Notes under the pieces: generated by a model | Database searches by the model: none | Seen by the model: only the letters and a program-made list of their open reading frames with translations | Told to the model about the DNA's origin: nothing | Part shown: positions 1-41,770 of the stretch, one piece after another | How positions within the stretch are numbered: the first letter of the stretch is position 1 | Layout of the letters: the number at the start of each line of letters is the position of its first letter | From: Hyphomicrobiales bacterium | Lineage (GTDB): Bacteria > Pseudomonadota > Alphaproteobacteria > Rhizobiales > Aestuariivirgaceae | DNA length: 41,770 bases | Assembly (NCBI GenBank): GCA_027024225.1 | Contig: JALVSR010000049.1 | Coordinates: forward strand, 1-41,770 | Direction: 5' to 3' | Program-made: the position numbers and the translations under genes

Positions 1-1093
1 CGTAGGCGGTGTTGTGGAACACCAGCCGCTGGTTGGCGTCGAAAATGGCCACCGCCGTGCGCAGTTGATCGAAGATGCGCCCTTGCACCTTGCGCTGCTG
101 TTCCAGTTCCTCCCTCAGGGCCTCGCGCTCGCTCACCTCCAGGGCCCAGTGCACGATGCCGGTTTCGTGTGGCTTTAGCCAGACTTCGAAATGCCGCCGC
201 CGGCCCCTGATGTGCGTGCTGGCCAACAGGTGCTCCCAGTCGCCTTGCGTGGGCAACAAGGACGCGGCGGCCAGCTCTCCGGCGCTCAACAAGGTCTTGC
301 CCGATCCCCGCGCCACCTCCAGGGAGTCCGCCTCCACCAGCTCCAGCCAGTGATGGTTGGCCCACTGCAGGTTGCCTTCTCCGTCGGTGATCCACACCGG
401 CACCGGCGCGTTGGTGAGCAAGTTGGTGATGCGCCTGGCCTGGTCCTTCAGCAGGCGCACGTCGTGCGTTTCCTCCAGCGCCTTCAGGCGCTCCCCGAAC
501 AGCTGGCGAAAACGCAGCATCAGGTAGCGGCCACTGACCCGGCCGTCAGCCTCCAGAAGCTCGCCGGAAAGTGTGCGCACGGAAATGTTGAAGGCCGTGC
601 CCTCCTGCTGGAGCTTGCGCAATTCCTGGCGCAGATGATGGGCGGAATCCGCTTCCAGCCAGTCTTCCAGCCGGGCGGGCTCGCCGTCTTCGGGCAGCAG
701 GCCCGACAAATGCGGATGAATGAATGTCTTTTCCGGCGCCTTTTCGGCGCCGCCCGACGGAGAAGACCGCTCGGCCGCGGCCGTTTCTGCCGTGCGCCAC
801 ACCAGCAGGATCTGCGGCTCCATCATCAGCAGCAGTTCCGCCTCGTCCAGCGCCGCCTGGGTGTCCAGCAGCTCGCGACGGAGCAGGTTGGCGCGCCGCG
901 CTTCCTGCCGCTGCCGCCAAAGGAGATATCCCGCCACCAACAGCAGACCCGCCACAAGCAGCGGCCACAACAGATTGGCGTTCGTCAAAAGGGACATGGG
1001 GGCTTCGAACATCGTGTCCTCGGCGCTTGCGGGCGAAGGTGCGGCCGCGAAGAAAAGCAGCCAAGCCAGGAAGACGGGCGCCGTCTGGCGCAT
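1..1093 (-). CDS. PAS-domain sensor histidine kinase, N-terminal part (runs off the left edge)
   Basis: This open frame reads from an ATG at 1093 to the window edge without a stop, giving about 364 residues. It begins with a signal-like segment (residues 1-25), then a hydrophobic membrane helix near residues 38-59 followed by a basic, coiled-coil-like stretch. Two PAS-like regions follow: one around the motif APVPVWITDGEGNLQWAN and a second at the edge around TAVAIFDANQRLVFHNTAY, the latter typical of alphaproteobacterial PAS kinases of the DivL type. The expected histidine phosphotransfer and ATPase domains would lie outside the window, so kinase activity is inferred. One GANTC site (1181-1185) lies about 90 bp upstream of the start. 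It is co-oriented with the lipoprotein gene upstream but separated from it by a strong hairpin. Confidence 0.75.
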   Translation of the reverse strand, partial: MRQTAPVFLAWLLFFAAAPSPASAEDTMFEAPMSLLTNANLLWPLLVAGLLLVAGYLLWRQRQEARRANLLRRELLDTQAALDEAELLLMMEPQILLVWRTAETAAAERSSPSGGAEKAPEKTFIHPHLSGLLPEDGEPARLEDWLEADSAHHLRQELRKLQQEGTAFNISVRTLSGELLEADGRVSGRYLMLRFRQLFGERLKALEETHDVRLLKDQARRITNLLTNAPVPVWITDGEGNLQWANHHWLELVEADSLEVARGSGKTLLSAGELAAASLLPTQGDWEHLLASTHIRGRRRHFEVWLKPHETGIVHWALEVSEREALREELEQQRKVQGRIFDQLRTAVAIFDANQRLVFHNTAY

Positions 1094-1230
1094 TTCCCCG
1101 CCTTGGGCGCCCCTTGGCGTACGTTTTCCATGCTTGTCCTGGAAATCAGGCCACACGACTGTTCGCCCCCGGAAACGATCGAATCAAGATTGTCCATGCC
1201 AGATTACCGACAAAGCCCGACACGACCAAA

Positions 1231-1269
1231 CCCCACCGCTCCTCCGCAGTCGCCGGAGGAGCGGTGGGG
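1231..1269 (-). terminator. Strong hairpin downstream of the LpoA-like gene
   Basis: A perfect 16-bp stem (1231-1246 with 1254-1269) and a 7-base loop lie about 30 bases past the stop of the minus-strand lipoprotein gene. On that strand the stem is followed by only three T residues, so it is a terminator-like structure rather than a textbook intrinsic terminator. It separates this gene from the sensor kinase. Confidence 0.55.
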
Positions 1270-1300
1270 GAAAATTTGCGAAAGGCAGGATAGCGCAGGT

Positions 1301-2506
1301 TCAGAATCCGGAAAAGCGCGACGGCGCGGGCGCCACCACCTGCGGCCCCGTGGGGGTGACGCTCAGAATGGCCAGGCCACGCTCGATCAGGCCGTTGCGG
1401 TGGAAGCGGAACAGGCCGTTCATGCCCTGGAAGCCTTCGGGGTTGGTGATGGCCGCGTGGTTGAAGCCCCCGTGCCGCTTCAGCGCGATGGCCAGCGATG
1501 TGGCGTCATAGGCCAGCGAGGCCAGCCGCGGCGGCGTCCTGCCATAGGTCTGGCGATACTTGTTGGCGAAATGCTCCACCAGCCGAGGGTCCACCCCTGC
1601 GTACCAGCCGCCATGGGCAAAGGCCACGGTGCGGATTTTCGGCGTGTCCCACAGCCCCGTGCCCAGCAGTTGCGCGCTTTGTGGCAGGGCGCCGGCGGCC
1701 TGCATTACCCGGCCGCCTTCCGCCAGCAGCTTTGGCCCCTCGGGAAAGAACAGGGTGTCCACCCGCCCCGCCGCAATGGCCCGGCCAATGCGCTGTGCCG
1801 GCGCCTTCAGCCCCAGGGCGGTGCGCACGTATTGTTCGCGCGCCACGATCTGCACGCCATATTTGCGGCTGGCCTTGTCCAGGGCCGCGCCGGTGACGCG
1901 GCCGTAGTCGGTGGCGGGAATCAGCGCCGCCAGGCGCTTCTTGCCCGTCTTCGCCGCGTGGCGCACCACGTTGTCCACTTCCGAGGCCGGCAGGAAGCTC
2001 ATCAGGTACACCCCGTTGCCGGCCACCTCGGCCCGCGACGAGAAGGCGATGACCGGCACGTTCCGTGCCCTGGCCAGCCTGCCCACCTCGCGCACGTTGT
2101 CGGCCAGCAGGGGCCCCAGGATCAGCGCCGCGCCTTCTTCCAGCGCCGCCTGCGCCGCCATGCGCGCGCCGGCGGGCGTGCCAGCGGTGTTCTTCACCAC
2201 CAGCGTGATGTCCGGAGTGCCGGCATCGATCATGGCCATCTCGGCCGCGTTCTTCATGGCCTTGGCCAGGGTGCCGGTGCCGCCACCGGCGGAAAGCGGC
2301 AGCAGCAGGGCCACCTTGGTTCCCGTGGGCTGCCCGGGCGTTGGCTGTTGCTGGCCCGGCCGTTGGTCGGCCCCGGGGCCGATGTCGGAGAACATGTCGC
2401 CAAGGCCGCCACCAGCGCAGCCGGCCAGTGACAGCCCCGCCGTCATGACCAGAGCCATGCGCGCCTTGCGCAGCCAGGCGCGGGCCATGCCGCCCAAGCG
2501 CGCCAT
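1301..2506 (-). CDS. LpoA-like penicillin-binding protein activator lipoprotein
   Basis: The protein has a lipoprotein signal ending in the lipobox LSLAGC, a Pro/Gln-rich linker, and a type I periplasmic binding fold beginning with KVALLLPLSAGGG. This is the pattern of the alphaproteobacterial penicillin-binding protein activator/LppC family, which is related to Leu/Ile/Val-binding proteins. The gene is divergent from rsmI, the usual neighbour of lpoA-family genes, which supports the call. It is expected to sit at the outer membrane facing the periplasm. The start is uncertain: ATGs at 2548, 2506 and 2488 are in frame, and 2506 or 2488 gives the most normal signal-peptide length. Activation of a specific PBP is inferred from the family and may not hold in this class. 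Confidence 0.75.
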   Translation of the reverse strand: MARLGGMARAWLRKARMALVMTAGLSLAGCAGGGLGDMFSDIGPGADQRPGQQQPTPGQPTGTKVALLLPLSAGGGTGTLAKAMKNAAEMAMIDAGTPDITLVVKNTAGTPAGARMAAQAALEEGAALILGPLLADNVREVGRLARARNVPVIAFSSRAEVAGNGVYLMSFLPASEVDNVVRHAAKTGKKRLAALIPATDYGRVTGAALDKASRKYGVQIVAREQYVRTALGLKAPAQRIGRAIAAGRVDTLFFPEGPKLLAEGGRVMQAAGALPQSAQLLGTGLWDTPKIRTVAFAHGGWYAGVDPRLVEHFANKYRQTYGRTPPRLASLAYDATSLAIALKRHGGFNHAAITNPEGFQGMNGLFRFHRNGLIERGLAILSVTPTGPQVVAPAPSRFSGF

Positions 2507-2763
2507 GAGGGATGAATGCCTTTTGCCGATTGCGCCAGAAATCATCATGGGTGCCTGCCCCTGCCACGGGTTGTTCAAGATTGGTTGAAAAAGTGCAAAT
2601 TGCTCTTGTCAGGATAACACAAGAGAAGGGTGCCTCATGGCAACAATTTGTGTCGAATGGTAAACATCCCGTCCTGATGGCCTCATGTCCGCCCCGTGTT
2701 CCACACGGCCGGACCATGCTCCACCCTTGCCAATGACGCCCGCGTGCGCCAGCATGCGCCAGC

Positions 2764-3705
2764 ATGAACGCCTCGTGGGAAGCAGATGAAAGACAAGAGG
2801 CCAATCGTGGCTATTCCGTGGCCGGCGTGCGGCTGACGGCGCCGCCGCTGGCGCCGGGACTGCACGTGGTCGCAACCCCCATCGGCAACCTCAAGGACAT
2901 CACCCTGCGCGCCCTGGAGGTGCTGGCCGCGGCCGACCTGATCCTGGCCGAAGACACGCGCCAGACGGCGAAACTGCTGCAGCGTTATGGCATTCGCACG
3001 CCGCTGAAGCCCTATCACGAGCACAACGCCGATGCGATGCGCCCGAAGGTGCTGGAAAGGCTGCGCGCGGGCGCGGCCCTGGCGCTGGTGTCCGATGCCG
3101 GCACGCCGCTGGTTTCCGACCCCGGGGTAAAGCTGGTTCGCTCGGTGGCGGAGGAGAACCTGCCCGTGCACCCCGTGCCCGGGCCTTCCGCCGCGCTGGC
3201 CGCGCTGGTGGCCTCCGGCCTGATGAGCGAGCGCTTTCTCTTCGCGGGCTTTCCGCCGGCGAAGAAACAGGCCCGGCGGCGCTTCCTGCAAGAGCTGGCG
3301 GAGGAAAACGCCACCATCGTGCTGTTCGAAAGTCCGCACCGGCTGGTGGAAAGCCTGCGCGACATGGCGGAGATTTTCGGGCCGCGGCGCCGGGGCGCCC
3401 TCTGCCGCGAATTGACCAAGCTGCACGAAGAGGTGATTCGCGCCACCCTGGCCGAGCTCGCGGACGAACTGGCCGCGCGCGAACAGGTGAAGGGAGAAAT
3501 CACCCTCGTCATCGCTCCGCCGGAAAGGGCCCCCGCCGAAGCTTCCGACGAGGCGGTGCACGAGGCGCTCAGGCAAGCGCTGAAGCGCCAGCCCGCCGGC
3601 AAGGCGGCGGCGGAAGTGGCGCGGCGCTTCGGCCTGAAGAAACGCGAGCTGTATGACCTGGCCGTGCGCCTGTCGAAGGGAGGCGCGGCAAACGACGGGG
3701 AATGA
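2764..3705 (+). CDS. rsmI: 16S rRNA (cytidine(1402)-2'-O)-methyltransferase RsmI
   Basis: The 313-residue product is a SAM-dependent tetrapyrrole-methylase-fold enzyme that methylates the ribose of C1402 in 16S rRNA, tuning decoding at the P site. Diagnostic stretches are VVATPIGNLKDITLRALEVL near residue 37, the AEDTRQTAKLL motif, and ALVSDAGTPLVSDPG, which together define RsmI rather than a cobalamin methylase. The first 30 or so residues before the conserved core are poorly conserved in appearance, so translation may begin slightly differently; no clear ribosome binding site precedes 2764. It is divergent from the LpoA-like gene. The yraN gene that often follows is absent; aroC follows instead after 75 bases. 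Confidence 0.93.
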   Translation: MNASWEADERQEANRGYSVAGVRLTAPPLAPGLHVVATPIGNLKDITLRALEVLAAADLILAEDTRQTAKLLQRYGIRTPLKPYHEHNADAMRPKVLERLRAGAALALVSDAGTPLVSDPGVKLVRSVAEENLPVHPVPGPSAALAALVASGLMSERFLFAGFPPAKKQARRRFLQELAEENATIVLFESPHRLVESLRDMAEIFGPRRRGALCRELTKLHEEVIRATLAELADELAAREQVKGEITLVIAPPERAPAEASDEAVHEALRQALKRQPAGKAAAEVARRFGLKKRELYDLAVRLSKGGAANDGE

Positions 3706-3780
3706 GCGGCACGTGTGGCTTGACGCCATGCCCGCGCTGCGGCCACAACAGGCGATGCCATTCACTACCGGGGATATCGC

Positions 3781-4872
3781 ATGAGCTGGAACGTATTCGG
3801 GCGCTGCCTGCGCATGATCACCTTCGGCGAAAGCCACGGCCCCGCCATCGGCGCGGTGCTGGACGGCTGTCCGCCGGGCATTCCGCTGTCCGAAGAGGAT
3901 ATCCAGCCCTACCTGGACAGGCGCCGGCCCGGCTCCAGCCGCTTCGTCACCCAGCGGCGAGAGGCCGACCGCGTGCGCATTCTCTCCGGCACCTTCGCCG
4001 AGGAGGAGGGGCAGAAGCCCGTCACCACCGGTCATCCCGTCGCGCTCATCATCGAGAACACCGATCAGCGCTCGAAGGACTATTCGGAGATCCGCGACAG
4101 GTTCCGCCCCGGTCACGCCGACTATTCGTGGCAGGTGAAATATGGCGTGCGCGATTATCGCGGCGGCGGGCGGGCCTCGGCGCGGGAGACGGCCGCGCGC
4201 GTGGCCGCCGGCGCCGTGGCGCGCAAGATCATCCCCCATGTCACCATTCGCGGCGCGCTGGTGCAGCTGGGAGAGAAGAAAATCGACCGCGCGCGCTTTT
4301 CCTGGGACGAGGTGGACAGGAATCCCTTCTTCTGCCCCGACCCGGTGGCGGCGAGGGAATGGGAGGAATACCTCGATGCCATCCGCAAGAGCGGCAATTC
4401 CGTCGGCGCGGTGGTGGAGGTGGTGGCCTCTCACGTGCCCGTGGGCTGGGGCGCGCCGCATTACGCCAAGCTGGACCAGGACATCGCCGCCGCGCTCATG
4501 AGCATCCAGGCGGTCAAGGGCGTGGAAATCGGCGATGGCTTCGCGCTGGCCGCCATGACCGGGGAGGAGGCGGCGGACGAGATCGTCATGCGCGACGGCG
4601 AGCCGCATTTTCTTTCCAATCACATGGGCGGCATTCTGGGCGGCGTGTCATCGGGACAGGACATCGTGGCCCGCATGGTGGTCAAGCCTACCTCTTCCAT
4701 TCTCAGGCCACGCCGCACCGTCACGACGAGCGGCGAGGAAACGGATATCGTGACCAGGGGCCGTCACGACCCTTGTGTGGGCATTCGCGCCGTGCCGGTG
4801 GCCGAGGCCATGCTGGCGCTGGTGCTGGCCGATCATTGCCTGCTGCACCGCGCCCAGACGGGGCAGGGCTGA
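3781..4872 (+). CDS. aroC: Chorismate synthase
   Basis: This enzyme makes chorismate from 5-enolpyruvylshikimate 3-phosphate, the last step of the shikimate pathway, using reduced FMN as catalyst. The 363-residue length is normal for the family. Visible signatures include [20 protein letters not shown] near the N-terminus, the [16 protein letters not shown] segment, the [18 protein letters not shown] segment and [20 protein letters not shown] near the C-terminus, covering phosphate and FMN contacts. It lies between rsmI and lnt on the same strand with only 18 bases to lnt, so co-transcription with lnt is likely. Confidence 0.96.
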
Positions 4873-4890
4873 GCTGGGGGCTTTCGGCGC

Positions 4891-6555
4891 ATGGCCACGG
4901 CCGGCAACAACCGTTCCAATGCATCGTTCGAGAATGGATTGCCGCTGGCCATGGCGCAGGCGCTGGTGGCGGGGGCGTCGAGCGCGCTGGCGCTGCCGCC
5001 TCGGCATTGGTGGTGGGTGCTGCCCTTCACCCTGAGCTGGCTGTTGCTGGTCCTGGCCGCGCAGCTTCGGCGTGTGGATTCGCGCCGGCGGGCAAGCTGG
5101 CGCGCCGCCGCCGTCATGTTCGCCTTTGGCCTGGGCTGGGAGGCGCTGGGCCTGGCCTGGATCACGGAGGCCTTCTTCGCCACCTCGGTGGAGTATGGCG
5201 GCGTCGCGTACCTCGCCGTGGGCGCGCTGGCCGTGGCCGCCGCCCTGTTCATGGCCGCGGCCGGAGCGGTGTACGGTGCGCTCTCCTGGCCGCACCGCGC
5301 GGAGGACGTGTGCCAGGGCGCGCGGCTGGCCGTGCTGGTCACGCTGTTCGAGATGATGCGCGAAAGCCCGCTGGTATTGGGCGGCTTCCCGTGGAACCCC
5401 TTCGCCCACGTGCTGAGTTTCGAAACGCAGCTGCCGCTGGCGCAGGCGGTCACGCTGGTGGGGGTGTGGGGCCTGAGCGCATTGGTGTTTTTCTGGGCCA
5501 CGCTGCCCGCGCAGGTCTGGCTGGGCTGGCGATCGGGGGCGAAGCGCGCCGCCGTGGCGCTGGGGCTGGGCGGGGTGTTGCTGCTGGCCGGGTTGTGGGC
5601 GCTGGGGCAGGCGCGACTGCGTCAACCCGTGCAATTTTCCGGCATCCGGCTGGTCATCGTCCAGCCCAATGTCCCGCAAGACGAGAAATGGCGGCCGGAA
5701 AACCGCGAGATGGTGTTTCGGGACCTGCTCGCGCTCACGCGGCGGGGATTGCGCGCAACCGGTGCGCCCCCGGCGAAAGGGCGGAAGGGGGCCTTGCACA
5801 TTGTTGTCTGGCCGGAAAGCGCCGTGCCCTTTCTGCTGTTGGACAGCCCCGCCGCGCTGAGGATGATCGCCGACGTCCTGCCCGAGAACGCCTGGCTGTT
5901 CACCGGCGCCTTGCGCCGCGCGCCGCGGCACCTGCGTCAGCCCGACGGCCCGCGCAAATACAATTCGTTGGTGGTCATCGACCATGAAGGAAAGGCGCGG
6001 CTCATCTACGACAAGCGGCGGCTGGTGCCCTTTGGTGAATACCTGCCGCTCGCGGGGCTGTTGCGGCCGCTCGGGATCCGCCAGTTGGTGCCCATGCCGC
6101 GTGGGTTTCTGGTTGGCGAAAGCTCCGGCCCCCACAAGGTGGAAAATCTTCCGCCCTTCGAGGCTTTCGTCTGTTACGAAATCATTTTCGGCGATATTCC
6201 ATCCCGTGGCGCCACCACGCGGTGGTTGGTGAATGTTACCAACGACGCCTGGTTCGGCACTTCCGCCGGGCCACACCAGCACCTGGCGGCGGCGCGTTTC
6301 CGCGCGCTGGAACGTGGCCTGCCCCTGGTGCGGGCGGCGAACACCGGCATCTCCATGGTGCAGGATGCCCATGGCCGCGAGCTGAAGCGCCTGCCATTGC
6401 AGCGCCGTGGCGTCATGACCATCAATCTGCCTGCTAATTATTCGCATGGCACTTTTGCACGTTTTGATAAGTGGCAGATTGTGCTTGCCATGCTGCTGCT
6501 GTTGGTGATATGCGCCTTGCCAACCCTGCGTTGTCCCTCGCGGCAACGTGTTTGA
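4891..6555 (+). CDS. lnt: Apolipoprotein N-acyltransferase
   Basis: Lnt adds the third acyl chain to the N-terminal cysteine of lipoproteins in the inner membrane, completing their maturation. The N-terminal part (residues about 15-245) carries several hydrophobic membrane helices; the C-terminal half is a nitrilase-like domain. The catalytic triad can be placed: Glu309 in VVWPESAVPF, Lys375 in YDKRRLVPFGEY and Cys428 in FVCYEIIFGD. A last hydrophobic helix (IVLAMLLLLVICALPTL) ends the protein. The 554-residue length is slightly long but normal. It follows aroC by 18 bases and precedes the XRE regulator, a gene order common in alphaproteobacteria. Confidence 0.96.
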   Translation: MATAGNNRSNASFENGLPLAMAQALVAGASSALALPPRHWWWVLPFTLSWLLLVLAAQLRRVDSRRRASWRAAAVMFAFGLGWEALGLAWITEAFFATSVEYGGVAYLAVGALAVAAALFMAAAGAVYGALSWPHRAEDVCQGARLAVLVTLFEMMRESPLVLGGFPWNPFAHVLSFETQLPLAQAVTLVGVWGLSALVFFWATLPAQVWLGWRSGAKRAAVALGLGGVLLLAGLWALGQARLRQPVQFSGIRLVIVQPNVPQDEKWRPENREMVFRDLLALTRRGLRATGAPPAKGRKGALHIVVWPESAVPFLLLDSPAALRMIADVLPENAWLFTGALRRAPRHLRQPDGPRKYNSLVVIDHEGKARLIYDKRRLVPFGEYLPLAGLLRPLGIRQLVPMPRGFLVGESSGPHKVENLPPFEAFVCYEIIFGDIPSRGATTRWLVNVTNDAWFGTSAGPHQHLAAARFRALERGLPLVRAANTGISMVQDAHGRELKRLPLQRRGVMTINLPANYSHGTFARFDKWQIVLAMLLLLVICALPTLRCPSRQRV

Positions 6556-6738
6556 GTTCCGCAAGTTTTCGGTGTATTCAATTGCTTCAATGCCTTGAAG
6601 TTGCACTGGAGGTCTTGTGGAGCCGCCCTTCACACCCACTGGCGCGGAGTCCCGCACCAGATCTTCATGCATACGGCACGCAGTCGAAGAAAGCTCGGAC
6701 AACCAACCACCGCGCAAAAAGCGCTCTGAGGAAGGACC

Positions 6739-7155
6739 ATGGCCAGCAAGAATCCAAATCCCATCGACGTGCATGTGGGCAACCGGGTGCGCATGCGGCG
6801 CATGCTCATCGGCATGAGCCAGGAACGCCTGGGCAAGGAGCTGGGGCTCACTTTTCAGCAGATCCAGAAATACGAAAAAGGCACCAATCGCATCTCCGCC
6901 AGCAAATTGTATCGCATCGCCCAGATCCTGGGGGTGCCGGTGCAATATTTCTTCGAGGATCTGCCCGCCTCGGTCGCCAACGAATCGGTTGAAGGCATGG
7001 CGGAAGCACGTGATCAGAACATGATCATGGACTTCCTGGGTTCCGCCGAGGGGCTGCAGCTGAACCGCCATTTCGCCGCCATAAAGGACGCGGAAGTGCG
7101 TCGTGCGGTCGTGGACCTGGTGCGCAGCCTGGCCAAGGCCGGCGAGAAGACATGA
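6739..7155 (+). CDS. XRE-family helix-turn-helix regulator (PraR/PhrR-like)
   Basis: The 138-residue protein contains an N-terminal HTH of the XRE/Cro type: a variable N-cap, then [40 protein letters not shown] and [20 protein letters not shown], followed by a helical tail of about 55 residues that ends in a short basic stretch. The pattern matches the small regulators found after lnt in alphaproteobacteria, including PraR/PhrR of rhizobia. A good ribosome binding site (GAGGAAGGA) precedes the ATG at 6739. In many relatives metK and trmB follow this gene; here the next gene is ccrM on the other strand. The targets cannot be told from sequence. Confidence 0.88.
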
Positions 7156-7244
7156 ATGCGCGCGGTCTTCGCCGCCGGACAAGTCGATAGCCTGTCGGAG
7201 ACGAGCGGGGCGTACTTGGCATCGGTGCGCCCCTATTCTGTCTT

Positions 7245-7310
7245 CCCCGCTCCCACTCCCCACCTCCTTACGCGCACAATACCTGAGGGAGGTGGGGAGA
7301 GGGAGCGGGG
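7245..7310. repeat. 23-bp inverted repeat between the XRE gene and ccrM
   Basis: Arms at 7245-7267 and 7288-7310 are complementary with one mismatch and a 20-base loop. The element lies in the gap between two convergent genes (stops at 7155 and 7390). It has no T-run, but a transcript would fold into a very stable hairpin, so it may end or protect both messages. It resembles a GC-rich intergenic palindrome rather than a standard terminator. I see no gene in 7156-7389. Confidence 0.7.
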
Positions 7311-7389
7311 AGGGCCGGTAGGACACCCACCGAAGAATCGGTTGTTGAGCGGGGGCTGAATGCGCTCAGAGCAAGTAAAACAACCTCGC

Positions 7390-9113
<1,724 letters not shown>

Positions 9114-9317
9114 CGACCGCCTTTGTGCACAGCGTTCGGTGTTTTGACCTTGAGCCTTGCGGCATTTTGCGCAAGGACTCGCGCCTATCGGCACTGGACA
9201 TTCCGTTTATGAAATGTAAAAAGGCGGCAGCCTCGCCGGGTTGTCCTGCGGGACGGCCTGAATTTTGGCGACAGACGGAATGACCGCAAACGGCAAGAAA
9301 CGCGAGAGGGTCTGGCC

Positions 9318-9890
9318 ATGAGCACGACAACCGCACAGGACGTCACCCGCCGTGATTTCCTTTATATCGCCACGGGGACCGTGGGCGCCGTCGGCACGGC
9401 GCTGGCGCTGTGGCCCTTCATCGACCAGATGAACCCGGACGCCTCGGTGCTGGCGCTGGCCTCCACCGAGTTCGACCTGGCGCCGTTGCAGCCGGGCCAG
9501 GGCGTGACCATCAAGTGGCGCGGCAAGCCGGTGTTCATCCGCCACCGCACCGAGGAAGAGATCAAGAAGGCGAAGGAAACGCCGCTGGCGGAGCTGAAGG
9601 ACCCCATCGCGCGCAATGCCAACCTGCCGCCCGATGCGCCGGCCACGGACGAGAACCGCGTAACGGATGGCACCGGCAAGGTGAATCCGAAGTACCTGGT
9701 GCAAATCGGCATCTGCACGCATCTTGGCTGCGTGCCGCTGGGCGAGGCCGGTGATTATCATGGCTGGTTCTGCCCGTGCCACGGTTCGCACTATGACGAG
9801 GCCGGGCGCATCCGCAAGGGGCCGGCCCCGCGCAACCTGGACATTCCGCCGTACAAGTACATCTCCGACACGAAGATCGTGATCGGCTAA
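9318..9890 (+). CDS. petA: Ubiquinol-cytochrome c reductase, Rieske iron-sulfur subunit
   Basis: The Rieske protein carries the 2Fe-2S centre that takes the first electron from ubiquinol in the bc1 complex. The 190-residue product starts with a twin-arginine signal-anchor ([12 protein letters not shown]) and a membrane helix. The cluster ligands are visible as CTHLGC (Cys133, His135, Cys138) and CPCHGSH (Cys152, Cys154, His155). It is the first gene of a petABC operon, with a GAGAGGG ribosome binding site and 28 bases to petB. A 7-bp hairpin (9155-9161 with 9170-9176) lies in the upstream gap and no other gene is seen there. Confidence 0.96.
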
Positions 9891-9918
9891 CGGCTGCTTC
9901 CTGAGGGGAATAGGGGAC

Positions 9919-11142
9919 ATGAGCGGACACGCGACTTACGAATTCAAGAACCCGGTCGTGCGCTGGATCGAAGAGCGCCTGCCCATCTTTTCCGTCATCC
10001 GTGGGCAGGCCATCGACTTTCCAACGCCGCGCAACCTGAACTACTGGTGGACTTTCGGCGGCATCGCGGCCACCATGCTGGTGGTGCAGATCCTCACCGG
10101 CATCGTGCTGGTGATGCATTACACGCCGCATGTCAGCCTGGCCTTCGATTCCGTAGAGCACATCATGCGCGACGTGAACTACGGCTGGCTGCTGCGCTGG
10201 CTGCATGCCAACGGCGCCTCCTTCTTCTTCATCGCCGTCTACATCCACATGTTCCGCGGCCTGTATTACGGCTCCTACAAGAGCCCGCGCGAGGTGCTGT
10301 GGATGATCGGCGTGATCATCTTCATCGCCATGATGGCCACCGCCTTCATGGGCTACGTGCTGCCCTGGGGCCAGATGAGCTACTGGGGCGCGGTGGTGAT
10401 CACCAACCTGTTCTCGGCCTTCCCCGTGGTGGGTGAAACCATCGTGCAGTGGCTCTGGGGCGGCTTCTCGGTGGATAACCCCACCTTACAGCGCTTCTTC
10501 TCGCTGCACTACCTGCTGCCGTTCGTGCTGGCCGCGCTGGTGTTTCTGCACATCTGGGCGCTGCACGTGGTGGGCAACAACAACCCCGACGGCATCGACG
10601 TGAAGTCGGAAGAGGACACCTTGCCCTTCCACCCCTATTACACCATGAAGGACCTCTACGCGATCCTCATCTTCTTCCTGGTGTATCTGGGCTTCGTGTT
10701 CTATTCGCCCTGGTACCTGGGCCACTCCATCAACTTCGCCCCGGCCAACCCGCTGTCCACGCCGGCGCACATTGTCCCTGAGTGGTACTTCCTGCCGCAA
10801 TACGCCATGCTGCGCGCCATTCCGGACAAGCTGGGCGGCGTGCTGGTGATGTTCGGCTCGCTCATCATCCTGCTGTTCCTGCCGTGGCTGGACACCTCCA
10901 AGGTGCGCTCCAACCGCTATCGGCCGCTGGGCAAGATCTTCTTCTGGTTGTTCGTCATTGCCTGCCTGACGCTTGGCATCGCGGGCTCGCAGCCGGCCGA
11001 GGGTGCGTGGCTGACCGTGGCGCGCATCGCCACCGCGTTCTACTTCGCCTACTTCCTGGTGATCCTGCCGCTGCTGGGCAAGATAGAGCGGCCGAAGCCC
11101 ATGCCGGCCACCATCACCGAGGCGGTGCTGAGCAAGCACTGA
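9919..11142 (+). CDS. petB: Ubiquinol-cytochrome c reductase, cytochrome b
   Basis: Cytochrome b is the membrane core of the bc1 complex, holding haems bL and bH and both quinone sites. The 407-residue product has the expected helices, including ISFP-free segments such as [19 protein letters not shown], haem-ligand helices around [13 protein letters not shown] and [13 protein letters not shown], and the VPEWYFLP motif that forms part of the quinol oxidation site. The C-terminal three helices are fused to the N-terminal part as in alphaproteobacterial and mitochondrial forms, not split as in cytochrome b6f. It is the middle gene of petABC. Confidence 0.97.
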
Positions 11143-11181
11143 AGCGGGCAACGCATCGAACGAGATACGCAGGGGACTGTC

Positions 11182-12018
11182 ATGATGAAAAAGATCCTGA
11201 AGATGCTGGCCACGGCGGCGCTCGGCTTCGGCCTGATGACGGGGCCGGCCCTGGCCAGCGGCGGCGAGCAGAAGAACGCGCCGGACTACGATTTCAGCTT
11301 CGAGGGACCCTTTGGCACTTTCGACCGCGCGCAACTGCAACGCGGCTGGGAGGTGTTCCGGCAGGTCTGCTCCAGCTGCCACAGCCTGAAATACCTGCGC
11401 TTCCGCAACCTGGCGGAGCCGGGCGGGCCGGAGTTCACCGTGGAGCAGGCCAAAGCTTTCGCCGCCCAGTACGAAGTGCAGGATGGGCCCAACGAGGAAG
11501 GCGAGATGTTCATGCGCCCGGCGCGCCTGTCTGATGCCTTCCCATCGCCCTATCCGAACGAGGAAGCCGCCAAGGCCGCCAACAACGGCGCCCTGCCGCC
11601 GGACCTCTCGCTCATCGTGAAGGCGCGCGAGGGCTGGTACTATCCGTGGTATATCTCGCCGTTCATCAAGCTGGTGAAGGGCAATGGCGGCGCCGAATAC
11701 GTGCGCGCGCTCATCTCCGGCTACGAGGAAGCGCCGCACGGCGAAGAGAAGGAGGGGCTGAACTACAACCCCTACTTCCCCGGCCACTGGATCGCCATGC
11801 CGCCGCCGCTGGCCGGCGAGGACGTGGAATACCTCGATGGCACGCCGAACACCATCGAGCAGGAAGCCACCGATGTGGCCGCCTTCCTCGCCTGGGTCTC
11901 CATGCCCAAGATGGAAGAGCGCAAGAAGATCGGCTTCATGACCCTGCTCTACCTGTTGGTGTTTGCGCTGCTCATGTTCATGGTCAAGCACGCCATCTGG
12001 CGCAACGTGAAGCACTGA
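11182..12018 (+). CDS. petC: Ubiquinol-cytochrome c reductase, cytochrome c1
   Basis: Cytochrome c1 passes electrons from the Rieske centre to a soluble or membrane-bound carrier. The 278-residue product has a signal peptide ending near ALA-S, a covalent haem motif CSSCH (Cys63, Cys66, His67), conserved segments such as RPARLSDAFPSPYPNE and NNGALPPDLSLIVKAR, and a C-terminal membrane anchor (LLYLLVFALLMFMV). It follows petB by 39 bases and is closed by a strong terminator, so petABC is one transcription unit. Confidence 0.96.
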   Translation: MMKKILKMLATAALGFGLMTGPALASGGEQKNAPDYDFSFEGPFGTFDRAQLQRGWEVFRQVCSSCHSLKYLRFRNLAEPGGPEFTVEQAKAFAAQYEVQDGPNEEGEMFMRPARLSDAFPSPYPNEEAAKAANNGALPPDLSLIVKAREGWYYPWYISPFIKLVKGNGGAEYVRALISGYEEAPHGEEKEGLNYNPYFPGHWIAMPPPLAGEDVEYLDGTPNTIEQEATDVAAFLAWVSMPKMEERKKIGFMTLLYLLVFALLMFMVKHAIWRNVKH

Positions 12019-12065
12019 CTGAAATGACGCGCCACGGCTGGCGTCCTGGCCGGAAATGCATGTGT

Positions 12066-12100
12066 GAAGGCCCGGCATTTTGCCGGGCCTTCATTTCTTG
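12066..12100 (+). terminator. Intrinsic terminator after petABC
   Basis: A perfect 12-bp GC-rich stem (12066-12077 with 12081-12092) with a 3-base loop is followed by ATTTCTTG. It lies about 50 bases after the petC stop and before the small secreted-protein gene. The rest of 12019-12305 shows no gene. Confidence 0.85.
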
Positions 12101-12305
12101 CATGCCGGCCATGCAGAGAGGAAGTCAGAAAATATCCACATTTGCGGCTTATTTCGCACACCGACAACAAATGAAGGCGACATGCGGCCGACAAGGGACC
12201 AGACCACAAACTGAACCGGCAAGAACAACATGGTTCAGATTGTGTTCAACAGAAGCATGGCATGCTGGGGCATCCCTGTCGGGCAAGGCGAAAAGAAGAT
12301 CTCGA

Positions 12306-12686
12306 ATGCGGTTGATTGCGATGCGTACCAACAAGGGATACAAGTTCGGCACATTTCTTCTGGCGTCCGTCCTGCTGCCCGCTGTCATGGCGGTGCCGAC
12401 ACAGTCATCGGAGCGCGTGGTTCCCTCCAATGAGCTGCGCAAGATCTTTCCGGGCCAGTTCCAGGCCCACGTGCGGGGCTATCGCGTGCGTTTCGTCGCC
12501 ACCAGCGATGGCCGGCTGAAGGGATATTACGGCAGCATTTCCGATACCGGCCGCTGGAGCCTGCGTGGCAACCGCCTGTGCATCATGTTGAAGGACTGGC
12601 TGGACGGAAAGACCACCTGCTCGTCCGTGCGGCGCACGCGCGGCTCGTGGTATGAGGCCCGTGGCATCCGTTTCCGCCGCATGTAA
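12306..12686 (+). CDS. Small secreted protein of unknown function, DUF995-like
   Basis: This 126-residue protein has an N-terminal signal peptide (hydrophobic stretch FGTFLLASVLLPAVMA) and a mature part of about 90 residues. The mature part has a beta-rich pattern: RVRFVATSDGRLKGYYG, then SDTGRWSLRGNRLCIML, a second cysteine in GKTTCSSV, and a Trp/Tyr-containing end. The order of turn, TGRW, LC and second C resembles periplasmic DUF995-type proteins, but this is a visual judgement only. The two cysteines could form a disulfide. An ATG at 12321 is an alternative start. It stands alone between petABC and mtnP. Confidence 0.65.
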   Translation: MRLIAMRTNKGYKFGTFLLASVLLPAVMAVPTQSSERVVPSNELRKIFPGQFQAHVRGYRVRFVATSDGRLKGYYGSISDTGRWSLRGNRLCIMLKDWLDGKTTCSSVRRTRGSWYEARGIRFRRM

Positions 12687-12795
12687 TCCGTGCATTGCAT
12701 TGCGCGCGACATGCCTTTCTGAACACGCCTTGACGCGGATTGCATCGTGGTGCACTTCCCTTGCGATGGCATATTGAATTGCGGGGAGGCGCATC

Positions 12796-13674
<879 letters not shown>

Positions 13675-13768
13675 GCGGCGCCGTCATCCTCTGGCATCTT
13701 GACCGGCAACGCGGCGCGCATGATAGACTGTCCGGCACGGCAGGGGGCGTGTTCGCCGTTTCTGGTTC

Positions 13769-14092
13769 ATGATGCCGCAGAGGCCTCTGATGCATCGTCT
13801 TGCGAAGATCCTGTTGCTGGCCGTGGGGGTGCTGTTCGCATCGGCCGCGTGGCAGAGGGCGGAGGCCCATTGGCCATGGGACGATGACCTGCTCTTCGGC
13901 GAGTGGGCCCTGCCCTGCCAATATCGTTCCCCTCCCGTGATCGGCTGCCGCAAGCATCGCCGTTGCAAGAGGGTGGGAAATCGCTGGCTGTGCTCCCGCT
14001 GGATGGAGCGGAAACAATCCGGCGCGATGCCCCGCAAGAAGCGGAAGGGCAAGGCGCGATATCCCCACCGTGGCCGCCACCACGCGCGATAG
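13769..14092 (+). CDS. Small secreted basic, cysteine-containing protein of unknown function
   Basis: The frame encodes 107 residues. A signal peptide (LAKILLLAVGVLFASAAW) ends near RAEA-HWPW. The mature part holds four cysteines (in LPCQYR, VIGCRKHRRCK and WLCSRW), enough for two disulfides, and a C-terminal tail very rich in Lys, Arg and His. The organised layout of signal peptide, cysteine core and basic tail argues for a real gene, although I do not recognise the family. The ATG at 13790 (MHRLAKIL) may be the true start. Upstream is mtnP and downstream the export operon. Confidence 0.5.
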   Translation: MMPQRPLMHRLAKILLLAVGVLFASAAWQRAEAHWPWDDDLLFGEWALPCQYRSPPVIGCRKHRRCKRVGNRWLCSRWMERKQSGAMPRKKRKGKARYPHRGRHHAR

Positions 14093-14196
14093 GAAATTGC
14101 GGCTTCCACTCATCTGCTCATTCCGTCCCCTTGCCATCCGCATGGCGGTTGCACACATGAATTCCAGGTGTGTCCTTCATCAACGTGGAGCCACCC

Positions 14197-15201
14197 ATGC
14201 GCGCATTCCCTTTTTTGTTGGTCTTGGCTGTGGCCTTGCCGGGAGGATTTGCCTACTGGCAACTGCGCACCACGCAAGCTCCCGCCAGCCACGACCGCTT
14301 CCAGGGATACGTGGATGCGCATCTGCTGCAGGTGGGCAGCGAGCGCGGCGGGCGGGTGGTCGAGCTGAAGGTGGAGGAAGGCGATACGGTCAGGCAGGGC
14401 CAGCTCGTTGCGCGGCTGGACGACGCCCTGTCAAAGGCCCGCGTGGCCGAGGCCGCGGCGAAGCTTGCCGAGGCGAAAGCGCGACTGGAACTCGCACTGG
14501 CTCCCCGCAAGCGTCCGAAAGAGCTGAAAGTGTTGCAAGCCGCCTTGCGTGAGGCGGAGGCGGCATTGGAAGTTTCGAAAAAGGAATTCGAGCGCATCCG
14601 CCGGTTGGTGGCGCGCGGGGCCGAGCCGCCGGCCAGGCTGGATGCCGCCAAGGGAGCCTATGAGCGCGACCTTGCCCGGGTGAAGGCCGCCCGTGAACGC
14701 CTTGAAGTCGCAAGGCTGCCCGCCCGCGAGGAGGAAATCGCGCTCGCCCGCGCCGCTGTGAAGGCGGCGGAAGCGGCGCTGGAAAGCGCCCGCCGCGATC
14801 TTGCGCGCACGCGCATCACCGCGCCTGCCGCTGGCCGCGTGCAGGAGGTGCTGTTCCGCCCCGGCGAGGTGGTCGGAGCAGGCCGCCCCGTCATCCTGTT
14901 GCTCACGCACGAGCGCCTGCGCGTGGTCTTCTTCGTGCCGCAGGCGGTGCGCCCGATGTTGCGGCTGGGCCAGCCGGTGGCGCTTGCCTGCGATGGCTGC
15001 CCGGCAAACCTGCGCGGGCGCATCGTTTACCTTGGGCAACAGGTTGAATACACCCCGCCGGTGCTGTTTTCCCCTGCCTTTCGCGACAAGCTGGTGTTCC
15101 GCATTGAGGCCGCGCCGCAAGACGAGGCGCGCCGGTTCCTGGCGCTGGGCCAGCCGGTGGACGTGCGCGTGTTGGGCGAGGAGGGGGAGAAGCGGCCATG
15201 A
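14197..15201 (+). CDS. HlyD-family membrane fusion protein (YbhG/EmrA-like)
   Basis: This is the periplasmic adaptor of an ABC-type export system. It has an N-terminal signal/anchor (PFLLVLAVALPGGFAYW), a first lipoyl-like half (VQVG-type sequence around RGGRVVELKVEEGDTVRQGQ), a long Ala/Glu/Arg-rich coiled-coil hairpin from about residue 70 to 200, the second lipoyl half (ARTRITAPAAGRVQEVLFRPGE) and a beta-barrel end. I chose the ATG at 14197 because GGAG stands 7 bases upstream; the frame is open from a GTG at 14170. The stop overlaps the start of the ATPase gene by four bases (ATGA), so the three genes form one operon. Confidence 0.9.
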   Translation: MRAFPFLLVLAVALPGGFAYWQLRTTQAPASHDRFQGYVDAHLLQVGSERGGRVVELKVEEGDTVRQGQLVARLDDALSKARVAEAAAKLAEAKARLELALAPRKRPKELKVLQAALREAEAALEVSKKEFERIRRLVARGAEPPARLDAAKGAYERDLARVKAARERLEVARLPAREEEIALARAAVKAAEAALESARRDLARTRITAPAAGRVQEVLFRPGEVVGAGRPVILLLTHERLRVVFFVPQAVRPMLRLGQPVALACDGCPANLRGRIVYLGQQVEYTPPVLFSPAFRDKLVFRIEAAPQDEARRFLALGQPVDVRVLGEEGEKRP

Positions 15202-16181
15202 ACGACATTCCGGCAGAAGGTGCCGCCTGCCCGGCTCCTTGCGCGAAGCCGGTGCTGGACGTGCGGCGGTTGCGCAAGAGCTTTGGTGCGCGCAAGGCCG
15301 TTCGCGGCGTGGACATTGCCGTCTGTCCGGGTGAAATTTTTGGCTTTCTGGGGCCGAACGGTTCGGGCAAGACCACCACCATGCGCATGCTCTGCGGCCT
15401 GCTGACACCGGATGGCGGTGAGGGCCACGCGCTGGGCCACGACATCATTCGGGAGAGCCGGCACATTCGCCTGCATGTGGGCTACATGACACAGCATTTC
15501 TCCCTTTATGCCGACCTCACGGTGCGCGAGAACCTGCTCTTCGCCGCCCGTGTGCACGGCCTGCCGCGCCCGGCGCGCAAGGTGGAGCAGACCATTCACG
15601 AGCTCGGCCTTGGTGCTTATGCGGACGAGTTGGCCGGGCATCTCTCCGGCGGCTGGAAGCAGCGCTTGGCATTGGCCGCCAGCACACTGCACGACCCGCA
15701 CCTGCTCTTGCTGGACGAGCCCACCTCCGGCGTCGATCCGGCCGCGCGGCGGCGCTTCTGGGACGATATCCACGCGCTGGCGCGCCGCGGCATGACCGTG
15801 CTCGTCTCCACACACTACATGGACGAGGCCGAACGCTGCCACCGGCTGGCGTGGTTCTACGAGGGGCGCATCCTTGCCTGTGGTGGTGTGGATGACATCA
15901 TCACCGGTTCCGGCCTCGTGGCGCTGGAGGCCGCCGGCGAGCCGGAAACGCTCACGGTGCTGCAAAGGACCGTGCAGGCCGCGTTGCCGGCCGCTCAATG
16001 CACCTGGATGGGTGAGAAGCTGCATATCAGCGTGCCGAAAGAGCTGCGTGACCGCGCCGAGTGCCTCTGCCGCGAATACGGCGCTGAGTGCGCTACTACC
16101 CGCCCGCGCATGGAGGACGTGTTCATCCACCTTGTGCGGATACAGGATCACGCGGCCGAGAAAGCGGAGGCCGCGTCATGA
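15198..16181 (+). CDS. ABC transporter ATP-binding protein (export, YbhF-like half)
   Basis: The 327-residue ATPase powers the exporter encoded with its neighbours. Visible motifs are Walker A GPNGSGKTTTMRML near residue 53, the Q-loop in VGYMTQHFSLYADLTV, the signature LSGGWKQRLALA, Walker B LLLLDEPTSGVDP and the switch His in VLVSTHYMDEAERCHR. The signature has Trp-Lys in place of the more usual Gln-Arg pair positions, as seen in ABC-2 exporters of this group. The last 90 residues are a C-terminal extension typical of drug/polysaccharide-type ABC-2 ATPases. The start overlaps the upstream stop by four bases and the stop overlaps the permease start likewise. Confidence 0.93.
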   Translation: MNDIPAEGAACPAPCAKPVLDVRRLRKSFGARKAVRGVDIAVCPGEIFGFLGPNGSGKTTTMRMLCGLLTPDGGEGHALGHDIIRESRHIRLHVGYMTQHFSLYADLTVRENLLFAARVHGLPRPARKVEQTIHELGLGAYADELAGHLSGGWKQRLALAASTLHDPHLLLLDEPTSGVDPAARRRFWDDIHALARRGMTVLVSTHYMDEAERCHRLAWFYEGRILACGGVDDIITGSGLVALEAAGEPETLTVLQRTVQAALPAAQCTWMGEKLHISVPKELRDRAECLCREYGAECATTRPRMEDVFIHLVRIQDHAAEKAEAAS

Positions 16182-17386
16182 GCAGAACGAACGCGGCACG
16201 GCCAGAAGCACCACGCGAGATCTCCATAATGGGGAAGGGCGGGCGGATGCCGGGCTTGCGCGCCTTCCTGCTGTGCCTGCATGCCATGGTGGTGAAGGAG
16301 TTCCTGCAATTGCTGCGCGACCGGGTGACGCTGGCGCTCATCGTCATGATCCCGCTCATGGAGCTCGTGCTGTTCGGCTACGCCATCAACATGAACCCGC
16401 GCCACCTGCCGCTGGCCGTGCTCTCCGCCGACAATTCGCCCGCCGGCCGCGCCTTCGTGCAGGCGCTGGCCAACACCCGCTACTTCGACATCCGCCGGCT
16501 CGTGCGTTCGGAGGAAGAGGCCGAGACCCTCATCCGCTCCGGCAAGGCGCAATTCATCCTGCAGATTCCACCCGGCTTCACCCGCGATGTCTATCGCGGC
16601 CTGCGCCCGAAGCTGCTGCTGCTGGCCGATGCCACCGACCCGGTGGCCACCGGCAGCGCCGTTTCCGCCGTCAGCCAGCTGGCCATCCGCACCCTGGGCC
16701 ACGAACTGGCCGGGCCCGGTCGCCATTTGCTCGCCGGCGAGCCGCCGTTTCAGGTCGTCGTGCACCAGCGCTACAACCCGGCGCAGGAAACCGCCATCAA
16801 TGTCGTGCCCGGCATCGTCGGCATCATCCTCACCATGACACTGCTCATCTTCACCGCCATGGCCGTCACCCGAGAGGTGGAGCGCGGCACCATGGAGTAC
16901 CTGCTGGCCACGCCGCTCACGCCGGTGGAGATCATGCTGGGCAAGATCGCCCCCTACATCATCGTCGGCTTCGTGCAGATGGTCATCGTGCTCACCGCGG
17001 GGCACGTGCTGTTCGGCGTGCCGGTGGTGGGCTCGCTTGCGCTACTGGTGGCGCTCACCATGCTGTTCATCGTCACCAACCTGGCGCTGGGCTACACCAT
17101 CTCAACGCTGGCCCGCACGCAGCTGCAGGCCATGCAGATGGCCTTCTTCATCATGCTTCCGTCCATCCTCATGAGCGGCTTCGTATTTCCCTTCGCCGGC
17201 ATGCCAGGCTGGGCACGGTTCCTCGGCGAATTTCTGCCGCTGACACACTATTTGCGCATTATCCGTGGCATATTGCTGAAAGGTGCGAGCTGGGCGGACG
17301 TGCGGGCGGAGGCCCTGGCGTTGGCCGTCATCATGCTTACGGTCATGATCGTGGCCGTCCATCGCTTCCGCCGCACGCTGGACTGA
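16178..17386 (+). CDS. ABC-2 type transporter permease
   Basis: The 402-residue protein is an ABC-2 membrane subunit. It has one N-terminal helix (VTLALIVMIPLMELVLFGYAI), a large periplasmic domain of about 150 residues, and five C-terminal helices, including VPGIVGIILTMTLLIFTAMA, a REVERGTMEYLLATPLTPVE loop and FFIMLPSILMSGFVFPFAGMP. This matches the YhhJ/YbhS/YbhR group of permeases that work with HlyD adaptors and export drugs or hydrophobic compounds. Only one permease is present, so it may act as a homodimer. The ATG at 16178 overlaps the ATPase stop. It converges with the nth-like gene with one base between stops. Confidence 0.92.
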   Translation: MSRTNAARPEAPREISIMGKGGRMPGLRAFLLCLHAMVVKEFLQLLRDRVTLALIVMIPLMELVLFGYAINMNPRHLPLAVLSADNSPAGRAFVQALANTRYFDIRRLVRSEEEAETLIRSGKAQFILQIPPGFTRDVYRGLRPKLLLLADATDPVATGSAVSAVSQLAIRTLGHELAGPGRHLLAGEPPFQVVVHQRYNPAQETAINVVPGIVGIILTMTLLIFTAMAVTREVERGTMEYLLATPLTPVEIMLGKIAPYIIVGFVQMVIVLTAGHVLFGVPVVGSLALLVALTMLFIVTNLALGYTISTLARTQLQAMQMAFFIMLPSILMSGFVFPFAGMPGWARFLGEFLPLTHYLRIIRGILLKGASWADVRAEALALAVIMLTVMIVAVHRFRRTLD

Positions 17387-17387
17387 T

Positions 17388-18065
17388 TCACGACTCTGCG
17401 CAGTGCTTCTCCGGCCACTTGCACAGGTCGCAGATGATGCACTCGCCGCACTTGGGCTTGCGCGCGGTGCACACGTAGCGCCCGTGCAGGATGAGCCAGC
17501 GCAGCGCCTTGCCGCGCCATTCCGGCGGGATGATGCGGGTGAGCTTCTCTTCCACCTCTTCCGGCGTCTTGCCCGGCGCCAGGCCGGTGCGATTCGCCAC
17601 CCGCAGAATGTGCGCGTCCACGCCGAACACCGGCTCGCCGAAGGCCACGTTGCGCAGTATCTGCGCCGTCTTGCGCCCCACGCCAGGCAGTGCGGTCAGC
17701 GCATCCACGTCGTTGGGCACCTCGCCGCCGTGTTTCTTAACCAGCGCCTCGGACAGCCGGATAATGTTTTTCGCCTTGTTGCGGTAGAAGGGCAGGGAGC
17801 TGACGCGCTCCATCAGAGGCTCCTCGCCCAGCGCCAGCATCTTCTCCGGCGTGTCGGCCTGCGCGAACAGGTCTTTCGTCACCTCGTTGACCTTCGAGTC
17901 ATGCGCCCGCGCCGCCAGCACCAGCGCCACCAGCAACGTGTAAGGGGTGGTCCAGTTCAGCTCGAAGCGCGGTTCCGGGTCCGCCGCCTCGAACCGGCGC
18001 AGCATTTCTTCGATTTCCTGGGGCGTCCATTCGCTGGGCCAGTCGGAATTGCTCGCCTGTGCCAT
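17388..18065 (-). CDS. Endonuclease III-like protein, diverged paralogue
   Basis: This 225-residue protein is a HhH-GPD DNA glycosylase of the endonuclease III family, which removes oxidised pyrimidines and cuts abasic sites. It keeps the helix-hairpin-helix with catalytic lysine (LPGVGRKTAQIL), the catalytic aspartate (GVDAHILRVANR) and the four-cysteine 4Fe-4S loop (C-x6-C-x2-C-x5-C). It departs from the canonical enzyme at the DNA-probing segment: where Nth has LSAQSTD it has LAARAHD, losing the glutamine that fills the gap left by the flipped base. It lies 53 bases downstream of a canonical paralogue, and the 3' ends of the two genes are nearly identical. A changed substrate range is likely but inferred. 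Confidence 0.85.
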   Translation of the reverse strand: MAQASNSDWPSEWTPQEIEEMLRRFEAADPEPRFELNWTTPYTLLVALVLAARAHDSKVNEVTKDLFAQADTPEKMLALGEEPLMERVSSLPFYRNKAKNIIRLSEALVKKHGGEVPNDVDALTALPGVGRKTAQILRNVAFGEPVFGVDAHILRVANRTGLAPGKTPEEVEEKLTRIIPPEWRGKALRWLILHGRYVCTARKPKCGECIICDLCKWPEKHCAES

Positions 18066-18118
18066 CTTTCCCTCCCTTTAGCCGCTTGCCTTTCATATGG
18101 GAGGCCTTCGCCAGCCAT

Positions 18119-18835
18119 TCACGCCCCGGTTTCCGCGCAGTGCTTCTCTTCCCACTTGCACAGGTCGCAGATGATGCATTCGCCGCACTTGGGCTTGCGC
18201 GCGGTACACACGTATCGTCCGTGCAGGATGAGCCAGTGGTGCACGTGCAGCCGGTATTTTTCCGGCACCACCTTCATCAGGTTCCTCTCCACCTCCAGCG
18301 GCGTCCTGCCCGGCGCCAGGCCGGTGCGGTTGGCCACGCGGAAAATGTGCGTATCCACCGCGATGGTCGGCTCGCCAAAGGCGACGTTGAGCACCACGTT
18401 GGCCGTCTTGCGCCCCACGCCGGGCAGTTCCTCCAGCGCTTCGCGGCTGCGGGGCACCCGCCCACCGTGTTTTTCCAGCAGGATTTTCGACAGCTTGATG
18501 ATGTTCTTCGCCTTGGTGGGATACAGCCCGATGGAGCGAATGATCTCGCGCAGCCGCTCCTCGCCCAGCGCCAGCATTCTTTCCGGCGTGTCGGCCAGTT
18601 TGAACAGCTCTTTCGTGACCTTGTTCACACCCTTGTCGGTGCTCTGGGCGGAGAGCACCACCGCCACCAGCAGGGTGTAGGGATTGGTCCAGTAAAGCTC
18701 CGATTTCGGCTCCGGGTTGGCTTCCGCCAGGCGCCGCAACAATTCTTCCACTTCCTCGGGCGAAAGCAGGCTGGGCCAGTCGTCGTTGCGCGCGCCACCG
18801 GCGCTTCCATTGCGCCCTTGCTCAGCGTGCCGCAT
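18119..18835 (-). CDS. nth: Endonuclease III
   Basis: This is the canonical copy of the pair: a bifunctional DNA glycosylase/AP lyase for oxidised pyrimidines. The motif LSAQSTDKGVNKVTKEL, the helix-hairpin-helix LPGVGRKTANVVLN with catalytic Lys, the catalytic Asp in VDTHIFRVANRTGL and the iron-sulfur cysteines C-x6-C-x2-C-x5-C are all present. I chose the ATG at 18835, giving 238 residues with a short Gly/Arg-rich leader before DDWPSLLSPEEV; a longer frame upstream overlaps the EAL gene and looks non-coding. The gene overlaps the 3' end of the TipF-like gene by 14 bases, so the three minus-strand genes are probably co-transcribed. Confidence 0.93.
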   Translation of the reverse strand: MRHAEQGRNGSAGGARNDDWPSLLSPEEVEELLRRLAEANPEPKSELYWTNPYTLLVAVVLSAQSTDKGVNKVTKELFKLADTPERMLALGEERLREIIRSIGLYPTKAKNIIKLSKILLEKHGGRVPRSREALEELPGVGRKTANVVLNVAFGEPTIAVDTHIFRVANRTGLAPGRTPLEVERNLMKVVPEKYRLHVHHWLILHGRYVCTARKPKCGECIICDLCKWEEKHCAETGA

Positions 18836-20144
18836 GAGCCGTCCCCCGCACCTTGCCGAGCCATCCTCGCGCCCTGGCGTGGTCTGCTTGCCCGTTGATG
18901 TCGGTATGGCCAGAAGCCGCGTTCTGGTCTGCGGAGGCATTGTCCAGCAGTTCTTCGCGCACCCGCCGCGGCGGCGAGAACCGCATGCCCCGCCCAAGAT
19001 CGGCCATCTTGCGGGCGTGTTCCAGTGCGGCATCGGTGTCCACCCCGCTGGCGATGAGGCTCATGCCGCGTTGCTGAAAACGCCGCCGCTGTTGCGGCCA
19101 GTCGGAGAGCGCTCCGCCCAGCGACAAGGCGGAGGCGGGGATATCCAGGTACCGCACCGGCAAGGGCAGGGGCAACGGCGCGTCCGCCGTGGGCATGGCG
19201 GCGTGATCCAGCACGAAGCCCGTCACGGTCTGCGCCAGCATCAATGCCTGGCGCCGTTCTTCCCGACCGCTCTTTTCCAGGTCCGCCATCGTCAGCGCCA
19301 GCAAGATGCCGCCTTCGCCATTGGCGTTATGGTATGTCCGCAGCATGTCCCGCAGTTGGCGCGCCACCTCATCGATGGCCAGCAGCGCCACATCCACCGG
19401 ACAAACGATGGGCAGGCCCACGCCGCGCTTTTGCAGCTGACGGGCGAAATCCATGCTGCGGCGCAAGGTGAACAATTGCAGGGCCGCCGCCTCGCCACGT
19501 TGCCGCGCCAGCAATTGCGCCTGCCGTCCCAGGTACACGCGCTCTCCTTTCTCCGGCAGGGCGGGGTGCGCGCGATACATCCGCACCCGGTTTTCCTGCA
19601 GATGGGTCACGGGCTCCATGTAGAGCCGGAAGCCGGCCTTGTTGCCGGCGGAGACAATGGCGGGAGAGGAGGACGATGGTATCCGCGAGGCGGCGGCTGC
19701 GATATCCGTCTTCGTGGGCGTCGGCTTGGCCGGCGCGATATCCCGCTGCGGCGGCTGCGGAGGCATTCCGGCCGCCGCGGTTTCATCGGGCGCGTGCGGT
19801 TCTCGGCCGTTCCGGGGCGAGCTGGGAGAAGACGCCGGATCTTCGTCTTTTTGCCGGTCAGTCCCGCTGGCACTGGTCGCGGCGGGAGCGGTCATGTCCC
19901 GCATCTTCTTGTGCAATGTTTCCACTTCATGCCACAGAAGGGCGATGTCTTCCTCGTGCTCGTGCGGCACGGCCATCTGTCCCACCAGAAAGATGACCAG
20001 CGCGGTGGACAGGAAGACGAGACCGACCAGCAACGCGGGCAGGAGGCTCTTTCCCGTGCCCCAAGCCCACAGCAATACCAGCGGACCGGCCAACGCCAGC
20101 AGGAGCGGCACGAGCAAGAACAGAACCAGGCGGATCCAATGCAT
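18822..20144 (-). CDS. TipF-like membrane protein with degenerate EAL domain
   Basis: The 440-residue protein has two N-terminal membrane helices (LVLFLLVPLLLALAGPLVLL and LLPALLVGLVFLSTALVIFL), a short coiled coil (DIALLWHEVETLHKKM), a Pro/Ala-rich linker to about residue 150, and a C-terminal region with the outline of an EAL domain. The start FRLYMEPVTHLQENRVRMYR aligns with the EAL entry, but the Glu-Ala-Leu motif and the DDFG-like loop (here GFVLDHAA) are lost, so phosphodiesterase activity is unlikely. Two helices, coiled coil and degenerate EAL is the architecture of Caulobacter TipF, a c-di-GMP receptor that places the flagellum. Homology to TipF is inferred from layout. It lies beside nth and is divergent from ispE. 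Confidence 0.7.
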   Translation of the reverse strand: MHWIRLVLFLLVPLLLALAGPLVLLWAWGTGKSLLPALLVGLVFLSTALVIFLVGQMAVPHEHEEDIALLWHEVETLHKKMRDMTAPAATSASGTDRQKDEDPASSPSSPRNGREPHAPDETAAAGMPPQPPQRDIAPAKPTPTKTDIAAAASRIPSSSSPAIVSAGNKAGFRLYMEPVTHLQENRVRMYRAHPALPEKGERVYLGRQAQLLARQRGEAAALQLFTLRRSMDFARQLQKRGVGLPIVCPVDVALLAIDEVARQLRDMLRTYHNANGEGGILLALTMADLEKSGREERRQALMLAQTVTGFVLDHAAMPTADAPLPLPLPVRYLDIPASALSLGGALSDWPQQRRRFQQRGMSLIASGVDTDAALEHARKMADLGRGMRFSPPRRVREELLDNASADQNAASGHTDINGQADHARARGWLGKVRGTAHAAR

Positions 20145-20262
20145 CGGACTGTATCGCCTCTTGAGATGAGTGAAAGCGCATTCGTGAAACCGATCGTCCC
20201 CGTTGGCAGAATATTCCCTGGCGGGGGCCTTGACCAGAGTTGGCGAGGGCTTTTCGTGCGCA

Positions 20263-21186
20263 ATGATGAAGAAGGGTAAACGGCAAGGCATGAGGCACCT
20301 CACGATCAGGGCGCCGGCGAAGGTGAACCTGAGCCTGCACGTGTTGCGCCAGCGGCCGGATGGATACCACGAGCTGGACAGCCTGACGGCCTTCGTGCCG
20401 GAAGTCGCCGACCGCGTGACACTGAGCCGCGCGCCCACGAGCGGCGGCAGCTCGCTGGAGGTTATCGGCCCCTTTGCCGATGCCGTGCCGGCGGACGAAT
20501 CCAACCTGGCCCTGCGCGCCGCCAACATGATGATCCGGCGTTGGCCGGCCCTTTTCGGCCCGGTGCGCATCAGGCTGGAAAAAAATCTGCCCGCCGCCGC
20601 GGGCATCGGTGGCGGCTCCGCCGACGCCGCCGCCGTGCTGCGGGGCATGTGCCGGTTGTTTGGGGCGTTGCCGCCACGGAAGGAATTGCTGGACCTCGCC
20701 TTGCGGCTGGGGGCGGATGTGCCCGTGTGCCTTCGCGGCCGGGCGACGCGCATGCTCGGCAAGGGAGAGGTGCTGCGGCCGGCTTCCCTGCCGGAAGGGC
20801 TGCCGGTGCTTCTGTGCAACCCGGGAGTTGCGGTTTCCACCGCGGAGGTGTTCCGGCGGCTGGCGCGGCGGCGCGCGGAGCTGGGGATCACCAGGGCGCC
20901 AGGCATGGCATGGCGGGTGGAGGAGTGCGCCGATTCGCGGCGATTTCTCTCTTTTCTCGCCCGCCAGCGCAACGATCTGCAAATGCCGGCCTGCGAGCTG
21001 GCTCCCGAAATTGGCGCATGTCTGCAAGCACTGCGAAAGCTGCCCGGTGTGCGCCTGGCGCGCATGTCCGGCTCCGGAGCCACCTGCCTTGCCCTGTTCG
21101 AACAGGCCGACGCGGCCGACGCCGCCGCTCGTCTGTTGCGGAATGTGCGCCCGCGCTGGTGGGTGGCCACGGGGCGTTTGCGCTGA
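20263..21186 (+). CDS. ispE: 4-diphosphocytidyl-2-C-methyl-D-erythritol kinase
   Basis: IspE phosphorylates CDP-methylerythritol in the non-mevalonate isoprenoid pathway. It is a GHMP kinase: the N-terminal APAKVNLSLHVLRQRPDGYHEL segment, the ATP-binding LPAAAGIGGGSADAAAVLRG and the C-terminal ARMSGSGATCLALFE glycine-rich motif are all clear. The start is uncertain between 20263, 20266 and 20290; the last gives a product beginning MRHLTIRAPAKVNL and has an AAGG sequence just upstream. The gene is divergent from the TipF-like gene with a gap of about 120 bases. No other isoprenoid gene is nearby. Confidence 0.94.
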   Translation: MMKKGKRQGMRHLTIRAPAKVNLSLHVLRQRPDGYHELDSLTAFVPEVADRVTLSRAPTSGGSSLEVIGPFADAVPADESNLALRAANMMIRRWPALFGPVRIRLEKNLPAAAGIGGGSADAAAVLRGMCRLFGALPPRKELLDLALRLGADVPVCLRGRATRMLGKGEVLRPASLPEGLPVLLCNPGVAVSTAEVFRRLARRRAELGITRAPGMAWRVEECADSRRFLSFLARQRNDLQMPACELAPEIGACLQALRKLPGVRLARMSGSGATCLALFEQADAADAAARLLRNVRPRWWVATGRLR

Positions 21187-21793
21187 GCGTCGTTTCGACA
21201 TTCATCCAGCCATCCAGCGGCCTGCTCGCGTGCGGCATGTCGCGAAGCGTGACGCGAAGACAGGATCGGACGTGATCGCTTGCATTCGTTTTTCATGCCG
21301 CGGCTTTTATGAGGAGAGAGATACCGGAAGAAAGACATGTCAAGCGAGTTGAAGAATGAATTTTCTCACCTCCCTCAAGTTTCATGCGATGTGTCGAATA
21401 TCCAAATTCAAGGTTGCATATTGTGGAAAGCCGCAGTTTCTAGAAATGCGCAGTTGCAAAAATAATGCCTTAAAAAATTTTTGAGCTATTATTGACAATA
21501 GAGTCAAAAGAAAATATTTTGTAAAAACAAAATCTCTTGGAAGTCCACAATCCATTCTCGAAAAGACCGACCGTGTGATTTCAGGAGAGAAGGTCCAGAC
21601 ATTTCGGGAGGCCGTATCTGTTGCGACCGAGTGCAATTTTACGCCAAGCCCGTGCGGAAAAGTGGCGTGATATACTGTTTTGATTCGCTCGGGCGAGGAA
21701 GTCTTGCACTCGATTTCATCGTGCGAGCCCTCAGGAGCGCATGCGGTGTGAGGCCATCCCGGAATTTGCATCACGCAAGGGAGAATGAAAGGC
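21187..21793 (+). promoter_or_regulatory. AT-rich promoter region of mucR
   Basis: This 600-base gap holds no convincing gene. From about 21360 to 21540 it is strikingly AT-rich against a GC-rich background, with runs such as TTAAAAAATTTTT. A good promoter is visible: TTGACA at 21492-21497, a 17-base spacer, and TATTTT at 21515-21520, which would give a leader of roughly 265 bases. A GANTC site (21501-21505) lies inside the promoter spacer and another at 21682-21686 in the leader. MucR/Ros proteins bind AT-rich DNA and repress their own genes, so this is the likely autoregulatory region. Confidence 0.6.
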
Positions 21794-22234
21794 ATGAGTG
21801 AGCACGACAGAACGAAAGTGGATGCCGACAGGATGACGGCAGAGCTGGTGGAGCTGACGGCGGAGATCGTGGCGGCTTATGTGGGCAACAATGCCGTGCC
21901 CTCCAACGAACTGCCGGTGCTGATCAAGGAGGTCTATGGCGCCTTGTCCGAGGCCGTTGACGGCAAAAAAGTGGAAGAGGCGCCAGCGGAGGAGCTCAAG
22001 CCCGCCGTTTCCATTCGCAGCTCGGTGAAGGACGATTACATCGTGTGCCTGGAGTGCGGTGGCAAGTTCAAGTCGCTGCGCCGCCACCTGAAGAGCCGGC
22101 ACAACCTGACGCCGGAAGAATACCGCGCCAAGTGGGGCTTGCCGGCGGACTATCCCATGGTGGCGAAGAACTATCGCGAGGCCCGCTCGCAGCTGGCCAA
22201 GAGCATGGGGCTGGGCCGTCGCGCAGGCAAGTGA
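21794..22234 (+). CDS. MucR/Ros-family zinc-finger transcriptional regulator
   Basis: MucR/Ros proteins are small alphaproteobacterial regulators, often H-NS-like, that bind AT-rich promoters. This 146-residue protein has an N-terminal oligomerisation region ([19 protein letters not shown]) and the single zinc finger with ligands Cys85, Cys88, His98 and His103 in VCLECGG and [10 protein letters not shown], followed by [19 protein letters not shown], a nearly invariant family block. The ATG at 21794 is preferred over the one at 21785, which lies too close to the AAGGGAG ribosome binding site. It stands alone and has its own terminator. Confidence 0.94.
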
Positions 22235-22259
22235 GCAGGCTCAAAACCGGACATTTCAG

Positions 22260-22300
22260 AACCGCGTCCGTGAAAATTCCACGGGCGCGGTTTTTTCGGC
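22260..22300 (+). terminator. Intrinsic terminator of mucR
   Basis: A 12- to 13-bp GC-rich stem with one mismatch (22260-22272 with 22280-22292), a loop of 7 bases, and a following run of six T residues. It lies 25 bases after the mucR stop and also faces the convergent yqgE gene. Confidence 0.88.
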
Positions 22301-22318
22301 CGCCCCGCAGGAACGTTC

Positions 22319-22906
22319 TCAGGCATGGCCCGAGCCGGCCGTCAGGCTGGCCGGATCGATGCCAATGCTCAGCAGCGCCGCCGCGTAGCGCTCCTCCGGC
22401 GGCAGGGAGAAGATGATGTCCATGTCCGCCGGCGCGGTAAGCCAGGCGTTCATCAGCATTTCCTCTTCCAGTTGCCCCGGCGCCCAGCCCGCGTAGCCCA
22501 GCGCCAGCAACATCCGCCGCGGTCCGCGTCCCTGCACCAGGTCGTGCAGGATGTCCAGCGAGGCCGTCAACCCCACCTGGCTGTCCACCCGCAAGGTGGC
22601 CTCCTGCAGGGAATAGTCCATGCTGTGCAGCACGAAGCCGCGGCCGGGCTCCACCGGCCCGCCGGTGAACACCGGCTGATGATAGAGCTCCTGCGGCAGG
22701 TGGATGCTGTTGGTCGTCTCCGCCGGCAACAGTCCGAGCTTGTAAAGCAGCTGCCCCAGCTCCAGGTCGTCCATGGGCTTGTTGATGATCAGCCCCATCG
22801 CCCCTTCGTTCGTGTGCGCGCACATGTAGATGACCGCGCGCTCGAAGCGCGGATCACCCATGCCCGGCATGGCGATGAGAAATTGTCCGTCCAGGAATTC
22901 GCTCAT
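22319..22906 (-). CDS. YqgE/AlgH family protein (UPF0301)
   Basis: The 195-residue protein belongs to the YqgE/AlgH family, whose biochemical role is not settled. Recognisable segments are LDGQFLIAMPGMGDPRFERA at the N-terminus, IYMCAHTNEGAMGLIINKP, VFTGGPVEPGRGFVLHS and LALGYAGWAPGQLEEE. Length and motifs are normal. It is divergent from the DsbD-alpha-like gene and the peroxiredoxin, a neighbourhood I know from other alphaproteobacteria, which hints at a link with periplasmic redox homeostasis. Confidence 0.93.
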   Translation of the reverse strand: MSEFLDGQFLIAMPGMGDPRFERAVIYMCAHTNEGAMGLIINKPMDDLELGQLLYKLGLLPAETTNSIHLPQELYHQPVFTGGPVEPGRGFVLHSMDYSLQEATLRVDSQVGLTASLDILHDLVQGRGPRRMLLALGYAGWAPGQLEEEMLMNAWLTAPADMDIIFSLPPEERYAAALLSIGIDPASLTAGSGHA

Positions 22907-23117
22907 GTGCCTGTCCGTTCCTCCCCGGCCCTCGTGGGGCCGGAAACTTTCGTTTCCTTCATTATGGGGATGAAAACGGTTGATGTCATGAGCGGGCGAA
23001 AATTATTTTCGGCTCCCGCGTCGCGCACGAAATTGTTTTTGGCCGGTGATGGCGGTGCGGGCGCGTTTGGCGCTATGTTCAGCCTCGAGGCAAGGACATG
23101 AACGAAAGGACGAGAAG

Positions 23118-24011
23118 GTGAAGCAATACGGAGGCCTTGTGCGAACGCACGCGCTCGACATGGCAAGTCCGTGGTGCAGGCGCATCATGGGCCTGGCGCT
23201 TGCATTGTTGCTGGCGCTGCTGGTGGTTGGGGCGCATGAGGCTCGCGCGGGCGAAGCCGCCTTTCGCCATTCACGGGTGGAGCTGGTGGATGCCGGCTGG
23301 CTGGAGCACGAAGGTGCGCGATACCGGCTGGCGGCGGTGGTCATTCACCTGCAACCGGGCTGGAAGACCTACTGGCGCCTGCCCGGCGATGGCGGCGTGC
23401 CGCCACGGTTCGATTTTTCCGGTTCGGAGAACGTGAAGGTAGAGGACGTGCGCGTGCTCTTGCCCGCTCCGTCGCGCTTCACCGATCCCCTGGCCGGCGA
23501 TGTCATTGGCTACAAGGACCTTGCCGTCTTCCCGCTGCTCGTCTCGCCGGCCGACCCGGCCCGTCCGGTGCGCCTGAACCTGCGGCTGGACTACGGCGTG
23601 TGCGGCGAGATCTGCACCTCCGCCACCGCCACCGCCACGCTCGCCTTGCCGCCCGATGCCCACCCCGATGAAACGACGCGCAACCTGGCGCTGGAGTGGG
23701 TGAAGAAAACACCGCTTTTCGACGATGGCGAGTTGCGGGTGACGCAGGCCCGCCTGAAGGATGGCGAGCCGCTCACCCTGTTGCTCACCCTCGCCGGCCC
23801 GCAAGCGGAAAGGGTGCGCGACATCCTGGCGGAAGGCATGGAGCTGGCCGCGTTCGGCAAGCCGGAGAAGGTGGCGAGCACGGACGATGCCGTCACCTAC
23901 GCCCTGCCCATTCGCGGACTGGCCGATCGCAAGGATTTTCACGGCGTAAAACTGCGCCTGACCATCCTGTTGGGCGAAAGGGCCATTGAGCGCACCATCA
24001 CCCTCCCGTAA
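23118..24011 (+). CDS. Secreted DsbD alpha-domain-like protein
   Basis: The protein has a signal peptide (LALALLLALLVVGAHEARA) and then a domain like the N-terminal part of DsbD/ScsB: RLAAVVIHLQPGWKTYWRLPGDGG, a middle IGYKDLAVFPLLVSPADP segment and the redox motif CGEIC in LDYGVCGEICTSATATATL. The electron-conducting membrane domain of full DsbD is missing, so this is a stand-alone periplasmic module that would need a membrane partner. The GTG at 23118 is chosen because AAAGGACGAGAAG stands just before it; an ATG at 23160 would also keep the signal peptide. The peroxiredoxin gene follows by 58 bases and both probably form an operon. Confidence 0.85.
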   Translation: MKQYGGLVRTHALDMASPWCRRIMGLALALLLALLVVGAHEARAGEAAFRHSRVELVDAGWLEHEGARYRLAAVVIHLQPGWKTYWRLPGDGGVPPRFDFSGSENVKVEDVRVLLPAPSRFTDPLAGDVIGYKDLAVFPLLVSPADPARPVRLNLRLDYGVCGEICTSATATATLALPPDAHPDETTRNLALEWVKKTPLFDDGELRVTQARLKDGEPLTLLLTLAGPQAERVRDILAEGMELAAFGKPEKVASTDDAVTYALPIRGLADRKDFHGVKLRLTILLGERAIERTITLP

Positions 24012-24069
24012 GCTGGCCGCATGGGGCCCGCACCTCGGGCCGACAACAACGACACAGGGAGGATACGCC

Positions 24070-24555
24070 ATGACCATCGCCAGGGGAGACCGCCTGCCGG
24101 AAGCCACCGTCTTCATCATGGGCGAAAACGGGCCGGAGGCGCTGAGCACCACCGAGTTTTTCGCCGGCCGCAAGGTGGTGCTGTTCGCCATTCCCGGCGC
24201 CTTCACCCCCACCTGCCAGGCGCAGCACATTCCCTCATACGCCGCCAACGTTAACAGGCTGAGGGAGAAGGGCGCGGACACGGTGGTGTGCATGGCGGTG
24301 AACGACCCCTTCGTGCTGGATGCCCAGGCCGAGGCCACCAGCACGAAAGGCGTGCTGGACTATCTCTCCGATGGCAACTGCGATTTCACGAAGGCCCTGG
24401 GGCTTGAGCTGGACGGCCGTGCCATCGGCCTCGGCACCCGTTCGCAGCGCTTTGCCATGGTGGTGAACGACGGCGTGGTGGAGGAGCTGTTCGTGGAGCC
24501 CGACGCTTCGCGGATGACCGTTTCCTCCGCCGAGAACGTGCTGGAACACATGTAA
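24070..24555 (+). CDS. Peroxiredoxin (Prx5/AhpE-like, glutaredoxin/thioredoxin dependent)
   Basis: The 161-residue enzyme reduces peroxides with an active cysteine. The peroxidatic site is IPGAFTPTCQAQHIPSY with Cys49, the TPTC form typical of Prx5-type atypical peroxiredoxins, and further cysteines occur in VVCMAVND and DGNCDF. Length and the ending SSAENVLEHM fit plant and bacterial type II peroxiredoxins. The start at 24070 has a GGGAGG ribosome binding site. No signal peptide is present, so it acts in the cytoplasm although its neighbour is secreted. Confidence 0.93.
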   Translation: MTIARGDRLPEATVFIMGENGPEALSTTEFFAGRKVVLFAIPGAFTPTCQAQHIPSYAANVNRLREKGADTVVCMAVNDPFVLDAQAEATSTKGVLDYLSDGNCDFTKALGLELDGRAIGLGTRSQRFAMVVNDGVVEELFVEPDASRMTVSSAENVLEHM

Positions 24556-24577
24556 GGCCGGCGCGCGCCGCGCCTGA

Positions 24578-25954
<1,377 letters not shown>

Positions 25955-25998
25955 ATATGTTTCGGCCTTTCGGGGCTGAGCACCGGCACGACATCAGC

Positions 25999-26030
25999 AC
26001 CCGCCTGCAACCTTCGCAGGCGGGTTTTCC
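25999..26030 (+). terminator. Intrinsic terminator of the aminotransferase gene
   Basis: A perfect 10-bp stem (ACCCGCCTGC with GCAGGCGGGT, 25999-26008 and 26016-26025) with a 7-base loop runs into TTTCC. It separates the aminotransferase gene from the nirS promoter. Confidence 0.85.
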
Positions 26031-26045
26031 TTGACTGCCACCCGC

Positions 26046-26059
26046 TTGACCGGGGTCAA
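26046..26059 (+). promoter_or_regulatory. FNR/NNR/DNR-type box upstream of nirS
   Basis: The sequence TTGAC-N4-GTCAA is a perfect inverted repeat with the spacing of CRP/FNR-family sites that control denitrification genes (consensus TTGAT/C-N4-A/GTCAA). It stands 88 bases before the nirS ATG, right for an activator site about 40 bases upstream of a transcription start. Induction by low oxygen and/or nitric oxide is inferred. Confidence 0.75.
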
Positions 26060-26146
26060 TCCACTTCGCGGAATTCTTGTCTACATTGTGAGCGGTGAAG
26101 AAGGGGGAACGCGGATCGCTCAGAGAAAGAGAGGAAGAGGGGTGCC

Positions 26147-27775
26147 ATGAAAGGACGCGCACAAGTATCAATGCTGGCTCTCGCGCTTGGCGCGGTGATG
26201 CTGGCCGGTTCCGCCGGAACCGCCTTCTCGGAGGAAATCAAGCTTTCCGAGAAGGAGTTCGAACGGGCCAAGCAGCTCTATTTCGACCGCTGCGCCGGCT
26301 GCCACGGCGTGCTGCGCAAGGGCGCCACGGGCAAGAACCTGGAGCCGAAGAACACCCGCAAGCTCGGCACCAAGAAGCTCGTCCGCATCATCACGGAGGG
26401 CACCGACGGCGGCATGAACCCGTTCAGCGATATCTTCAGCAAGGAAGATATCCTGCTGCTGGCGAAATACATCCAGCTGCCGCCGCCCAAGCCGCCCGAG
26501 ATGTCGCTGGCCATGATGAAGAAGGCCACCAAGGTTTACGTGAAGCCGGAGGACTATCCCGACAAGCCGTTGCACGGACGCAACTGGAAGAACTTCTTCC
26601 TGGTGATCGAGCGCGACGTGGGCAAGGTGGCCGTGGTGGACGGCGACAAGCATGAAATCGTCGCCCACCTGAACACGGGCTACGCCGTGCATGTGCTGAA
26701 ATCGGCCGAGCACCACCACGTGCACAGCGCCAAGCATCCGGGTCGCTTCTGGTACACCATGGGCCGCGACGGCAAGCTGACCAAGATCGACCTGTGGCAG
26801 ACGCCCGACAAGATGGTGGTGGCCGAAACCAAGATCGCCTATGACGCCCGTGACGTGGCCGTCTCCGGCGATGGCAAGTATGTGGTGGGTGGTGGTTATT
26901 GGCCGCCGCACTTCGTCATCGTCGATGCCGTAACCATGGAACCGCTGCGCGTGGTGTCCACCCGCGGCTATGACATCAACGGCGAATACGTGGAAGAATC
27001 TCGCGTCGCCGCCGTTTACACCACGCCCTTGCAGCCCTCGTTCCTGATCTCCGCGAAGGAGCTGGGGCAGATGTGGCAGGTGGACTACACGGATCTCAAG
27101 AACCTCAAGATGGTGCAGATGCAAACCTCCAAGTTCCTGCACGACGGGTTCTTCGACCCCACCGGCCGCTACTTCCAGATCGCGGCGAACGCCTCGAACC
27201 AGATGGTGGTTGTGGACACCAAGGACTGGAAGCTCGAGGCCATCATCGACGTGGGCAAGAAGCCCCACCCCGGCCCGGGTGCGAACTGGGTTGACCCGAA
27301 ATGCGGCCCCGTGGGTGGCACGGTTTACCTTGGCGAGGGCAAGATCACGACCTGGGGCAACGATCCGGAGAAGCACCCCGACCAGGCCTGGAAGGTGTGC
27401 TACAACGTGACCCTGGACGGCCCCGGCGTGTTCATCCGCACGCACCCGAACAGCCCGTATGTGCTCGCCGACCAGACCAAGTCGGCGGACGAGGAGGTGC
27501 GTCAGACCATCTACGCGCTGGAGAAGAAGACGCGCAAGCTCATCGGGCCCATCGTGGTCACCGACAAGCCGGGCTACGCGGCGGTGCACATCGAGTTCAA
27601 CGCCGATGGCTCGGAGTTCTGGGTCTCGGTGTGGAACCGCGCCGATCCGAAGAAGCCCAACGGCGAGATCGTGGTCTACGACTCCAAGACGCTCAAGGAG
27701 AAGAAGCGCATCAAGGGCTTCTACACGCCCACGGGCAAGTTCAACGTGTCCAACCGCGTCAACCACGTGACCTGA
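26147..27775 (+). CDS. nirS: Cytochrome cd1 nitrite reductase
   Basis: NirS reduces nitrite to nitric oxide in the periplasm. The 542-residue product has a signal peptide (to about residue 28), a cytochrome c domain with CAGCH (Cys49, Cys52, His53) followed by the NirS-specific GVLRKGATGKNLEPKNT and the haem c ligand Met90 in GGMNPF. The eight-bladed d1 domain has the haem d1 ligand His182 (NTGYAVH) and both distal active-site histidines, His332 (KFLHDGFFD) and His374 (KKPHPGPGAN). These support NirS over the accessory proteins NirN and NirF. A His-rich HHHVHS stretch follows His182. No nirC/D/E/F/J genes for haem d1 synthesis are in the window. A terminator-like hairpin separates it from the cupredoxin gene. 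Confidence 0.92.
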   Translation: MKGRAQVSMLALALGAVMLAGSAGTAFSEEIKLSEKEFERAKQLYFDRCAGCHGVLRKGATGKNLEPKNTRKLGTKKLVRIITEGTDGGMNPFSDIFSKEDILLLAKYIQLPPPKPPEMSLAMMKKATKVYVKPEDYPDKPLHGRNWKNFFLVIERDVGKVAVVDGDKHEIVAHLNTGYAVHVLKSAEHHHVHSAKHPGRFWYTMGRDGKLTKIDLWQTPDKMVVAETKIAYDARDVAVSGDGKYVVGGGYWPPHFVIVDAVTMEPLRVVSTRGYDINGEYVEESRVAAVYTTPLQPSFLISAKELGQMWQVDYTDLKNLKMVQMQTSKFLHDGFFDPTGRYFQIAANASNQMVVVDTKDWKLEAIIDVGKKPHPGPGANWVDPKCGPVGGTVYLGEGKITTWGNDPEKHPDQAWKVCYNVTLDGPGVFIRTHPNSPYVLADQTKSADEEVRQTIYALEKKTRKLIGPIVVTDKPGYAAVHIEFNADGSEFWVSVWNRADPKKPNGEIVVYDSKTLKEKKRIKGFYTPTGKFNVSNRVNHVT

Positions 27776-27807
27776 TGGCCGTTGAGCTGGCATGACAAGA
27801 AATGGCG

Positions 27808-27841
27808 GGGTGGCGGCATGGCGGTGCCGCCACCCTTTTGC
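27808..27841 (+). terminator. Terminator between nirS and the cupredoxin gene
   Basis: A perfect 11-bp stem (27808-27818 with 27825-27835), a 6-base loop and four T residues lie about 30 bases after the nirS stop. Partial read-through would set a nirS-high, cupredoxin-low ratio; otherwise the cupredoxin gene needs its own promoter, for which I see no clear sequence in the 60 bases left. Confidence 0.7.
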
Positions 27842-27902
27842 TATGTTCATGCACGGGGAACGGCAAGGCGTCAGCCACGGGGCAAAGCAAGGGAGGAAAC
27901 CG

Positions 27903-28382
27903 ATGAAACGTTTCGTCACCGCAGGCGTTGCGCTGGCCTTCGCCACCCTGGCGGCCGGCCAGGCGCTGGCTGAGGGAAAAACGCCCGAGCCGCCCGAGAT
28001 GACGCCGGAAAAACAGAAAATCTGCGAAGAGGCGGAAAAGCGCTACCAGAAGATTTACGGCCATCCTTCCGACAGCCTGAAGAAAAAGGGCATCCTGGTG
28101 GTGAAGATGTACAAGTACACCTTCTGCCCGCCGCAGGTGCGCATCAAGCCCGGCACGACCGTGCGCTGGGTGAACGTGGACAAGCGCACCTCGCACTCGG
28201 TGTGGTTCAAGGAGGCGGGCAAGGAGGAATCGGAACGCATCTTCCCCGACCCGGAGGAAAAGGTGGAAATGAAGTTCGACCTGCCGCCGGGCGAATACCC
28301 TTACCTCTGCGGCCCGCACTGGCAGTCCGAAGGCATGGTGGGCAAGGTCATCGTCGATCCGAAGGCGGACTGCTGCGGATGA
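27903..28382 (+). CDS. Secreted type I copper protein (cupredoxin)
   Basis: The 159-residue protein has a signal peptide (to ALA-E, about residue 23) and a plastocyanin/pseudoazurin-like domain. Probable copper ligands are His98 (RTSHSVWF), Cys136 and His139 (YLCGPHW) and Met145 (SEGMVGKV), giving a C-x2-H-x5-M loop. A helical-looking N-terminal extension of about 40 residues with Cys41 precedes the domain, Cys75 lies in its first strand and two cysteines end the protein, so one or two disulfides are possible; these are not usual in pseudoazurin. Its place right after nirS suggests it donates electrons from the bc1 complex to NirS, which is inference. The ribosome binding site is GGGAGG. It converges with gatA. 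Confidence 0.88.
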   Translation: MKRFVTAGVALAFATLAAGQALAEGKTPEPPEMTPEKQKICEEAEKRYQKIYGHPSDSLKKKGILVVKMYKYTFCPPQVRIKPGTTVRWVNVDKRTSHSVWFKEAGKEESERIFPDPEEKVEMKFDLPPGEYPYLCGPHWQSEGMVGKVIVDPKADCCG

Positions 28383-28490
28383 TGGAGCAGACCAGTCCCC
28401 TCGAAGGGCTGGCCCCGCCTTGAACCATGCAGACGATAAGGCAGTTCATCATCTCGGCGGAACGGCAGGCCGAATACCCCCTGGCTCGCC

Positions 28491-29957
28491 TCAGGCCAGG
28501 GCCTGTTCCAGCTTGTCGGCAAAGGCCACCACCTTGTCGTCGAAGAAGCGCGGGCCGATGACCTGCAGCCCCAGCGGCATGCCGCGCGCATCCTTCGCCA
28601 CCGGCAGCGACAGGCCCGGCAGGCCGGCCATGTTCACCGGCACGGTGAACACGTCGCCCAGGTACATCTGCAGCGGATCGTCAAGGCTCTTGCCCAGCTC
28701 GTAGGCCCCTGCCGGCGCGGCGGGCATGAGCATCAGGTCGGCCTGCTTGAAGGCCTGCGCGAACTCGTCCGCCACGATGGCGCGCACCTGCTGCGCCTTC
28801 TTGTAGTAGGCGTCGTAATAACCCGCGCTCAGCGCGTGCGTGCCCATCATGATGCGCCGCTTCGCCTCCAGCCCGAAGCCCTCCGCACGCGTCTTCTCGT
28901 ACATGTCGATGAGGTCTTCGTATTCTTCCGCGCGGTGGCCGTAGCGCACGCCGTCATAACGCGCGAGGTTCGAGGAGGCCTCCGACAGCGCGATGATGTA
29001 ATAGGCCGGCAGCGCGTATTTCAGGTGCGGCATGGAGACTTCCACGATCTCGCACCCCGTCTCCTTGACCAGCTCCTCCGCCCGTTGCCACACCAGCTCG
29101 GCCTCTTCCGTGGCCTCCGCCTGGCGGATCTCCTTCGGAATGGCGATGCGCTCTATCTCCATGGGCGTTTCCAGCGCGTCTTCCAGGTTCAGGCAGCCGC
29201 GCGGGCAGGAGGTGGTGTCCTTCTCGTCCTCGCCCATGATCACGTCCAGCAGGATGGCCACGTCCCGCACCGTGTGGCCCAGCGCGCCGGCCTGGTCCAG
29301 CGAGGATGCATAGGCCATCATCCCCCAGCGTGAGCACAGGCCATAGGTGGGCTTCATGCCCACCACGCCGCAGAAGCTGGCCGGCTGGCGGATGGAGCCG
29401 CCGGTGTCCGAGCCAATGGCGCCCGGCGCCATGCCCGCCGCCACCGCCGCCGCCGAGCCGCCGGAAGAGCCGCCCGGGGTCAGGTTCTCAAGCCCCAGCT
29501 TCAGCCCCACCGGATTGATGGTGGGGCCAAAGTGGCTGGTCTCCGTGGTGGAGCCCATGGCGAACTCATCGAGGTTCGTCTTGCCCAGCAGCAGCGCGCC
29601 GGCCTCCCACAGCTTGGAGGTGACGGTGGATTCGTAGGTGGGCACGAAGTTGTACAGGATCTTCGAGCCCGCCGTGCTCAGCACCCCCCTGGTGCAGAAG
29701 TTGTCCTTCACGGCAATGGGCACGCCCTCCAGCGGCCGCGCGTCATCGCCCTTGAGCCTTTCCACGGCGGCCTTCGCCCCGTCCATGGCGCGCTCGATGG
29801 TTTCGGTGATGAAGGCGTTGATATTGCGCCCCGCCTCCATGTTCCGCGCGAAGGTCTCCACAACCTCCACCGGGTTCAGTTCGCCCTTGCGCAGGCCGTC
29901 GCGCACTTTCGTCAGCGAGGAAAGCTCTTCGGGCAGTTCGCCAATGTTCTCCGCCAT
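28491..29957 (-). CDS. gatA: Asp-tRNA(Asn)/Glu-tRNA(Gln) amidotransferase subunit A
   Basis: GatA is the amidase subunit that supplies ammonia for converting Glu-tRNA(Gln) or Asp-tRNA(Asn) to the correct amides. The 488-residue product shows the amidase catalytic triad segments: the Lys in GVPIAVKDNFCTRG, the first Ser in TPGGSSGGSAAAVAAGM and the nucleophilic Ser in GSDTGGSIRQPASFCG. The ATG at 29957 has an AGGAGG ribosome binding site and gives the usual N-terminus (LTKVRDGLRKGELNPVEVV). In many genomes gatC lies directly upstream; here the upstream 700 bases contain no GatC-like frame, so gatC must be elsewhere. gatB is also absent from the window. Confidence 0.95.
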   Translation of the reverse strand: MAENIGELPEELSSLTKVRDGLRKGELNPVEVVETFARNMEAGRNINAFITETIERAMDGAKAAVERLKGDDARPLEGVPIAVKDNFCTRGVLSTAGSKILYNFVPTYESTVTSKLWEAGALLLGKTNLDEFAMGSTTETSHFGPTINPVGLKLGLENLTPGGSSGGSAAAVAAGMAPGAIGSDTGGSIRQPASFCGVVGMKPTYGLCSRWGMMAYASSLDQAGALGHTVRDVAILLDVIMGEDEKDTTSCPRGCLNLEDALETPMEIERIAIPKEIRQAEATEEAELVWQRAEELVKETGCEIVEVSMPHLKYALPAYYIIALSEASSNLARYDGVRYGHRAEEYEDLIDMYEKTRAEGFGLEAKRRIMMGTHALSAGYYDAYYKKAQQVRAIVADEFAQAFKQADLMLMPAAPAGAYELGKSLDDPLQMYLGDVFTVPVNMAGLPGLSLPVAKDARGMPLGLQVIGPRFFDDKVVAFADKLEQALA

Positions 29958-30326
29958 GACCACCTCCTGTGAGTATCTGGGGTGCAACTTGCCCCGCTGG
30001 CAGGGTTTGTCAATACCCGCCACGCGCGGCCGAAAGCGGCATGCGGCGCGCCCGCCCGATTCCGGCCCCTGTGGTTGCCTGCCCGGGCATGCGCCACCAC
30101 CGAACGGCAGACTTCCGGCCGGAGAGGAAAGTCCTGGCGCGTGAAGCGAAAAAGCCTTCGAGATCATCCGCCAAGCCCGGCAAGAAGGGTCTTGCCGTCA
30201 ATGACATTTCGCGTCGGCGCAACACGTACCGGCGTGATTGCGCCCACTCTCTGGAACGTGACGGCGAAGTCGAAGCGAAGATCTTTACAGTTTCGGAATT
30301 TCGATATAAGGAGAACATACCGCCGC

Positions 30327-30503
30327 ATGGCGAGCGGAAGGCGGCGTTATCCGATATTGAGGCATTTCAGACACCCAAGCGCGACCACCATGCAAGCAGG
30401 CAGACAGCATATCATCGATTCCGCCTTTGCACGTGTGTGGGCAAGATCTCCGCTCGCGCAATCCTCCCTGCTATTCTCCGGCCTGCTCCTGATCAGCCCC
30501 TGA
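30327..30503 (+). CDS. Probable leucine-rich leader peptide of leuA
   Basis: A short frame of 58 codons (or 37 from the ATG at 30390) ends 213 bases before leuA. Its last 16 residues, LAQSSLLFSGLLLISP, contain six leucines in two runs (CTG CTA and CTG CTC CTG, plus an earlier CTC). Leucine runs near the stop of a short frame before leuA are the mark of an attenuation leader, in which ribosome stalling at low Leu-tRNA changes RNA folding. AAGGAG stands 13 bases before the first ATG. The stop codon lies in the 5' arm of the next hairpin. No T-run terminator follows, so the mechanism is unclear. Confidence 0.5.
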   Translation: MASGRRRYPILRHFRHPSATTMQAGRQHIIDSAFARVWARSPLAQSSLLFSGLLLISP

Positions 30504-30553
30504 CCGTTCCGGGGCGCGTGAGGTCACGTGCCGGGCGGGCTGGCGGTCAGGGG
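30497..30553 (+). promoter_or_regulatory. Stem-loop after the leucine-rich leader frame
   Basis: A perfect 10-bp stem pairs 30497-30506 with 30544-30553 and encloses a smaller hairpin (CGTGA-GG-TCACG). The leader-peptide stop codon (30501-30503) is part of the first arm, so a translating ribosome would open it. A second hairpin, GGGACG-TCTCT-CGTCCC, follows near 30590. Together with the region 29958-30326, where I see no gene, this fills the gap between gatA and leuA. Confidence 0.5.
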
Positions 30554-30716
30554 GTGGGAAACAGGCCCGCGACTTTTCCAAACCTTTGGGGACGTCTCTC
30601 GTCCCGAACCATGAATGGCGTGTTGGCAGGCTGGCCGGGTTGTGTGTAAACATCCGCCAAACACCGGCCTTGATGCACACGGCACGCCGGACAAGCGAGA
30701 TCAGGAGCAAAAGACC

Positions 30717-32306
30717 ATGAGCGGCGATCAGGATCGCGTGATCATTTTCGACACTACCTTGCGTGACGGTGAACAGTCCCCCGGCGCCACCATGACGCTG
30801 GAGGAAAAGTTGCAGGTGGCGGAACTGCTCGATCAGATGGGCGTCGATGTCATCGAGGCCGGCTTCCCCGTGGCCAGCCCCGGCGATTTCGAATCGGTGA
30901 CGAAGGTGGCCAAGCTGGTGAAGAACGCCGGTGTGGCCGGGCTTGCGCGAGCCAACGAGCGCGACATCGAGGTGGCGGCGCAGGCGGTGAAGCACTGCCG
31001 ACGCCCGCGCATTCACACCTTCATTTCCACCTCGCCGGTGCACATGAAATACAAGCTGCGCAAGGAGCCCGAGCAGGTGCTGGAGATGATCGACGCTTCG
31101 GTGCGCTTCGCGCGGAAGTTCGTGGACGACGTGGAATGGTCGGCCGAGGACGCCACCCGCACCGAGCGCGACTTCCTGTGCAAGTGCGTGGAGGTGGCCA
31201 TCAAGGCCGGCGCGACCACCATCAACATCCCCGACACTGTGGGCTACACGGTGCCGGAGGAATTCACCGAGATCATCCGGATGCTGCGCGAGCGTGTGCC
31301 GGGGGCGGAGAAGGTGATCTTCTCCACCCATTGCCACAACGACTTAGGGCTTGCGGTTGCGAACTCGCTGGCGGGCGTGAAGGCGGGCGCGCGGCAGATC
31401 GAGTGCACCATCAACGGCATCGGCGAGCGCGCGGGCAACGCGGCGCTGGAAGAGGTCGTCATGGCCATGAAGGTGCGCAACGATGTCTATCCCTTCACCA
31501 CCGGCATCGACACCACCATGCTCACCCGGGCGTCGAAGCTGGTGAGCGCCGTTACCGGCTTCCCCGTCCAGTACAACAAGGCCATCGTGGGCAGAAACGC
31601 CTTCGCCCACGAATCGGGTATTCACCAGGACGGCGTGCTGAAGCACACTCAGACCTACGAGATCATGAAGCCGGAGGACGTGGGCGCGGGCAAGAGCGCG
31701 CTGGTGATGGGCAAGCACTCGGGCCGCCATGCCTTCCGCGAAAAGCTCAAGGAGCTGGGTTACGAACTGGCCGACAACGCCTTCGAGGACGCGTTCCAGC
31801 GCTTCAAGGAGCTGGCGGATCGCAAGAAGCACGTTTACGACGAGGACATCGAGGCGCTGGTGGACGAGAACATCGCCACCGCCACGGACAGGCGCAAGGT
31901 GGTGGCGCTGACCGTCATCGCCGGCACCATGGGCCCGCAAACGGCCACGCTCACCGTGGACGAGGAAGGCGCGCACCGCACCGTGCAGGCGGTGGGCAAC
32001 GGCCCCGTTGACGCCACCTTCAACGCCATCAAGCAGGCCTTTCCGCACGATGCCAAGTTGGTGCTCTACCAGGTGCACGCGGTCACCGAAGGCACTGACG
32101 CACAGGCGGAGGTGACGGTGCAGCTGCGCGACGAACAGGCCGGCTTCACCGCCACGGGCCGCGCGGCCGACCCGGACACGCTGGTGGCTTCGGCCAAGGC
32201 CTATCTGTCGGCCTTGAACAGGCTGGAAGCCCGCAAGGCGCGCGTCTCCGGCGGCAAGGTGAGCGTGGAGCAGCTTTCCGAGGAAGCGCGCCGCTCCGGG
32301 CCATGA
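30717..32306 (+). CDS. leuA: 2-isopropylmalate synthase
   Basis: LeuA condenses acetyl-CoA with 2-oxoisovalerate, the first committed step of leucine synthesis, and is feedback-inhibited by leucine. The 529-residue length fits the full-size LeuA with a C-terminal regulatory domain. Signatures are [18 protein letters not shown] near the N-terminus, the metal-binding [19 protein letters not shown], the [19 protein letters not shown] motif and a C-terminal LeuA dimer/regulatory region from about residue 395. The ATG at 30717 has AGGAG 9 bases upstream. leuBCD and ilv genes are not in the window. Confidence 0.96.
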
Positions 32307-32526
32307 GCGCCGGGCTCTGAATACGGGAGCCGATTTTTCGGCAAGGATGACGATGTCGGCGGCATTTTCGCAAAACCTCGCCGGTTTTTCCTCCGAGTGA
32401 TCGCCAAGGCGACTTGCAGGGGCGAAGGGCCGGCGGCATGCGGCGAAAATGCCGCTGGCACGCAATTTCGCGCCGGCCCCCCACGGAGGTTTGGGGTTGG
32501 CGTCCCTTCACGCAAGGGGGCGGCGA

Positions 32527-33603
32527 ATGACGCGCGTGCATGTGCTCTACACCGGCGGCACCTTCGGCATGACGGGCAGGCCCCTGCGGCCCATGGAGCT
32601 GGCGGAGCTGGAGCGCGCCTTGCCGAAGGCGGGGAAGCTGGTGTCCGGCGTGGAGGTGGTGCTGGAGCGCTTCGAGCGGCTGATCGATTCCTCTTCCATC
32701 ACGCCGGCCTACTGGGTGAACATCGCCCGGCACATCGAACGGAACTACGAGGCCTTCGATGGCTTCGTCATCATCCACGGCACCGACACGCTGGCCTACA
32801 CCGCCTCCGCGCTCGCCTTCATGCTGGAAGATTTGCGCAAGCCGGTGGTCATCACCGGTTCCATGCTGCCGCTGTTGGAGGAAGGCACGGACGCCATCGA
32901 CAATTACCGGCTGGCGCTGATGGTGGCGGGACACCGGGCGCTGGGCCTGCCCGCCATTCCGGAGGTGTGCGTCGCCTTCGCCGGGCGCGTGTTGCGCGGC
33001 TGCCGCAGCCGCAAGATGGGCGGACGCGAGCGCCCCTTCGACAGCCCGCACTATCCGCCGCTTGCCAAGCTGCAAGGCGAAACCTTGCGCCTGTTCCCCG
33101 AGCGCCTGCTGCCCATGCCAGAGCCGGGGGCTACCTTGCGCGTGCAGGATCGGCTGGACACGGATGTGCTGGACATCACGCTATATCCGGGGCTCAGGCC
33201 GGAAACCTTGCGCGCCATGCTGGCGCTGCCACAGGCGAGGGGCGTTGTGTTGCGCGCCTATGGCGCGGGCAATGCGCCGGAGGACGAGGCCTTCCTGGCC
33301 GCGCTGGAAGAGGCCATGCGCGAGCGGGGCAGGGCGGTTCTCGTGGTCAGCCAGACGCCATACGGCAAGGTGGCGCTGGGCCATTATGCGGCGTCATCTG
33401 GCCTGCTGCGTGCCGGTGTCATCTCCGGCGCCGACATGACGCCGGAAGCCGCAATCACCAAGCTCATGACAGTCATGGCGCAAGCTGGCGACGACACGGC
33501 GCGCATTAAGGAACTCATGCAACAGAACTTGCGCGGGGAGATGGGCGGACACCTCGCGGGACGGGGTTTTTACCCCCGCCCCGAACGTTTCTTCGGTCTA
33601 TGA
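32527..33603 (+). CDS. ansA: Type I (cytoplasmic) L-asparaginase
   Basis: The enzyme hydrolyses asparagine to aspartate and ammonia. The 358-residue product shows the first catalytic Thr in VLYTGGTFGMTG, the second in VIIHGTDTLAYTASAL, and the VVITGSMLPLLEEGTDAIDN segment. It has no signal peptide, and the form with GTFGMTG and a C-terminal dimer domain is that of cytoplasmic AnsA rather than periplasmic AnsB. The ATG at 32527 is chosen because AAGGGGGCGG stands just before it and the protein then starts with MTRVHVLYTGGT; the frame is open from 32449. It is a monocistron facing the lpd gene. Confidence 0.9.
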   Translation: MTRVHVLYTGGTFGMTGRPLRPMELAELERALPKAGKLVSGVEVVLERFERLIDSSSITPAYWVNIARHIERNYEAFDGFVIIHGTDTLAYTASALAFMLEDLRKPVVITGSMLPLLEEGTDAIDNYRLALMVAGHRALGLPAIPEVCVAFAGRVLRGCRSRKMGGRERPFDSPHYPPLAKLQGETLRLFPERLLPMPEPGATLRVQDRLDTDVLDITLYPGLRPETLRAMLALPQARGVVLRAYGAGNAPEDEAFLAALEEAMRERGRAVLVVSQTPYGKVALGHYAASSGLLRAGVISGADMTPEAAITKLMTVMAQAGDDTARIKELMQQNLRGEMGGHLAGRGFYPRPERFFGL

Positions 33604-33624
33604 GGACATGCTCTTGCTGGTCAG

Positions 33625-33683
33625 GGGCGGGGTTTGAAACCCCGCCCGGAAACGTTCCGGAAGGAGATGCAATCCCCTTCCGG
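33625..33683. repeat. Two short hairpins after the asparaginase gene
   Basis: The first is a perfect palindrome (GGGCGGGGTTT around a single G, 33625-33647). The second pairs CCGGAAGG with CCTTCCGG (33657-33664 with 33676-33683). Neither has a T-run. They lie between the asparaginase stop and the REP pair, in the gap between convergent genes, and may act together as a bidirectional transcript end. Confidence 0.6.
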
Positions 33684-33696
33684 CTATGGCCTCTCC

Positions 33697-33780
33697 CGTC
33701 ACCCCGGCGAAAGCCGGGGTCTGAAGCCGCACACTCATGAGTCGTTGCACGAGATGCCGGCGTTCGCCGGCATGACGAGG
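33697..33780. repeat. Inverted pair of REP-like palindromes (BIME-like)
   Basis: Two 20-base palindromes, ACCCCGGC-GAAA-GCCGGGGT (33701-33720) and ATGCCGGCG-TT-CGCCGGCAT (33754-33773), are flanked by CGTC on opposite sides, so they are the same element in opposite orientation. The same element with the same flanks occurs again at 38346-38425. A third partial copy (GCCGGCATGACG) follows at 33787. This is the common alphaproteobacterial intergenic REP type. Confidence 0.75.
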
Positions 33781-33802
33781 AGGGAGCCGGCATGACGGGG
33801 GA

Positions 33803-35203
<1,401 letters not shown>

Positions 35204-35241
35204 CTTTGGCGTTCCTGTCTTGTGTTCTTCGTCTATTTTCG

Positions 35242-35303
35242 GCCCCGCCCCTGGAAGGAAAAAGTGTTGACCGGTCAACACTTTTTCCTTCCAGGGGCGG
35301 GGC
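35242..35303. repeat. Perfect 62-bp palindrome without spacer
   Basis: Positions 35242-35272 are the exact reverse complement of 35273-35303, with the centre at TTGACC|GGTCAA. The arms contain GCCCCTGGAAGGAAAAAG. It lies between lpdA and the E2 gene. RNA from either strand would fold into a 30-bp hairpin and the DNA could extrude a cruciform. The arm ends in a purine run, so as a minus-strand transcript signal it is not a normal terminator. Confidence 0.9.
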
Positions 35304-35316
35304 GTGTTCCAGCCTT

Positions 35317-35398
35317 TTCGTCCTGCCGCCGATGTCAAGGGCGGGCCCTTGGCCCGCCGCGCAGCGGGCATGCCCCTTGACATCGGCGGCAGGACGAA
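35317..35398. repeat. 25-bp perfect inverted repeat with nested hairpin
   Basis: Arms 35317-35341 and 35374-35398 are exact reverse complements around a 32-base centre, which itself contains the palindrome GCGGGCC-CTT-GGCCCGC overlapping the left arm end. It sits 13 bases from the 62-bp palindrome and 27 bases from the E2 stop. The two structures fill nearly all of the lpdA-E2 gap. Confidence 0.88.
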
Positions 35399-35424
35399 GA
35401 AATGCGCAAGGCCCGTCTGCCTTC

Positions 35425-36789
35425 TCAAAACCCGCCCAGCAGCAGCGCCGGTTCCTCGATATAACGGCGGAAGGCGGTGAGGGCCTGCGCCGCCACGGCG
35501 CCGTCCACCGCCCGGTGATCCGCTGAAAGCGTCACCGTCATGACCGTGCGCACCACCGGCTGGCCGTTCTCCGCCACCACCCGCGGAGCGCCCTCGCCAA
35601 CGGCGAGGATGGTCGCCTGCGGCGGGTTGATGACGGCGGCGAACTGGTCGATGCCGAACATGCCGAGGTTCGAGATGCTGGTGGTGCCGCCCTGGTATTC
35701 CTCCGGCTTCAGCCGCCGCGCGCGGGCGCGTGCAGCCAGATCCTTCATGGTGGCGGAGATAGCGGGCAGGTCCAGCTCTTCCGCCTGCCGGATGATGGGG
35801 GTGATCAACCCGCCCGGAATGGCCACCGCCACCGCCACGTCCACGTGGTGGTGGTGCAGCATGCCCCGCTGCGTCCACGTCACGTTGGCGTCCGGCACCT
35901 GCTTCAGCGCCAGCGCCCAGGCCTTGATGACGAAATCGTTCACCGAGAGCTTCCACGCCGGCTTGCCGTCTTCATCCTTTGGCGCCTGCGCGTTGATGGC
36001 CGCGCGTGCCTGCAGCAGCCGGTCGATGATGCAATCCACGCTCAGGTAAAAGTGCGGCACCGTCTGCTTGGACAGCGTGAGCCTGCTGGCGATGGCCTTG
36101 CGCATGGAGTCCACGGGCTTGAGGTCGTAGCTGCCCTGCGGATAGAGCGCGAGGATTTCCGCATCCGGCATGCCCGCCATGGCTGCGCCAGCGGTGGCAG
36201 CGGCAACGCCCGCGCGTCCCGCACCAGACGCGATGGCCGCTTCCACGTCCGCCTTCACGATGCGCCCGCGCGGGCCGGAACCGGCGATCATGGACAGGTC
36301 GATGCCATGCTCCTTCGCCAGCCGTTTCGCCAGCGGCGAGGCGAACACGCGGCCCGCCGGTCGCGGCGCAGCGGGCGCGGGAGTGGCCGCCGGAGCAGGG
36401 GAGGGCGCCTTCGCCGCCGCAGCATCCTTCTTCGGCGCGGCCTCCGCCTTTCCGGCTTCCTTCGGCTGCTCCGCCGTTGGTGCGGCCTGCGCCCCTGCCG
36501 GGGCCAGCGTGGCGGGGTCGATCTTCGCCACCTCGGCCACCTCCTCGCCGTCTTCGGCCAGCACGGCGATGACGGCGTTCACCGGCACGCCCTCCGTGCC
36601 CTCCGGCACGACGATCTTCGCAAGCCGCCCTTCGTCGGTGGCCTCCAGCTCCATGACCGCCTTGTCCGTCTCGATCTCGGCGATCACGTCCCCGGCGTGC
36701 ACCTCTTCGCCTTCCTTCTTCAGCCAGCGGGCGATCTTGCCCTCGGTCATGGTGGGCGAGAGCGCCGGCATGAGAATGGCAATGGGCAT
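35425..36789 (-). CDS. pdhC: Pyruvate dehydrogenase E2, dihydrolipoyl acetyltransferase
   Basis: E2 is the core of the pyruvate dehydrogenase complex and transfers the acetyl group to CoA. The 454-residue product has one N-terminal lipoyl domain with lipoyl-lysine Lys43 ([12 protein letters not shown]), an Ala/Pro-rich linker, the E3/E1-binding domain (RVFASPLAKRLAKEHGIDLS and GPRGRIVKADVEAAI), a second linker, and the catalytic domain ending in SADHRAVDGAVAAQAL with the active His and Asp. The start [20 protein letters not shown] is typical of alphaproteobacterial PDH rather than 2-oxoglutarate complexes. It is 11 bases downstream of the E1 beta gene. Confidence 0.95.
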   Translation of the reverse strand: MPIAILMPALSPTMTEGKIARWLKKEGEEVHAGDVIAEIETDKAVMELEATDEGRLAKIVVPEGTEGVPVNAVIAVLAEDGEEVAEVAKIDPATLAPAGAQAAPTAEQPKEAGKAEAAPKKDAAAAKAPSPAPAATPAPAAPRPAGRVFASPLAKRLAKEHGIDLSMIAGSGPRGRIVKADVEAAIASGAGRAGVAAATAGAAMAGMPDAEILALYPQGSYDLKPVDSMRKAIASRLTLSKQTVPHFYLSVDCIIDRLLQARAAINAQAPKDEDGKPAWKLSVNDFVIKAWALALKQVPDANVTWTQRGMLHHHHVDVAVAVAIPGGLITPIIRQAEELDLPAISATMKDLAARARARRLKPEEYQGGTTSISNLGMFGIDQFAAVINPPQATILAVGEGAPRVVAENGQPVVRTVMTVTLSADHRAVDGAVAAQALTAFRRYIEEPALLLGGF

Positions 36790-36800
36790 TGCTTACCCCC

Positions 36801-38288
36801 TCAATCGCGATACAGCACGTGTTTCGCCGCCGCCACCACCTCTTCCACCGAGGGCAGCGCCATTTTCTCCAGATTGGCGGCATAGGGCATGACCACGTCC
36901 TTGGCGTTTACGGTCAGCACCGGCGCGTCCAGCCAGTCGAAGGCCTCGGCCATCACCCGGCGGCAGATCTCCGCGCCGATGGAGCACGCCGGCCAGGCCT
37001 CCTCCACCGTGATGAGCCTGTTGGTCTTCTTGAGACTCCGGATGACGGAGGGCATGTCCAGCGGACGCAAGGATCGCAGGTCGATGACCTCGGCCGAGAT
37101 GCCCTCTTGCTCCAGCGCATCCGCCGCCTGCATGGCGTAGTGCATGCCCATGCCGTAAGAGACGATGGTCACGTCCGTGCCCGCCCGCGCAATGCGCGCC
37201 CGGCCGATGGGCAGCACCCAGTCCTCCACCTGCGGCACCGGAAAACTGTGGCCGTAGAGGATTTCGTTCTCCAGGAAAATCACCGGGTTCGGGTCGCGGA
37301 TGGCGGCTTTCAAGAGCCCCTTGGCATCGGCAGCGGTATAGGGAATGACCACCTTCAAGCCGGGGATGTGGGCATACCAGGCGGAATAATCCTGGCTGTG
37401 CTGGCCCGCCACGCGGGCGGCCGCACCGTTTGGCCCGCGGAAGACGATGGGCACCTGCACCTCGCCACCCGACATGTAATGCTGCTTGGCCGCCGAGTTG
37501 ATGATGGCGTCAATGGCCTGCATGGCGAAGTTGAAGGTCATGAACTCCACGATGGGCCGCAAGCCAGCGAAAGCCGCGCCAATGCCCAGCCCCGCGAAGC
37601 CATATTCGGTAATGGGCGTGTCCACCACGCGTTTGGGGCCGAACTCGTCCAGCAGCCCTTGGCTCACCTTGTAGGCGCCCTGGTATTCGCCTACTTCCTC
37701 GCCCATCAGGAACACGCGCTCATCGCGCCGCATTTCCTCGGCCATGGCATCCCGCAGGGCCTCGCGCACCGTCTGCTCGACGAACTCGGTGCCTTCCGGC
37801 AATTCGGGGTCGGATCTGGCGGGCGGGGTGATGGAAAGGTTGCGCGCAGGGTCGGGCGCGCCGTTCAGCGCGTAGGCGTCCTCGTCGTCCTCGTCGGCGG
37901 GAGTGGGGGCGGCGATGTGCACGGCGGGCGCCGCCGGAGCTTCTGCTGCGGGCGTGGACTGCGCAGCTTCTTCCGCCGGAGCTGTTTCCGATACGGCAGC
38001 CGTGCCGCCGTTTTCGGTCAGCAGGGCGTCCAAATCGAACTCCTCGCCTTCGTCCGCGATGACGGCGATGGGCGCGCCCACCTGCACGTTGGCCGTTCCT
38101 TCCGGCACGAGGATTTTCGCAAGCACACCCTCTTCATCGGTTTCCAGCTCCATCACCGCCTTGTCGGTTTCCACCTCGGCGATGATGTCGCCGGGCGAGA
38201 CGGTCTCGCCCTCGGTCTTCAACCATTTCGCCAGCGTGCCCTCGGTCATGGTGGGCGAAAGCGCTGGCATGCGCACGACTACAGCCAT
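36801..38288 (-). CDS. pdhB: Pyruvate dehydrogenase E1 beta subunit with N-terminal lipoyl domain
   Basis: The 495-residue protein joins an N-terminal lipoyl domain (lipoyl-lysine Lys43 in [12 protein letters not shown]) through an acidic, Ala/Pro-rich linker to a full E1 beta subunit, which starts about residue 165 ([21 protein letters not shown]). The E1 part shows [40 protein letters not shown] and the C-terminal transketolase-like domain ([17 protein letters not shown]). An E1 beta with its own lipoyl domain is a known alphaproteobacterial trait. It lies between pdhA and pdhC; a REP pair fills the gap to pdhA. Confidence 0.96.
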
Positions 38289-38345
38289 GTTCCCTGTCCC
38301 CTCCGGCGTTGACGAACCATTCGCCGCGCCCTCGGTTCGTATGCC

Positions 38346-38425
38346 TGACGCACGAGATTCCGGCTTTCGCAGGAATGACGCGCCTTTTTCTTTTTCTCGT
38401 CACTCCGGCGCAAGCCGGAGTCTCG
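38346..38425. repeat. Second inverted pair of REP-like palindromes
   Basis: Palindromes at 38357-38376 (ATTCCGGCTTTCGCAGGAAT, one mismatch pair) and 38402-38421 (ACTCCGGC-GCAA-GCCGGAGT) lie in opposite orientation with the same outer flanks (GCACGAG and TCTCG) and inner CGTCA as the pair near 33.7 kb. They lie between pdhA and pdhB within the operon, so they would be transcribed as hairpins separating the two cistrons. Confidence 0.75.
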
Positions 38426-38463
38426 TTGTTCGTTCGTTCGCTTCCTGAATGCCGGCCACAGCC

Positions 38464-39525
38464 TCAATATTCCGCATACACGTCGCGCCAGAGTTCCTCT
38501 TCCGGCGGCTGCTCGGCACTGGTGGCGAAGTCGGCGGCCTCGGCCACCAGCTTGCGCACGTCCGCGTCCACCGCCTTGATGTCATCCTCCGTGGCCCAGC
38601 CCGCCTCCAGCAGGCGGCGCTTCACCTGCTCTATGGGGTCGCGCTCCTCGCGCATTTTCTGCACTTCCTCGCGCGAGCGGTATTTCGCCGGGTCGGACAT
38701 GGAATGCCCGCGGTAACGGTAGGTCTGCATTTCCAGCACGAACGGCCCCTTGCCCGACAGCACGTGTTGCAGCGCCCGTTCCGCGGCGTCCTTCACCGCG
38801 CGCACGTCCATGCCGTCCACCTGCTCGCCGGGAATGCCGAAGGCCGCCCCGCGCATGAACAGCTCTTCCGCCTTGGCCGTGGCGCGGTGGATTTCCGTGC
38901 CCATGGCATAGCGGTTGTTCTCGATGACATAGACCACCGGCAGCTTCCACAGGGCCGCCATGTTGAAGGCCTCGTACACCTGCCCCTGGTTGGCCGCGCC
39001 CTCGCCGAAGAAGGTGAAGCAGGCCCTGTCCTCGCCATTGTATTTCGCCGCGAAGGCCAGGCCGGTGCCCAGCGGCACCTGCGCGCCGACGATGCCGTGC
39101 CCGCCCCAGAAGTGCCCGGCCACGTGGAACATGTGCATGGAGCCGCCCTTGCCCTTCGACACGCCTGCCGCGCGCCCGGTAAGCTCGGCCATGACGGCCT
39201 TCGGGTCGGCTCCTGCCAGCAGCTCCTGCGCATGGCAGCGATAGGAGGTGATCACGTCGTCCTGTTCGCGCCTGGCCATGAACACGCCGGTCGCCACCGC
39301 CTCCTGCCCGATGTAGAGGTGCAGAAAACCGCCGATGTGCCCCATGCCATAAAGCTGGCCGGCCTTTTCCTCGAACCGGCGGATCAGCAGCATGTCCCGC
39401 AGCGCGCGCAGCTCTTCTTCCTTGCTGAAGGCCGGAGGATGGTTCGCCCGGGCGGCATAGCCTTCCTTCGCGTCACTGGTGGTGTCAGGATTGCCGTTCT
39501 TGTTGCCGGATTTGCTGGCTACCAT
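38464..39525 (-). CDS. pdhA: Pyruvate dehydrogenase E1 alpha subunit
   Basis: E1 alpha binds thiamine diphosphate and starts pyruvate decarboxylation. The 353-residue product has an N-terminal Gly/Asn/Ser-rich tail, then LRALRDMLLIRRFEEKAGQLY, the phosphorylation-loop-like RYRGHSMSDPAKYRS, and the ThDP motif from FFGEGAANQGQVYEAFN to VIENN. The metal-binding Asp of the usual GDG is Glu here (GEG), a conservative but uncommon change. The ATG at 39525 has a GGGGACC sequence upstream and begins MVASKSGN; the frame extends to 39615 without a better site. It opens the PDH cluster on the minus strand. Confidence 0.95.
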   Translation of the reverse strand: MVASKSGNKNGNPDTTSDAKEGYAARANHPPAFSKEEELRALRDMLLIRRFEEKAGQLYGMGHIGGFLHLYIGQEAVATGVFMARREQDDVITSYRCHAQELLAGADPKAVMAELTGRAAGVSKGKGGSMHMFHVAGHFWGGHGIVGAQVPLGTGLAFAAKYNGEDRACFTFFGEGAANQGQVYEAFNMAALWKLPVVYVIENNRYAMGTEIHRATAKAEELFMRGAAFGIPGEQVDGMDVRAVKDAAERALQHVLSGKGPFVLEMQTYRYRGHSMSDPAKYRSREEVQKMREERDPIEQVKRRLLEAGWATEDDIKAVDADVRKLVAEAADFATSAEQPPEEELWRDVYAEY

Positions 39526-39692
39526 GCGTTCAGGTCCCCTGAAGCCCCCCGGAATCAAACATGCGTTCTCTTGCGCCTGCTTATAGCCAAGGGGTGCGCG
39601 TAAATACAAGTGCAAGCGTAAGCATGGCGACCATGCACGCCGGAAGAGCGCCGCGCATCCTCACCGGCGACGGCGCTTGCGTGCGCCCGTCT

Positions 39693-40118
39693 TCAGCCGC
39701 CTTCCGCCACCTTGCGCGCCTCCCGTTTCAGCCGTTCGATCATGCTGGCAAGGCCATTGGCGCGCTGTTGCGTCAGGTGCTCCTGCAGGCCCAGTCGCTC
39801 CAGTTGCCCGGCGATGTCCATGTCCATGATCTCGCGCGCGGTCTTGCCCTCCACCATGGACAGCAGGATGTAGATGAGCCCCTTCACGATGATGGCGTCG
39901 CTGTCGGCCAGGAAATGCAGTTTCGCACCCGGTCCGCTGCCTTCCGGGATGACCTTCAGCCACACCTGGCTGACGCAGCCATGCACGCGATTTTCTTCCG
40001 TGTGATCCTCTTCCGGCAGGTTGGGGAGCTCCTTGCCCAGCTCGATGATGTAGCGGTAGCGGTCTTCCCAGTCTTCCAGGAACTCGAAGTCCGCCGCGAT
40101 GTCCTGATAAGCGCGCAT
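39693..40118 (-). CDS. sufE: SufE-family cysteine desulfuration protein
   Basis: SufE takes sulfur from the cysteine desulfurase SufS and passes it on to Fe-S cluster assembly. The product of about 141 residues shows DFEFLEDWEDRYRYIIELGK near the N-terminus, the active cysteine in RVHGCVSQVWL, and SDAIIVKGLIYILLSMVEGK, all typical of SufE. The start may be 40118 (GGGA 7 bases upstream, product MRAYQDIAADF) or 40133. The gene is isolated from any suf operon and is divergent from galE. Confidence 0.92.
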   Translation of the reverse strand: MRAYQDIAADFEFLEDWEDRYRYIIELGKELPNLPEEDHTEENRVHGCVSQVWLKVIPEGSGPGAKLHFLADSDAIIVKGLIYILLSMVEGKTAREIMDMDIAGQLERLGLQEHLTQQRANGLASMIERLKREARKVAEGG

Positions 40119-40390
40119 GATATTCCCGTTCATCCTGCGTTGCGGGTGAATGCCTGTCCGCACACTGGTTAGCAAAGAGTGTCCACGCGGGCAAAACCGC
40201 CCGTGGGCCTGTTTCATCATCCGCCATGACATGCGGGCCACGCCCCGCTCGCGAGGAAAACGGATCGCAAGCACCACCGCTGGTAACCCGATGCTAACGC
40301 TGCGCGGCGTAAAAGAGGCGGCATGTTCGCGTCCGCATGCGGGCGATGGATGAACGATTCTGCCATGCAATCGTCAGTAGGGGTAACATC

Positions 40391-41422
40391 ATGATTCTCA
40401 TCACGGGCGGCGCCGGCTATATCGGCTCTCATGTGAACGTCGCGCTGAACGACGCTGGCTACAAGACCATCGTGCTGGACGACCTCTCCCTGGGGCACAA
40501 GGAGCTGGTGCCGGTGGGCGAGCTGGTGGTGGGCGATTTCGGCGACCGCGAGCTGCTGGACGAGATTTTCGGCAATTATCGCATCGAGGCCGTGGTGCAT
40601 CTCGCCGCCTTCACCGATGTTGACGACTCGCTCAAGCGCCCGTCCGACTACTACGACAACAACGTCAAGAAGACCCTGACCCTGCTGCAGGCCATGCTGG
40701 ACCATGGGGTGAACACCTTCCTGTTCTCCTCCACCAGCGCGGTTTACGCCGATGACGCCGAGGTGCCCTACACCGAGGAGTCGCCGCTGAACCCGCTGTG
40801 CGTCTATGGCCGCACCAAGCTGTTCGTGGAGCACATCCTGAACGACTATCACAACACCTACGGGCTGAAATACGCCGCCTTCCGCTATTTCAACGCCGCC
40901 GGCGCCGACCCGAAGGGCCGCGTGGGCGAATGGCACGAACCGGAGCCGCACCTGATCCCGGTGGTGCTGGAGGTGGCCGAAGGCCGGCGCGACCACATCA
41001 AGATCTTCGGCACCGACTACCCCACCCGCGACGGCTCCTGCATCCGCGACTTCATCCACGTGATGGACATCGCAGACGCGCACATCCGCGCGCTGGAATA
41101 CCTGCGCGAAGGCGGCAAGAGCGGGCCGTTCAACCTGGGCTACGGCACGGGCACTTCCGTTATCGAGGTCATCGAGATGTGCCGCAAGATCACCGGGCAT
41201 CCCATTCCGGCCATCCCGCATGACCGCCGCCCCGGCGACGGCGCGGTTTCCATCGCCGACTGCTCCAAGGCCTTCAATGAGATGGGCTGGCAGCCGAAGC
41301 ACGGCGACCTGGAGGACATCATCGCCACCGCCTGGGCCTGGCAGCAGAAGCTGGCGACCTTGCGCGAGCGCGCGGCGGCGGAAGACGAAGAGGAACCGAA
41401 CAGCGGGGCCAGCGCGGCCTGA
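40391..41422 (+). CDS. galE: UDP-glucose 4-epimerase
   Basis: GalE interconverts UDP-glucose and UDP-galactose for envelope polysaccharides. The 343-residue short-chain dehydrogenase-fold protein starts MILITGGAGYIGSHVN (NAD-binding GxxGxxG), and has the catalytic Ser-Tyr-Lys set (FSSTSAVYADD and VYGRTKLFVEHIL), RYFNAAGADPKGRVGE, and the sugar-nucleotide part GTDYPTRDGSCIRDFIHVMD. All are typical of GalE rather than of dTDP-glucose dehydratases. The ATG at 40391 follows GGGTAACATC, a weak ribosome binding site. Together with the next gene, a sugar aminotransferase, it may begin a polysaccharide locus beyond the window. Confidence 0.93.
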   Translation: MILITGGAGYIGSHVNVALNDAGYKTIVLDDLSLGHKELVPVGELVVGDFGDRELLDEIFGNYRIEAVVHLAAFTDVDDSLKRPSDYYDNNVKKTLTLLQAMLDHGVNTFLFSSTSAVYADDAEVPYTEESPLNPLCVYGRTKLFVEHILNDYHNTYGLKYAAFRYFNAAGADPKGRVGEWHEPEPHLIPVVLEVAEGRRDHIKIFGTDYPTRDGSCIRDFIHVMDIADAHIRALEYLREGGKSGPFNLGYGTGTSVIEVIEMCRKITGHPIPAIPHDRRPGDGAVSIADCSKAFNEMGWQPKHGDLEDIIATAWAWQQKLATLRERAAAEDEEEPNSGASAA

Positions 41423-41520
41423 ACGCCCACCTCAAACGCCAGCGGAGAACGCCATCCGGGCGGCCTGTTAACCAGTTCGCGCAAGGGGCTGGCGGATCGT
41501 TCAAATTCGAACGACTCCGC

Positions 41521-41533
41521 TAACGCGGCGTTA
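41521..41533. promoter_or_regulatory. Palindrome TAACGCGGCGTTA upstream of the last gene
   Basis: A perfect 13-base inverted repeat lies about 120 bases before the aminotransferase ATG. A second dyad, TCGTTC-N6-GAACGA (41497-41514), precedes it. A related stretch, GCTAACGC followed by CGGCGTAA, lies upstream of galE near 40292-40312. The role as an operator is a guess. Confidence 0.3.
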
Positions 41534-41652
41534 TGGGCGGGGCGGTAAAATTTGGCTCAAATGCGCATGGTGCGCCCTGCGTTCATGTGGAGAGCCCATC
41601 TGCGCCAATACGAAACCGATTCAACATCGCTGCCAAGGGGGCACAAGACATC

Positions 41653-41770
41653 ATGAAGCCGCTTTCACCCTTCTACCTCGACCTGACGGAAGAGGAAATC
41701 GCCGCCATCCAGGAGGAAATGGGGCGCATCCTGCGTTCCGGCCAGCTCATCCTGGGCGAGAACACCGAGA
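41653..41770 (+). CDS. DegT/DnrJ/EryC1-family aminotransferase, N-terminal fragment
   Basis: Only the first 39 residues are present before the window ends. They read MKPLSPFYLDLTEEEIAAIQ followed by a GRILRSGQLILGENTE segment. The ILRSGQLILG motif is the substrate/PLP-pocket entry typical of sugar aminotransferases of the DegT/DnrJ/EryC1/StrS family, which add amino groups to nucleotide-keto-sugars. Following galE, this suggests sugar or envelope polysaccharide synthesis. The catalytic lysine lies outside the window. Confidence 0.7.
   Translation, partial: MKPLSPFYLDLTEEEIAAIQEEMGRILRSGQLILGENTE

Follow-up and report, generated by a model that had tools for sequence, protein, structure and literature searches.

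A divergent cytochrome cd1 nitrite reductase gene and its cupredoxin partner in an apparently reduced locus of a Hyphomicrobiales bacterium

The window, i.e. the whole stretch of 41,770 nucleotides analysed here (contig JALVSR010000049.1 of a Hyphomicrobiales bacterium), carries the cytochrome cd1 nitrite reductase gene nirS, a cupredoxin gene downstream of it (cup, encoding Cup) and a palindromic box upstream of both (Table 1). A sequence-only reading of this DNA had recognised a perfect FNR-type box, a nirS complete with all haem ligands and both distal histidines, a secreted cupredoxin after it, and the position of the unit between an aminotransferase gene and gatA. All of these elements were recovered: the haem ligands by alignment with Pseudomonas aeruginosa NirS, the cupredoxin by its type-1 ligands and a Pfam Copper-bind match, with the signal peptide judged by eye, and the flanks from the open reading frames of the window (aminotransferase at 24752–25954; a gatA-type amidase on the minus strand). 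The further statement that genes for haem d1 synthesis are missing beside nirS also holds: inspection of the open reading frames of the window (by eye; nine window proteins by Pfam) revealed no nir gene besides nirS, and when the genome was searched for domains of the cytochrome d1, NapC/NirT and uroporphyrinogen methyltransferase families, nirS was the only hit within the window. Both junctions, on the aminotransferase side and on the gatA side, recur in the genus mate G008, where they lie on two contigs.

Table 1. Coordinates of the features discussed, in positions of the window.
Feature	Position	Strand	Basis or remark
Cytochrome bc1 complex (Rieske, cytochrome b, cytochrome c1)	9318..12018	+	Pfam
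FNR/Dnr/Nnr-type palindromic box TTGACCGGGGTCAA	26046..26059	.	87 bp 5' of the nirS ATG
nirS, cytochrome cd1 nitrite reductase, 542 aa	26147..27775	+	Pfam Cytochrom_D1, PDB match, AlphaFold2 model; signal peptide by eye
c-haem motif CAGCH (C49, C52, H53) in NirS	26291..26305	+	alignment with P. aeruginosa NirS
His182, proximal haem d1 ligand of NirS	26690..26692	+	corresponds to P. aeruginosa His182
9-residue insertion EHHHVHSAK, about residues 188–196 of NirS, directly past the d1 proximal His	26708..26734	+	lineage-specific; printed alignment
His332, NirS distal pocket; Asp in NirN	27140..27142	+	corresponds to P. aeruginosa His327
His374, NirS distal pocket	27266..27268	+	corresponds to P. 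aeruginosa His369
GC-rich hairpin, then short T run, between nirS and cup	27807..27836	+	z -3.9
cup, plastocyanin/amicyanin-like type-1 cupredoxin, 159 aa, secreted	27903..28382	+	signal peptide by eye

As a side observation, the gatA gene beside cup (28494–29978) is 88% identical to that of G008, but against the eight remaining genus mates in which gatA was matched, identity drops to 54–57%. For the aminotransferase and cytochrome b, the corresponding values are 80–94% wherever a full match was obtained. The gatA of the window looks like a replaced (xenologous) copy.

The NirS protein consists of an N-terminal c-type haem domain and a C-terminal d1 propeller, and both Pfam matches exceed their cut-offs (Cytochrome_CBB3, 39.8 bits; Cytochrom_D1, 366.6 bits). 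Among PDB sequences it matches P. aeruginosa NirS with an E-value of 5e-127. Its AlphaFold2 model aligns to 1bl9 over 497 residues with a Z-score of 58.8 and an rmsd of 3.0, compared with Z-scores of about 47 for NirN and 38.7 for NirF. The structure alignments were hand-picked and comprised 58 NirS (among them 43 other members of the 86 in the lineage described below and 14 classical NirS) and 43 Cup sequences. A cytochrome d1 domain is common to NirS, NirN and NirF, so that the window protein might in principle be an accessory of d1 biosynthesis (NirN or NirF) or a paralogue of the cd1 enzyme that does not reduce nitrite. We give this explanation hardly any credence. The protein keeps both distal histidines, whereas the first of them is replaced by Asp in 9 of 9 NirN; NirN forms a separate branch in the NirS tree (SH-aLRT 99); the tree, which had been suggested earlier as a check, and the structure both group the protein with NirS; and the genome has separate NirN and NirF genes. 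An identity as NirN or NirF is ruled out by residues, tree and fold. By Pfam, PDB sequences, the 71-row tree and the AlphaFold2 model, the window protein belongs with NirS.

Within NirS, the protein falls into a divergent lineage, with membership defined as at least 60% identity in the best segment. Its members are 63–96% identical, and 41–48% identical to classical NirS. In the alignment of 86 lineage and 14 classical NirS, the residues C49, C52, H53, Met90 (corresponding to Met88 of P. aeruginosa), His182, His332 and His374 are invariant. The insertion after the proximal d1 histidine, as read off the alignment, is present in 83 of the 86 lineage members and in 0 of the 14 classical NirS; the three members without it (L025–L027) group with the classical branch in the NirS tree. 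This tree of 71 rows was computed by a quick method from 47 of the 86 lineage NirS, 14 classical NirS, 9 NirN and 1 NirF, and was rooted on the very long NirF branch. The lineage is paraphyletic to classical NirS in it (2 changes), and monophyly is therefore not claimed. Classical and lineage NirS also occur together in one genome or contig (L063; G018, G036).

A scan of GTDB genomes yielded 225 loci, and the best 80 of these, with NirS 66–96% identical, served for comparison; 79 were analysed, since no NirS reading frame was extracted from L105, which was left out of the synteny, box and hairpin counts. Among the best 80, the hosts are mostly Hyphomicrobiales and Gammaproteobacteria, e.g. Sedimenticola, Thiodiazotropha and tubeworm symbionts, and among named organisms Thermopetrobacter sp. 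TC1 is the nearest. Relatives from the 150 genomes described below carry the lower end of the NirS identity range down to 63%. The NirS of the window is 95% identical to that of TC1, versus 82% for cytochrome b and 68% for NirF, and a recent transfer of nirS within the genus was considered as the cause. It was rejected, because identities to TC1 at four-fold sites are alike for nirS (0.70), cytochrome b (0.67) and the aminotransferase (0.68), so that strong purifying selection accounts for the high NirS identity.

The suggestion that d1 synthesis is encoded elsewhere was confirmed. On contig C77, behind a box of its own, lies the order nirC, nirF, two genes for fused sirohaem decarboxylases (nirDL and nirGH) and nirJ; nirN is found on contig C70 and cysG on contig C10. 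NirJ (594.9 bits, cut-off 515.45), CysG (618.5 bits, cut-off 400) and the AhbA/AhbB-type decarboxylases exceed their cut-offs, while NirF, NirC and NirN were named by domain content and gene order. The genome-wide check proposed earlier for nirE, nirJ, nirF and nirD/L/G/H thus returned nirJ, nirF, nirDL and nirGH, but no dedicated NirE above the family cut-off; sirohaem could be supplied by CysG. The genome also has nap, norCB, nosZ and cbb3 genes with boxes upstream. Together, the d1 genes and nap, norCB and nosZ point to the window nirS as the gene for the cytochrome cd1 nitrite reductase of a full denitrifier. Soluble c-type carriers in the genome are NirC, dihaem c553-like cytochromes and other soluble c-type cytochromes. 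The two NapC/NirT-family proteins of the genome are short, one being encoded in nap (C14) and one at the contig end on C41, and no match to the EB_dh domain was found in this genome. In addition, contig C74 encodes a 406-residue beta-propeller with a partial Cytochrom_D1 match of 48.2 bits (L008, 2713–4709), located beside an NnrU-like gene (by eye).

The 2.22 Mb genome has 15 matches to the box pattern TTGAY-N4-RTCAA and none to its reversed version. Six of the 15 sites are located upstream of respiratory sets, namely napDA, nirS, nirC, norCB, nosZ and ccoN (the last at a distance of about 300 bp). NapD and NosZ were named by family, and norCB and ccoN by eye, with Pfam giving only COX1 and cytochrome c. 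Among the best 80 of 225 loci, 77 have at least 200 bp of sequence ahead of nirS, and 71 of these show a perfect box no more than 300 bp before the gene; the background is 3.4% of 1540 random 300-bp stretches from the same loci, coding DNA included. The hairpin between nirS and cup has counterparts as well. At most 100 nt after the nirS stop, a hairpin is present in 70 of 78 loci (among the best 80 of 225), versus 23 of 390 random stretches and 10 of 390 stretches inside nirS. Its sequence differs between loci, and TC1's own copy (L043) falls short of the hairpin criterion. Perhaps the hairpin is a partial terminator that raises nirS expression above that of the downstream genes, or it protects the 3' end of the mRNA. 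With this strong hairpin between them, cotranscription of nirS and cup is not assured.

The usual gene order in the lineage is nirS, a NapC/NirT-family gene, cup, and then nirC, nirF, nirDL, nirGH and nirJ; nirE follows downstream in 17 of 79 loci (one alphaproteobacterial query; among the best 80 of 225). Again among the best 80, 54 loci have at least 4 kb of downstream sequence. In 49 of these 54, cup lies no further than 6 kb beyond nirS; a NapC/NirT-domain gene is present in 50, and both genes in 46. Since a single NirT, cut to its N-terminal 230 residues, served as the NapC/NirT query, the figure of 50 counts the NapC/NirT domain and not a fusion. Six of these genes were read; their products have 613–958 residues with four CXXCH and further haem motifs. 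In two loci, a NapC/NirT tetrahaem domain fused to EB_dh was identified by Pfam between nirS and cup, with one matched EB_dh stretch in L049 (6374–8215) and two in L095 (9660–12536). No description of such a fused cytochrome, nor of the order nirS-NirT-cupredoxin, was found in the open-licence literature. This conserved order is common to Hyphomicrobiales and gammaproteobacterial genera; the genera that share it outside Hyphomicrobiales are known as sulfur oxidisers and symbionts. Departures from it are of three kinds. The window, L042, L043 (TC1), L045 and L047 have cup directly after nirS with no NirT between; four gammaproteobacterial loci (L078, L091, L112, L120) have nirS and NirT with Cup not detected; and in L053 neither NirT nor Cup adjoins nirS. 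In TC1, norCB, nirS, cup and nirCFDLGHJ are all found on one contig. The locus of the window is thus no isolated invention but seems to be a pared-down form of the nirS-NirT-cup-(d1 genes) cluster.

Cup has the type-1 copper ligands H98, C136, H139 and M145, which are conserved without exception in the 43 lineage members aligned. It scores 44.1 bits with Pfam Copper-bind (cut-off 21.2) and 23.9 bits with the curated pseudoazurin model, below the cut-off of 109.85. Its predicted structure (pLDDT 87.9) has plastocyanin as top match (E-value 1.4e-8). Most alphaproteobacterial Cup proteins carry a helical extension at the N-terminus, which contains the cysteine C41, and a further cysteine at C75; both cysteines are absent from gammaproteobacterial Cup. 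In the alphaproteobacterial proteins, C41 and C75 perhaps form a disulfide. The extension and the extra cysteines, together with the presence in the genome of NosZ, which needs copper, would fit a protein serving copper supply or NO/copper stress, e.g. copper delivery to NosZ, instead of electron transfer to NirS. We regard such a role as very unlikely, given the invariant His/Cys/His/Met ligands and the plastocyanin/amicyanin-like fold. Moreover, cup is linked to nirS and NirT and, in this genome, not to nosZ, which lies on contig C80.

The distribution of Cup was compared with NirS type in 150 genomes, including that of the window. Of the 42 with a match, 18 have lineage NirS, 22 have classical NirS only and 2 have weak matches. 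A close Cup is encoded in 15 of the 18 lineage-NirS genomes, and additionally in G022, where cup is cut by a contig end, versus 0 of the 22 classical-only genomes (Fisher p 2e-8; 2e-9 if G022 is counted). Three genomes with weak cupredoxin hits of 28–38% identity only, i.e. G145 with classical NirS and G073 and G101 with weak cd1 matches, were scored as lacking Cup. G006 (84% complete) has a nirS fragment at a contig end and no close Cup. G007, a member of the same genus with lineage NirS (96% complete), has no cup in the 490 bp after nirS and none genome-wide, and seems to be truly without Cup.

A NirF tree of 40 rows was used to set this association against the history of the d1 genes. The genus forms one clade (100/98) that includes G001, a genome with classical NirS and no Cup. 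The best tree nests G001 among the lineage-NirS members of the genus, and a clade without G001 is not rejected by the AU test (p 0.099). NirS type switches 9 times on the NirF tree, and for the independent pairs located on well-supported branches, Cup changes with it every time (6 of 6; p 0.031). G007, L078 and L115 were first set to unknown; with G007 and L078 rescored as lacking Cup and L115 omitted, the result was still 6 of 6. The other Cup labels were assigned by hand; L235 was too short and left out, and L091, L112 and L120 are not in the tree. Hence, Cup goes with the reductase and not with the d1 genes, although the switches are few. The cupredoxin is a conserved genomic partner of the lineage nirS.

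We consider it fairly probable that nirS specifies a functional cd1 nitrite reductase in the periplasm and cup its type-1 copper carrier, specific to the lineage, that both are switched by an FNR/Dnr-type regulator, and that the locus is the remnant of a larger cluster. At low oxygen or in the presence of NO, the regulator would turn on the locus, and haem d1 would be made from sirohaem by the enzymes encoded on the other contigs. Quinol would be oxidised by the bc1 complex encoded in the window, from which electrons would pass to Cup (possibly also to c-type cytochromes), on to haem c of NirS and then to haem d1. There, nitrite would be reduced to NO, which NorCB and NosZ would clear. Cup, after reduction by bc1, most probably serves as an electron donor to NirS. 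In the relatives, Cup or NirS may receive electrons straight from the NirT-type protein. The nirS-cup pair would then be left over from a nirS-NirT-cup-(nirE)-nirCFDLGHJ cluster that lost its NirT-type quinol dehydrogenase and whose d1 genes became dispersed.

The sequence-only reading had proposed a minimal nitrite-reduction module with copper instead of cytochrome c as donor. The copper partner stands, as Cup is a conserved neighbour of nirS, but a replacement of cytochrome c is not supported, because NirC, c553-like and other c-type cytochromes remain. Copper may thus be an additional donor. Taken further, Cup would be one of several interchangeable carriers, a redundant back-up, with NirC, c553-like or other c-type cytochromes as main donors. 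This would accord with the several soluble cytochromes of the genome, with the lineage NirS of G007 and of the four gammaproteobacterial loci in which Cup was not detected, and with Paracoccus, where either cytochrome c550 or pseudoazurin suffices as donor (PMC6872814). Such a role is nevertheless rather unlikely, since Cup tracks NirS type and still adjoins nirS in the window though NirT is gone and the d1 genes are elsewhere. Returning to Cup as a dedicated copper donor, we suggest, more hesitantly than for the locus as a whole, that it may have been swapped together with NirS and not inherited with the d1 genes. In the Thermopetrobacter group, the supply may have been cut from NirT/EB_dh plus cupredoxin to cupredoxin alone, so that nitrite reduction would depend on bc1 and copper. 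If this is true, nitrite reduction by a haem enzyme is tied to copper supply. The copper route could be examined directly in Thermopetrobacter sp. TC1, a named relative in which no NirT gene separates nirS from cup.

The window NirS shares domain order, all haem ligands, the distal histidines and the fold with NirS of P. aeruginosa and Paracoccus pantotrophus. It differs from them by an identity of only 42–44%, the 9-residue insertion and the cupredoxin gene as direct neighbour. In Paracoccus, the periplasmic copper protein pseudoazurin is described as an established in vivo donor to cd1 nitrite reductase (PMC6872814). The likeness lies in a periplasmic copper protein beside a cd1 enzyme, with the donor role of Cup being putative; unlike pseudoazurin, Cup is plastocyanin/amicyanin-like and linked to nirS across two classes. 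For NirS clade 1b of Stutzerimonas, a NapC/NirT-type supply of its own, NirTB, is reported directly downstream (PMC13086519). In the relatives of the window, by contrast, the NirT gene is long (EB_dh-fused where examined) and followed by the cupredoxin gene, and in the window NirT is absent, presumably lost, and the cupredoxin kept. NirS lineages thus seem to bring along electron suppliers of their own, as noted for NirTB in Stutzerimonas (PMC13086519). By taxonomy alone, the lineage looks like clade 1k of Pold et al. 2024, which is made up of marine proteobacterial sulfur oxidisers; the word cupredoxin is absent from the main text of that paper (PMC10999283). In Chloroflexi, C1-C2-NirS fusions are reported, and a few of them carry a cupredoxin at the N-terminus (PMC8756737). 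There, a copper domain is also tied to NirS, but it is fused, whereas a separate gene is found here in Proteobacteria. An orange member of the Beggiatoaceae is described as having nirS and nirE with no other identifiable nir genes (PMC6449678). A copper donor to cd1 is already known; the window adds a cd1 nitrite reductase with a lineage-specific copper partner, apparently in reduced form.
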